A DNA stretch of 46,087 bases, taken from positions 1-46,087 of the IMG/VR virus record IMGVR_UViG_3300033182_000744. One strand, given 5' to 3'. Of this stretch, positions 1-46,087 are shown in pieces. The translations under genes and the position numbers were made by a program. Numbering within the stretch: position 1 is the stretch's first letter; every line of letters starts with the position of its first letter. The stretch comes from a virus. The notes under the pieces were generated by a model. The model did not search any database and was not told where the DNA came from. It saw nothing but the letters and a program-made list of their open reading frames with translations.

Positions 1-1597
1 ACTGTGCCAACAAATCTTTTCTTTCACTTTGGGACTTATCTATGAATACTGAATTATTACCTTGTAGTGATAAACAAGTAAATACAAAATCTTCGTAAGA
101 ACCTAAATACTGTCTAATGATACTACTTGTATCTCTTCGTTGTTCTCCATTGAGTGATGTTACTACACCACCTTCTTCTTTCCAAAAATCTACATCTACT
201 TTTACCGTTCCTCGTTTGGTTCGGTGAGCATCTTTTTGTATGTAGTAGTCAATACCATCAATCATAAAGTGAAACTTACAATGAAATGTATTTTTTCGGT
301 TATTCATTATATGGTCTGCTTTGTACGCCCTACTACACTTATCAAATATACAGAATGAAAGTGCATCAAATATAGATGACTTACCACTTGTGTTGGGAGC
401 AAATAAACCCAATACACCTTCCATTGTAGTGAAGTCTATACTATTACCCCCACCATAAGAAAACATATTATCAAACTCAAACGAAATAGGTAACCATCTA
501 ATGTTTCTTACAACTTCCTCGTCAGGTATTTGACTATTGAGTTCTCTGTTTATATCTTGAACCTGTTGGATTATATCACTTTCTAAAAACGGATAGTTTC
601 TGTCTATGTAGTCTTTGATAAGAGCGTTTTGGTGTTCTACATTCTGTATATTATCATAATGAATAGTGGATGAAAAATCACCTACCTTTTGTTGAGAAAG
701 TGTGTCTGTTCGTATAACTGTGAATTCATCAACTTTATACTTCTTTCTTATTTTAGTCAGTATCTTTTTAAGGTCTGCGTTGTCGGTATTAGATACTTTA
801 ATTCTCAATCGTGGTTTCTTTGGCATATCATCAACCACAGGAAACTCACCATCAATAACTTCTAATGTATAATAACCATAGTCATTTGGTATTTCCACAA
901 ACTCACTTGTTCGGGTTTCCACATCCCAAACCAACATACCGTGTCCTTTGAGATTTTCACCGTGATTCTGTTGTATCAATGAACCTGCATACGCAATAGT
1001 ATGTTCGTCATTTAGGTATTGATAGGAATGAATATCTCCAAGTAAGAACATATCAAACCCTTCCATCATTGGAACCTGAACCTTGGTGTTATGTATCTTA
1101 AATCCAACATCCGTTCTCGCACTATCTACTGGCCCGTGATACAACCCAACCTTTACATTATCACCCTCTACGTCTTTTGCTTTGATAAAGTTTTCTACTT
1201 CATCAAAAATACTCCATACCACAAAATCAACATTACCGTGATTATAAACTCCACCATCTTTGTAATAATATAAATTATCAATATCAAGTGTATCTATAAT
1301 TGGAGACAACACATCCATTCGGTAAGTGTTGTTTAGGTTACAGTCGTGGTTTCCTGTGATTACAATAGTATCACATAAGTCTGTCAAACTCTCAAAGAAG
1401 TTAGCCGTCATATCAACTAACTCGGGGGACATCTCTGTTTTGGAATGTGCAATATCACCAGCGACAACTATGACAGAATTGTCAGTCTTTCTGTCTTTGA
1501 TTTCTTTATACAACTTCTTAAATACTTGTTTGTATTCGTTGTGTCGTTTTAAGTTTCTAACGTGTATATCTGCGATATGAAATATCTTATCTATCAT
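1..1597 (-). CDS. Fused SbcD-SbcC (gp47-gp46-like) recombination nuclease, partial
   Basis: The minus strand is open from an ATG at 1597 to the left edge (532 codons), so the C-terminus is missing. Residues 1 to about 340 are an SbcD/Mre11-type phosphoesterase: the motifs ADIH (D10, H12), GDIAH, GNHD, YHGPV and GDIHS occur in family order. The same frame then continues into an SbcC/Rad50 N-terminal ATPase lobe with a Walker A (APNTSGKSS, about residue 400) and a Q-loop-like LSLQGNN near 510. In T4 these activities are separate proteins, gp47 and gp46, which resect DNA ends for recombination-dependent replication; here I see one polypeptide with no stop between them. The start overlaps the primase stop by 4 bases (ATGA), so the two are translationally coupled. 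Domain identity is clear; that the fusion is genuine rests on my frame reading. Confidence 0.88.
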   Translation of the reverse strand, partial: MIDKIFHIADIHVRNLKRHNEYKQVFKKLYKEIKDRKTDNSVIVVAGDIAHSKTEMSPELVDMTANFFESLTDLCDTIVITGNHDCNLNNTYRMDVLSPIIDTLDIDNLYYYKDGGVYNHGNVDFVVWSIFDEVENFIKAKDVEGDNVKVGLYHGPVDSARTDVGFKIHNTKVQVPMMEGFDMFLLGDIHSYQYLNDEHTIAYAGSLIQQNHGENLKGHGMLVWDVETRTSEFVEIPNDYGYYTLEVIDGEFPVVDDMPKKPRLRIKVSNTDNADLKKILTKIRKKYKVDEFTVIRTDTLSQQKVGDFSSTIHYDNIQNVEHQNALIKDYIDRNYPFLESDIIQQVQDINRELNSQIPDEEVVRNIRWLPISFEFDNMFSYGGGNSIDFTTMEGVLGLFAPNTSGKSSIFDALSFCIFDKCSRAYKADHIMNNRKNTFHCKFHFMIDGIDYYIQKDAHRTKRGTVKVDVDFWKEEGGVVTSLNGEQRRDTSSIIRQYLGSYEDFVFTCLSLQGNNSVFIDKSQSERKDLLAQ

Positions 1598-2514
1598 ACG
1601 AATTGTAGTTTAACTAAATCTGTAAAATCTGTTTCTTCTGTTTGTTTGAGTAATTCAGTTACATCCTTAAATCCTAAATCATTTGGGTCTTTATCTTTTA
1701 ACTGAACTAAATGAACTCTAATATGTTGTTCCATCAATTTCTTTGTAATGTCTAACGCCTCACTTCTAGCGTCATCGTCTAACATCACATAAACTTCTTT
1801 AACATCTCGTTCCAATATCTTATCATACAATTTACTTGGAAGTCGTTTCCCCAATAATGGTATAACATTTCTTTTTGTTGATATAGCATCAAACACACCC
1901 TCAACCAACACCAATGGTAAGTCATATGATATGGTATTCTCAAATATAACTTGGTTTTTTGATACGGGTGGGTTTTTATATTTCATTGACGATTGGTAAT
2001 AGTTTCTAGCAACAAAGTAGTTTAACTTACCATCTTCGTCATAAGATGGAACGATGATATAGTTTTTATATGTCCCACTATCACAATATCCAATGTTATA
2101 CTTGATTATATCTTCTCTACCAATACCTCTAGCCTTTAGGTAATTTATAACATTTTTTGTTTCGTAGTTCTTTGGTGCTTCTGTGAGTGGTATAAACTCT
2201 TTTGGTAATGAGAAATAAACTTCTGTCTGTTCTTCGTCTTGTTTCTCGTAAGTTGTTTCCCCTGTAATCTTTCTTAAACGAATAAACACACTATCGTCTG
2301 CGTTTAATTGTTTGAGGAGTGTGTATAGTTTCTTACCACGAGAATTACAAACCCAACACTGCCATTTCTGTGAGTTTAGGTTGATGGCAAGTTTCTTTTT
2401 GTGATGATGACAGAATGGACAATAGAAAGAACATTCATCACCACCGTGGTCGGTGTATTCACCCAATGAACCGTGGAGTAAGTCTAAAAGTTTTTCCTTG
2501 GTATTACTATTCAT
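1594..2514 (-). CDS. DnaG-type DNA primase
   Basis: A 306-residue primase that would make RNA primers for lagging-strand replication, equivalent to T4 gp61. The N-terminus has a zinc ribbon with cysteine pairs CPFC (32/35) and CWVC (53/56). A TOPRIM domain follows, with LVEGVFDA near residue 200 (catalytic Glu) and MLDDDA near 243 (metal-binding Asp cluster). The frame extends upstream to a GTG at 2595, but that would overlap the carbamoyltransferase by 50 bases and add a hydrophobic stretch unlike any primase, so I chose ATG 2514. The stop overlaps the start of the SbcD-SbcC gene, making a replication/recombination pair. No helicase domain is attached. Confidence 0.9.
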   Translation of the reverse strand: MNSNTKEKLLDLLHGSLGEYTDHGGDECSFYCPFCHHHKKKLAINLNSQKWQCWVCNSRGKKLYTLLKQLNADDSVFIRLRKITGETTYEKQDEEQTEVYFSLPKEFIPLTEAPKNYETKNVINYLKARGIGREDIIKYNIGYCDSGTYKNYIIVPSYDEDGKLNYFVARNYYQSSMKYKNPPVSKNQVIFENTISYDLPLVLVEGVFDAISTKRNVIPLLGKRLPSKLYDKILERDVKEVYVMLDDDARSEALDITKKLMEQHIRVHLVQLKDKDPNDLGFKDVTELLKQTEETDFTDLVKLQFV

Positions 2515-2545
2515 AGATACAAAATAGAAATAAAAAACGAAAGTA

Positions 2546-4225
2546 TCAAATTTTACGAAGTAAGTAATTACCCAACACCAAATAGTCCATATCACATTTT
2601 AAGAATGTTTCTATGGCTGTTTTTGGGTCATTTACCATTGTTTGTCCTTTGAGATTAAAGGAAGTGTTTAATAGAATTGGATACCCACTATCTTTCTCAA
2701 ATTGTTTCAGTAGTTTGTATATTCGTTTGTTGTTTTCTCTAACCGTTTGTATTCTCGCACTCCCATCTACGTGTGTGATAGATGGTAAAGACTTTTGGTA
2801 TTTTTCATTCACCTGAACTACTTGGTTCATATATGGGACATCCTCGGTATAATCAAAATAAGTTGATTGGTCATCATAGGTCACCATTGGTGCAAACGGA
2901 CGGAACCCTTCTCGTTTCTTTACAACTTGATTTACTCGGTCTCTCATATGTATCATTGTTGGGTTTGCGAGTATAGACCGATGACCCAATGCCCTAGCAC
3001 CAAACTCTAACTCCCCCTCAAACCAACCAACAACTGAACCTCCATTGATTAGTTTAGATATTTCCTCAATCAATACATCATCATCTAAACGAGAAAACCC
3101 TACATACATTATATACTTTGATATGTCATCTAATATTTGTCCATCGGTATAGGATGGCCCTAAAAATGGATTAGTATTGACCACTCGTTGTTTGGGGTCT
3201 TGGTTGGTATAATAAAAATGTAAACACACTCCAATAGCAGAACCCGCGTCACTTGGAGCAGGGGGAACCCATAAATTCGTAAACTTGGTCTTTTGTTTTA
3301 TCTTACCGTTAGCAGTTCCATTGTACGCACATCCACCCCCTAAACATAAATTAGTAATACCTGTTTCGTTTTGTATATAGTTTAGTAAGTTAAATAAAAT
3401 AGTTTCGTAGTGATATTGTAGGGTGGCGGCTAAGTCTTTGTGTTTCTGTTCTATCTCATCTTCAGGAAATCTGTTTTCCATTTCAAACAGTTCCATCATC
3501 TTTGAGTTAAACATTATCTCATCACTTTTCTCAAACTCAAAGTATTTCATATTCAGTTTATAATCACCCCAATACAATTCGTAAAGTTTCTCAAATTGTT
3601 TGTCATAGACAGAAAAATCACCATAGGGGGCGAGACCCATAACTTTATACTCACCTTCGTTTGGTTGGAATCCTAGAAAAGCGGTGATGGTTGAGTATAA
3701 CATTCCCAATGAATGTGGGAAGTTTATAGACTTTATTTTTTTAGTATGATTTCCTTTTCCAACAGAGATTGATGTAGTTTCCCATTCACCAACCCCGTCA
3801 ACTGATAATATAATTGACTCATTAAAAGGTGATGTATAGTATGAATACCCAATATGGGATTGATGGTGATTACCTGATACTACGGTTGCATTTGGAAAGT
3901 CTTTTTTAAAACTATCATACACTCGTTTATAGTAACCCTCAACTTTGTAAGGTTTAGTGGACAAAAGTGATGATGTTTTTTTAACACGGTCAACTTTTAA
4001 GTCAGGGTCTTCATAAAAACAAACATATGATATATCATCACCCGTCAATTCATTCTGTGATAATATCCACTCAATTGATTTGTTTGGATATGAACTGTCG
4101 TGTTTGATTCCTGTGAACCGTTCTTCTTCAACTGCAGATAATACTTTACCATTTAAAGTCAAACATACTGCGGAGTCGTGGTATCCACAACTAATTCCTA
4201 TTATGTATTTATCTGTAAGATTCAA
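2546..4225 (-). CDS. NodU/CmcH-family carbamoyltransferase
   Basis: A 559-residue O-carbamoyltransferase of the NodU/CmcH/TobZ family, which uses carbamoyl phosphate and ATP to carbamoylate hydroxyls on sugars or other small acceptors. The N-terminal Kae1-like ATP-binding lobe begins with GYHDSA (residues 14-19) and EEERFTGIKHD (33-43). The C-terminal lobe has GFRPFAPM near 438 and LLNTSFN near 518, both family hallmarks. The start codon is TTG, in a TTGA overlap with the stop of the GIY-YIG gene; it cannot start later because the first motif is only 14 residues in. The acceptor is unknown: modified DNA bases, host glycan or virion glycan are all possible. Two glycosyltransferase-like genes lie elsewhere in the window (29809-30726 and 40748-41440). 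Confidence 0.9.
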   Translation of the reverse strand: MNLTDKYIIGISCGYHDSAVCLTLNGKVLSAVEEERFTGIKHDSSYPNKSIEWILSQNELTGDDISYVCFYEDPDLKVDRVKKTSSLLSTKPYKVEGYYKRVYDSFKKDFPNATVVSGNHHQSHIGYSYYTSPFNESIILSVDGVGEWETTSISVGKGNHTKKIKSINFPHSLGMLYSTITAFLGFQPNEGEYKVMGLAPYGDFSVYDKQFEKLYELYWGDYKLNMKYFEFEKSDEIMFNSKMMELFEMENRFPEDEIEQKHKDLAATLQYHYETILFNLLNYIQNETGITNLCLGGGCAYNGTANGKIKQKTKFTNLWVPPAPSDAGSAIGVCLHFYYTNQDPKQRVVNTNPFLGPSYTDGQILDDISKYIMYVGFSRLDDDVLIEEISKLINGGSVVGWFEGELEFGARALGHRSILANPTMIHMRDRVNQVVKKREGFRPFAPMVTYDDQSTYFDYTEDVPYMNQVVQVNEKYQKSLPSITHVDGSARIQTVRENNKRIYKLLKQFEKDSGYPILLNTSFNLKGQTMVNDPKTAIETFLKCDMDYLVLGNYLLRKI

Positions 4226-4635
4226 TCTTCAATATCTCTAGGATACCACTTCCCACCAATATTAGAATTAAAATATTCGTCTTGTCTTTCTAACACTTCA
4301 AGTTGGAATAGGTATTTGGTTTCTAAATATGATAATCCTTTCTTTGTCTTTGCAAATTCAATTATCTCTCTACTAAAAATACTATCTCCGTGTTCTAATA
4401 ACAAATTCTTGACCTCTACGTGTGAACCGTGATATGTTTTCCAATCACTTTCTACGTGTTCCACTCTTTTTCGTTTCATACCTTTTAACGGTGGTCTTGT
4501 TTTCTTATGGTATAATGATTTTTTACCAACATACTTTTTACCCGTTGGTATGTGTGTCACCTGATATACAAACCCAATAGTTCCTTCAGGCATATCTTCT
4601 ATGTCTTTAATCTCTTTATCTTTATATAACCACAT
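4222..4635 (-). CDS. GIY-YIG family nuclease
   Basis: A 137-residue protein with a GIY-YIG endonuclease core: GFVYQVTHIPTGKKYVGKKS at residues 21-40 supplies the GIY-like (FVY) and YIG-like (YVG) strands. A later LETKYL near residue 104 is a candidate for the metal-binding glutamate. Such genes in T4-like phages are free-standing homing endonucleases (Seg type) or small repair/restriction nucleases. No intron or extra DNA-binding domain is visible. It lies between the last tail gene and the carbamoyltransferase, overlapping the latter by 4 bases, a compact fit that favours a resident gene over a recent homing insertion. Confidence 0.75.
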   Translation of the reverse strand: MWLYKDKEIKDIEDMPEGTIGFVYQVTHIPTGKKYVGKKSLYHKKTRPPLKGMKRKRVEHVESDWKTYHGSHVEVKNLLLEHGDSIFSREIIEFAKTKKGLSYLETKYLFQLEVLERQDEYFNSNIGGKWYPRDIED

Positions 4636-4639
4636 TATT

Positions 4640-5482
4640 TTATATGTCTAGTTTTGCTCTAAATACAATAGGAAAGTCTCTTGGTATTGGAACGGGGGTA
4701 GATAGTTTAGCCGCAGCAAGTAAATCACCCACTTCATCATACCAACCAATGGTAGTTACATATGGAGTTAGTGAAGAACTAACCGAACCACTTGGGTCAA
4801 ATCCAAAGAACTCGGGTATGATTGTAGTATCACTTATTGACTGTGAATATGATTGTGAAACTTCTTCTATGGTATAACTATACCGTGGTCGGTCTAGTGT
4901 TGTTTCACCCCGTAGTCTAGCTGTTGGGTTGGTTGAGAAGTTAAACTCTCTTGGTTCTACTTGTGCCTGAAATACTAATGTTTTCTTTCGGTGTTTACTT
5001 CTGAATGTTAAATCAAATCCACCTAATCCAACGTGAGTATAAGAACCTGTATCTGTAATAACTACACTACCAAACTCATAGAATACATTACCCACATAAG
5101 TTGTAGAACCACTTACTACTAAATTACCAAAGCCATCGTCTGTGAAAATAGTGGATGATGTAGTATCGTTTAATATAACAGAGTTTTCTTTTATCTTCTC
5201 ATCAAATACCGATTGTGATACTTGAATAAGTGTGAGTTTATTGTGTAACGATTGTGTGGTTTCGGGTTTATACTCATCGGTGTAAAACTGTCGTTCAATA
5301 CTACCAAACAAAGGCCCCTTAAATATACCATTGGTTGTGGTGTCTGCTGAACTTGTTTCAAATGAACCCGAAAACCGTGTACCTTCTAAAGTCGTAACAA
5401 AACTACTTGTATGTGCTAATACAAACTGTTTGTTTGTTTCATTATCAAACTCTAGAAAGTCGCCAGGTCTTAATGTTTTCAT
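4640..5482 (-). CDS. Tail/virion structural protein with C-terminal domain shared with its neighbour
   Basis: A 280-residue Ser/Thr/Gly-rich protein typical of phage adhesins and tail decoration. Its last ~40 residues (TIGWYDEVGDLLAAAKLS.P, ending in FRAKLDI) match the end of the upstream gene at 5492-6556 (TIGLYNEQNELLAVAKVSRP, ending in VKIKVDF). The segment EFNFSTNPT also resembles EFNFSNNPT there. The two are therefore paralogues in the C-terminal part. The N-terminal half has no motif I recognise. Position at the end of the baseplate/tail block suggests a late structural protein. Exact role unknown. Confidence 0.72.
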   Translation of the reverse strand: MKTLRPGDFLEFDNETNKQFVLAHTSSFVTTLEGTRFSGSFETSSADTTTNGIFKGPLFGSIERQFYTDEYKPETTQSLHNKLTLIQVSQSVFDEKIKENSVILNDTTSSTIFTDDGFGNLVVSGSTTYVGNVFYEFGSVVITDTGSYTHVGLGGFDLTFRSKHRKKTLVFQAQVEPREFNFSTNPTARLRGETTLDRPRYSYTIEEVSQSYSQSISDTTIIPEFFGFDPSGSVSSSLTPYVTTIGWYDEVGDLLAAAKLSTPVPIPRDFPIVFRAKLDI

Positions 5483-5491
5483 TCATTTATC

Positions 5492-6556
5492 TTAAAAATC
5501 AACTTTAATCTTCACAAGTGATTCTGTATCTCTACCGTTTAAGATAGGTCTTGAAACTTTTGCAACTGCGAGTAATTCGTTTTGTTCGTTGTAAAGTCCA
5601 ATAGTAGAAATGTAAGTTACAGGTTCGTTGTAAAGAGAATCAATGATTTGTTTATCACTACCACTTACATAGGTTGGGTTATTGGAGAAATTAAACTCTT
5701 TATTTCTAACTCGTACAAAATAACTTTGAGAACTTACATCTTCAGCAGACCTTGCTTTTGCATAAGCACCACCTACAAGTGAGTCAAATAAAGAATAGTG
5801 TAAATTGTCATAAGTTCCAGCCGCAGTGTTTGTAGTTGACCCTGTAATTTCTGTTGAACCAATAACACCAACAGTATCTCCAATAGCAGATGGGTTTAGA
5901 ACTACAATACCACTTTCGGGATAGAACTTACCATAACCTTCACCGTTTGATGCGGTGTAAGTTACAATGTCTGAACCTGTTGTGGTTAGGTCAATCGTAC
6001 CACTTGCGATGTTGTAAACCGCACCACCTGGCCCAATAGTTGGGTTGGTTATGTTTGCGGAGTCATCAATAAACTTAAACACACCATTAGAACCACTAAA
6101 GTGAATTTCAAATGAATCTGTATCAAGTTCTTCTTTAATTCGTGTTCTACTGAAGTTTAGGATAAATGCATCATTTGATGTATGACCGTCTGCGGTTGAA
6201 CCTGTGTAGAATGTGAATTGTGTAACATCAACAGGTAGTAATGTGTTTGCATATTGTTTGTAAACGGCTTGAGTTGGTCTACGAGAACCACTATCAGTGG
6301 CGACAGTTGGAGTACCACTACCACTTATATTACCATAACTCAATGTAAATTGAACTGCGGCAGTTGAATCGGTACTTGCTGTTTGGAATACGTCTATATA
6401 ATAAAGACCTCTACCCGTTGAACCTGTTTCTGCGGCTTGTGAACCTGTGAAGAAAGTTGTTATACTCGCGGCATCACCACTAAATACACCTTTGGTTACT
6501 TTCTTCTTTACGGTGATTACGTCATCAGGTGATAAGTTTTTGTATATGTTAGCCAT
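5492..6556 (-). CDS. Tail/virion structural protein, paralogous C-terminus
   Basis: A 354-residue protein rich in Ser, Thr, Gly and Asn, with a conserved-looking N-terminus (MANIYKNLSPDDVITVKKKV) and a C-terminal ~80-residue domain shared with the product of 4640-5482. Domains ending in T.IG.Y.E...LLA.AK.S.P before a short beta-rich tail recur in structural proteins of T4-like marine phages, from my knowledge of the family. It lies 3 bases from the upstream structural gene and 9 bases from the downstream one, so all are probably one late transcript. No enzymatic motif, signal peptide or membrane segment is present. Confidence 0.75.
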   Translation of the reverse strand: MANIYKNLSPDDVITVKKKVTKGVFSGDAASITTFFTGSQAAETGSTGRGLYYIDVFQTASTDSTAAVQFTLSYGNISGSGTPTVATDSGSRRPTQAVYKQYANTLLPVDVTQFTFYTGSTADGHTSNDAFILNFSRTRIKEELDTDSFEIHFSGSNGVFKFIDDSANITNPTIGPGGAVYNIASGTIDLTTTGSDIVTYTASNGEGYGKFYPESGIVVLNPSAIGDTVGVIGSTEITGSTTNTAAGTYDNLHYSLFDSLVGGAYAKARSAEDVSSQSYFVRVRNKEFNFSNNPTYVSGSDKQIIDSLYNEPVTYISTIGLYNEQNELLAVAKVSRPILNGRDTESLVKIKVDF

Positions 6557-6559
6557 TTA

Positions 6560-7189
6560 TTATACCGTTTGTCGTGTTACTGTTACATTGATAGTTGAGG
6601 TAGCACCACTTTCATTTCCTGTCAGTCTAATCGTACCTGTTCTGTTGATATTCACAACATTAGATGGATAGAATCTAATAGAAGTTGCAGATAGTGATTG
6701 TACTATACGAGATGAGCCGGGGTCTTCAATAAGTTGTGATTCTCCAAATTGTGTTCCGCCAGGTGCTACTTCTAATCTACCTAGTCGTGTGTCAGATAGT
6801 AAAGCGGTATATCCAAAACCACTACCATCTAATGCAGGAGTTGTTGATACTCCTAAATCAATAAAATCTTTTTCTCCAGCAATTACAGAAATCGCACTTG
6901 TTCCTAAAACAAGTTTTGGAATATTCTTTGTATTTGCAGGAAGTGTTACAAGTTTGTATCGTAGTAAAAGTGTTTCATCGGGTACTGCTTCCGTTACAGG
7001 TAAGTTCTCAATAGCTGTTCCGTAGAAAGCACTTCCAAGTGGGTGTGCAGAATCATAAAGGGAGTAATCAATCTCATCGTCAGCCAATGCAAACTTTGTT
7101 ACATTAAATTGACCCTGTGAGAGCAACTCTCTACCTTTGTTAGTTAAAACTGCATCAACAACAGTTGTGTTATTATTTAGGTATGCCAT
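6560..7189 (-). CDS. Virion structural protein
   Basis: A 209-residue protein starting MAYLNNNTTVVDAVLTNKGR, an N-terminus (LT.KGRELLSQG..NVTKFALADDEIDY) that I associate with baseplate/tail-fibre-linked structural proteins of T4-like environmental phages. The C-terminal ~50 residues look like a beta-sandwich (RTGTIRLTGNESGATSTINVTVTRQTV). There is an AT-rich ATATTTATT box about 30 bases upstream that may be a late promoter. It opens the three-gene group 7189-4640 after a 51-base gap from the large tail gene. Function within the virion is unknown. Confidence 0.75.
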   Translation of the reverse strand: MAYLNNNTTVVDAVLTNKGRELLSQGQFNVTKFALADDEIDYSLYDSAHPLGSAFYGTAIENLPVTEAVPDETLLLRYKLVTLPANTKNIPKLVLGTSAISVIAGEKDFIDLGVSTTPALDGSGFGYTALLSDTRLGRLEVAPGGTQFGESQLIEDPGSSRIVQSLSATSIRFYPSNVVNINRTGTIRLTGNESGATSTINVTVTRQTV

Positions 7190-7216
7190 AGTTTTTTTCT
7201 CGTAATTAGTATACTA

Positions 7217-7229
7217 ATAAATATAAATG
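7217..7229 (-). promoter_or_regulatory. ATATTTATT box, candidate late promoter
   Basis: Minus-strand ATTTATATTTATT, about 30 bases before the ATG at 7189, in the 51-base gap after the giant tail gene. Confidence 0.4.
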
Positions 7230-7240
7230 ATTATTTTTTT

Positions 7241-10200
7241 TTATCCAACTGTGAGTTTAATATCATCATCTGTATCACTCACAACAACTCTAGTTTGTTT
7301 TGATGTATTAGATACACTAGAATCTTCTTTACCACGTGATGAAATATTTAATTCATCTTTCACATAAGTAATACCGTTTATTACTTGTGTGGTCGCGGTA
7401 TTTCGTCCCACACCAAACCCACGTTCGGGTGACGTTGGTCTGATTTTTTTAATTTTATTTTCTTGTGTTACCGCTACGCCAGGTTTGGTTCCTGTATATG
7501 GGTGTTTGATAGCAAACAACGTACCATCTTCTTCTTTTAACTTTTTATATTCTCGTACTTTCTCAACATACGTTTTGTTAGATGATGTACGTTCATCTCT
7601 ATTGATTGTTCCTATCTCACTTTCAATTTCATTTAATCTTGTTTTATTGTCACGTTTTCTTACTTCAAATACTTTAGGTTCTTCGTATTCATCACGAACT
7701 TTTATTAAACCGTTTTCATCAAATTCGTTATCCTGAACAATTTTACTCACAAAATCATCATTTACAGATATTACATTTTCATTTTGATTACTGAAACCAC
7801 CTCTATCCTCGGGTGATGGGAATGCGTCGGGTGATGTTTTTAGAATGTCTAAACCTGGCCCAACAGGATTAAATGAAATAAGTTCGGATGGAACCGATGG
7901 TGGTTGTGCTAGAATAGATTGTTTTGGTTGACCTGTATTAGACTCGGGTAAATCATTTTGTGACGTATCATTGGACAATGTTACATCTTGTGATGGAGGT
8001 GTAGTTGTATATGATGGTGGTACTTCATTACTTTCATTTGCTAAACTTGTAGTGTCAGCTTTACCCAATCTTTTTGCTTTACTTCTGTCTAACAAATGTG
8101 GTTCAATGAATATAGCGGTTGTTAGGTTAGCCTTTTCAGGTACAAACTTTTTAATGTTGTTAAATAATGTCTTATCAAAGTTTCTAATATACTCTATAAA
8201 GAACTTTGTTTTTTGATTACTACCAATATTTTGGAAGAAATTATCTACTAATGTTTGTAAAGAATTGTAAGTGTCTGTGTAGTTTTCTGTTGGGTCTGCA
8301 TACTCACTTGATAAATCTTTATTACCAAAGTGTTGTGTGATAATCTCATCTACAATTTGTGTTGGAGAGAAACCAATAACAAGTTCGTTAATATCTGTTA
8401 CATCTTGGAAAACTTCTTTGGATTGTCGTTCTAACTCTAATTGGTTTTCTACACTCTTTGTTTCAACTGTAATAAATCGTTCTCCTTCTATAATATTGAA
8501 TGTACCCTCAATATATTTTACAGTTGTTTTACTTGGTAATACTTCTACTGAATCATCAATCGTTCGTGTATTATCGTTAGTGTCTTGGTATGTATACGTC
8601 ACATTACCATCACCCAATCTACTTAAACTAATTGTAGCTGTTACTATATTCTTTGGTTCACCTTCATATGGAGTATTTGGTGTTAGTGTATTACCACTCA
8701 ATGTTTGAGTCAATCCATATCGTACTTTATTACTTGACTGTTTTGATTCACCCACATTAGGAGTGGAGATGTATTCGGTTCTAGTAGAACTAATCCAATC
8801 GTCAATCGTAATTCCTGACGCACTAACTGTTGTTATATACTGTGGATTAAATACCAAGTTAGGTAGTGAACCTGTAAAGTCTGTTCTAAACTCTTGTTCT
8901 ATATCCACTCGTACTTTTAACGATGATGGTATTTCTAATGGATTGTCTAGTTTGATTGACTTTGGATATTTAGTATGTTCGGTGAAGTTACTATCAGTTA
9001 AAACTGCATCCCACATTCTCAACTCATCCAAATACCCACTAAACTTGGTGTTGTATGTATCAAATGTACCAAATAAGAATCCATCAACTCCATTAAATAC
9101 ATTATCTAATGATTGAGATACACCATCGGGTATAACACCACTTGCACTTATTTGATAGTCAAACTCACCATTCACTCGGTCAAACTGATTGGCTAATATC
9201 TCATAACTACCACTAGATGTATGTTGTGCTAGTACCATCCACTCACCACTATAAAATGGTGCAATAGAAGAACTCATTGTAAATGTGTTTGTTCCGTCAA
9301 AGATACTGAACTGAATATCACCGTCAGTTGCGTTACTACCCGTGTCCTTAAATCCAATAGTAAACCCACCACCACTTGAATTACTACCACTAAAGAATGT
9401 AATTGTTTCAGCAGACCCCGTATACTCAACATTTAACTCAACACCTTTTATAGATGAAATGTTTGAATCACTTTGAGTGATGTGTAGGTTTGTATCACTA
9501 TCTATTTGTAGTCTGTAATTTTGTCTTTCTTCCGTAATTTCAGTTGACAACCCATCGGGGGTTTGGAACGTACCATATTCACGGATGAATAATGTAGAAT
9601 CAGGAACACCATATGACGCAACCAAACCTTTTATCGCACGTCTAGTTCCTTTTTGTTTTAATAAGAATGGTAAGTTAGTTAGTAGTCGTCTAACCGTTTC
9701 TTTTTGTTGTTTCTTAAATGAGAAGTCAGTTGTTAGACCACCTTTACCTGTATCGTCTTCGTTTATACCTAAAACATATTCCCAAATATCTTTTTCACTA
9801 AACCCAACGTCAAGGTTGTTTGCATACATATTAAGTAGAACTACACTCAAGTCCTCACTCAACCCTTTTGTTACATCGTTACTCCAATCATATAAGTTTG
9901 ATAGTTCTTTACCGTACAACCAAATCTCATCCATCAACGTACCTACCATATCAACAAATAAGATATAGTCTTCGGAGTTTGTATCTTCTCGTAGGTACTC
10001 GGGTGTGTTGTTCTTAAAACTATCTCTGTTTAGATTATCATAATCTCTACCAACTGATAGTAAATTGTTATACCAAGTTATTACATCATTGGACGTAGAT
10101 GATTTAAGAGCGGGTTTTGCTTTCACACTTATATTATCTATTCTTAAAAACCCACCAACAACACTACCACCATTTATAATCAAGTCGTTAGAACTATCAC

Positions 10201-12001
10201 CTGTTTTGGCAGTAAATCTAAATGAATTAGAACCACTTGGGAATCTACGTTCTTCTGTAATCTGAACCCCATTATAAGACATAGATATTGGTAAACTTCC
10301 TTTGTGTACGTCAAACGTTACATCATAAATCGTACCAACGTCTAATGATACACTTTGTGATACTAAACCATTAAAGTATATGTCAAGTCTTTCATTATTT
10401 ATACCTGTCGGTGAAACGTCCAAATACCAACCCGTACCTGATGAAAAATCACCATTGGTTATTTGTTCGGTTGGTGTAGTCTTAGGCCATTCTGCAAATA
10501 TACCTTCAGATGATGAAACAATAGATGATGAATAGATAGAACCACTTGTGTTAAATAAGTGAGTTTCGTAATCATCAAATGTACTTTTTAACAATCGTAT
10601 ATCATCATCAAGTTTATCTATTTGAGTTTGTTTTCTAATAGCATTATCTGATGATGACGATATTGCGGTACTTTGAGATTCATAGGTTTCTAGTTGTTGT
10701 ACTTTGTAATAGAAGCTTCTAACTCTTTCTTCTGCGGAACTAAATTTTACAAAGTTTTTGTAGTCGGTGAAGTCGGTGTTTAGTTTTATTTTCTTTTCTT
10801 GTAAGTAATGGTCTATTACTTTTTTACCAACAACTGAACCACTACCACCTGTGATGGTCTCAAATGATTGATAGTTAGAAAACACATTGTCTGCATTTTC
10901 TTCTATATCGGACTTAAAGTTAGGAGTCAAAAATATGTTTGAAGAAAGTGGTTCTAACTCCGATAAGTCAACAGAAAATACTTTTGGTAGATAATTGGTA
11001 TTAAATAAACTTACCTCATCAAACAACTCAACAGACAACGGAACAGGTGATTCCATTACAAGTATTAGTGAATCTAATACATCAATCTCTCGGTTTACTT
11101 GTTGTAATGAACCACCACGAACCCAATTTATAATAGGTAAGAAATTACCTTTACTGTCAACAACTGAATACTTTAGGAACCTATCTTGTTCTGTGAGTTC
11201 GTATTCAGGTTTTGTCAAATCAGTAGTTATTTCTGTAACGTACTTATTGACTCTGTTTTTTAACCCTTGTCTTATCTTTTTACGTACTTCTTCACCCGTG
11301 GGTTTTGTTTCTCCTGTGGGTTCGTATTCACACGTACCGTCATCCTCGGTAGCATTGGGATTATAGTTTTTTGCTTTAGGGTCAGTACACCCTCTGATTA
11401 CTTGGGGGTCTTCTTTGTCTAATTTTTTTATTGTTTGATACACAGTATGTTTTTCGTGTGACCCCTCAAATACAACTCTGTTTTTTATCTCTATACCATA
11501 TCTACCATCAACAAATGGGTCAAGTGTTGTGGGTTTATCAAACTCATAAACTAGACTACCACCACGACCCGTTCTAACAAATTTAATTTCGGGTGGGTCT
11601 TCTTCTCTTACATTACTTGATGGTATATAAGTAAAATTAAATTGGTCTTTTTTTAGATTATATAAGTCACCTAATACATTTATATTTGGTTTTACAAATA
11701 TCTGAACTTTTGTATCATCGTCTGCATTTTGTTCTTTTGGTGATATTTCTACTGTGAACACATCATCTGAATTTGCGTCTATTAATTTTTGACTATCAAA
11801 TCCACGAATGTTACGTAACTGTTCGGTATCATTATTTGTAGTGTTAAAGTTATCACCCTCTACTCGTACCTGTAATCTATCAACACTAATTTGGTCAGGG
11901 TTGTCTTTAAATAAACCTGCTATTTTGTATATACCATCTTTATTCTCATAGTCCAATGGTATGGTAACGGTGTTGGTTGTATTTAATTGATAAGTAGACA
12001 T
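7241..12001 (-). CDS. Giant multidomain tail/baseplate protein (1586 aa)
   Basis: The longest gene in the window. Around residues 204-226 it has GCTDPKAKNYNPNATEDDG followed by Cys, a cysteine-framed module common in secreted proteins of marine Bacteroidota. Residues about 760-810 (RRLLTNLPFLLKQKGTRRAIKGL then ASYGVP) resemble the P2 gpI-type tail motif, in which a KGT segment precedes a small helical domain. Residues about 840-1000 look like a LamG/concanavalin jelly-roll (FSGYLDELRMWDAVLTD). The C-terminal third is hydrophilic and probably extended. The gene overlaps its upstream neighbour by one base. I infer a baseplate-to-fibre connector or adhesin with a carbohydrate-binding lectin domain; which T4 protein it replaces is unclear. 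Confidence 0.82.
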   Translation of the reverse strand: MSTYQLNTTNTVTIPLDYENKDGIYKIAGLFKDNPDQISVDRLQVRVEGDNFNTTNNDTEQLRNIRGFDSQKLIDANSDDVFTVEISPKEQNADDDTKVQIFVKPNINVLGDLYNLKKDQFNFTYIPSSNVREEDPPEIKFVRTGRGGSLVYEFDKPTTLDPFVDGRYGIEIKNRVVFEGSHEKHTVYQTIKKLDKEDPQVIRGCTDPKAKNYNPNATEDDGTCEYEPTGETKPTGEEVRKKIRQGLKNRVNKYVTEITTDLTKPEYELTEQDRFLKYSVVDSKGNFLPIINWVRGGSLQQVNREIDVLDSLILVMESPVPLSVELFDEVSLFNTNYLPKVFSVDLSELEPLSSNIFLTPNFKSDIEENADNVFSNYQSFETITGGSGSVVGKKVIDHYLQEKKIKLNTDFTDYKNFVKFSSAEERVRSFYYKVQQLETYESQSTAISSSSDNAIRKQTQIDKLDDDIRLLKSTFDDYETHLFNTSGSIYSSSIVSSSEGIFAEWPKTTPTEQITNGDFSSGTGWYLDVSPTGINNERLDIYFNGLVSQSVSLDVGTIYDVTFDVHKGSLPISMSYNGVQITEERRFPSGSNSFRFTAKTGDSSNDLIINGGSVVGGFLRIDNISVKAKPALKSSTSNDVITWYNNLLSVGRDYDNLNRDSFKNNTPEYLREDTNSEDYILFVDMVGTLMDEIWLYGKELSNLYDWSNDVTKGLSEDLSVVLLNMYANNLDVGFSEKDIWEYVLGINEDDTGKGGLTTDFSFKKQQKETVRRLLTNLPFLLKQKGTRRAIKGLVASYGVPDSTLFIREYGTFQTPDGLSTEITEERQNYRLQIDSDTNLHITQSDSNISSIKGVELNVEYTGSAETITFFSGSNSSGGGFTIGFKDTGSNATDGDIQFSIFDGTNTFTMSSSIAPFYSGEWMVLAQHTSSGSYEILANQFDRVNGEFDYQISASGVIPDGVSQSLDNVFNGVDGFLFGTFDTYNTKFSGYLDELRMWDAVLTDSNFTEHTKYPKSIKLDNPLEIPSSLKVRVDIEQEFRTDFTGSLPNLVFNPQYITTVSASGITIDDWISSTRTEYISTPNVGESKQSSNKVRYGLTQTLSGNTLTPNTPYEGEPKNIVTATISLSRLGDGNVTYTYQDTNDNTRTIDDSVEVLPSKTTVKYIEGTFNIIEGERFITVETKSVENQLELERQSKEVFQDVTDINELVIGFSPTQIVDEIITQHFGNKDLSSEYADPTENYTDTYNSLQTLVDNFFQNIGSNQKTKFFIEYIRNFDKTLFNNIKKFVPEKANLTTAIFIEPHLLDRSKAKRLGKADTTSLANESNEVPPSYTTTPPSQDVTLSNDTSQNDLPESNTGQPKQSILAQPPSVPSELISFNPVGPGLDILKTSPDAFPSPEDRGGFSNQNENVISVNDDFVSKIVQDNEFDENGLIKVRDEYEEPKVFEVRKRDNKTRLNEIESEIGTINRDERTSSNKTYVEKVREYKKLKEEDGTLFAIKHPYTGTKPGVAVTQENKIKKIRPTSPERGFGVGRNTATTQVINGITYVKDELNISSRGKEDSSVSNTSKQTRVVVSDTDDDIKLTVG

Positions 12002-13389
12002 TATAATCCTCTGTTACTTGGTAGTCTACTACGTGTACCCCTAGTGCGGTTTGGTGGTAAACCACCACCTTGGTTTCCACCACCTTGGTTTCCACCACCT
12101 TGGTTTCCACCACCTTGGTTTCCACCACCTTGGTTTCCACCACCACTTGGAGTTGTCCCACCACCACTTGGGGTGCCACCATCTTCACCATTTTCTTCAT
12201 TCAAGTACCATTGTGTACCATTCCATTCATATTCGTCCCCTCTACAAACTGCAATTGTTTTATCTTCAGGTGGGCCACCCTCGGAGCCAGGACGTAAATT
12301 GTTATCTACTATATCACAATCGGTCAAAGGTATTGGGTCTTCTTCATTTGGGTCAACAAAACAAAGTCCTAGTTGATTACCAACTCTGTAACAAGGGGTG
12401 TCTTTAAATAATGGTGTGGTTACCGTTGATTCTGCCAAATAATAGTATGGTGCGACATCATCGTCTGCAACTTTTACTGTAAAGTTCTTTGTTGTAGTAG
12501 CACCAAACGTATTTAATTGTATTGGATGTATTGGGGTAACACCATCTTCTTCATATAGTATCTGTTGGTACAAGTCAAATGTATCACTGTTAGGATTTTC
12601 TAACACAAATGCATCTATTTCTAATCTAGTAAACGTACCACCCCGTGTACTTACACTTGGTGTACAAACCATATTTTTTACAAGACTTGAATTTGTTGAA
12701 TAGTTTTTACCTATAAACAACTTAATTGGGTATGTTTCCCGAGTTATGTTACAACTTTTTCTATCACTATTTGCATTACCTATCTCGGCACCTGCACCTT
12801 TTGATGGGTCAATGTCATCGGGTGGGAAGTTTATTTTGTAAAAGTATTTATCAGCATCATTACTATCAGGAAATTGAGCCCATTGAAATCTATTATCATT
12901 ACTGTCTGTTGCAGTCCATCTATATGGTTCTGCACTTTCGTTTTCCTTTACCTGTTGTGTATAAAGTGATTTGTTAAATGGACTGTTGAATTTTTTATCA
13001 TAATATAATGTTATACTAACTAAATTGTTAGATGACAAATCTAAACACGGATTACTTGTTGAACGGGAAAGTAAAACATTAATTGGAGTTAATTTATCCT
13101 GTGGTGGGGTAGGCCCATCTATAACTTTGTAGTAAAATCGTTCTGTGTATTCTGTTATTTTAGTACCACCAAAATAAATATCAAATTCCACATCTTCTGC
13201 TAAATACCCTTCTTTCGGTTCACCTATCCCGTCTGCCGCCTCTCGTTTAGTAGACCTTTCAACTTTTTTATTATCCTCAAGACCTTGAATAACAAGTTCT
13301 CTCTCAATATCTACTGATAAACTCCCGTCATCGTTTAGACGAAAGTTTTTAGCTTCAACTTTTATAGGACTTGGGTTAATATTAGCCAT
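12001..13389 (-). CDS. Virion structural protein with C-terminal GGGNQ repeats
   Basis: A 462-residue protein. The first ~390 residues appear beta-rich, with scattered cysteines (NPCLDL, KSCNIT, DTPCYR, LTDCDI) and the motif AVCRGDEYEWNGTQWYLNEE. A Gly-rich tail follows, with five GGGNQ units and then a basic end (RTRGTRSRLPSNRGL). Such tails are flexible linkers or low-complexity surface tips. An ATATTTATAG box lies about 16 bases before the ATG and may be a late promoter. The stop overlaps the start of the giant tail gene by one base. Structural role inferred from position only. Confidence 0.75.
   Translation of the reverse strand: MANINPSPIKVEAKNFRLNDDGSLSVDIERELVIQGLEDNKKVERSTKREAADGIGEPKEGYLAEDVEFDIYFGGTKITEYTERFYYKVIDGPTPPQDKLTPINVLLSRSTSNPCLDLSSNNLVSITLYYDKKFNSPFNKSLYTQQVKENESAEPYRWTATDSNDNRFQWAQFPDSNDADKYFYKINFPPDDIDPSKGAGAEIGNANSDRKSCNITRETYPIKLFIGKNYSTNSSLVKNMVCTPSVSTRGGTFTRLEIDAFVLENPNSDTFDLYQQILYEEDGVTPIHPIQLNTFGATTTKNFTVKVADDDVAPYYYLAESTVTTPLFKDTPCYRVGNQLGLCFVDPNEEDPIPLTDCDIVDNNLRPGSEGGPPEDKTIAVCRGDEYEWNGTQWYLNEENGEDGGTPSGGGTTPSGGGNQGGGNQGGGNQGGGNQGGGNQGGGLPPNRTRGTRSRLPSNRGL
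12062..12136. repeat. 15-bp tandem repeat, 5 copies (encodes GGGNQ)
   Basis: Five perfect copies of CCACCACCTTGGTTT (plus strand) in register with the minus-strand frame, giving GGGNQ per unit. Near copies flank it (CCACCACCACTTGG). Base-perfect tandem copies suggest recent expansion or contraction by slippage. Open frames on the plus strand here are by-products of the 15-base periodicity. Confidence 0.95.
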
Positions 13390-13404
13390 TACTGTTTAAT
13401 TTAT

Positions 13405-13415
13405 CTATAAATATC
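13405..13415 (-). promoter_or_regulatory. ATATTTATA box, candidate late promoter
   Basis: Minus-strand GATATTTATAG, 16 bases upstream of the ATG at 13389, in a 46-base gap between two structural genes. No -35 is evident, as expected for a gp55-type late promoter. Confidence 0.5.
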
Positions 13416-13435
13416 TAATAAGTTAGGTTTTAGAA

Positions 13436-14281
13436 TCACTCTAATCCGAACAAACTAATTTCTAAAACTTCATCTATTTCAGTATATAGATTTGTTTTAA
13501 AATAACCAAAGACATATGTTTCTATGGCATTTAAAGAACTTTCATTTGGGGTGTTTACATAACTGTCAATAAGTTCTTTATATTTTTTTTGTTTTACAAT
13601 ATCTATCTTGATGGCCTTGGTTACTCTGTCTTTTGTTTTTTCTATGTCTGACGTTAATGCTGAAAGAAACTGTTGTTCATTAAAATCACCTGATGTGAGT
13701 GGAACTATATAATTAAGTAAATTAACATTACCATTGTCTGTTTCAATTTGGATGGTGCTAACTATATTCCCAATCTTACTATAAAAGTCGTCAGAAAAAG
13801 TATCTATAAACTCTTCAACTTTTTGATTAATTTTTTTTCCTAAATCAACATTTATTTTGATGTAATTTTTAAATCTATTGAAATCCTCAATGAAAGAAAC
13901 ATCATTTGACTTTGGGTTTACTCTTACTTCAGTTCTGTCAGAGGAAACCTCTGTCACTATAAATGTGTTGTCTTGATTGTCTAATGATTTAAAAGTATCA
14001 TTTACAAAATAATATTGTAAGTTGTAAATACCATTTTGATTTAAGTTAGGATTAGTCGCAACCAATTGTTGAATACTTTTGGTAAAAGACTCTTCTGAAT
14101 CAAACTCAAATGTATACTCACTTGGTTTATAACTCTGTTGTAATAAAAAATTATCCAATGAATCGTAAACATTCACTATCAAAGAATTACTAGGCAAATC
14201 AATATCAATAACCTCTTGAGAAATTAAAGGTTCTTTCTTTTGATTAATTGGATTGATATTTTGTATTGAACGTATTTCCAT
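13436..14281 (-). CDS. Structural protein of the baseplate/tail cluster, unknown
   Basis: A 281-residue Asn/Asp/Lys-rich protein, lower in Ser/Gly than the surrounding adhesin-like genes. The first ~130 residues (SNSLIVNVYDSLDNFLLQQSY onward) look like a beta domain, the rest mainly helical (IDTFSDDFYSKIGNIVSTIQ). No signal peptide or membrane segment. It overlaps the upstream structural gene by one base, so it belongs to the same late operon. I do not recognise a family; a baseplate or fibre-connector role follows from position only. Confidence 0.7.
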   Translation of the reverse strand: MEIRSIQNINPINQKKEPLISQEVIDIDLPSNSLIVNVYDSLDNFLLQQSYKPSEYTFEFDSEESFTKSIQQLVATNPNLNQNGIYNLQYYFVNDTFKSLDNQDNTFIVTEVSSDRTEVRVNPKSNDVSFIEDFNRFKNYIKINVDLGKKINQKVEEFIDTFSDDFYSKIGNIVSTIQIETDNGNVNLLNYIVPLTSGDFNEQQFLSALTSDIEKTKDRVTKAIKIDIVKQKKYKELIDSYVNTPNESSLNAIETYVFGYFKTNLYTEIDEVLEISLFGLE

Positions 14282-15108
14282 TAGTCGTTATAATCCCTTC
14301 GTAATGCCATTTTGTATCTTGATTCTTCCCCTGTGGTTATATTTCTTACGATAAAATCACCACGGTGTCGTGTTTCTGCATTGGGTTGTCTACCTATACC
14401 GTATGGTGAACTTAGTTCTTCTAGTCGTTGTTCACTCACACCACTACTTATTTCCTGTTTACCTTGTATCCTAAACTTTCTATTGTTTATATCTATGTAC
14501 GCTGATGCTGGTATTTCAGTAAATTTAAATGTGTGTATTGGTTGTCTGTATTGTTCGTATTCAGCCCCCTTATCAGACTCTAACCAATTCTCAAATAATT
14601 GAAACTCAATTTCAGTATCTCCTTCATTTAAGAATCTAACAATAGTAGGAGTTCTAACAATGGCTTTGTTTGTGGTGTATTGGTCATAATAGAAGTCAGC
14701 ACCATCTACATACGCACTACCATCACCACTAGCGGGGTCTCCAACTAACTGAACCCATAAATCACTAGTACCAACTTGTTTATATCCTTGTGTTTGTAAT
14801 TCCGTTTTTCTTGCATTTTCGGCGGCAGTTGAAGTCAATTCGTCAGATAGAGCATTAAGGTCACCAAATGCACCAGCCAATAAATCATTTATATCAGTAT
14901 CACTTAATAGAGCTTGTAATCTTCTGATTATTTCATTTAGTTCGTCAATAGTAAAATCTCTATCTATTATTTGACTACGTAACAATTCCACTAATTCGTT
15001 TGAAGATAATTGTTGTCTTCTCAATGAACTAGGAAAAACATTATATACTTTACGGATGTCAACCGTATTGTATATTGTTTCTTTTAATGGTTTGAATGGA
15101 TTATACAT
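14281..15108 (-). CDS. Structural protein of the baseplate/tail cluster, unknown
   Basis: A 275-residue protein with a helical, Leu-rich N-terminal section (about residues 30-105, NELVELLRSQIIDRDFTIDE) suggesting a short coiled coil for oligomerisation. A beta-rich C-terminal part ends in a conserved-looking segment (ETRHRGDFIVRNITTGEESR). One-base overlaps on both sides place it in a tight structural operon downstream of the gp6-like gene. A baseplate or fibre-attachment function is plausible. No family recognised. Confidence 0.7.
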   Translation of the reverse strand: MYNPFKPLKETIYNTVDIRKVYNVFPSSLRRQQLSSNELVELLRSQIIDRDFTIDELNEIIRRLQALLSDTDINDLLAGAFGDLNALSDELTSTAAENARKTELQTQGYKQVGTSDLWVQLVGDPASGDGSAYVDGADFYYDQYTTNKAIVRTPTIVRFLNEGDTEIEFQLFENWLESDKGAEYEQYRQPIHTFKFTEIPASAYIDINNRKFRIQGKQEISSGVSEQRLEELSSPYGIGRQPNAETRHRGDFIVRNITTGEESRYKMALRRDYND

Positions 15109-16136
15109 TATTCAACTAATTTAAATACAAAGTTTTTATCTATCAATTGATAATTACCTGTTCCGTCATCAATCTTAAACAGAATTCTGTAATATCTTTC
15201 TGCTTCCCAACCCTTAAAGTTTTGATTGAAGTAGTTTCCGTTGGAGTCAATACTAATTTTTGAAGTTGACCCAAATGGTACAATTACATCTTCTGTTACA
15301 TTATCAACAATAGAATACATAGAACCTGTTGGTAAATAACCTGTCGTTGAATAGACTGAACCCGTACTATATGATAGTGTTGGGAACATATCTCTTACGT
15401 GTAGTCTAAACTTATATTGGTTTTCTACTTTATACTCTTTTCTTAAACTTTTTATAGTAACAAACGTATCTTCATCTGTAATTTGTGTGAGAGAACCTGA
15501 TACTAATGATTTATCATCCCACTCTACCCGTAACTTTGGTCGGTAGATAGTGTTTGTTTCCGAACCGAAGAAGTTGGCCTCTCCATAATTTGTACTATCT
15601 GCTTCTAGCGCAGTTGGAAACCGTACCATAAATCCATTATTGGTTATTGTACCACTTACAAATAAATAAACAATATCAGTTACATCAAATGAAACATCTG
15701 TTGTTTCCGATGTAAACGAGAAACTACTAGTCGTAGATACTATAACATCACCACCTTCGGTATCCCAAGCCGACCCACTAACTTGGTCTCTCCACGTATA
15801 GGAAACACCATCAGTAGTCTTTGGGTTATCCGCACGTTTACCCAAACCTTGTTCCCAAGACTGTGATACAGGTAAACATTCTAATGAAAAACTATATGCT
15901 AATTCCTTGAGTGATGTTGTTGTTAAATCAAGTGAAAATGTTGGATTTGTTATTGTTCCGTTAGCCAAAGATTCCGATATAGACGTAGTGTCAAACTCTA
16001 TTAAAAATCTAGATGATTTGTCAATTAAGTCAGTTTTATACTTAAATAAACTGAGGATGGGGTCTATACCTGTATTCTGATTTTTATAGTCAGTATAAAT
16101 TGACGCGTCTTTGGAACTTGTTACAAAATATATCAT
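15108..16136 (-). CDS. Structural protein with possible DNRLRE-like beta domain
   Basis: A 342-residue protein. The segment starting YFVTSSKDASIYTDYKNQNTG followed by LIEFDTTSIS, with later WRDQVSGSAWDTEGG and FDVTDIVYLFVSG, resembles DNRLRE-type beta-sandwich modules, in which a two-strand opening leads to a 'W....G' and a 'vDVT..V..w' strand. Those modules are found in surface and carbohydrate-interacting proteins. The C-terminal ~120 residues are a second beta-rich region. It overlaps gp6-like by 4 bases and the next gene by 1. Probably a late fibre or baseplate protein; the domain call is moderate. Confidence 0.7.
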   Translation of the reverse strand: MIYFVTSSKDASIYTDYKNQNTGIDPILSLFKYKTDLIDKSSRFLIEFDTTSISESLANGTITNPTFSLDLTTTSLKELAYSFSLECLPVSQSWEQGLGKRADNPKTTDGVSYTWRDQVSGSAWDTEGGDVIVSTTSSFSFTSETTDVSFDVTDIVYLFVSGTITNNGFMVRFPTALEADSTNYGEANFFGSETNTIYRPKLRVEWDDKSLVSGSLTQITDEDTFVTIKSLRKEYKVENQYKFRLHVRDMFPTLSYSTGSVYSTTGYLPTGSMYSIVDNVTEDVIVPFGSTSKISIDSNGNYFNQNFKGWEAERYYRILFKIDDGTGNYQLIDKNFVFKLVE

Positions 16137-17980
16137 TCTACTTTTCCTCTAATATCTTGGTTAGGGTATTTTATCTCAAACACCGATGGTTCTACCGATG
16201 GATATACTATTTTATTTTTAATAGCATTTGAGATTGGATAGTACTTGTTTGAGTAACTACCTTCTGTTATATTTCGTAACTCAACAGAGTTTACTGTTCT
16301 AACGCCATCAACATTTGCAATCTGAAGTTCTAAATCAGACAAATATATTGGTTGGTTAAAATCTTGTTTACTTATATTAAAGAAATCTTTTATTACTTCA
16401 ATAGTCTGTAATAATACTTCGTTTTTGTTATATCCTTTGAAAACTGATATACTAAAATCAACACCAACATTTACAATATACCCGTCTAAAAGATTTACCC
16501 CATCAGTCAATAATCTAAACTCTTCTAAATAAGTGGATAAGTTCTTTTTGGTCTGTGTATTTAGTGTTGTTAGTTTTCCGTTACTATCATAACCCAACAA
16601 ATACAAATCAATAGTTGAGTTGGGTGAGGATTGTACCACTCCTTGTTTGTGTTTTTGTGTATATACTTTTGCAATACTACCAAACTTGGTTGGCATAGAT
16701 AATACCCTAGCCTTATAATCCTCAGCAGTCACACATCTTTTCTGTGATGAAAAGAATTGTAATGCGTTTTGTCTAATCTCATCTATCGTTGGTAATCCTT
16801 TACCACCACTCGCCGCACTATCATTAGTTGTACTCAATGTGGCTTTGATTTGATTTAGTGTACCAATGTTTCCACTAAATGAGGTGGTGTCGTTTTCAAA
16901 CACAACTTCATTTAAGTTAGTCAAATCGTTTTGTGGTACGTTAGTTTCTACACCACCACCTGTTGTGTATTTTATGGTAAGAGTTGTATTAGATGGAACT
17001 TTACCATAAGTTTTACTTGTAGTAAATGATGTTGGGTCAATTGCCAATTCAGTAGAGTTGGTATTATTATTGACTTGCGTTAATGCAGATATAACTTCAC
17101 TATCTTCACTATCACTTACACCACTACCAAACTGAACTTCTAATTTTAAATTTTTATTAACACGTGTTATAAATCGTCTTGGTACTTTTAGTAGTTTGGT
17201 CTGAAAAAATGGTTGGACTGTGGCGTTAGTCAATCGTTCGGACGTTATGATGTTGTCTTGAGCTAAATAATCAACTTCATAATAGGTGTTTCCGTTTGAA
17301 TCCTGAATAGATATTACCTCAATCACATCATCGTCAGGTAGTTCAATTGTATAAAACTGTTGTGGGTCTCCTACCGAAACTTGTAGTGTCTTTTCGGTAC
17401 CAGCTACAACAGGAACTTGTTTATGATACTCAACCAACCAAAATGTAGTAGCTCCCGCTTCTTGTTGGAAAGATGTAATAAATTTACTATCGGTTCCCAA
17501 GTTAGACATTTCGGAAAAGTAAATTGGTTCTAATGTTCTAAACACTACATCAGAGTTTAAGTCAGAACTTACTTTCATACCTGACGCTACTTTGAGGGCG
17601 TAGGTGAAGTCAGGATTACCTGCACCATCATCGGGTAAAAGTTGATATACTTTAATTGACCCTACCGCACCACTAGACAATGGGACTTTATATCCTAATG
17701 ATTGTGCTAGTGATATAATGTTTTTTGGTTCTGATGCGTGAGTAAGTAAATTTTCCTTAAAGTTATAATCAATGTTATATGATAATACATCACCTGCGTA
17801 TGCAACTAATTCAATAAACATATTTCCAACACTTGTATCGGTAAAGTCATTGTATGTGTTTGGAAAGTATGTTTTAGCAAACTCTATTAAACGTGCTCTA
17901 TAAGAACTAAAGTCTTTTGCTAATAAGTTTACATCTTTAGTCTTTTTACTATAATCTTTATTTATTGAATTTATTGCCAC
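16133..17980 (-). CDS. Baseplate wedge protein, gp6-like (gpJ family)
   Basis: A 615-residue member of the T4 gp6 / P2 gpJ baseplate family. The N-terminus is diagnostic: residues 20-100 include DFSSYRARLIEFAKTYFPNTYNDFTDTS..NMFIELVAYAGDVLSYNID..FKENLLTHASE. In T4, gp6 forms the ring linking wedges around the hub and rearranges when the sheath contracts. The start is GTG at 17980, preceded by an AGGAA; no later in-frame start would keep the conserved N-terminus. It lies one base downstream of the gp25-like gene, the same gp25/gp6 adjacency seen in other contractile tails. Confidence 0.9.
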   Translation of the reverse strand: MAINSINKDYSKKTKDVNLLAKDFSSYRARLIEFAKTYFPNTYNDFTDTSVGNMFIELVAYAGDVLSYNIDYNFKENLLTHASEPKNIISLAQSLGYKVPLSSGAVGSIKVYQLLPDDGAGNPDFTYALKVASGMKVSSDLNSDVVFRTLEPIYFSEMSNLGTDSKFITSFQQEAGATTFWLVEYHKQVPVVAGTEKTLQVSVGDPQQFYTIELPDDDVIEVISIQDSNGNTYYEVDYLAQDNIITSERLTNATVQPFFQTKLLKVPRRFITRVNKNLKLEVQFGSGVSDSEDSEVISALTQVNNNTNSTELAIDPTSFTTSKTYGKVPSNTTLTIKYTTGGGVETNVPQNDLTNLNEVVFENDTTSFSGNIGTLNQIKATLSTTNDSAASGGKGLPTIDEIRQNALQFFSSQKRCVTAEDYKARVLSMPTKFGSIAKVYTQKHKQGVVQSSPNSTIDLYLLGYDSNGKLTTLNTQTKKNLSTYLEEFRLLTDGVNLLDGYIVNVGVDFSISVFKGYNKNEVLLQTIEVIKDFFNISKQDFNQPIYLSDLELQIANVDGVRTVNSVELRNITEGSYSNKYYPISNAIKNKIVYPSVEPSVFEIKYPNQDIRGKVE

Positions 17981-17981
17981 G

Positions 17982-18362
17982 TTAGTTTCCTATTTTCAAG
18001 TCAAAGTTGACTCTTTCTATTTGTTCAGGGTATTGTGCTATGGAAAAAGAAATAGAAACAGTTATCCTATTATCATCGTCTATGTTTTCAAATGTTAAAT
18101 CCTCTATTATCAACGATGGAAAATGAGTTGAGATGGTTTCTCGTATTGAGTTCTCTACTTTTATCTTTGTCGCTTCAACATCTTGTTCAAAAACAAATCG
18201 CCTTAAATTATTACCAAATGTTGGATTGAGTGGTCGTTCACCAAAGTTAGTCAATAAAGTATTTTTGAGATTAGACTTAACCGCATTTTGTGTAGTGAAT
18301 GTTTGTTGGAACCCACCCTGTCTACCTCTTCGTATCGGTAAATCTATCCCTATCGGTTTCAT
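17982..18362 (-). CDS. Baseplate wedge protein, gp25-like
   Basis: A 126-residue gp25/TssE-like sheath-initiation wedge protein. Hallmarks are the early TTQNAVKSNLKNTLLTNFGERPLNPTFGNNLRRFVFEQ, where the T4/T6SS 'EPR' region appears as GERP, and the following I...I...F P.L.IEDLTFE pattern. In T4 gp25 connects the wedge to the first sheath ring. The usual family size of 120-140 residues is met. The start overlaps the end of the upstream 153-residue gene by 4 bases (ATGA). Confidence 0.92.
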   Translation of the reverse strand: MKPIGIDLPIRRGRQGGFQQTFTTQNAVKSNLKNTLLTNFGERPLNPTFGNNLRRFVFEQDVEATKIKVENSIRETISTHFPSLIIEDLTFENIDDDNRITVSISFSIAQYPEQIERVNFDLKIGN

Positions 18363-18820
18363 CGTTTAAACCCACCTCGTTGTTTAGCCAACTTATCCAT
18401 TTTCTTAAACTTATCACCCAAATTACCATTCATCACATTTAATACACCAGCAACTGCAGGGTTGGATGTATCAACAGGTTTACCTTCCATAGTAGTCATC
18501 GGTGTGTTTTGTGTAGGGTAGCCAGGAATACCTGTTTGAGTTGTATAATTCATACTTCTGTATTCACCAACATCACCACCCACCATTGATTTTAGACTTT
18601 CCATTATATTACCTTTCTCAAATGATAATGGTTCGGACTTAGAAACAGGTTGTGATACAGTTTCAACAGTTGGTTGTTTTTGTTTTTGTGTTTCTTCTCT
18701 TAACAATCTGTTTACTTCGTGTTCCACTAACATAGGTAAGAGTTTCTGAACTCGTTTCTCAACAATCTTATCTATTTTAGATTCTAAAACTTTAAGTAAT
18801 TTTTCAGTTGAACTTTTCAT
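18359..18820 (-). CDS. Small baseplate-cluster protein, unknown
   Basis: A 153-residue hydrophilic protein. Residues 1-45 form a likely coiled coil (VLESKIDKIVEKRVQKLLPM). A flexible Gln/Thr/Pro-rich middle follows, then GVLNVMNGNLGDKFKKMDKL near the basic C-terminus. From memory, short proteins with a similar layout occur next to gp25 in T4-like environmental phages, but I know no function. An ATATTTATA box lies about 21 bases upstream, so this may be the first gene of a late transcript that continues into gp25 and gp6. It could be an assembly chaperone or gp53-like wedge part; I cannot tell. Confidence 0.72.
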   Translation of the reverse strand: MKSSTEKLLKVLESKIDKIVEKRVQKLLPMLVEHEVNRLLREETQKQKQPTVETVSQPVSKSEPLSFEKGNIMESLKSMVGGDVGEYRSMNYTTQTGIPGYPTQNTPMTTMEGKPVDTSNPAVAGVLNVMNGNLGDKFKKMDKLAKQRGGFKR

Positions 18821-18840
18821 CTCTTCTTATTTTGTTATTA

Positions 18841-18854
18841 TTATATAAATATCC
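18841..18854 (-). promoter_or_regulatory. ATATTTATA box, candidate late promoter before the wedge genes
   Basis: Minus-strand GGATATTTATATAA, about 21 bases before the ATG at 18820 and in the only sizeable gap between the hub and the wedge genes. Position and shape suit a late promoter for the gp25-gp6 unit. Confidence 0.5.
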
Positions 18855-18858
18855 TTTG

Positions 18859-19524
18859 TTATAAATTTATACCTCTATTACCCAAAACACCATTCTGTAA
18901 ACCTGTTCGTGATGACAGTAACTCTTGAACTGTTGCGATTAACGGTTGTAATAAGTTTACTTCAACATATTTTATCACTTCAGCTAATATAAAATCAAGA
19001 ATAGGCCCATATGGAAAAGGTAAACTAGCTACCTGTTCTCTTACATTGGTTAAACCGTCAACTGCTTCTTGGACTCTATCTCTTATATTTGCTAGTGCTT
19101 CTTCTAACTTACCTGACCGTTCAAAGTTAATTTTTGCTAGTTGTTCTTGTAATCGTAATTTTGGTTTTTCTACTAACACTATTTGTGTGTATTCTGCGGC
19201 TAATCTTTCTTTTTCCCTCACAATCCATATTACATCATTACCCGCGTCTAACGATGATTGAAATTCCCTCAACAACTCCTGAAACTTCTGTTCGTTCTCG
19301 TCAGTATATTCCACACCTGACCGTCTAAAATCTTCTTCTCGTCTTTCTAAATTTTGTTCTTTAAGGTCAGTTAAGTTTTGTTGTTCGGTTAATTGTTCCC
19401 ACTCAACCACGATGGCAGATAATCTATTATTAAATCTAACATATTCGCTAAGTAATTTTGATGTGGAAGCACCCATTGACTCAGCAAAGAACTGTATTAC
19501 TTTTACAAAATCTAATTTTGCCAT
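18859..19524 (-). CDS. Coiled-coil baseplate-cluster protein, unknown
   Basis: A 221-residue protein dominated by charged heptad-like helices from about residue 35 to 165 (EEDFRRSGVEYTDENEQKFQ, AEYTQIVLVEKPKLRLQEQL). An amphipathic, more hydrophobic C-terminal region follows (LPFPYGPILDFILAEVIKYV). No signal peptide. It lies 6 bases after the hub gene. By position it could correspond to a hub-associated or tape-measure-like accessory protein, but it is much too short for a tape measure. Not recognised. Confidence 0.7.
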   Translation of the reverse strand: MAKLDFVKVIQFFAESMGASTSKLLSEYVRFNNRLSAIVVEWEQLTEQQNLTDLKEQNLERREEDFRRSGVEYTDENEQKFQELLREFQSSLDAGNDVIWIVREKERLAAEYTQIVLVEKPKLRLQEQLAKINFERSGKLEEALANIRDRVQEAVDGLTNVREQVASLPFPYGPILDFILAEVIKYVEVNLLQPLIATVQELLSSRTGLQNGVLGNRGINL

Positions 19525-19530
19525 ATAATC

Positions 19531-20604
19531 TTACTCCACAAATACTTTATTAGATAATATTTTCGGTAGTGTTTTAGCTTGTACTTGACCTGACTGACCT
19601 GCAATTTGATTTAACTGATTACGTAAAAAAGACCCAATTGACTTAAACTCGGCTTGTGGTTGGGACATCATATTAGCCAAATCGTGTAATGTTTCAATTA
19701 AACGAACATATTGGTCTCCAAACTCTCTACCTCTTACGACAGGTTGTTGTAAACTAACTGAACCAAGGAAAACATTATCACCTGTCAATATCAATGATTG
19801 GTCTGCTGTAATCTCTACATTCTTATCACCTAAAATACCAACACTACTATCTACTGATGTTATATAAACCCCGTTCCCATTTGAGTTGACCAACACTCGG
19901 TCTGACTGAAGTTCAATGTGTTGTCCTGTATTGTTATTAAATGAAACTTCAGTATCGTCAGTAAAACTCTTTCTAGTTTTGCGAGAATAACCCTCATCAG
20001 TATTAAATAATTCTATATATGAATCACCATTCTGTACTCTAACTAGTGGTTGTTGATTATCACTATAACTCAACTTAATACTATTACCATATCTACCCTG
20101 TTGTATTACATCACCATACTTTACAGTTTCGGTTGGGGTTGATTGTACCCTGAAATTGGTTGAGGTTATTTTGTCTAAACTTGTTGTACTACCTGTATTC
20201 TTTATCGGTGATTTTATAGTTGAATCATCGTCATTGTATTGAGTATATCCTTGGACTTTGGGTCTATCAATATTATTATTTACATCATTGTTTAAGTTTA
20301 ATGTAGTAAGATAATAATTACCCATTGAGGTTCGTACTACTAATGCGTACTCGCCAGGGATTGGATAGTTTCTGTGGTTAGATGAGATAGGACGATAGAT
20401 AGTATCTACGGATTCATTCTTTCCAGCGAAGTTGTCTGACTTACCTAATATACAACCAATTGGTAATGTAGTATTATCAGGGTTGTCGTGGTTAGCGTCA
20501 GATACAAAAACTACATCAACTAAAACGCTAGTTTGTGATGATTCAAAAAAAGATTTTAGATTATTGACATCTATATTAGTTGCTAACCTAATCTCGTTCG
20601 GCAT
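19531..20604 (-). CDS. Baseplate hub / gp5-like OB-fold protein without lysozyme
   Basis: A 357-residue protein. The N-terminal ~120 residues fit an OB-fold as in gp5/VgrG (YPIPGEYALVVRTSMGNYYL and flanking beta strands). The middle has YGDVIQQGRYGNSIKLSYSD, a segment I associate with gp5-like hub proteins of marine T4-like phages (DV...GR.G.SIR). A short repeat-like beta region follows (DRVLVNSNGNGVYITS, KNVEITADQSLILTGDNVFL), consistent with a needle-type beta-helix. Unlike T4 gp5, no lysozyme domain is inserted. Expected role: central spike/hub that pierces the outer membrane. The start overlaps the upstream gene by 17 bases. Confidence 0.8.
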   Translation of the reverse strand: MPNEIRLATNIDVNNLKSFFESSQTSVLVDVVFVSDANHDNPDNTTLPIGCILGKSDNFAGKNESVDTIYRPISSNHRNYPIPGEYALVVRTSMGNYYLTTLNLNNDVNNNIDRPKVQGYTQYNDDDSTIKSPIKNTGSTTSLDKITSTNFRVQSTPTETVKYGDVIQQGRYGNSIKLSYSDNQQPLVRVQNGDSYIELFNTDEGYSRKTRKSFTDDTEVSFNNNTGQHIELQSDRVLVNSNGNGVYITSVDSSVGILGDKNVEITADQSLILTGDNVFLGSVSLQQPVVRGREFGDQYVRLIETLHDLANMMSQPQAEFKSIGSFLRNQLNQIAGQSGQVQAKTLPKILSNKVFVE

Positions 20605-20995
20605 TGTTTTCCCTCAAATCCTCAACTTTCATATCTTCAATTTGTTTGGTGAGGTTTTCATCTTTTTGTTCAGCTTCTTCTATGGTAGCTAACAACTCTT
20701 CTTTCATCTTATCGGTCAACCCTAATTCTTCTTCATCACTACCACCACTCGCGTTCATCACACGTTGTATGATTGTAGCAATCTTAACAAGTTGTTCATC
20801 GTTTTGGACTCCAACGTGTAGTAAGTCTTTTACCACAGGGCCGATATACGCAATATCTTTACCACCTTTCAAACTAGTCAGGAAACTAGCCATAACATTC
20901 TCAATAGTCTTATCTTTCTTTTTACTATTAGTGTAAATGTCTTCTAGAATACCTGATAGTGATTTATCACCAAATATAATATCATCTTTATCCAT
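20588..20995 (-). CDS. Small acidic protein between sigma factor and hub, unknown
   Basis: A 135-residue acidic protein (start MDKDDIIFGDKSLSGILEDI). The middle is helical and includes GGKDIAYIGPVVKDLLHVGV; the C-terminal ~45 residues are a charged helix. The frame extends upstream only to a TTG at 21049 inside the sigma gene, so I chose ATG 20995. An ATATTTATT box lies only about 2 bases before this ATG. Its place in front of the hub gene suggests a hub assembly factor, but I see no recognisable family. Confidence 0.68.
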   Translation of the reverse strand: MDKDDIIFGDKSLSGILEDIYTNSKKKDKTIENVMASFLTSLKGGKDIAYIGPVVKDLLHVGVQNDEQLVKIATIIQRVMNASGGSDEEELGLTDKMKEELLATIEEAEQKDENLTKQIEDMKVEDLRENNAERD

Positions 20996-21020
20996 ACTAA
21001 TAAATATATGAGGTTGAAAA

Positions 21021-21722
21021 TTAGTATCGTTCTTGTCGTATCTTACCAATAGTCAAGAAGTCATCATAAATGCGATGTTGTATTGGTTTCATTTTATTTA
21101 AGACAGGAGTGATGTGTTGTCCTGTATAACCTGTCATTTCTCTAATCATTAAATACAATGTCTTCTTTCTAAACACATCAATAACATCAATGTATCTAAA
21201 CAGTTCAATGATTGCGAATGCTATTTGTAGGTCTCGGTCTTTGTCAAATATCTGTGGGATTTTCTGTTCCCAAAAGCTATACATCAATTCAATAAACTCA
21301 TCCGTAAAGTCTTTTTGTCTTTTGTTTTCTTTTTCATCCTCTATCTCAAACACTTCTTCAGTATCGTCAATATCCGTATACATCTTTTTGACTTTAAAGT
21401 TTTTATTGTTGTTTAAGATTAGATAGTTTTTAGCAACAATAGAAAAGTAGGAGAAAGCCTTACCTTTATCCCCTTTGTATTTGTGAAGATTTAAAATAAT
21501 AAAAGATAGGACTTCACGTTGAACATCTAGTGGGTCATCCAAAAAGTATTCAAACTTAAATGTATTAAATACATTTTCCACTAACTTTTCTAGTGGATAC
21601 TTTAAGTGTTCTCTGTATATTTTATCCCTGACTCGTGAATCTTCTTCAAAATTATACTTTACAATGTAGTCTTCAGTTTCTTGTGTAAAGTAATAATTAG
21701 ACTTTTTCTTTTTCTTCGGCAT
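21021..21722 (-). CDS. Late sigma factor, gp55-like
   Basis: A 233-residue sigma factor of the T4 gp55 type, which replaces the host sigma to direct late transcription when bound to the sliding clamp. The segment GKAFSYFSIVAKNYLILNNN (about residues 87-106) is typical of the region-2 helix of sigma factors. It is preceded by DDPLDVQREVLSFIILNLHKYKG and followed by an acidic linker and a C-terminal helical domain with KTLYLMIREMTGYTGQHI. The length is near that of gp55 relatives. The N-terminus is highly basic (MPKKKKKSNY). It probably recognises the ATATTTATA-type boxes noted in this window; that link is inference. Confidence 0.8.
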   Translation of the reverse strand: MPKKKKKSNYYFTQETEDYIVKYNFEEDSRVRDKIYREHLKYPLEKLVENVFNTFKFEYFLDDPLDVQREVLSFIILNLHKYKGDKGKAFSYFSIVAKNYLILNNNKNFKVKKMYTDIDDTEEVFEIEDEKENKRQKDFTDEFIELMYSFWEQKIPQIFDKDRDLQIAFAIIELFRYIDVIDVFRKKTLYLMIREMTGYTGQHITPVLNKMKPIQHRIYDDFLTIGKIRQERY

Positions 21723-21966
21723 ATATGTATTCTCCTAGACTATCCACTAAACGTTTCATCTGATTGAATACATCACCAACCTCATCGTCAGATTCAAAGG
21801 CTCCACCAATATCAACTTGTCTCATCAACTCTATTGTATCGGTAATACCTTGTTCAATCTTTAAAAACTCATCCTCAAAGAAAATGACTTTTTTATACAG
21901 AGTATAAACTGAATATGATAGTGTTGATACAATAACTGATAATAAAATTATAATAAATGTTTCCAT
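21697..21966 (-). CDS. Small membrane-anchored protein, conserved in T4-like phages
   Basis: An 89-residue protein with one N-terminal membrane helix (residues 3-25, TFIIILLSVIVSTLSYSVYT) and an acidic cytoplasmic helix ending DEVGDVFNQMKRLVDSLGEY. Small proteins of this plan are frequent near gp55/gp33 in marine T4-like phages, from my memory of those genomes; no function is established to my knowledge. It overlaps the sigma gene by 26 bases and shares the stop/start region with the 3D-domain gene upstream, so the three are probably co-transcribed. Confidence 0.7.
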   Translation of the reverse strand: METFIIILLSVIVSTLSYSVYTLYKKVIFFEDEFLKIEQGITDTIELMRQVDIGGAFESDDEVGDVFNQMKRLVDSLGEYIYAEEKEKV

Positions 21967-22511
21967 TATAAAACTGTCTTTATATTCGTTTGGTACAACT
22001 CCACATTATCTAATTTAAATGCAGGTGTTTCAGGTGAATGTAAAAAATCAATACGTTTAGTAAATCTTTTATTCATTAAATCTTTTATAATATAAAATCC
22101 TGATACTTCATCAGAGTTTATATAAACAATATCATTGAAGTCAAAAGTTCCCCCGTATCGTTTATGTAAATCCCTACTTACTGCAATATAACGATAATCT
22201 GACGCATTGTCAATTTCTATCCTAGTTCCGTCTGCCGTAATGTTGGGTGTATCATCGGTTTGTTCAGGAACAGGGTGGTATACAGTTGCTACTACATTAT
22301 CATAAAACCGAAGATTGAATATATTATGTATCAAGTCTTCATTATCCTGTATTTGATTAGTTAAGTTAGAAATAGAAGTGAGTTGTTCTAACTGTTTTTC
22401 TTTAGATTCTAATAAAGAATATTCTAAATCATTTATTCTAATATCAAAAGAATGAAATACTAATATTAGTAATACAATAGAAGTAAAAAGTATAGAGTCT
22501 TTTAGTGACAT
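21966..22511 (-). CDS. Membrane-anchored 3D-domain protein, possible lytic transglycosylase
   Basis: A 181-residue protein with a single N-terminal membrane or uncleaved signal helix (residues 6-22), a coiled stretch to about 60, then a 3D (double-psi beta-barrel) domain. Domain signs are ATVYHPVPEQTDDTPNITADG followed by YRYIAVSRDL, NDIVYI, GFYIIKDLMNKRF and IDFLHS, giving the spaced aspartates for which the fold is named. This fold occurs in MltA-type lytic transglycosylases and Gram-positive resuscitation factors, so a periplasmic peptidoglycan-cleaving enzyme is likely, either a signal-anchor endolysin or a virion muralytic protein. No other endolysin is evident in the window. Active-site assignment is not certain. 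Confidence 0.75.
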   Translation of the reverse strand: MSLKDSILFTSIVLLILVFHSFDIRINDLEYSLLESKEKQLEQLTSISNLTNQIQDNEDLIHNIFNLRFYDNVVATVYHPVPEQTDDTPNITADGTRIEIDNASDYRYIAVSRDLHKRYGGTFDFNDIVYINSDEVSGFYIIKDLMNKRFTKRIDFLHSPETPAFKLDNVELYQTNIKTVL

Positions 22512-22574
22512 AGTTATTTACTATTAGAAGTTAGATGTTAAAAAGTGTATTTCCAAATTTTTGATTAAAAGGTC

Positions 22575-23468
22575 TTATATTTTTTTAGTATTTGGTGCTT
22601 TTTGGGGGTTAGGAGCAACCATACCAAGTTTTTTTGATTCATCAATTATATCAGAAACATAAGAAGTTTCTTCATCAGATACAAGTTTTTCTTTTACTTT
22701 TTTTACATACATCTCATAATCTTTGTCGTCTATTAACTTATTCCAAGCTATAACTAAACTTACAGCCAACGGGTCAAATACAAATATCAACATTATAATA
22801 AACCACTTGACTGCAGTATCAATTGGAACATTAAATGCTTCGGCTATAAACTTAAATCCACCAATCTCTCTAGCCAAATCTATGTTGTCAGTTTGTATTG
22901 TTAAAATTTCTATATTTAAATCATTTAACTTTTGTCGTGATTCTGTTATTTGATTATTCAGTCCTCTAATCTCGGTGTCTGCTGATTCAATCAATTCAAA
23001 GGTTCGTCTAGCATTTACCCAATTCTCACCAGCCACCAAACTATCATATCTACTCTCCTGTGAAGACCGTTGGTTAGATAATACATCTATACGGTTCTGA
23101 AACCTTGAAATATCGTTTTCTAGACCCGTTCTCTGTACATCTAGTATATTGACTTGACTATCTACATTTTGGACTGCCAGAGAGGTTTTTTGATACGCAT
23201 TGGACAAGAAGCCAAATATACCCATAGACGTTATGAATACGAGTATAACAACCGCAGATATGAAGTATGTTCGGAACAACCAATTTAGTTTGTCCCACAT
23301 TCTATGGAGATATGATGCGGCTACTAATTTACCAAACTCCAAAGACCCAGCCATTATAGCAACACTTAACGTTGCACCACTAAAAAGAAGAGCAATACCT
23401 GTTACGGAAAAGAACGCTGCACATCCTGCGATTACCAACGCACTTAAACCAACTACCCATTTAAACAT
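22575..23468 (-). CDS. Polytopic membrane protein with long coiled coil, unknown
   Basis: A 297-residue inner-membrane protein. Two or three membrane helices lie in the first 95 residues (WVVGLSALVIAGCAAFFSVT, then GATLSVAIMAGSLEFGKLVA, then FISAVVILVFITSMGIFGFL). A coiled coil covers about 100-205 (QNRIDVLSNQRSSQESRYDS) and a final helix about 220-242 (WFIIMLIFVFDPLAVSLVIA). Proteins of this plan occur in T4-like marine phages, from memory, with no known function. I start at ATG 23468, because the longer frame begins with TTG at 23483; it overlaps the upstream gene by 8 bases. A role in lysis timing or superinfection immunity is possible but unsupported. Confidence 0.75.
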   Translation of the reverse strand: MFKWVVGLSALVIAGCAAFFSVTGIALLFSGATLSVAIMAGSLEFGKLVAASYLHRMWDKLNWLFRTYFISAVVILVFITSMGIFGFLSNAYQKTSLAVQNVDSQVNILDVQRTGLENDISRFQNRIDVLSNQRSSQESRYDSLVAGENWVNARRTFELIESADTEIRGLNNQITESRQKLNDLNIEILTIQTDNIDLAREIGGFKFIAEAFNVPIDTAVKWFIIMLIFVFDPLAVSLVIAWNKLIDDKDYEMYVKKVKEKLVSDEETSYVSDIIDESKKLGMVAPNPQKAPNTKKI

Positions 23469-23655
23469 TTTCTGTTTCCTCAATTATTTCTACATCGGGA
23501 ATATAACGGATAAAAATATATTTGGTTTTTGTTTTATCCCAAAGTACCATATCCGCTTTTAACTTGTTTTTGATTTGTTCGTAATCTTTAACAAGTTCTT
23601 TATTTATTTCACCCAATACTTGAAATAAATATCCCTTTTGTTCAATTGTTCTCAT
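23461..23655 (-). CDS. Small hypothetical protein (64 aa)
   Basis: A 64-residue soluble protein (MRTIEQKGYLFQVLGEINKE), helical N-terminus and beta C-terminus ending EIIEETENV. It begins 2 bases after an ATATTTATA box and just beyond a terminator hairpin, so it is the first gene of the group running into the coiled-coil membrane gene. No family recognised. Confidence 0.6.
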   Translation of the reverse strand: MRTIEQKGYLFQVLGEINKELVKDYEQIKNKLKADMVLWDKTKTKYIFIRYIPDVEIIEETENV

Positions 23656-23656
23656 A

Positions 23657-23668
23657 GGTATAAATATA
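23657..23668 (-). promoter_or_regulatory. ATATTTATA box upstream of the 23655 gene
   Basis: Minus-strand TATATTTATACC, only 2 bases before the start codon and downstream of a terminator. It belongs to the same family of boxes seen at 13405, 18841 and 43709. If it is a -10 element the mRNA would be nearly leaderless. Confidence 0.4.
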
Positions 23669-23697
23669 AAAAAAGAGGGAAACTACCAATTTCCCTC
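23667..23697 (-). terminator. Rho-independent terminator after hsp20
   Basis: On the minus strand an 8-bp stem GAGGGAAA / TTTCCCTC (plus 23675-23682 with 23690-23697, 7-base loop) is followed by seven T. It sits right after the Hsp20 stop codon at 23724, and separates that operon from the late-type gene starting at 23655. Confidence 0.85.
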
Positions 23698-23723
23698 CTT
23701 TACCCCTCGTAACCTCTACTCGT

Positions 23724-24050
23724 TTAGAGTAGTTTTTTTACCTTTAACTTTTCCACTTTTCTCTTCAACGAGATAGTCAACAAACCGTTTTGTACGGTAG
23801 CTTTTATGTTGTCTCTATCTACGTTGTTAGGAATAATATAGGATTTGTTTAAAGTAAAGTCAAATCCGTCAACGGATGCTTCTGCTTTGACTGTAATGAG
23901 TTTCTCACCAAGTTCTACATCAACATCTTTTTCACTACAACCTGGCACCTGAATATGTAAATCCAAGTCATCGGAAAGTTCAGTTGTTTGTATTGGTGGT
24001 CTGAAGATTACATCAAAGAAATCATCAAATAAAGCTGCTCTAGTTGTCAT
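23724..24050 (-). CDS. Small heat-shock protein (Hsp20 family)
   Basis: A 108-residue alpha-crystallin chaperone. The core begins near residue 24 (LDLHIQVPGCSEKDVDVELG), with the conserved NGLLTISLKR near residues 88-97 and a short basic C-terminus. Hsp20 genes are common in T4-like marine phages, where they may protect phage proteins during assembly. The gene is followed by a strong terminator. The leader contains AAACTAATATTATTATG, partly similar to the repeated ATG-proximal element of genes further right. Shorter than many bacterial Hsp20 (about 140), mostly because the N-terminal arm is short. Confidence 0.92.
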   Translation of the reverse strand: MTTRAALFDDFFDVIFRPPIQTTELSDDLDLHIQVPGCSEKDVDVELGEKLITVKAEASVDGFDFTLNKSYIIPNNVDRDNIKATVQNGLLTISLKRKVEKLKVKKLL

Positions 24051-24110
24051 AATAATATTAGTTTAGTTTAAGTTTATATTTGTCCTAGATTATACAAACC
24101 TCATACCAAA

Positions 24111-24800
24111 TTATTTGGTCTGACTTTTTTTCTCTTTTGGTGGGTCAATGTTTGTCAAGTTGTCATACTTCCAACCACTATACTCCGCTTTACACGCCAT
24201 AGCATCACCCCAATGTAAAATTTCAAGTAAGAATGTTCGGGGTTTTTTCTCCTCGTCCCAATTTTTGAGGTAGTAATGGTTCTTTTCATCAAACAATCCA
24301 TCAGAATTGTAAATCGCAAGAAACTCATTCTCACTAACCTTGATTCCTGCTTGTTGTAGCAAGAACAACGCACGATTGGTCACATCCATATTCGTAATCT
24401 TTTTATTACGTGTATATACACGGTCATATCGGTTACGGTAATACTCCGACTCCTCGGGGATATAATATGGGTCAACCCCATCACCACACTTACCCAAGTC
24501 GTGATTAAGTGCGGAGAACACAAGTTCTTCTTTAGTAAAGTCAATCGTTCCACCTAGTTGTTTGAATGTCTTAGCAACTAACAAAGAAGCATTCACAACA
24601 TTTCGGACGTGAATACAATATCCACCTGCAAACGCTAAGTGAAAATGTTTTACTCCACTCGCGGGGGCCATAATCATATGTTCTGCCATAGAATCATATA
24701 ATTCAATCAACTGTTCTTTTCGGGGGGATTCAATGTTTTCTTCTATGATTGCAATTAAAGAATCATAGTTCGCTTTCAACTGTTCGGGTGTTAGGTTCAT
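24111..24800 (-). CDS. HD-domain phosphohydrolase
   Basis: A 229-residue protein with HD-superfamily features: a first His in YCIHVRNVV (about residue 64), the HD pair in SALNHDLGK (100-101) and a late Asp in EILHWGDAMACK (about residue 200). Such enzymes hydrolyse phosphoester bonds in nucleotides, cyclic dinucleotides or alarmones. The substrate cannot be read from sequence; nucleotide salvage or counter-defence against nucleotide second messengers would both fit a phage. It overlaps the upstream gene by 38 bases. The C-terminus is a Lys-rich tail (PPKEKKSQTK). Confidence 0.8.
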   Translation of the reverse strand: MNLTPEQLKANYDSLIAIIEENIESPRKEQLIELYDSMAEHMIMAPASGVKHFHLAFAGGYCIHVRNVVNASLLVAKTFKQLGGTIDFTKEELVFSALNHDLGKCGDGVDPYYIPEESEYYRNRYDRVYTRNKKITNMDVTNRALFLLQQAGIKVSENEFLAIYNSDGLFDEKNHYYLKNWDEEKKPRTFLLEILHWGDAMACKAEYSGWKYDNLTNIDPPKEKKSQTK

Positions 24801-25077
24801 AATGTAACTGTTTTATTTTATGTTGGTATTCTACTATTTCGGAACAATCCTCGTATCGTTCCATATCAATATAATGTTTTTTTATCTGTTCTAAAACTTT
24901 TTCGTATTCGTGTCCTTTGACGTAAACGTAAACAGGGACATCATCTTGGGAAACAACATATGTTTGATTTTTTATCCTTCCTTTATCAATATTACGTTTA
25001 ATAACGTCAAACGTTGTGTCTAATACGTTTATTTGAAATATTTTTAGTTTTTCTTTTACTTTGTCGCTTAGTTCCAT
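24763..25077 (-). CDS. Hypothetical protein (104 aa)
   Basis: A soluble, Lys/Glu-rich protein starting MELSDKVKEKLKIFQINVLD. I start at ATG 25077, because the longer frame opens with TTG at 25113. It overlaps the end of the upstream gene by about 71 bases and the start of the HD gene by 38, unusually long overlaps even for a phage. Not recognised. Confidence 0.6.
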   Translation of the reverse strand: MELSDKVKEKLKIFQINVLDTTFDVIKRNIDKGRIKNQTYVVSQDDVPVYVYVKGHEYEKVLEQIKKHYIDMERYEDCSEIVEYQHKIKQLHYEPNTRTVESEL

Positions 25078-25507
25078 CTGAAAACCTTTTATATGTGTTA
25101 TATAGTTCCTCAATAGTTAAATCTTCTGTTTTCCCGTTTAACCAACTTTCATATAAATAGTCCCAATGTTTACCAAATTCCTTTTTTAGTTCTTTTCGTA
25201 ACTCACGTAACAATCTATCTTCTTCCTCGTAATGGTCTTTCATTAGCCGGGTATAACGTCTGTGGTATTGGTCTACATCTTTTCTAATGTTCTCATCAAT
25301 CGTAACACCACGTAACCCTAGTCGTTTACCACGTTCTTGGTGTTCTTGTGTGATGCGTTCAATACTATTGAGTTCTTGTTGTGCTTCATCGTAGTATTGG
25401 GAAAACTCAAAGTCACCGTGTTTGATTTTGTCAATCAAAGGAGAGTTCTTGTCTAACTTTTTTCGTTTGTCGTTTCGTCTCCACCAATTGTATGTTGTTC
25501 GTGCCAT
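25007..25507 (-). CDS. Basic coiled-coil hypothetical protein (166 aa)
   Basis: A highly charged protein (start MARTTYNWWRRNDKRKKLDK) with long helices in the middle (DHYEEEDRLLRELRKELKKE) and a strongly basic tail (KRQSKRKTKNISNKRIRH). The basic ends suggest nucleic-acid binding, but no domain is recognised. It overlaps its upstream neighbour by 55 bases. The long C-terminal overlap with the next gene means either the last ~24 codons serve two frames or the next gene starts later than proposed. Confidence 0.6.
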   Translation of the reverse strand: MARTTYNWWRRNDKRKKLDKNSPLIDKIKHGDFEFSQYYDEAQQELNSIERITQEHQERGKRLGLRGVTIDENIRKDVDQYHRRYTRLMKDHYEEEDRLLRELRKELKKEFGKHWDYLYESWLNGKTEDLTIEELYNTYKRFSDGTKRQSKRKTKNISNKRIRHNV

Positions 25508-25659
25508 TGTAACTGTTCTAGTTTTTGTTGTAGGATTAGGTGTGATTCCACACTACCTATAATATTAGGAATTTTTGTGTAAAAGTCAACCCATTGTTGT
25601 TCTTTTAATTGTTTAATTAGAACATCAGGTTCAGGTAATTGTACTGTTGGGTTACTCAT
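25453..25659 (-). CDS. Hypothetical protein (68 aa)
   Basis: A small Gln/Glu-rich protein (MSNPTVQLPEPDVLIKQLKE) with a predicted helical core. It overlaps the 41-residue gene before it by 8 bases and the basic protein after it by 55. No family recognised. Confidence 0.55.
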   Translation of the reverse strand: MSNPTVQLPEPDVLIKQLKEQQWVDFYTKIPNIIGSVESHLILQQKLEQLQWHEQHTIGGDETTNEKS

Positions 25660-25777
25660 CGTCTTTACTCAAATCTTCTAATATCTGTTTTTGTTCGTCA
25701 GTCAATGTACCATTGTCTGATAATGAATCAAGTATGTCGTTGATTACATCTTCTCGGTCTACAAATTTAATTGTCAT
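25652..25777 (-). CDS. Small acidic protein (41 aa)
   Basis: A 41-codon frame starting MTIKFVDREDVINDILDSLS and ending ILEDLSKDDE. It has a good Shine-Dalgarno-like GAGGGG about 5 bases before the ATG. Overlaps with genes on both sides (11 and 8 bases) follow the packing of the surrounding small genes. Acidic, helical, function unknown. Confidence 0.55.
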   Translation of the reverse strand: MTIKFVDREDVINDILDSLSDNGTLTDEQKQILEDLSKDDE

Positions 25778-26357
25778 TACTACCCCTCATAATTTCGTCC
25801 ATAGTTTTACGATTGGTATAACGTTTGTGATTGGAGGTAAATATGTCAAGAGCCTTTAATTCTGTTTTAATCTTATGTTGAATTAATTTTGTAGTTTCCA
25901 AAGATATATTAGTATCATTGATTGCATTAAAGGCAGCGTATCTACGGGTTCGGGTGGATAAATACTTTTTAATTCTATTTAACCGTTTTTCTCGTTGAGT
26001 AATTTTGTTGTAGAATTGTATTAATACTTTTGGTCGTGAGTCAAATGTATTCTTATACCAATCAATACCCTTTCTCATATCAACAAGAAACCCTCGTATA
26101 TCGGTACACTCTAATCGTAGGTCTTTGATTTCATAGTCACCTTTGATTTGACGTTCATAGTCATACCAAAGTTTTTTAGTAACATAATTCTTTATCTCTG
26201 ATTCTGAATCTTTAATCCATCGTTGTAAATCATACAAACTGTCTAACTTAAAACTGTTTGATAAGTCAGTATCTTTTTGTTTATAGGATGTATTGACAGA
26301 GGTTTGTTCTCTACGTGGTGTGTAGGTTTTGGTATAACCGTGGTTAAAGTAATCCAT
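25767..26357 (-). CDS. Hypothetical protein (196 aa)
   Basis: A basic, Tyr/Lys/Arg-rich, largely helical protein (start MDYFNHGYTKTYTPRREQTS; later NKITQREKRLNRIKKYLSTR). It has the composition of nucleic-acid- or host-protein-binding phage early proteins, but no recognisable domain. A short AT-rich run (TATATACATATATATGG) precedes the start. Confidence 0.62.
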   Translation of the reverse strand: MDYFNHGYTKTYTPRREQTSVNTSYKQKDTDLSNSFKLDSLYDLQRWIKDSESEIKNYVTKKLWYDYERQIKGDYEIKDLRLECTDIRGFLVDMRKGIDWYKNTFDSRPKVLIQFYNKITQREKRLNRIKKYLSTRTRRYAAFNAINDTNISLETTKLIQHKIKTELKALDIFTSNHKRYTNRKTMDEIMRGSNDN

Positions 26358-26370
26358 ATATATGTATATA

Positions 26371-26505
26371 TTATTTTTTCTTATTTTGTTTTATTACATT
26401 CTTGGCTACTTTTTCAAGACTTGTATGTCCCATCTTCGCCATTAGTTTTAGTGTCTTTGCACTAAAGTTCATTTCTTGTTTGATGTTTGTTTTATTACTT
26501 TTCAT
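26371..26505 (-). CDS. Small basic protein (44 aa)
   Basis: A 44-codon frame, MKSNKTNIKQEMNFSAKTLK continuing to VIKQNKKK, overlapping the end of the VWA-protein gene by 11 bases. Basic and helical. Its packing against the upstream stop supports a real gene; no function known. Confidence 0.5.
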   Translation of the reverse strand: MKSNKTNIKQEMNFSAKTLKLMAKMGHTSLEKVAKNVIKQNKKK

Positions 26506-28438
26506 TTAAGAACATATTTTGTAGTTGTTTGATAAGTTTTGGTAAAGATGTCGGGTCAATGAATGACGCGTCTTTACCATACATAGTTTGGAAGTTCTGT
26601 TTTTCACTCGGGGTATTGTAACCATCATCGGTGATAAAGAACGATAAGACAGTATAACCATTTTTTCTCAATGTGTCAACTTGTTTTTTAGTCTGTTTAA
26701 CCGCAGGTTCTCCACCATAACTCTCAAAGTAAGGAGCACCATCGGAGTAGTTGATGAAGTAGGTTTTGAGAGCATCACTACCTGTGGGTAGTTGTTTCAT
26801 AATAGATTCAAAACATAAACCTTCAGGGGTCAATCCGTTCCACACGAACCGTCCAAAGTGTTTTTTAATGTCTTTCATTGTTTGTTTCCGTGAATCATAC
26901 GCAACCCACATCACAGGTTTTTGTTCCATTCCGAAATTTTCCGTGTATCTGAAAGAGATTTGGACATCAATGTTGGTCATAGAAGCCATTTGAGCAATCG
27001 CGACTGCACTAATCAGGGAGTTTCTAAACTTACTCCCCGACATACTACCACTACCATCAATGGATAAGTGTAAGAAAGCATCAGAGTGTTTCTCTATAAT
27101 ACTTTGGTGAAATATGTTGTAGTCACCCGCACCAACAGCGTGTAATCTTCGTTTCTCAATCCGTCCTTTCTTTTGTCGGTTGATGTCGGTTTGAGTTTCA
27201 CGGTTTCTGATTTGGAGTTTCTTACCCAATTTCTTACCAAGTAAAATACCCTCTCTAACCTCATTCTCGTGATAATCTCTCATATGTATAGACTTCATAT
27301 TGTCAAACATATTGAAGTTGGACTCGGAAAGACCGTGTAGAACAACTACATCGGTTTTTACTTTATCACCCCAATGATTGTCATACTCAACTTCAACAAC
27401 TTTTGAGGAATCAGATTGTAAAGTTTTTACTGTTTGGGCGAGAGATTTGGAAAGTTTACCTTTCTGAATATCACCTTCTAAAAACTTTTTTTGTTTCTCA
27501 ATCTTTTTACTAAGTTGTTGTTTTTGACGGTCAGTCAGTTCTTCTAACTCCTCTTCTCCCGACTCACCACCACCTTGGGTTGAGTCTTGAGGGGATGATT
27601 CGGAACCACCACCTTGACCATTACCTTGACTGTCGGTTTCAATACCGTTCTCTTTGTTCTCATCTGTTTGTTCTTGGTCACCTGACTCATCATTTTCGGT
27701 GTCAGGTTCTTGTTGGTCAACTTGAATGTTTTTCATAATCAAGTTAAACACCTTGACTGTTGTAGTCAAAGCATCCAATGTTGATTCCATCTTTGGAACT
27801 TGGGAGAAAATCAAGTTGTGAATGGTTCGTAAATCAGGAAGAGCGTCCAAGTCACTATTCTCGTTGACCAAGTTGATGATTCTATTGAAGTAAGATTCAA
27901 GTGTCAATTCTCTGAATTCAGGAGAACGTAGCATCTTATCAATCACTTTGTCGTTGAAGTATCTATCGTAAAGGGATTGATAGTAACCCGTATAGCCGGG
28001 AGAAGTAGTGTAGACATAACGGTCAATACGTCTGTCTTCTATGTAATTTAGAAGTCCTCTAAATTCTTCTCGGTGTTCTAGTAGTTGTTCACGTAACTCA
28101 TCAGTCATCAACCCAAGTCTTTCAATTCTGTCAAATAGATTGGGGAGAAGTGAGAAGTCAGTTAGTTTGATGTGAGACGCTTCGTGAAGGGCTAGACCCA
28201 CAACACTATCAAAGTTTCTTTCATCAATCGTAGACCCAATGACAATCTTATGAGAGTCAGTATAAGAGTCACCTGAATCACGGTACTCAACGGGGATTGA
28301 TTCTTTTGTTAGAATACGAACGAAGTTAGAAATAACACGTTGGTATTTGGCGAGTTTGAGGGGGTCTTTGTCTTTGGTAGATAAATCACCAATGTATTTA
28401 TCATCTAACCAATAAGAAGAGAATAATTGTGAATTCAT
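26495..28438 (-). CDS. Metallopeptidase-motif / VWA-domain protein (CobT-like partner of AAA+ ATPase)
   Basis: A 647-residue protein. An HExxH zinc-peptidase motif (ALHEASHIKL) lies near residue 85. A low-complexity Gln/Glu/Gly stretch runs about 255-310, and a C-terminal von Willebrand A domain has an intact MIDAS DGSGSMS near residue 461 and a later NYSDGAP. VWA proteins with an acidic linker pair with MoxR/CobS AAA+ ATPases, and a matching ATPase lies at 43950-45137. Related pairs occur in T4-like cyanophages, often named CobS/peptidase, with no proven role. The frame extends to a TTG at 28486, but a promoter at 28469-28497 would start transcription near 28462, so I prefer ATG 28438, which is preceded by ACCCTAGACATATG, close to the repeated start-codon element. 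Confidence 0.85.
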   Translation of the reverse strand: MNSQLFSSYWLDDKYIGDLSTKDKDPLKLAKYQRVISNFVRILTKESIPVEYRDSGDSYTDSHKIVIGSTIDERNFDSVVGLALHEASHIKLTDFSLLPNLFDRIERLGLMTDELREQLLEHREEFRGLLNYIEDRRIDRYVYTTSPGYTGYYQSLYDRYFNDKVIDKMLRSPEFRELTLESYFNRIINLVNENSDLDALPDLRTIHNLIFSQVPKMESTLDALTTTVKVFNLIMKNIQVDQQEPDTENDESGDQEQTDENKENGIETDSQGNGQGGGSESSPQDSTQGGGESGEEELEELTDRQKQQLSKKIEKQKKFLEGDIQKGKLSKSLAQTVKTLQSDSSKVVEVEYDNHWGDKVKTDVVVLHGLSESNFNMFDNMKSIHMRDYHENEVREGILLGKKLGKKLQIRNRETQTDINRQKKGRIEKRRLHAVGAGDYNIFHQSIIEKHSDAFLHLSIDGSGSMSGSKFRNSLISAVAIAQMASMTNIDVQISFRYTENFGMEQKPVMWVAYDSRKQTMKDIKKHFGRFVWNGLTPEGLCFESIMKQLPTGSDALKTYFINYSDGAPYFESYGGEPAVKQTKKQVDTLRKNGYTVLSFFITDDGYNTPSEKQNFQTMYGKDASFIDPTSLPKLIKQLQNMFLNEK

Positions 28439-28468
28439 ATGTCTAGGGTTGTTTCTCATTACATAATT

Positions 28469-28497
28469 AAGATACACAATCCCCAAATCAATGTCAA
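28469..28497 (-). promoter_or_regulatory. Sigma70-like promoter for the VWA-protein gene
   Basis: TTGACA (plus 28492-28497) and TATCTT (plus 28469-28474) separated by exactly 17 bases, with the extended -35 TTGACATTGAT that recurs at 39936 and 45686. It resolves the start codon of the downstream gene. Confidence 0.75.
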
Positions 28498-28506
28498 CAC
28501 TTTTTT

Positions 28507-28695
28507 TTAAATTTTTTCACTAACGTGTTTTACTTCGTATCGGTGCCCTGAATCCGAATTCTTCTGAAACAGTTTTTGGTAGTCCTCTGCATCTTCAATA
28601 CCATCAAAGGTTAATACTTCACCAAACTCATCAATTAAAATAACAGGTAGTTCAATTTCGTAATGTCTTACGTATTTAACGATTATGTAACTCAT
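28507..28695 (-). CDS. Hypothetical protein (62 aa)
   Basis: A small alpha/beta protein (MSYIIVKYVRHYEIELPVIL) with a C-terminal helix (DYQKLFQKNSDSGHRYEVKH). It stands alone between the tRNA and the promoter of the VWA gene. The leader is a run of ATATGT-like repeats. No family recognised. Confidence 0.6.
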   Translation of the reverse strand: MSYIIVKYVRHYEIELPVILIDEFGEVLTFDGIEDAEDYQKLFQKNSDSGHRYEVKHVSEKI

Positions 28696-28735
28696 AATAT
28701 ATATGTATATATGTATATTTGTATTTATGTATATA
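28696..28735. repeat. AT-rich low-complexity leader (ATATGT-like units)
   Basis: About 40 bases of alternating TATATG/TATTTG units between the tRNA 3' end and the 62-residue gene. It may simply be an unstructured leader or tRNA-processing spacer. Confidence 0.6.
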
Positions 28736-28811
28736 TGGTACTCGGTACGGGATTTGAACCCGTGTGTCCGCTGTGAAAGAGCGACATCCTAGACCCCTAG
28801 ATGAACCGAGC
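28736..28811 (-). tRNA. tRNA-Glu (anticodon TTC)
   Basis: A 76-base cloverleaf on the minus strand: acceptor GCTCGGT pairs with ACCGAGT (one G-T wobble at the end), D arm ATCTAGGGGTCTAGGA, anticodon loop CTTTCAC giving TTC, T arm GGGTTCAAATCCC, and the 3' CCA is encoded. Phage tRNAs usually supplement codons used more by the phage than by the host; GAA is frequent in these genes. It lies 8 bases after the 51-residue gene and is probably cut from that transcript. Confidence 0.96.
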
Positions 28812-28819
28812 AAATAATG

Positions 28820-28975
28820 TTAGATATAAAAACTTTTGTGTTTCTCTTTTCTACTATATAACTTTTTAGACGTGTGGGTTTGTTGAGTCATCTTCTTACC
28901 GATATGATGTCTAACTTCACCTTGTGTCATAGATGACCACGTTGATTTTTGTTGATATTTGTTTTTACGTTTCAT
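28820..28975 (-). CDS. Small basic phage protein (51 aa)
   Basis: A 51-codon frame, MKRKNKYQQKSTWSSMTQGE, then VRHHIGKKMTQQTH and a Lys-rich end. The pattern WS.MTQGEVRH resembles short basic proteins I recall from T4-like marine phages. It has its own sigma70-like promoter just upstream and precedes the tRNA. Function unknown; the charge suggests RNA or DNA binding. Confidence 0.7.
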   Translation of the reverse strand: MKRKNKYQQKSTWSSMTQGEVRHHIGKKMTQQTHTSKKLYSRKEKHKSFYI

Positions 28976-28981
28976 ACTACA

Positions 28982-29010
28982 AAATTACAACAAATAAATA
29001 TGAAAGTCAA
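28982..29010 (-). promoter_or_regulatory. Sigma70-like promoter before the 51-aa gene and tRNA-Glu
   Basis: TTGACT (plus 29005-29010), 17-base spacer, TAATTT (plus 28982-28987). The spacing equals the other promoters of this type; the -10 is weaker. It lies at the end of thyA, so it would separate tRNA expression from the nucleotide operon. Confidence 0.55.
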
Positions 29011-29015
29011 GTAAT

Positions 29016-29825
29016 TTAGTTAGAGAGAGGTGCTTTTATTGTGGAATGTGATTTGTAACCCAATATCTGATAATCAAATTCACCATTAAGTATATCCACA
29101 TTCTCCAAACTTATATCAGGTAATGAAAATGGTGTTCTTCGTATTTGTTCTTTTGCTTGTTCTAAGTGGTTGTTATACAAATGAACGTCTCCTAAATTAC
29201 CAATCAAATGTTCGGGAATCATATTTACTTCTTGTGCGAGTAATAATAGTAGAGTCCCATAAGAAGCTATGTTGAATGGTAATCCTAAAAATGTATCTAC
29301 ACTTCTTTGATTCCACATTAGGGAGATATAACGTACACCCGACCTATCTAATCGTGTATAAACTTGGAATCCATAGTGACACGGTGGTAGGGTCATCTCG
29401 TCCAAATCACCCACATTCCAAGCATTTATCATTAGTCTTCTACTATCGGGGTTTGTTTTAAGTTCGTTGATTAGATTTTGGATTTGGTCAATACCATTCC
29501 AATCTCTCCATTGTTTACCATAGATTGGGCCTAGTGTTCCATCGGTTCTTCCACTCTTTTCATAGTCACCATCCCAAATCTTACAATTGTTATCTCTTAA
29601 ATATTGGATATCAGTTCTTCCTTTTAGAAACCATTTTAGTTCAGTCATCATAGTTTTAACCGCCATCTTCTTTGTAGTCAGTAAAGGGAAACCATCTTGC
29701 ATATTATGACGGACGGTATAACCAAAAATAGATTTAGTACCCGTGCCTGTTCGGTCTGATTTATCCTCTCCATAATCTAAAATGGTTTGTAACAGTTGTT
29801 GATACTGTTTATCTAAATTGTTCAT
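29016..29825 (-). CDS. thyA: Thymidylate synthase (ThyA type)
   Basis: A 269-residue folate-dependent thymidylate synthase converting dUMP to dTMP. Conserved elements: GDKSDRTGTGTKSIFG-like N-terminus (here GEDKSDRTGTGTKSIFG), catalytic Cys149 in LPPCHYGFQ, the RSVDTFLGLPFNIASYG region and the C-terminal YKSHSTIKAPLSN. Full length and intact. It overlaps the glycosyltransferase gene by 17 bases and ends an operon with NrdB and NrdA, so the products together raise dNTP and especially dTTP supply during replication. Confidence 0.97.
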   Translation of the reverse strand: MNNLDKQYQQLLQTILDYGEDKSDRTGTGTKSIFGYTVRHNMQDGFPLLTTKKMAVKTMMTELKWFLKGRTDIQYLRDNNCKIWDGDYEKSGRTDGTLGPIYGKQWRDWNGIDQIQNLINELKTNPDSRRLMINAWNVGDLDEMTLPPCHYGFQVYTRLDRSGVRYISLMWNQRSVDTFLGLPFNIASYGTLLLLLAQEVNMIPEHLIGNLGDVHLYNNHLEQAKEQIRRTPFSLPDISLENVDILNGEFDYQILGYKSHSTIKAPLSN

Positions 29826-30726
29826 ATAATTGTAAGTATTTATCTACGGACTGTTCTATTGTTAAATTATCTTTTATGTACTGTCTACCAAAATCTCCTA
29901 AACGATAATCGTACTTTGATAGTTCTTCTATAATATCATCATCGGTAAAAACTTTATTAGTATATCTACCACTACAATTGTTTTGTATAAAGTAATCAAT
30001 ATTTTTATCAGTTACAATTCCATCACCGATAGAACCTTTATCAATGTAACCTCTATCGTCTAAAATGAAAACAACCCTACCACAACTCATAGCTTCATAT
30101 ACACCACGACCAATGGTTATCACTAAATCCACTTCGTTTATTTTATCTTCTACATTAAAAACAGGATTGTGATGTTTTTGGTGATATATAAACTCTATAC
30201 CTAACCTATCAAATATATTACGTAATCTTTCATTTAGATTAGAGTTGTGTGATAGTGATAATACTTTTTTTAATTGTTTATTTATTTTTGTTATTGGTTT
30301 AAACCGTTCTGTGTTTATCCCATTACCAATTATAGTAGAATTAAACCCTAATGACTTGGCGTGGTCATATACTTCTTTTGTAATAGAAACAAAATAATCT
30401 GCCATATCTAGGGGTTGTTCTTCTTCAACATACGACCCGTGAAGTGTATGAATTCTAAATCCTTTAGCAGAATCAATATTATATAAAGTTGTGTGTTGAG
30501 AAGACAATACCAAATCATAAGTTTTAGATGGTAATGTTGGATGATAAAACGGTATGTTTTGCTCTATTAGTTTTTCTTCAGTTAGTAAACAACTACCATC
30601 TTCACGAGAGTATGCAAACGTATCAACATTGTAACCTCGTCTGATTAGTTCTTGTATAAGGGCGTAGGAGTAACTTTCACTACCCCCAACACCCGACAAA
30701 GAACCAACAGCTACCAATACATCCAT
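29809..30726 (-). CDS. GT-B (family 4-like) glycosyltransferase
   Basis: A 305-residue glycosyltransferase. The N-terminal loop GSLSGVGGSESYSYALIQEL is typical of GT4 enzymes. The inter-domain region has IIGNGINTERFKP, and the C-terminal donor-binding domain has EAMSCGRVVFILDD in place of the usual E.ma.G.PvV. It could glucosylate modified DNA bases, as in T4, or modify host surface glycan or virion proteins. Its place between nrdA and thyA, sharing their transcript, hints at a nucleotide/DNA-related role, but the sugar acceptor is not readable from sequence. Confidence 0.85.
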   Translation of the reverse strand: MDVLVAVGSLSGVGGSESYSYALIQELIRRGYNVDTFAYSREDGSCLLTEEKLIEQNIPFYHPTLPSKTYDLVLSSQHTTLYNIDSAKGFRIHTLHGSYVEEEQPLDMADYFVSITKEVYDHAKSLGFNSTIIGNGINTERFKPITKINKQLKKVLSLSHNSNLNERLRNIFDRLGIEFIYHQKHHNPVFNVEDKINEVDLVITIGRGVYEAMSCGRVVFILDDRGYIDKGSIGDGIVTDKNIDYFIQNNCSGRYTNKVFTDDDIIEELSKYDYRLGDFGRQYIKDNLTIEQSVDKYLQLYEQFR

Positions 30727-32433
30727 CTAGCCCTCACACGCAATACAAACTAAATCGTTCATATTAAGTTTCTTTCTAGCAAACGCTTGAGCAGAGTTCA
30801 TTGAGTGTTGATAGTATAATGTTTTAACTCCCAACTTCCACGCATCAATCAACAATTTGTTTATATCTTTTGTTGGCATATCAGGTGAAATCATCAAATT
30901 CAATGACTGTGATTGGTCAATATAATCTTGACGGATTGCGGCTTGATTGATAATAGATGATTGGTTTATTTCTGCAAACGTTCTAAACACTTCTTTTTGT
31001 TCGTCTGTCAAAAAGTCTAAATGTTGAACCGACCCATCTTGTTCTTTAATACTATTCCAAACTTCTTTTGTATCTTTACCAAGTTCTTTTAATAGTTTTT
31101 TAAGAACAGGATTCCTTACAGTAACTTTCATTTTTGCTAAGTCTTTGACATAACAGTTACTGAATAATGGTTCTATGGATTGAGATACTTGACCTAAAAT
31201 AAAAGCAGATGAAGTCGTAGGTGCAATAGCATTTAAGGTTACATTACGTCTACCATATCCCTTTAAGTATTCAGGTTCACCAAACATACGGGCTAATTCT
31301 TTAGAAGCATAATATGATTTCTCTTGTATTAAACTAAATACTTCTACATTTAGTCTAGCAGTATCTCGGGAGTCAAACGGTAATCCTTTGGACTGTAACA
31401 ATGAATGCCAACCCAATACACCCAATCCTAATGCTCGTTGTCGGGTAGCAAAGTTATATGCTTTTTCCATAAATCCAAAAGCACGTTCACCTTCTTTGGT
31501 TCCATTGTCACGGAGTGTTTCTAACTTGGTACAAAACTCTGTGTTGACTGCGTCTAAAAAGAATGTTAAAACTTCTACCGCGTCTGTATTCTTCCATTCA
31601 TCATAATGTAATAAGTTCATAGAAGAAAGAACACAAACAAATGATTCTTCACCTGAATTGTGAAGTGCAATTTCTGAACAAAGGTTTGAGTTGTAGATTG
31701 TTGCACCTTTATCTTTATATACATCTACGGTGTTGTTATTCATCGTGTCGTGGAACATAATGTAAGGATAGCCAATCTCACCTCGTCTTTGAATTACTTT
31801 AGCCCAAATCGCTCTCTTTTCACTATCCCCACCAATCATTTCTTCCATAAACTTATCGGTTACGGTGACTGCGTGGGTGAGGTCTTGGATAGGAGCACCT
31901 TCGGTTCCAATATCCAAAAACTCCATAATGTCGGGATGTTCTATGGGTAGGTATGGAGAGAATCTACCTCTACGAGTTGAACCTTGTGATATGTTATCTA
32001 CTACCGCCTCAAACAGATTCATAAAGTGAACCGCGCCGGGCGCCAATCCATTGTCCGTAACAGGTTCTCCTCTACCTCTAATGTTTCCAAAGTAACCCGA
32101 TGTCCCACCACCCATCTTACTCATCTCACCAACTTCTGCTGACGTATAAAGTATTGACTCAATATTATCTTGGATGTTAGAACCAAAACAAGAAACAGGT
32201 AATCCTCTTTTCTTTCCAAAGTTCGCCCATACAGGGGATGATAAAGAAAACCAACCTCTACTCATATAGTCGTAAAACTTATTTGAGAATCCTTCTATCT
32301 CTAATATCTTTTCTGCGTGGTCTGCTATTGTTTTTATTCGTTCTTCTGCGGATTCACCTTCACTTAAATATCCACGTTGTAAAAAGGTTATAGACTCCTT
32401 TGTGAGCCAATCAAAAGGTTTTCTTTCGGTCAT
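30727..32433 (-). CDS. nrdA: Class I ribonucleotide reductase large subunit
   Basis: A 568-residue catalytic subunit reducing ribonucleoside diphosphates. The catalytic residues are present: Cys82 in PVSCFGSN, the N-x-C-x-E set in NSNLCSEI (N250, C252, E254), the partner Cys267 in SFVCVLSSMNL, the Tyr pair in LYYQHSMNS, and a C-terminal redox CxxC in VCIACEG. It is short for NrdA because it has no N-terminal ATP-cone; the protein starts directly at the ten-stranded barrel domain. That regulatory domain is instead on NrdB, the gene before it. The spacing to NrdB is 20 bases. Confidence 0.96.
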   Translation of the reverse strand: MTERKPFDWLTKESITFLQRGYLSEGESAEERIKTIADHAEKILEIEGFSNKFYDYMSRGWFSLSSPVWANFGKKRGLPVSCFGSNIQDNIESILYTSAEVGEMSKMGGGTSGYFGNIRGRGEPVTDNGLAPGAVHFMNLFEAVVDNISQGSTRRGRFSPYLPIEHPDIMEFLDIGTEGAPIQDLTHAVTVTDKFMEEMIGGDSEKRAIWAKVIQRRGEIGYPYIMFHDTMNNNTVDVYKDKGATIYNSNLCSEIALHNSGEESFVCVLSSMNLLHYDEWKNTDAVEVLTFFLDAVNTEFCTKLETLRDNGTKEGERAFGFMEKAYNFATRQRALGLGVLGWHSLLQSKGLPFDSRDTARLNVEVFSLIQEKSYYASKELARMFGEPEYLKGYGRRNVTLNAIAPTTSSAFILGQVSQSIEPLFSNCYVKDLAKMKVTVRNPVLKKLLKELGKDTKEVWNSIKEQDGSVQHLDFLTDEQKEVFRTFAEINQSSIINQAAIRQDYIDQSQSLNLMISPDMPTKDINKLLIDAWKLGVKTLYYQHSMNSAQAFARKKLNMNDLVCIACEG

Positions 32434-32453
32434 TGTATATAATAATTAAATTG

Positions 32454-33701
32454 TTAAAATAAATCGTCTGATGTAATAGACTTTTGACGTTTGAAATAAT
32501 TGATACTACGTTTGTTAAAGAAGTCCGTATGTTTAGTAGCAAGGATTTCATCATCAAACCATTCAGTATTTTCTAATAACGTTTCATCTACCTTAAAGAT
32601 TCCATCAATACCAATACTTTCTAATGAAGTATTAAAACGGTATTTGATAAACTCCAAGGTTTCTTGTTTAGTGAGGAAGTCCAAATCACCCTCCTCAAAC
32701 ATCCACTCCACTATATCTGACTCTGCGTCAAATGCGTCAATGGTTGCGTCAATAATATCTGAAACTAATTCATCCGACCACCACGATGGATTTTCTGATT
32801 TAATTAAGTTGACCAAATCAAATCCAAACTCTGCGTGTATCTTTTCTTCTTTGGATGTAGCTTCAACTGCGTTACTGATTCCTTTTAACACGTTCTTGTG
32901 TTTGTTAAAAGCCATAATCACTAAAAATTGAGAAAACAATGATACGTTCTCCACGAACATAGAGAATAGTATAACGGTCTCAAAGTATTCTTTGTTTTCT
33001 AATACACTTGAATTAGCAATAGACTTCTCTAAATACTTTACACGTTTACGGATGGCAGGAACTTGTAGTAAGGTTTCAAACTCTTTGTTGAGTCCTAACA
33101 CTTTGATTAGATTGGAGTATGCGTCTGCGTGTCTAACTTCTGATTCTGCAAATGTAGCTCCAACGTTTCCAATCTCGGGTTTAGGCATCTTCTTGTAAAT
33201 GTCACCCCAAAAAGTTTTTACCGCTACTTCTATTTGAGAAATAGCCAACATCGCACGTTTTACCGCAGTCTGTTCTTTGTGTGATAAGTTTACTTTAAAG
33301 TCCTGAATATCACTTGTAAAGTTAAACTCGGTATGAACCCAATAGGAATGTCTAATCGCGTCTACGTAGTCGTTTAACTGTGGATATTCGTAGGGTTTTA
33401 GATTAGTTCTCTTGTTAAAGATATTGGGTCGGTGTTTATCTCTATAAAGGATATATGATTTTGCTACATCATTCAACCCAATATTCATCAACTCGTTTTC
33501 AACCAAGTCGTGTATATTATCAACGGTTGGGTTTTCTATCTCACCGTTCCATAGTTGAATGGTTACATTGGATGACACAGAAGATGCCATATATTCATTG
33601 ACATCACCCACTTCTTCCATTGCTTTTAGAACGGCTCGGGTTATTTTTTCAGGTTGGAATAATTCTTTTTCAGCGTTTCGTTTAATAACGTATTGTAGCA
33701 T
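32454..33701 (-). CDS. nrdB: Ribonucleotide reductase small subunit with N-terminal ATP-cone
   Basis: A 415-residue radical-generating subunit. Residues 1 to about 90 are an ATP-cone (YVIKRNAEKELFQPEKITRA, then AKSYILYRDKHR), the allosteric on/off domain usually found on NrdA. The ferritin-like core carries the metal ligands E158, E188/H191 (SEVRH), E251 and E286/H289 (EEKIHAEF), and Tyr195 is at the position of the E. coli radical tyrosine (E-x2-H-x3-Y). ATP-cones on NrdB were described in Leeuwenhoekiella blandensis, a marine flavobacterium, so host-lineage origin is plausible. Overall activity control by dATP would then act through this subunit. Metal identity and radical type are not readable here. 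Confidence 0.95.
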   Translation of the reverse strand: MLQYVIKRNAEKELFQPEKITRAVLKAMEEVGDVNEYMASSVSSNVTIQLWNGEIENPTVDNIHDLVENELMNIGLNDVAKSYILYRDKHRPNIFNKRTNLKPYEYPQLNDYVDAIRHSYWVHTEFNFTSDIQDFKVNLSHKEQTAVKRAMLAISQIEVAVKTFWGDIYKKMPKPEIGNVGATFAESEVRHADAYSNLIKVLGLNKEFETLLQVPAIRKRVKYLEKSIANSSVLENKEYFETVILFSMFVENVSLFSQFLVIMAFNKHKNVLKGISNAVEATSKEEKIHAEFGFDLVNLIKSENPSWWSDELVSDIIDATIDAFDAESDIVEWMFEEGDLDFLTKQETLEFIKYRFNTSLESIGIDGIFKVDETLLENTEWFDDEILATKHTDFFNKRSINYFKRQKSITSDDLF

Positions 33702-33796
33702 ATATCTCTTTGATTATAGGTTTTTTGGAATGAGTAAATAAATAGAATATATATTGGGATTGTAGAATAGAATATTAGATTTTTTACATAAAATCT

Positions 33797-33964
33797 TTAC
33801 TCTGTTTCTGGCCCATATACTTTTCTAAAGTCCTCATCCTCTTCTAACCTTTTCTCAAAGTCTTCTCGGGATAGTGGAGTATCCAAGTCCCATAGATAAA
33901 CTCTACAATAAGACTCGTATGCAATATCCATCGCTGATTGTTCTTCGTACTTTATGTTATTCAT
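33797..33964 (-). CDS. Hypothetical acidic protein (55 aa)
   Basis: A small acidic, helical protein (MNNIKYEEQSAMDIAYESYC) ending DEDFRKVYGPETE. I start at ATG 33964, as the earlier in-frame start is not ATG. It overlaps the MazG gene by 8 bases and is the last gene of that operon. Not recognised. Confidence 0.6.
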   Translation of the reverse strand: MNNIKYEEQSAMDIAYESYCRVYLWDLDTPLSREDFEKRLEEDEDFRKVYGPETE

Positions 33965-34289
33965 CTTTAACAAATACACCTCCTTCTAGTTTTCCTGTTC
34001 GTCCTTTGATTTCGTTGTAAGCTGCCAAAAGACATTCGGTTGGTGTGTATCCTAACTGACCTGCCAATATAATTAGAGTCACAAAGGAATCACCAATACC
34101 ATCTTTAAGTTCGGGTTGATTGTCTTTGAGTAAAGCACCTGCAGTCTCTCCAACTTCTTCCAAAACTTTTAACATTTGTTTTGGTGTGTTTTCTTGTTGG
34201 AGAATACCTTTGTCGTCTGCCCACTCAAGTGTTTTTTGTATTAATGTATCAAATGATACGTCATCAAATAGTTCTAGTTGTTCGTTCAT
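33957..34289 (-). CDS. mazG: MazG-like nucleotide pyrophosphohydrolase
   Basis: A 110-residue MazG-family enzyme: KQMLKVLEEVGETAGALLKD provides the E-x2-E-type magnesium site and IGDSFVTLIILAGQLG the second acidic helix (conserved GD). MazG cleaves NTP or dNTP to NMP and pyrophosphate; phage homologues were proposed to lower (p)ppGpp or adjust dNTP pools. I start at ATG 34289, where the ATG overlaps the upstream stop (ATGA); an ATG 9 bases earlier is also possible. It sits in a nucleotide-related operon with a DUF1599 protein. Confidence 0.88.
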   Translation of the reverse strand: MNEQLELFDDVSFDTLIQKTLEWADDKGILQQENTPKQMLKVLEEVGETAGALLKDNQPELKDGIGDSFVTLIILAGQLGYTPTECLLAAYNEIKGRTGKLEGGVFVKDE

Positions 34290-34630
34290 TTTGCCCATTT
34301 ACCTCGTTTTACAAGTTGTGATATTACACCATATACTGATAAGTCTTGTAATGTATCATCTATACTCTCACCAACCTCATCGGGTTGTCCTAATACTACA
34401 AGTTGTTTGATACGTTGTATCTTATCATTCATACGGAAAAATAAACCTGTCAATGATACTTTTACATCGTCAGGTGTTTCTAGTTTAGTTCCTACTGATA
34501 TATTACCCGGCCCATAATTTCTTTGTTTCTTACAGAAGGTTTCATACATCTCTTGTTGGATGTTCTTGAACTCTTCCATCATTTCGGGATAGAGTCGTTC
34601 ACAGTATTCTATTGCTGTTTCTTCGTTCAT
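34286..34630 (-). CDS. DUF1599 / nucleotide-modification-associated protein
   Basis: A 114-residue protein with the DUF1599 pattern: CKKQRNYGPGNISV, then LFFRMNDKIQRIKQLV and a final DDTLQDLSVYGVISQLVKRG. This family often lies next to thymidylate-synthase or base-modification genes and was named nucleotide modification-associated. The helical fold is akin to MazG-like all-alpha NTP hydrolases. Its coupling to mazG (4-base overlap) supports a dNTP-pool role. Confidence 0.82.
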   Translation of the reverse strand: MNEETAIEYCERLYPEMMEEFKNIQQEMYETFCKKQRNYGPGNISVGTKLETPDDVKVSLTGLFFRMNDKIQRIKQLVVLGQPDEVGESIDDTLQDLSVYGVISQLVKRGKWAK

Positions 34631-34863
34631 CCTTTTAGTAGTTGTTTCATAATTTCTTTGTCTTCTTCGGTTTGTTTTGGAAAATCGTGAGAATGTTCAA
34701 ACGCATCGTCAATGGAATCAGGGTGGAATCCAATGGAATGTGCTAACCTGATACACATTGTATGAAATTCGTAAATGTCCAAATCTTGGGAAATAGTAAA
34801 TTCTACTTTACTAGCCTCAGAAATGAAATCATCTTGTTCTAGTTCGTATATTAGTTTTGCCAT
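34627..34863 (-). CDS. Hypothetical acidic protein (78 aa)
   Basis: A small acidic protein (MAKLIYELEQDDFISEASKV) with a His-containing helix (YEFHTMCIRLAHSIGFHPDS). Overlaps of 4 bases with the next gene and 1 with the previous one mark it as part of the operon. No known family. Confidence 0.65.
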   Translation of the reverse strand: MAKLIYELEQDDFISEASKVEFTISQDLDIYEFHTMCIRLAHSIGFHPDSIDDAFEHSHDFPKQTEEDKEIMKQLLKG

Positions 34864-35054
34864 TATAAACGTTGTTTTATGTTAATGTAAAGTCCCCTGA
34901 TAAATCCAATGATAAATGAAACCACGGGTAGGGGCCATAAAAATATGTTTATGACTATGAGACCTCGTGAGAGTTTATCAGGGTTGTATTTTTCTATCAA
35001 CCTATTATACAGAAATCCTACCAATAGGTATTCTAAAATATATAAAAAAATCAT
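34863..35054 (-). CDS. Small two-helix membrane protein (63 aa)
   Basis: A 63-residue protein with hydrophobic helices at about 1-16 (MIFLYILEYLLVGFLY) and 32-55 (LIVINIFLWPLPVVSFIIGF), joined by a polar loop. Probably an inner-membrane protein. Possible roles include immunity or envelope change, but nothing in the sequence decides. Confidence 0.62.
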   Translation of the reverse strand: MIFLYILEYLLVGFLYNRLIEKYNPDKLSRGLIVINIFLWPLPVVSFIIGFIRGLYINIKQRL

Positions 35055-35065
35055 ATCGTTTCCAA

Positions 35066-35185
35066 TTACTTTTTGTTTTTGTTTTTCTTTCCGAAAATCT
35101 TATCCCATTTCTTATCAAATTCTTTTTTAGATATAGAAAGGGGACGTGACTTGTCCCCTTTACCATTTTTATTCTTGTTACTCAT
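35066..35185 (-). CDS. Small basic phage protein (39 aa)
   Basis: A 39-codon frame, MSNKNKNGKGDKSRPLSISK followed by KEFDKKWDKIFGKK. The signature GKGD..RP....eFD..WD.IF resembles tiny proteins I recall from T4-like and other phages. The start overlaps the stop of the upstream gene by one base. Function unknown. A perfect 9-bp hairpin lies inside the coding sequence. Confidence 0.75.
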   Translation of the reverse strand: MSNKNKNGKGDKSRPLSISKKEFDKKWDKIFGKKNKNKK

Positions 35186-35766
35186 TATAGAAGTTGAAGA
35201 GCTTTGTCAATTTTTGTTTGAGGGATTTTGTAGTCAAGGACTTGTTCAATCGCCTTTTCAAGAGATAACTGACCAAACACATAATTCTCGGTGGTGGTCA
35301 TCTCTCGTAACATTCTCACTACATCAGGTAGTGAACCAAAACTTGGTCGGTTGTTTACCGAAATCCACTTGGTAGAAACATCAATTTTAGTTCCATTGTC
35401 AGTAACCATATCTCGGTCATCGTTCATCTCATACAAATCAATCATTCCGTTGAAACTTCCCATTTGGAACATCTTAGCAAATGAGTGGACATCTTCGTAA
35501 ATCTGTTCATCAACTCCGTTTCCATATGAATCGGAAATGTAAATACTAACTGAATTACCACCCGAGAAAGAACTAGAGGTAGAACTAACAGTAACACTTG
35601 GAAAGTTTTTCTTCACATATTGTTTGATAACACTAGCAGTCGCAACGTGACTCATATAAATTTCAGGAGAGTCAAGTTCTTCACCGTTCCAACTGTGAGT
35701 ACGTAAGTGTTTTTGAGGAAGTTGGAAGGTCATTCCGTTTAGATTGAATTTGAATTTTTTAGACAT
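35185..35766 (-). CDS. LPD29-like domain protein
   Basis: A 193-residue protein. Residues about 39-115 (SHVATASVIKQYVKKNFPSV, then SVSIYISDSYGNGVDEQIYE and a closing FNGMIDLYE) resemble the LPD29 large-polyvalent-protein-associated domain, seen in phage and plasmid proteins that may bind nucleic acid or enter the host cell. The rest is helical with no motif. It is the first gene after promoter 35799-35827 and carries the AAACCCTTACTATTATG element at its start codon. Confidence 0.65.
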   Translation of the reverse strand: MSKKFKFNLNGMTFQLPQKHLRTHSWNGEELDSPEIYMSHVATASVIKQYVKKNFPSVTVSSTSSSFSGGNSVSIYISDSYGNGVDEQIYEDVHSFAKMFQMGSFNGMIDLYEMNDDRDMVTDNGTKIDVSTKWISVNNRPSFGSLPDVVRMLREMTTTENYVFGQLSLEKAIEQVLDYKIPQTKIDKALQLL

Positions 35767-35798
35767 AATAGTAAGGGTTTGATTAACATTACATAAGA

Positions 35799-35827
35799 AA
35801 GATAAAGAACCTGATAATTAAAGTCAA
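35799..35827 (-). promoter_or_regulatory. Sigma70-like promoter for the 35766 operon
   Basis: TTGACT (plus 35822-35827), 17-base spacer, TATCTT (plus 35799-35804), with the extended -35 TTGACTTTAAT. It would drive the operon ending with mazG. Confidence 0.72.
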
Positions 35828-35850
35828 GTTCTTTATCAACTTTTTTTAAA

Positions 35851-36120
35851 TTAATTTAGATTTATTAAGTTTAATGGAACATTCCATTGTCTGTTACCTT
35901 CTTTTAGAACGGCTTTGGTTCTGTTAATTTTGTGAACCAAGAATACTTTTCCTTTAGCTTTAGGATGATTTACTGTAACAGTCATCCCTATAGATAACTC
36001 GTTTTTAACGTCAATGGTTTCCATTTTACGTCTCCATCTGATAAGTTCTACAACCTTTTCATTCAGACTACGTAATTCTGACATTGACATTTGGTTTAAC
36101 ATTTCATTTGTAATAGACAT
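35851..36120 (-). CDS. Small protein with KOW/SH3-like C-terminus
   Basis: An 89-residue protein. The N-terminal helix (MSITNEMLNQMSMSELRSLN) is followed by a beta domain resembling KOW/SH3 (IGMTVTVNHPKAKGKVFLVH, then a strand ending NVPLNLI). The longer frame begins at GTG 36159; promoter and leader element point to ATG 36120. Proteins of this type occur in T4-like marine phages, from memory. RNA- or nucleoprotein-binding would fit, unproven. Confidence 0.7.
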   Translation of the reverse strand: MSITNEMLNQMSMSELRSLNEKVVELIRWRRKMETIDVKNELSIGMTVTVNHPKAKGKVFLVHKINRTKAVLKEGNRQWNVPLNLINLN

Positions 36121-36168
36121 AATATTAAGGGGTTTGTTAAGGGTTTCGTTGTCTCTCACAACACTTAT

Positions 36169-36197
36169 ATGATAAGTAATTATTTTATTAATGTCAA
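36169..36197 (-). promoter_or_regulatory. Sigma70-like promoter for the KOW-like gene
   Basis: TTGACA (plus 36192-36197), 17-base spacer, TATCAT (plus 36169-36174), extended -35 TTGACATTAAT. Confidence 0.75.
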
Positions 36198-36200
36198 GGA

Positions 36201-36662
36201 TTATTTTAAAATAATATAAAATCTTTTTGCGTGGTTGGGTTCATAATCTCGTATAGAGTCTTGTAATAACTTATCATCCCATTGAACGTCCAACATCATT
36301 GTATCACCTTTCATAGAACGTAATGGGCCAATCATATTATAGAATACACCATCATCATCGGTATAACTTCGTTCATTGGTAGTAGCCATTCTAATGGTGT
36401 TGTAATAGGAATATAGGTTAGACCTCCACTCAATTCGTTTGTTTTCAATAGGCGGTGTAACAAATCCTGATACTCGGTGTAATGTTTGAGACTTAGATGT
36501 ATCCATTTGTAAAACGTAATAACCATTTGAGTCAAGTGGTAAGTTGATATTAAACGTTATATCAATGGTTTCTTCTTCAACTGAAGTTGGTGTAGAACAA
36601 CCCGAAAGGGCTAATCCAAGTATTACTATTACTAGATAAATCAGGGGTCGTAATTCTTTCAT
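36201..36662 (-). CDS. Lipoprotein, unknown
   Basis: A 153-residue protein with a lipoprotein signal: MKELRPLIYLVIVILGLALS then the lipobox LALSGC (acylated Cys at 22), followed by STPTSVEE. The acidic linker after the Cys could act as a surface-export signal, as is known in Bacteroidota (inference). The mature part is beta-rich with no family I recognise. It lies directly downstream of the TonB-dependent receptor but beyond a terminator. A weak promoter (TTGTTT, 17 bases, TATATT near 36692) may serve it. A surface lipoprotein beside a TonB receptor recalls SusD-type partners, but it is far too small to be SusD; superinfection exclusion is another option. Confidence 0.8.
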   Translation of the reverse strand: MKELRPLIYLVIVILGLALSGCSTPTSVEEETIDITFNINLPLDSNGYYVLQMDTSKSQTLHRVSGFVTPPIENKRIEWRSNLYSYYNTIRMATTNERSYTDDDGVFYNMIGPLRSMKGDTMMLDVQWDDKLLQDSIRDYEPNHAKRFYIILK

Positions 36663-36691
36663 AACATTTGTTTGTTTGGGATTGTACTATA

Positions 36692-36720
36692 ATATAACAA
36701 AAACAAAACATATAAACAAA
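36692..36720 (-). promoter_or_regulatory. Possible weak promoter for the lipoprotein gene
   Basis: On the minus strand TATATT followed by ATAG lies in the terminator-to-ATG gap, preceded 17 bases upstream by TTGTTT. The -10 matches the one near 46069. The -35 overlaps the T-run of the upstream terminator, so the call is weak. Confidence 0.4.
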
Positions 36721-36752
36721 AAAAAAGAGAGATAATTTCTTACCTCTCTTTT
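36718..36752 (-). terminator. Rho-independent terminator after the TonB-dependent receptor
   Basis: Minus-strand stem AAGAGAG / CTCTCTT (plus 36725-36731 with 36744-36750, 12-base loop), followed by a T-run of about nine. It closes the receptor gene 19 bases after its stop. Confidence 0.85.
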
Positions 36753-36770
36753 CAAACCAATTAGTTTAGT

Positions 36771-39467
36771 TTAGAACTCATACTTTAAAGAAGCGTTCCA
36801 AGTTCTACCAAATCCAAACCATACATAGTTACGAACATCAACACCGTTCCAAGTAGTGGAAGTGTCTGTCGCGTGAATGTTGGAGTTAGATTCCGCGATG
36901 TAAGTTGCGTCTAATAAGTTATTGACGTTTACTCGTAGAGTAGCTTTTCCTACTTTACCTGTTACACCTAAATCAAGTAAACCGTAAGAAGGAAGCTTTA
37001 ATGCTCCTTTATTGTTAGGCTCGGTAAAGTCAGAGTCAGTAATAGAGTAGTCGGCGTATAAACCATCTACAAATCTATATCCTAAATCTACGTTCACACC
37101 TTTCACTACTTGATAATCAACCGAAGTATAAGCGGTCAATTGTGCAGCGTCACCAACTTTAGCGTCTTTGGTATAGAGGGTACCTGTACCAATAGATTGT
37201 TGTTGGTCATCAAACAACTCCGCCTCAAAGTCTTTGGTATATCTCCAATCACCTACGGACAACATACCTGATACTTTAAGTGTGTTGATTGGTCGGTAAT
37301 CACCTTCAACCTCAACACCATTGTGTCTTACATCAATGTCACGGAATTGAGCAAATCCATCAACACCCTGTGAGTTAGTTAATGAACGAGATACGAAACG
37401 ATTACCCCATACAGTAGAGTACGCGTTTACATTTAGACGAACTTGTGGACTTAAATATCCATAACCAACTTCTACTGAAGTGATTTGTTCGTTTTGTATA
37501 TCATCGTTCTTGATGTTCGCGTAGTTAGGGAAGATTGCATCAAAGTTAGGCTGACGAGAAATAATACCGGCATTAAAGAATACGTTATTACGGCTGTCTA
37601 GGTTTAAGTTTGCACCACCTTTGATATACCCACCACCTACTGCTACTTTTTCGGAAACAGGAAGTGTTGGTTGGTCAAACAAGTCTTCTCGTTTGTATGT
37701 TTGGTTACTTCCACCCGCTTGTAATACAACGGTAAAGTCATCATTCTTATACTCAACCATAGAGTTTAACCCATACCAACCTACATATCCAATGTTGTAG
37801 TAGTCAATCTTCGGGCCTTTAACTCCTGTGTTTTGGAATGGAGATGCGTCAATCAATGTTTCAATGATTTGACCTGCAGAGTTTTTGTTACCTGTTGAGT
37901 AGTAACCATCAAGTCCCATTAGATTATTGAGAACTCGGTAGTGATACCCTTTGTAGTTACGTAAGTCAACTCCAATGGAAGCTTTTAAGTTATCACTCTC
38001 AAACTCCAAGTTAGAAATACCACCAATCCAATCGTGGGAGTTCATAGATGCTCTACGTACTAGGACTGCTCGGTTTACGTTATCATCACGGAATCCGTTT
38101 GACCCAATAAGTAATCCATTAAACTTACTAATACTACCATCGTATGGATTAGTATTGTCTTGGTTTAATTTAACAATGGCATCAAAGTCAATACTACCAT
38201 CAGGTAAACGAGAACCTCTACCATTCTCTAGGTAATGTTCGGTAAGGTCTTTTTGGTATGGTAAGATGTCAGTTTCCGCGTTGTAGTAATTACGTCCACG
38301 AGGCCCTGTTCCACCACCACGACCTGCGGAACCATACAATGAGGTATTAAGTGTTAGTGATTCACTAATGTCCCAATCCCAATTGAATGTGGCTAATGGT
38401 TTGTTGTAGAAGTTTCTTCTCATAGAGAATTCTTCTCCATTTAGAGTACCACCATTGGAGTTCCAACGTTGGTCAATTCCTGATTCACCGAAGTTTTGAA
38501 AGTCACGGATAGATACCCATACATCCCGTTGGTGGTGCCACTGTCCGGCTCCTAGGAATGAAAAGTTCAAGGAATGTGCTGACCCCTCGGGTTCATATCC
38601 TACGGCTCCAAAATAAGTCCAACCTTCACCTGAAGTATTGTAAACGTATCCGTTACCTGCCCATTTAGAAAGTAGGAAAGAGGACGCCCACCCGTTGGAG
38701 TTTTTACCTGTGTTATATACGATAGAAGTTTTAGTATATCCATCATTACCAACTGTTTGAGAAACAGAACCACCTTGTTCTCTTTCCGCTGCCTTGGTAA
38801 AGATAGAAACCGTACCACCTACCGATGGAACTGCTAGACGAGACGCACCTAAACCTCTTTGAATTTGGATACCACTAGCGACATCGGTTAGACCTTGCCA
38901 GTTACTCCAATACACCCAACCGTTTTCCATATCGTTGACAGGTTGACCGTTGATAAGAAAAGAAGTGTTACGTTGGTCAAATCCACGTAGAGTAATACGG
39001 GAGTCACCATACCCACCACCTTGTTTGGTTGCGTAAACGCCAGGGGTTCGGTTCATTACTTCAGGGAATTCTTGGTTCCCTACTTTTAATCCAATCTCAA
39101 CAGGAGAAATTGTGGAAACCGCAACAGGAGTTTCACGTACTTTCGCTACATCAATAACGCCAGACGTTACTACCACTTCACCCAATACACCTGTTTGTGG
39201 TTGTAGTAAAACTACCATACCATCTACGGCGGCTAAGGTTACGGTTGTATACCCCACAAAGGATATTTGGAGTGAATCACCTTCGGTCACAGAAATAAAA
39301 AAGGAACCATCAAAGCCGGTACTAACACCGTTCGTGGTTCCTTTCTCAACAACTGTTGCAGCCGCAAGTGGTTCATTTGTTTCAGCATCCGTTACGACAC
39401 CCGTAACTTGTGCGTGTGTTGTTAGTGAGGTAAACACCATCACTAAACCAATAAGTAATTGTTTCAT
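36771..39467 (-). CDS. Complete TonB-dependent outer-membrane receptor
   Basis: An intact 898-residue receptor. Order: Sec signal peptide (1-19, ending TTHA before Gln); carboxypeptidase-regulatory-like beta domain (about 20-90, VTGVVTDAETNEPLAAATVV), typical of Bacteroidota receptors; a TonB-box-like GEVVVTSG near 95-103; plug (about 110-235, with MNRTPGVYATKQGGGYGDSR, ITLRGFDQRN, INGQPVND and QIQRGLGASR); then a 22-strand-type barrel ending in KYEF, whose terminal Phe is the usual BAM signal. Substrate not readable; there is no SusD neighbour. It has its own promoter, a palindrome at the start site and a terminator. A phage-encoded TonB lies at 42486. Possible jobs: nutrient uptake in infected cells, or altering surface receptors against competing phages. 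Single intact frame with no decay. Confidence 0.95.
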   Translation of the reverse strand: MKQLLIGLVMVFTSLTTHAQVTGVVTDAETNEPLAAATVVEKGTTNGVSTGFDGSFFISVTEGDSLQISFVGYTTVTLAAVDGMVVLLQPQTGVLGEVVVTSGVIDVAKVRETPVAVSTISPVEIGLKVGNQEFPEVMNRTPGVYATKQGGGYGDSRITLRGFDQRNTSFLINGQPVNDMENGWVYWSNWQGLTDVASGIQIQRGLGASRLAVPSVGGTVSIFTKAAEREQGGSVSQTVGNDGYTKTSIVYNTGKNSNGWASSFLLSKWAGNGYVYNTSGEGWTYFGAVGYEPEGSAHSLNFSFLGAGQWHHQRDVWVSIRDFQNFGESGIDQRWNSNGGTLNGEEFSMRRNFYNKPLATFNWDWDISESLTLNTSLYGSAGRGGGTGPRGRNYYNAETDILPYQKDLTEHYLENGRGSRLPDGSIDFDAIVKLNQDNTNPYDGSISKFNGLLIGSNGFRDDNVNRAVLVRRASMNSHDWIGGISNLEFESDNLKASIGVDLRNYKGYHYRVLNNLMGLDGYYSTGNKNSAGQIIETLIDASPFQNTGVKGPKIDYYNIGYVGWYGLNSMVEYKNDDFTVVLQAGGSNQTYKREDLFDQPTLPVSEKVAVGGGYIKGGANLNLDSRNNVFFNAGIISRQPNFDAIFPNYANIKNDDIQNEQITSVEVGYGYLSPQVRLNVNAYSTVWGNRFVSRSLTNSQGVDGFAQFRDIDVRHNGVEVEGDYRPINTLKVSGMLSVGDWRYTKDFEAELFDDQQQSIGTGTLYTKDAKVGDAAQLTAYTSVDYQVVKGVNVDLGYRFVDGLYADYSITDSDFTEPNNKGALKLPSYGLLDLGVTGKVGKATLRVNVNNLLDATYIAESNSNIHATDTSTTWNGVDVRNYVWFGFGRTWNASLKYEF

Positions 39468-39494
39468 ATTATTATTGTTATTGTTTTGGTTAAT

Positions 39495-39526
39495 AGTTCA
39501 CATATTAAATAGAATATATATGAACT
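39495..39526. promoter_or_regulatory. Operator-like inverted repeat at the receptor start site
   Basis: Arms AGTTCACATAT (39495-39505) and ATATATGAACT (39516-39526) form an 11-bp inverted repeat with one mismatch and a 10-base spacer. It begins 2 bases after the receptor -10 and spans the likely +1, the classical position for a repressor. The arms are unlike the Fur consensus as I know it. A leader hairpin is the alternative. Confidence 0.7.
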
Positions 39527-39528
39527 TA

Positions 39529-39557
39529 AAGATAGGAAAAAGTGTATTAGATTCCAA
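39529..39557 (-). promoter_or_regulatory. Promoter of the TonB-dependent receptor gene
   Basis: TTGGAA (plus 39552-39557), 17-base spacer, TATCTT (plus 39529-39534). The -10 and spacing equal those of neighbouring phage promoters, while the -35 is less perfect, as expected where an extra regulator acts. The leader is about 55 bases. Confidence 0.65.
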
Positions 39558-39589
39558 AAGAAATATCCCTATTGGGTCATTCTTAACAT

Positions 39590-39886
39590 TTAGTTAATCC
39601 ACACTCTGTTTGGGACGTTCATAAACCTGTCGGACATCGGTAATTCTTCACTAGACATATCTTCTACGAAGTCATGCATTAAAGAATACCATAGTCTTTT
39701 AAAATCACCAACATACATATTAGTATTCATTGTGGTCTGTTGGTAGGCTTCCAACAAACCAATAAAAGTCATATGTGCTATTTTAATATGACTTTCTTGG
39801 TCTTCTATTCTACTCTCAATTTCTTTTATAACTTGTGGTAAGTTGAGTAGTTCGGTATTTGGTTTGGAAAGGTAATTGTGTATCAT
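39590..39886 (-). CDS. Hypothetical protein (98 aa)
   Basis: A soluble helical protein (MIHNYLSKPNTELLNLPQVI), ending SDRFMNVPNRVWIN, with several Met and His. It is transcribed from promoter 39913-39941 and precedes the receptor promoter by about 30 bases. Not recognised; a regulator of the receptor is possible by position alone, but it has no clear helix-turn-helix. Confidence 0.65.
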   Translation of the reverse strand: MIHNYLSKPNTELLNLPQVIKEIESRIEDQESHIKIAHMTFIGLLEAYQQTTMNTNMYVGDFKRLWYSLMHDFVEDMSSEELPMSDRFMNVPNRVWIN

Positions 39887-39888
39887 AT

Positions 39889-39898
39889 CTATAAATAG
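39889..39898 (-). promoter_or_regulatory. CTATTTATAG box at the start of the 98-aa gene
   Basis: A perfect 10-base palindrome, 2 bases before the start codon and downstream of a sigma70-like promoter. It belongs to the ATATTTATA box family; its position inside the mRNA leader argues that some of these boxes are not promoters. Confidence 0.35.
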
Positions 39899-39912
39899 TT
39901 TTTTATTTTCAC

Positions 39913-39941
39913 AATATACAGATATGATACATCAATGTCAA
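39913..39941 (-). promoter_or_regulatory. Sigma70-like promoter for the 98-aa gene
   Basis: TTGACA (plus 39936-39941), 17-base spacer, TATATT (plus 39913-39918), with the extended -35 TTGACATTGAT identical to those at 28492 and 45686. Confidence 0.75.
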
Positions 39942-40330
39942 CTTTTAGCTATTTGTTTTTCTAAAAGTTTTATTCTTTGTTTTAGTCGGTGTATTTCTAT
40001 CATCTCTTGGGTGATGGTTCTACCGTTTGGATATTTTACCCAAACAACAGTACCATTATTGTATTTAACAATAGTTCGTAATTGGTTATTTATATACAAT
40101 TCCCAATTACCATCTCTTACGTATTTATTACCTCTAACGTAGAACTTACCTTTCTGTGTAGTGTGTTTATCTACAAAGGTAAAGTACCCAACCTTATTGG
40201 GTTTAATCCACTCTATTTTCTTGTGACTTTCTACCTGATGTATGGTTTGTGCGTTTAGATTACCAACAAAAAGTGTAATCACAATAAAAATTAAATAGAA
40301 TAACCGTTTTTTCATTAACATACTTAACAT
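39938..40330 (-). CDS. Exported YwqK/MORN-like protein
   Basis: A 130-residue secreted protein with a signal peptide (KKRLFYLIFIVITLFVGNLN then AQ, cleavage near residue 28). The mature part has YwqK/MORN-like beta-hairpin repeats (GKFYVRGNKYVRDGNWELYI, VKYNNGTVVWVKYPNGRTIT). A C-terminal amphipathic helix follows (IEIHRLKQRIKLLEKQIAKS). Such proteins are common in Bacteroidota. It has a strong GAGGAG ribosome site before ATG 40330, although ATG 40315 would also give a good signal peptide. Probably periplasmic or surface-exposed; function unknown. Confidence 0.75.
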   Translation of the reverse strand: MLSMLMKKRLFYLIFIVITLFVGNLNAQTIHQVESHKKIEWIKPNKVGYFTFVDKHTTQKGKFYVRGNKYVRDGNWELYINNQLRTIVKYNNGTVVWVKYPNGRTITQEMIEIHRLKQRIKLLEKQIAKS

Positions 40331-40361
40331 AGTTACTCCTCATTTATTATAAATATACCTA

Positions 40362-40390
40362 ATGTTAAGAAATTGTTAAGATAATGTCAA
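40362..40390 (-). promoter_or_regulatory. Sigma70-like promoter for the YwqK-like gene
   Basis: TTGACA (plus 40385-40390), 17-base spacer, TAACAT (plus 40362-40367). Three TTAACA/TTGACA-type direct repeats lie in the same 45 bases (plus strand TGTTAAG units), which might be regulator sites. Confidence 0.6.
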
Positions 40391-40406
40391 GTAAATGTTA
40401 AGAAAC

Positions 40407-40586
40407 TTACTCGGACTCTGTAACTATGGTTGCTAGTATGTAAAATAATAACATTGGGAATGGAGTGCAGAAAAGAACTACAAATAGTAACCTCCAAAGC
40501 ACAGGGTCGGTGTTTGTGTAGGTTGCTAACCCACCACATAGTCCAAATAGTTTTTTGTTGGTTTTAGAACGTTTAAATATTTTCAT
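40407..40586 (-). CDS. PspC-domain membrane protein
   Basis: A 59-residue PspC-family protein: FKRSKTNKKLFGLCGGLATY, then TDPVLWRLLFVVLFCTPFPM and a second hydrophobic half, which is the standard PspC layout (basic N-terminus, 'GVCGGLA' motif, membrane hairpin). PspC proteins act in the phage-shock envelope-stress response. A phage copy could interfere with or pre-empt that response. I chose ATG 40586 because the longer frame starts with TTG at 40625, and the ATG overlaps the stop of the 35-residue gene (ATGA). Confidence 0.85.
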   Translation of the reverse strand: MKIFKRSKTNKKLFGLCGGLATYTNTDPVLWRLLFVVLFCTPFPMLLFYILATIVTESE

Positions 40587-40690
40587 ATGATGTCTTTGAT
40601 TAGTAGTCCCAATTCGTTCAACCAATACAGTACCGCTACTATAAGGAAGAACAGGAACAGTTTTTTAGTTATTTTTTTTAGGAAAGTCAT
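40583..40690 (-). CDS. Tiny membrane protein (35 aa)
   Basis: A 35-codon frame, MTFLKKITKKLFLFFLIVAV then LYWLNELGLLIKDII: basic N-terminus and one membrane helix. Its stop overlaps the PspC start (ATGA), which supports translation. Function unknown; perhaps an envelope-stress or lysis modulator. Confidence 0.55.
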   Translation of the reverse strand: MTFLKKITKKLFLFFLIVAVLYWLNELGLLIKDII

Positions 40691-40766
40691 ATAGTAATAA
40701 ATAGGATGTTATTACTAATAAACAAATGAGCCAGATATAGGATATAATTATTTGGTATGTTTCCAT
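40665..40766 (-). CDS. Tiny membrane protein (33 aa)
   Basis: A 33-codon frame, METYQIIISYIWLICLLVIT then SYLLLYDFPKKNN: one membrane helix with a basic tail. It overlaps the DUF5672 gene by 19 bases and the 35-residue gene by 26. Less certain than its neighbour because both overlaps are long relative to size. Confidence 0.45.
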   Translation of the reverse strand: METYQIIISYIWLICLLVITSYLLLYDFPKKNN

Positions 40767-41440
40767 AATGAGGTAGCGTGGTCAAAGTCAAATCCCTGAT
40801 TGGTGTGGAATCCGAAGTGGTCAGGTGAAACTTCTTCTGTCGCAAACTTATCACGTAATTCCAAAGGTGGATAGTCTTTGACAAATCCTAGTTCGTGGAA
40901 TAACATATCATCATTACCGTGTCCGTGTTTTCTAGCAAACTCTACATATTCTTTTTTAGACACCTCACGTGATACTTTAGACATCCACGAATGTTTACGT
41001 ATACCAAACCCACCACACATAACAGTACCTACACCACCACTAGAGGGCCCCATATAATCGTAGTCCAAAAAGTCATCAGTCCAATGGTCAAAGTTTAATG
41101 GGAATCCATCGTATTGATAAAGTATCATATGTGTCCAACCACCAACAAAGTTATCCAACAAAGGTAGTAAGTCGTATATCAAAAATGCTGAATTATTGTA
41201 GAAGTTCTTATCATCTTGAGGATGACTTGGAAAAAAAGGAACCAATGGGATATCACCATCTATTGGATTTAAACGATAACTACGTAATCCTAAACTCGTT
41301 ATGTAGTCGTGTACTTTCTTTGTCTTTTCTAATCTACGTAAACAGTTTATTTGTGTGGACGGGTCTTGATAGTCCAAACAACCATTGGTGTTGACAAAGA
41401 TAACTTCATCTCGTAACCGTCTAGTGAATTTATCTTTCAT
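40748..41440 (-). CDS. DUF5672-like putative glycosyltransferase
   Basis: A 230-residue protein with the DUF5672 layout: an early VIFVNTNGC-type strand, a central MILYQYDGFPLN (family D-x-D-like element), FDHWTDDFLDYDYMGP, and VMCGGFGIRKHSWM (glycine-rich acceptor loop). DUF5672 proteins are thought to be glycosyltransferases of cell-surface or LPS sugars. With a TonB, PspC and exported proteins next to it, modification of host surface glycan is a reasonable guess. It lies 11 bases inside the end of the upstream membrane gene. Confidence 0.72.
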   Translation of the reverse strand: MKDKFTRRLRDEVIFVNTNGCLDYQDPSTQINCLRRLEKTKKVHDYITSLGLRSYRLNPIDGDIPLVPFFPSHPQDDKNFYNNSAFLIYDLLPLLDNFVGGWTHMILYQYDGFPLNFDHWTDDFLDYDYMGPSSGGVGTVMCGGFGIRKHSWMSKVSREVSKKEYVEFARKHGHGNDDMLFHELGFVKDYPPLELRDKFATEEVSPDHFGFHTNQGFDFDHATSLWKHTK

Positions 41441-41621
41441 ACTTTCTGTCGTGTTTATATTGTTGACGATTGTTCATCCATATAATAAACCAACAAGAAA
41501 GTACACCAAACACTATTATACCAACGGGATATCCAAGGTATACAAAATAGAAACCCACTACGTAGTTGGCCACCAATATCAAAAAAGAAATTAGAAAATA
41601 TACTACTGAATACTTATCCAT
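41430..41621 (-). CDS. Small two-helix membrane protein (63 aa)
   Basis: Two hydrophobic helices (VVYFLISFLILVANYVVGFY and GYPVGIIVFGVLSCWFIIWM) and a basic cytoplasmic tail (NNRQQYKHDRKYER). It overlaps its neighbours by 8 and 11 bases. Unknown inner-membrane protein. Confidence 0.65.
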   Translation of the reverse strand: MDKYSVVYFLISFLILVANYVVGFYFVYLGYPVGIIVFGVLSCWFIIWMNNRQQYKHDRKYER

Positions 41622-41865
41622 TGTTAGGCACCAAAAGTCTATACACCATATCGTCCATTGTTTTAAATCTATAAATGGTATAGAAGTTATTTGTTAGTGT
41701 TTGATATATTTGACCTATGGGTGAGGTTGTAATGTTACCATCCAACATAACGTGTAACCCTTGTTTAATCGTATCTTGTTTTTTGTTAAAGTCGCCAAAA
41801 CAATGAGTGTATCCTTCTATTGATTTGGTTTCATCTGTTTCGTTTACTAAAAATACTTTATTCAT
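41614..41865 (-). CDS. Hypothetical protein (83 aa)
   Basis: A small beta-rich soluble protein (MNKVFLVNETDETKSIEGYT), ending TMDDMVYRLLVPNNG. Tight overlaps (8 bases on each side) put it in the operon that starts at 42357. Not recognised. Confidence 0.62.
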   Translation of the reverse strand: MNKVFLVNETDETKSIEGYTHCFGDFNKKQDTIKQGLHVMLDGNITTSPIGQIYQTLTNNFYTIYRFKTMDDMVYRLLVPNNG

Positions 41866-42052
41866 TTTTATTTAATGTGTGTAAAGGTTGTTTACTCCAC
41901 CAATCTTTGAATTGGTCAAAGTCGGTAATAGGCCAGGGTTCTTTGAGTTGTTGTTGGAACCGTTCCCACAAACTCAATTCTTTTTTATCAAAGTGTAGGT
42001 CATACGAACTCACCGACCGCAACCCACTATAATGACAGGTTGACTCTTCCAT
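41858..42052 (-). CDS. Hypothetical protein (64 aa)
   Basis: A small Trp-rich acidic protein (MEESTCHYSGLRSVSSYDLH; later EPWPITDFDQFKDWWSKQPL). One-base overlap with the upstream gene. Not recognised. Confidence 0.6.
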   Translation of the reverse strand: MEESTCHYSGLRSVSSYDLHFDKKELSLWERFQQQLKEPWPITDFDQFKDWWSKQPLHTLNKNE

Positions 42053-42357
42053 TAAAACGGTGGTTTGTCTACATCGTTGTCCATACCTTGATTGTCAAAG
42101 TACATAAGTGAATTGTTACTTGTCCATTGACCATCACCCCACGTGAAAGACGGTAAGTCTTCAACATTGATTTGGACTCGGGATTGAACGGGTGAGCCAG
42201 GTCGTCTACGATAAACGGTTTTTCCACCATCGGGTGATTCGTATATCCAACCATCAGCCCAATCAGTACCCGACATCAAGTCAATACGTTTTTTGAGTTG
42301 GTGTATCTCAATGGCTTGTTCAGAAATAATTTGTTTTAGTATTTTTACATTATCCAT
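42052..42357 (-). CDS. Hypothetical protein (101 aa), first gene of its operon
   Basis: An N-terminal helix (VKILKQIISEQAIEIHQLKK) leads into a segment DGWIYESPDGGKTVYRRRPG that I associate with small proteins of T4-like phages. It follows promoter 42383-42411. Function unknown. Confidence 0.65.
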   Translation of the reverse strand: MDNVKILKQIISEQAIEIHQLKKRIDLMSGTDWADGWIYESPDGGKTVYRRRPGSPVQSRVQINVEDLPSFTWGDGQWTSNNSLMYFDNQGMDNDVDKPPF

Positions 42358-42382
42358 AACTATATAGGTTTTGTTATACTAC

Positions 42383-42411
42383 AATATACACACAATACCC
42401 CCAATGGTCAA
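42383..42411 (-). promoter_or_regulatory. Sigma70-like promoter for the 42357 operon
   Basis: TTGACC (plus 42406-42411), 17-base spacer, TATATT (plus 42383-42388), followed by a short leader to the ATG at 42357. It would drive the run of small genes through DUF5672 to pspC. Confidence 0.72.
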
Positions 42412-42485
42412 ATAAAAAGAACAATACCCCCGTGTCCTACGAAAAAATTTTTGAGAGGGAGTTTTAAGCCCACTTACCTAACCAC

Positions 42486-43133
42486 TTAATCAGTAGTCAA
42501 CCGAAATACAATGGGTAAAGAAAATTGAACTCTAACGGGACGACCACGTTGTAGGCCAGGTACAAACCTAGCTTGTGATACCACACGAAGAGCTTCCTCA
42601 TCACACCCCCCACCAATACCACGTATCACTCTAGGGTTTTCTACCTCGCCTCGTTCATTGACAATAAACTGTATGGTCACTCTCCCCTCTATCCCAGCTC
42701 TTCGGGCCATTTCGGGATACCTGACCTGTCGTTGTAGTTGTCCAATACCACCGACTAGTTGGGGCATTTGTTCTACTACTACAAAGAACTCGGGTTCGGT
42801 GTCTTTGGGGGGAGGGGGAGGTGGTAATAATAATTCATCACCGAAATCAAGTTCTGAATCTAGTTCAATGATTTCGTCTTCAATAATTTCATCGTTGGGA
42901 ACTTCTATGGGTACGGGGGGACGAGGTGGTGGGGGTGGAGTTTCAATTTGTTTGGTCTGTATCACTTCTTCCATAACAATGGTTTCCTGAAAGGTAATAG
43001 GAGGTGGAGTTGGAGGAGCGGAGTATAGGTTAACTCGTACCAATACAATCATAATGGATAGTGAGGTTATCCAACCGATTTGTAGGTGGTGGAGATACCG
43101 TTGTCGTAAGTTAGCTTGTGGAGTTTTTTTCAT
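42486..43133 (-). CDS. tonB: Energy transducer TonB
   Basis: A 215-residue TonB: basic N-terminus, one membrane helix (residues 18-36, ITSLSIMIVLVRVNLYSA region), a periplasmic spacer with proline clusters (66-73 and 104-109) separated by an acidic stretch, and a C-terminal TonB domain (about 123-213) with YPEMARRAGIEGRVTIQFIV, CDEEALRVVSQARFVPGL and PVRVQFSLPIVFRL. This layout is standard for Bacteroidota TonB. TonB transmits proton-motive force from ExbB/ExbD to outer-membrane receptors; no ExbB or ExbD is seen here, so it would use host ones. ATG 43133 was chosen over a TTG at 43202 that lies inside the upstream gene. A likely partner receptor is encoded at 36771-39467. Confidence 0.94.
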   Translation of the reverse strand: MKKTPQANLRQRYLHHLQIGWITSLSIMIVLVRVNLYSAPPTPPPITFQETIVMEEVIQTKQIETPPPPPRPPVPIEVPNDEIIEDEIIELDSELDFGDELLLPPPPPPKDTEPEFFVVVEQMPQLVGGIGQLQRQVRYPEMARRAGIEGRVTIQFIVNERGEVENPRVIRGIGGGCDEEALRVVSQARFVPGLQRGRPVRVQFSLPIVFRLTTD

Positions 43134-43146
43134 AGTAGGTATAACC

Positions 43147-43683
43147 TTAAAAGTTTCCACCACTTCCAGCTCCACCCGAACCAAACTTTCCTTTACCACC
43201 AAAGTTTATTTTGGGGCGGCCAAGTTTGGTTTTTAACATTCCTTCCAATACACCAAAGATAAAATGAACTACTAGGGTAGCGACAAGCTCTACAACCGTA
43301 TAGGAGTTTTTAACCCACCACTCTTTTCCTTTCTTTAACAATGATTTTATCTTTTGATTTTCTGTCATAAATCCTTCGTTGAACTTACTACCTATTTTTT
43401 CTACTTTAATAATAGCGGTACGTAAGGTTTTACCGTCACGGGCTGATTGTAGAATCTGTATTACTTCACGAACAATTGGTTGTTTGTCTTTGGGTAGGTT
43501 TTTGGTGTTTCGGGATATGGATTGGATTAGTTCCCGTTTTATTTGTTCTATTACCCAATCTTCAATAACTCCAACTTTTTCACCCATTTCTATAATAGTA
43601 AGTAACTCTTTGAGTTCACTAAAGTTTTCGTTTATAGGTTGTGGAGTTATGTTAGCAAGTTTTTGTAGTCTTTGTTTATCCAT
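43147..43683 (-). CDS. Single-helix membrane protein upstream of TonB, unknown
   Basis: A 178-residue protein: a soluble helical N-terminal two thirds (MDKQRLQKLANITPQPINEN; DKQPIVREVIQILQSARDGK), one membrane helix near 127-147 (VVELVATLVVHFIFGVLEGM) and a short basic Gly-rich tail (GRPKINFGGKGKFGSGGAGS). It is not ExbB or ExbD. It precedes TonB by 13 bases, so the two are likely co-expressed and perhaps act together at the inner membrane. An AATATTTATAG box lies 26 bases before the ATG. Confidence 0.72.
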   Translation of the reverse strand: MDKQRLQKLANITPQPINENFSELKELLTIIEMGEKVGVIEDWVIEQIKRELIQSISRNTKNLPKDKQPIVREVIQILQSARDGKTLRTAIIKVEKIGSKFNEGFMTENQKIKSLLKKGKEWWVKNSYTVVELVATLVVHFIFGVLEGMLKTKLGRPKINFGGKGKFGSGGAGSGGNF

Positions 43684-43708
43684 TGTATCAGTTGTGTTTG
43701 TTGGTATG

Positions 43709-43720
43709 TCTATAAATATT
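43709..43720 (-). promoter_or_regulatory. ATATTTATA box before the TonB-operon gene
   Basis: Minus-strand AATATTTATAGA, 26 bases before the ATG at 43683. The distance suits a -10 element; no -35 is evident, as in gp55-type late promoters. Confidence 0.4.
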
Positions 43721-43823
43721 ATTTAATAAGGATTATCCTTTTATATAAAAAACCCTTTAAGGAGAAAAAATTGACCCCGTATTGAAAACGTACCCCCCAC
43801 CGCTGTAAGTCATTGTCTTTCAT
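43719..43823 (-). CDS. Possible small protein (34 aa)
   Basis: A 34-codon frame, MKDNDLQRWGVRFQYGVNFF then SLKGFLYKRIILIK. The composition (Trp/Arg/Phe with a basic hydrophobic end) is protein-like rather than random, but there is no clear ribosome site and it lies in a base-skewed gap. Low confidence. Confidence 0.3.
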   Translation of the reverse strand: MKDNDLQRWGVRFQYGVNFFSLKGFLYKRIILIK

Positions 43824-43949
43824 AGGGTTACGTAAAAGGGGGTTAGGGTATAGCGAACTCCCCCCTCCCTTATACTACAAAACCCCACTCTCCACCCCCC
43901 TTACAAGGTGACTAATGAGGTTAAGTAGCCATTATGAAATCACTTAGTA

Positions 43950-45137
43950 TTAGAACATTGGAATCTCACTCTCCTCTACTTGAGGTTGTGGGTCTTCCAC
44001 TTCACTTTCCATAGCGGATTGGAGTAGTTGTTTTAAGTAAGTCAATTCACTATCTACTCCACCTTCTGTTGAGTAGTTGGGATAGACTACGATGTCTAAC
44101 ACTTCTTCCATTGTAAAGCCATCATTGATTAGGCTTACCATCTCTATACTATGTCTAGTAGATAGGTTACGTTCTAGTGTTCCTTCGTCACTCTTTACAT
44201 CTTCTCTTACTAGGGATACTAGTTTAGCCACTGTATTTATTTTAGTGGGTTCTACGTCCGAAAAGATTTTGGAGAGTAACTCTATCTCACCTTCTTCGTC
44301 CAAGTAGTCCATATTGATGGTCACAAATCTATCTTGAAGAGCACGGTCAATCACTCGGGTGGATGTGTATTCCATCCCAATGTTAGCCGTCCCAATGAAT
44401 GTCACCGTAGGGTGGATGTTGATGATAGGAGAGTTGACCGATTCGTCTATTCTCAAATACCGTTGGTTGGGGTCTAACACACTCATCAGGATATTGAAGG
44501 CCTCAGGGTTAGCTCTACTCAACTCGTCCAACAAGATAATGGAGTTGGGTTGTTGAATAGCTTCTATGAACGGAGATTGAGAGAAGAACGTTCCCCGTGA
44601 TTGGTCAAAGTGAGTATTACCTATCAGTGTAGCTCTTGGGTCTTGTGTAGAACCTAAGTTGAAGATATGTAGTGGACGACCTAACGCCTCCGCTAACCAC
44701 TTGACCATCATAGTCTTACCACTTCCTGTTGGGCCACATACCAACATATTCTGTGACCTGATAACACTTCGGACTGCGTACTTCCAACGGAGTTCATCCA
44801 ATACTAGGGTAGATGGTTTCATACCGTAGGACTTTGTATGTATAAATTCTCGTATCTCTTCTGTCTCTTCAGATACTTCCAACGGTTTCTGTAACTCATT
44901 GGTGGGGTTGGACTTAGTGTGGTTAAAGAACATTTCCATATCCACTCGTCTCCATCCGTTGGAGGGTCTAGTAGAATCAAACTCTAACGCTTGTCCTGAT
45001 TCAACAGCCTTCTGTACGGTGATAGGACTAGGTGAGGGTTGGTCGGTTCCTGTCCGTTTATATGTCTGACCACTAGTGGATTCTAGCATATAACGGCCAG
45101 TTTCTGTTTGGAATGGTTTGTAGTATATAGTACTCAT
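43950..45137 (-). CDS. MoxR/CobS-like AAA+ ATPase
   Basis: A 395-residue AAA+ ATPase. After an ~100-residue leader domain, the ATPase has Walker A GPTGSGKT (135-142), Walker B ILLDELSRA (201-209), a sensor-1 FIGTANIG and an arginine-bearing RALQDRF. An acidic tail (EVEDPQPQVEESEIPMF) ends the protein. MoxR/CobS ATPases remodel target complexes with a VWA-domain partner; the VWA/HExxH protein at 26495-28438 is the obvious candidate. Homologues in T4-like cyanophages are named CobS, though a cobalamin role in phage is unproven. The leader contains the hairpin repeats 45161-45338 and the AAACCCTTACATTATG start element; no strong promoter was found directly upstream, so it may be read from 45686. 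Confidence 0.92.
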   Translation of the reverse strand: MSTIYYKPFQTETGRYMLESTSGQTYKRTGTDQPSPSPITVQKAVESGQALEFDSTRPSNGWRRVDMEMFFNHTKSNPTNELQKPLEVSEETEEIREFIHTKSYGMKPSTLVLDELRWKYAVRSVIRSQNMLVCGPTGSGKTMMVKWLAEALGRPLHIFNLGSTQDPRATLIGNTHFDQSRGTFFSQSPFIEAIQQPNSIILLDELSRANPEAFNILMSVLDPNQRYLRIDESVNSPIINIHPTVTFIGTANIGMEYTSTRVIDRALQDRFVTINMDYLDEEGEIELLSKIFSDVEPTKINTVAKLVSLVREDVKSDEGTLERNLSTRHSIEMVSLINDGFTMEEVLDIVVYPNYSTEGGVDSELTYLKQLLQSAMESEVEDPQPQVEESEIPMF

Positions 45138-45160
45138 AATGTAAGGGTTTAGTTTAAGAG

Positions 45161-45338
45161 TAAAAACACATAGTGACTTTCACATCACTATGGAACATTA
45201 ATTATGAAAATAATAACACTTAATCGTAAAACAATCTTAAAGGTTAAAAACACATAGTGCCTTTCACAACACTATGGAATGACTAATACAATGAATAAAA
45301 CAAATAAAAACACATAGTGCCTTTCACAACACTATGGA
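45161..45338 (-). repeat. Three tandem 34-base hairpin repeats in the MoxR leader
   Basis: Copies at 45161-45194, 45245-45278 and 45305-45338; the last two are identical and the first differs at two loop positions. Each holds CATAGTG and CACTATG arms (7-bp stem, 10-base loop CTTTCACA core), followed on the minus strand by GTGTTTTTA. Starts are 84 and 60 bases apart. On RNA they would give three hairpins each followed by a short U-run, like weak terminators or processing sites. They could also be DNA operators. Confidence 0.9.
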
Positions 45339-45378
45339 TGGAGACATCATCTATGAAAAAAACAAATAAAAAACAATC

Positions 45379-45624
45379 TTAAAGACCTGACCAAGTGTAT
45401 TCAGGTTGAAGAATTCCTCTCACACCTTCTCTGTCAATAGAGTCAAACTGACATTCACTTTCAAGTTGAAACAAATACTCAACAACAGCATCAGTAATTT
45501 GTTCTTTAGAAGCGATGGGGTAAATTCCATCGGACTCATTATAAAACTCATTACAGTAGTTGACAAACTCTAACACATCACTCTGTGAGTAATCGTGGTT
45601 GGGAGTGGAATATTTAATGTTCAT
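45379..45624 (-). CDS. Small acidic protein (81 aa)
   Basis: A soluble acidic protein (MNIKYSTPNHDYSQSDVLEF) ending GILQPEYTWSGL. It has its own sigma70-like promoter and the AAACCCTTACTATTATG start element. No family recognised; early-type by position and signals. Confidence 0.68.
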   Translation of the reverse strand: MNIKYSTPNHDYSQSDVLEFVNYCNEFYNESDGIYPIASKEQITDAVVEYLFQLESECQFDSIDREGVRGILQPEYTWSGL

Positions 45625-45662
45625 AATAGTAAGGGTTTGTTTATCATTAACTCAACACTTAT

Positions 45663-45691
45663 AAGATAGTCATTCTGAATATCAATGTCAA
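45663..45691 (-). promoter_or_regulatory. Sigma70-like promoter for the 45624 gene
   Basis: TTGACA (plus 45686-45691), 17-base spacer, TATCTT (plus 45663-45668), with extended -35 TTGACATTGAT. It may also supply the MoxR gene by reading through the hairpin repeats. Confidence 0.78.
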
Positions 45692-45709
45692 GTCTTTTTC
45701 AAACTTTTT

Positions 45710-45937
45710 TTAAAGATTTTCTAATTGTTTAAGTGGGTCAGTAAAATCAACACCAGCAATGGTAGGAGAGGATGTTGGTTCTTCACCGTAAGCCATATAG
45801 TAGTCTAGTATTTCAATCTTCTCTACAATCTCTTTCACTTGTTCAACTTTAGAAGGTTCGTAGTCTAGGACATATCTACGGAGCTCAATAAGTCCACAGA
45901 TTACATCACCGATAATAGAGTCATAAGATTTATTCAT
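45710..45937 (-). CDS. Small acidic protein (75 aa)
   Basis: A helical acidic protein (MNKSYDSIIGDVICGLIELR), with AGVDFTDPLKQLENL at the end. The AAACCCTTACTATTATG element overlaps the stop of the preceding 28-residue gene. No family recognised. Confidence 0.65.
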   Translation of the reverse strand: MNKSYDSIIGDVICGLIELRRYVLDYEPSKVEQVKEIVEKIEILDYYMAYGEEPTSSPTIAGVDFTDPLKQLENL

Positions 45938-45949
45938 AATAGTAAGGGT

Positions 45950-46036
45950 TTAGTTAATTGAAATTGTTTGGTAAGTTTCTCCACTTTCAGTCGTGTGAGT
46001 AGTAATAGTAATTGTTACATCATTTATAGTCATCAT
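45950..46036 (-). CDS. Very small protein (28 aa)
   Basis: A 28-codon frame, MMTINDVTITITTHTTESGE then TYQTISIN, a beta-like peptide. It has the start-proximal element (ACCCCTTACTATTATG) and a -10-like TATATT at 46069-46074; the -35 would lie past the right edge. The regulatory signals, more than the length, support it. Confidence 0.5.
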   Translation of the reverse strand: MMTINDVTITITTHTTESGETYQTISIN

Positions 46037-46068
46037 AATAGTAAGGGGTTCGTTAACATTACATCTAT

Positions 46069-46074
46069 AATATA
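46069..46074 (-). promoter_or_regulatory. -10 element of a promoter cut by the window edge
   Basis: TATATT followed by ATAG on the minus strand, at the distance from the start codon seen for the other early-type promoters. The -35 is expected just beyond 46087, so it cannot be checked here. Confidence 0.45.
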
Positions 46075-46087
46075 GGTATTCTGAAAA

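Follow-up and report, generated by a model that had tools for sequence, protein, structure and literature searches.

A TonB-dependent receptor gene of Balneolaceae type carried together with a tonB gene by a T4-related phage

This analysis concerns a virus record of 46,087 bases from IMG/VR (the window). It carries a gene for a TonB-dependent receptor (TBDR) that, judging from gene order repeated in a second phage contig and from its placement among Balneolaceae, is a host-derived gene on a phage genome. Together with a tonB gene encoded nearby, this suggests that the phage acquired a functional importer, along with a matching TonB, from a host of Balneolaceae type, and that the importer would keep a limiting nutrient entering the infected cell. 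The analysis drew on sequence and predicted structure throughout, and we regard this explanation as probable, although well short of certain. The original prediction for this DNA, which was made from the sequence alone, had recognized the receptor and overlooked the tonB gene, the repeated transfers of the receptor gene and its Balneolaceae source.

The TBDR gene occupies positions 36771..39467 on the minus strand and encodes 898 residues; its parts, the tonB and RNR genes, the shared upstream elements, the hairpin and the lipoprotein-like ORF located below are on that strand too. The earlier description of an intact receptor with a signal peptide, a carboxypeptidase-regulatory-like domain, a plug, a barrel and a terminal Phe was borne out by the ORF, Pfam and AlphaFold2, with a candidate signal peptide judged by eye from the translation. 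The N-terminus, MKQLLIGLVMVFTSLTTHAQ, resembled a signal peptide over residues 1-20 (39408..39467), a segment that was variable in the alignment of relatives. It was followed by a CarboxypepD_reg-like domain at residues 21-100 (39168..39407; PF13715, CarbopepD_reg_2, E 2.1e-12), a plug domain at residues 110-218 (38814..39140; PF07715, E 7.2e-12) and a beta-barrel at residues 232-898 (36774..38774) that ended in Phe, within which Pfam placed the barrel domain TonB_dep_Rec (PF00593) at residues 375-851 (E 3.9e-10). All three domains scored above the gathering score. The AlphaFold2 model (mean pLDDT 81.5, pTM 0.77) contained a plug and a barrel of 22 strands by our own count; by its domains and this predicted barrel, the protein is a TonB-dependent receptor. 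Directly N-terminal of the plug lies a putative TonB box, LGEVVVT (residues 95-101, 39165..39185), and a similar motif preceded the plug in most phage and cellular relatives, being missing or altered in some.

The gene had been placed among phage genes on the same strand. The phage flanks and the shared strand stood, and the strand itself was corrected to minus: the plus-strand reading of the stretch was full of stops, and nearly all window genes were on the minus strand. The flanks were of phage type and included a class I ribonucleotide reductase (RNR), a thymidylate synthase and baseplate wedge homologues with relatives in Flavobacterium phage immuto and Microcystis phage Mel-JY01. The best match of the TBDR, 92% identical over the full length, was found between phage flanks on L002, an IMG/VR contig from a different metagenome, rather than on host chromosomes only. 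Gene order on both TBDR flanks was identical in the window and L002, at phage-level divergence, with one additional ORF after the TBDR in L002. Cellular TBDR orthologues exist at 64-82% identity and would allow for an assembly chimera or host contamination, but both junctions recur in the other metagenome, which makes a fusion of host with phage sequence very unlikely, and TBDRs were carried by contigs of up to 276 kb, four of them with a terminase. An artifact of this kind is therefore scarcely credible, and the window TBDR is, on the sequence evidence, judged to be phage-encoded. An O-carbamoyltransferase (2546-4225; PF02543, PF16861) adjoined the tail genes of the window, and homologues of it were located near the TBDRs of L069, L078 and L080. 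Two distant genes, encoding a vWA/CobT-like protein (26495-28486) and a MoxR/CobS-like AAA ATPase (43950-45137), may act as a pair.

It had been proposed to look for recurrence of the receptor in related phages and metagenomes at the same locus. Relatives were encoded on 414 IMG/VR contigs, and L002 carried its copy at the same locus as the window. The best 80 of the 414 were 64-92% identical to the window protein. At 80 of the 81 loci compared, the window counted in, at least two further virus-only gene families were present, "virus-only" meaning that the family was found only in viral loci of this comparison, with the viral label taken from IMG/VR. A terminase was found in 4 of the 39 records searched, which were among the long ones. 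In INPHARED, full-length relatives numbered just two (33-34% identity), in agreement with the earlier view that TBDRs are not a usual part of described phage genomes. In other phages, the gene immediately before the TBDR encoded IMP dehydrogenase (16 loci) or GroES (7 loci), nrdA preceded the TBDR by a median of 337 bases (13 loci), and clamp loader and DNA polymerase genes lay nearby; the neighbors were nearly always on the same strand. The closest relatives of the window nrdA (83-92%) were present in many IMG/VR phages, and window-type NrdA relatives mostly had no TBDR within 10 kb; one 183-kb record had a TBDR elsewhere.

In a tree of phage and cellular copies, the TBDRs of the window and L002 were nested, with starred support, among those of Balneolaceae (L082, L083 and Gracilimonas L084). 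The nearest cellular TBDR found was that of the Balneolaceae MAG contig L082 (82% identity), which reads as chromosomal by eye, with miaB-, pyrE- and cinA-like neighbors. The L082 and L084 orthologues were 72-82% identical to the window protein over the full length; unlike the window copy, they were surrounded by housekeeping genes, as read from translations, with no RNR or phage genes and a different upstream region. A reduced tree, from which the possibly viral MAG contigs L092, L096, L103 and L108 were excluded, gave the same nesting and needed 12 changes of phage/cell label, at least seven of them forced by starred branches; at least nine fell on starred branches in the larger tree. Some cellular copies fell inside phage clades, and label changes were counted without direction of transfer. 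Given at least seven changes on strongly supported branches, the data indicate that one orthologous TBDR moved repeatedly between bacteria and phages. The TBDRs of the Crocinitomicaceae MAG contig L103 and of virus contig L075 were identical; L103, where the gene has virus-type neighbors, is likely a virus contig binned in a MAG.

The dN/dS of the TBDR was 0.09 between the window and L002, which puts the gene under purifying selection within phages, and 0.05 between the window and L082, the latter with dS near saturation. Between the window and L082, the plug was 97% identical over residues 107-231, and the extracellular loops were 86% identical compared to 81% for the strands; across phages, the corresponding values were 74% and 72%. 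The conserved plug and loops argue that ligand binding has been kept.

A tonB gene (42486..43133) was located 3 kb upstream of the TBDR. Its predicted product of 215 aa has the domain layout of a full-length TonB: an N-terminal membrane helix, judged by eye, a Pro/Glu linker and a TonB C-terminal domain (PF03544, E 1.8e-22, 80 bits), with TIGR01352 above its cut-off. Over residues 3-213 it shared 76% identity, and the same anchor and linker, with the TonB encoded in the Balneolaceae MAG to which L082 belongs. This was the best match among six cellular genomes; Gracilimonas and the L083 genome gave 65-66%, and other Bacteroidota less than 45%. Two independent genes, the TBDR and tonB, therefore have their nearest cellular relatives in Balneolaceae, which indicates one host family. 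The place of tonB was variable: the region 42358-43950 of the window corresponds to 3900-6432 of L002, where adenylylsulfate-kinase-like, nucleotidyltransferase-like and DUF2061-like genes stand instead and no tonB is present. PF03544 had no match in a further 79 viral records (78 that were TBDR-bearing or L002, plus one NrdA relative), most of them fragments, and peptide patterns found no TonB in other IMG/VR contigs. Since these other TBDR-bearing records, many of them fragments, had none, a phage TonB does not appear to be required for phage TBDRs in general. No exbB or exbD was found in the window, a fragment of 46,087 bases; ExbB/ExbD for the phage TonB would come from the host.

The TBDR shared an upstream element with the RNR genes. 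The 16-mer ATATATATTCTATTTA was located 54 bases before the TBDR start codon (39506..39521) and, in identical form, 53 bases before the start codon of nrdB (33739..33754), which encodes the class I RNR small subunit with an N-terminal ATP cone (32454..33701; PF00268, PF03477) and is followed by nrdA, the large subunit (30727..32433; PF02867). The exact 16-mer occurred twice in the window, and its 15-base core occurred twice in both the window and L002, before the same two genes; no further copy within two mismatches was found in either. It was the longest string common to any two upstream regions of the window, and the resampled null reached 13. Downstream of the TBDR, a terminator-like hairpin with a T run (36722..36753) had a counterpart of the same kind in L002 with a different stem sequence. 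Based on the shared 16-mer and this hairpin, the TBDR appears to form a separate transcription unit of the same class as the RNR. In T4-like phages, RNR normally belongs to the early or middle genes. The shared element was not seen by eye in the RNR and TBDR upstream regions of L192 or L238 (compared against L003), suggesting that the RNR link is lineage-specific. A sigma-70 promoter scan gave no more matches than shuffled sequence. The closest solved structure to NrdB was 5olk from Leeuwenhoekiella blandensis (E 1.7e-157), and this ATP-cone subclass of RNR reportedly relies on a manganese cofactor (PMC6754362). That the TBDR and nrdB are connected through a metal is offered as a suggestion only.

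Other repeats were seen in the window. The leader CAAACCCTTACTATT was repeated right before several start codons (35758-35786, 45616-45644 and 45929-45957). TTGACA-17-TATCTT-like boxes preceded it, and the whole may represent one class of early promoters and leaders in this phage. At 45153-45339, three 43-base direct repeats preceded the AAA ATPase gene, each with the hairpin CATAGTG..GTGAAAG.CACTATG and then a T run.

An AlphaFold model had been proposed as a way to a substrate class. The fold and profile neighbors were small-ligand importers (BtuB, Fiu, FhuA, FecA and PqqU), with fold matches to FhuA, BtuB and FecA at Z 33-40 and BtuB closest; the resemblance of the modeled fold to BtuB and FecA does not identify the substrate itself. 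FecA, FhuA, BtuB and PqqU share the plug and 22-strand barrel with the window TBDR, FecA also by plug profile. They are cellular genes without an N-terminal CarboxypepD_reg domain, at about 12-18% identity, and the same substrate is not implied. A SusC/RagA identity was rejected (TIGR04056, 83 bits against a cut-off of 368, residues 20-176 only), as was a SusC/SusD glycan importer, the neighboring ORFs 36201, 39590, 39938 and 40748 having no Pfam match to SusD families, and the vitamin B12 receptor BtuB (TIGR01779, 42 bits against a cut-off of 600). No consistent transporter or pathway was found beside the cellular orthologues of 65-71% identity, and the more distant ones followed glucose-6-phosphate isomerase (30 loci, family read from sequence), which gave no clue to the substrate. 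The ligand would most likely be a metal chelate or some comparable compound about the size of a cofactor.

Known phages offer partial parallels. The megaphage Mar_Mega_1, and LR745206 alongside it, are reported to carry a SusC-type TBDR presumed to be an uptake gene, an auxiliary metabolic gene (PMC9723777), and so resemble the window in having a phage-encoded TBDR proposed for uptake. The passages of that paper covered here mention no tonB and describe no repeated capture. Theirs is a different TBDR: the alignment with LR745206 took in just 20% of the query (34% identity), and a BFVD entry, "TonB-dependent receptor SusC [uncultured marine phage]", possibly from the same phage, was 13% identical to the window TBDR. 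The huge phage LR756501 (735 kb), like the window, encodes a full-length TBDR and its own full-length TonB (266 residues); its TBDR belongs to another family, with 718 aa and no N-terminal CarbopepD_reg seen, and its tonB is 42 kb away. In the region L267 399-5396, that TBDR immediately follows genes whose sequences resemble nicotinate phosphoribosyltransferase and NAD synthase. The temperate phage PA-2 reportedly encodes an outer-membrane barrel, the Lc porin, linked to receptor change; both are phage-borne barrels, although Lc is a porin without TonB and not a system of energized uptake. Nothing on this porin precedent was found in the literature searched, and the same search, with most subscription journals outside its range, turned up no publication describing a tonB gene in a phage or its pairing with a TBDR, one TBDR captured repeatedly, or TBDRs of this breadth among phages.

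The two functions first proposed were nutrient uptake and the blocking of rival phages through replaced or diluted surface receptors. Uptake fits better, given the tonB gene, the element shared with RNR, the nucleotide-synthesis neighbors and the conserved loops, and exclusion of rivals is the less likely of the two; taken by itself, we consider it unlikely. It would have the phage TBDR replace, dilute or outcompete the host receptor, so that rivals which depend on the host TBDR for adsorption fail. FhuA and other TBDRs do serve as phage receptors and are targeted by exclusion factors, for example Cor (PMC11436027), and the FhuA-Llp structure 8a60 was among the fold matches. Repeated capture would also fit if the captured TBDR were a common phage receptor, and a small lipoprotein-like ORF (36201..36662), whose functional link is putative, lies directly downstream of the TBDR and is 90% identical in L002. 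The lipoprotein, however, had no relatives beside other phage TBDRs, and peptide patterns found none in IMG/VR beyond L002; its structure model (pLDDT 40) was too low for use. Escape from rivals predicts that the loops change most, whereas they were kept as well as or better than the strands. A near-identical extra receptor would increase adsorption, and exclusion has no need of a phage tonB. Neither the TBDR nor the lipoprotein matched a defense family in PADLOC, which decides nothing by itself.

The receptor could instead serve the phage's own adsorption or later rounds of infection, by keeping or restoring its receptor, as in lysogenic conversion, or by helping kin reach neighboring cells. 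TBDRs are frequent phage attachment sites, and the transfers track different host lineages, but a gene content with RNR, thymidylate synthase and a T4-type baseplate makes the phage look lytic, with no integrase noticed, and surplus receptors on a dying cell or its debris would trap progeny; we hold this to be very improbable, slightly more so than the idea that the genes are passenger cargo. As passengers, host genes would have entered a variable region accidentally and would bring the phage no advantage. Phages generally pick up host genes, and the variable place of tonB and the extra ORF in L002 are what cargo would leave; against this stand the low dN/dS within phages, the independent and repeated capture of the same orthologue, the conserved upstream element and a terminator kept despite different stem sequences. 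Cargo is accordingly an improbable account.

The uptake explanation takes from the sequence an intact gene, its phage location, repeated transfer, purifying selection, a paired tonB and a shared upstream element. The TBDR would be made along with the RNR genes, presumably early or in mid-infection, exported and inserted in the outer membrane, where a small ligand would bind to its plug and loops. Powered by host ExbB/ExbD, the phage TonB would pull on the plug and let the ligand enter the periplasm, so that supply of a limiting nutrient is maintained once host gene expression falls. The demand of DNA synthesis, with its metal-dependent RNR, is one plausible reason for such uptake. Timing, activity, substrate and benefit are the conjectural part of this scheme, and host TBDRs already in place might suffice for one lytic cycle. 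The conserved plug and loops and the small-ligand importers among the fold and profile neighbors favor energized uptake, and the repeated passage of one TBDR between bacteria and viruses suggests a use in keeping the infected cell fed.

Where phage genes reshape host metabolism, they mostly work within the cell or at the level of inner-membrane uptake. A broader possibility, which we put forward tentatively and hold to be less likely true than false, is that large Bacteroidota and Balneolota phages repeatedly take one importer and run it with the control of DNA precursors, some bringing their own TonB, so that phage control of the energized uptake of a specific nutrient, perhaps the RNR metal, would be a general infection strategy. 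The finding places in phage genomes a protein class known as phage doorways, and it gives a Balneolaceae host prediction to a T4-related phage that had none. The repeated capture of one orthologue among the many TBDRs of the hosts suggests that its import limits virus production, and this offers a testable route to a nutrient that may control the lysis of marine-type Bacteroidota.
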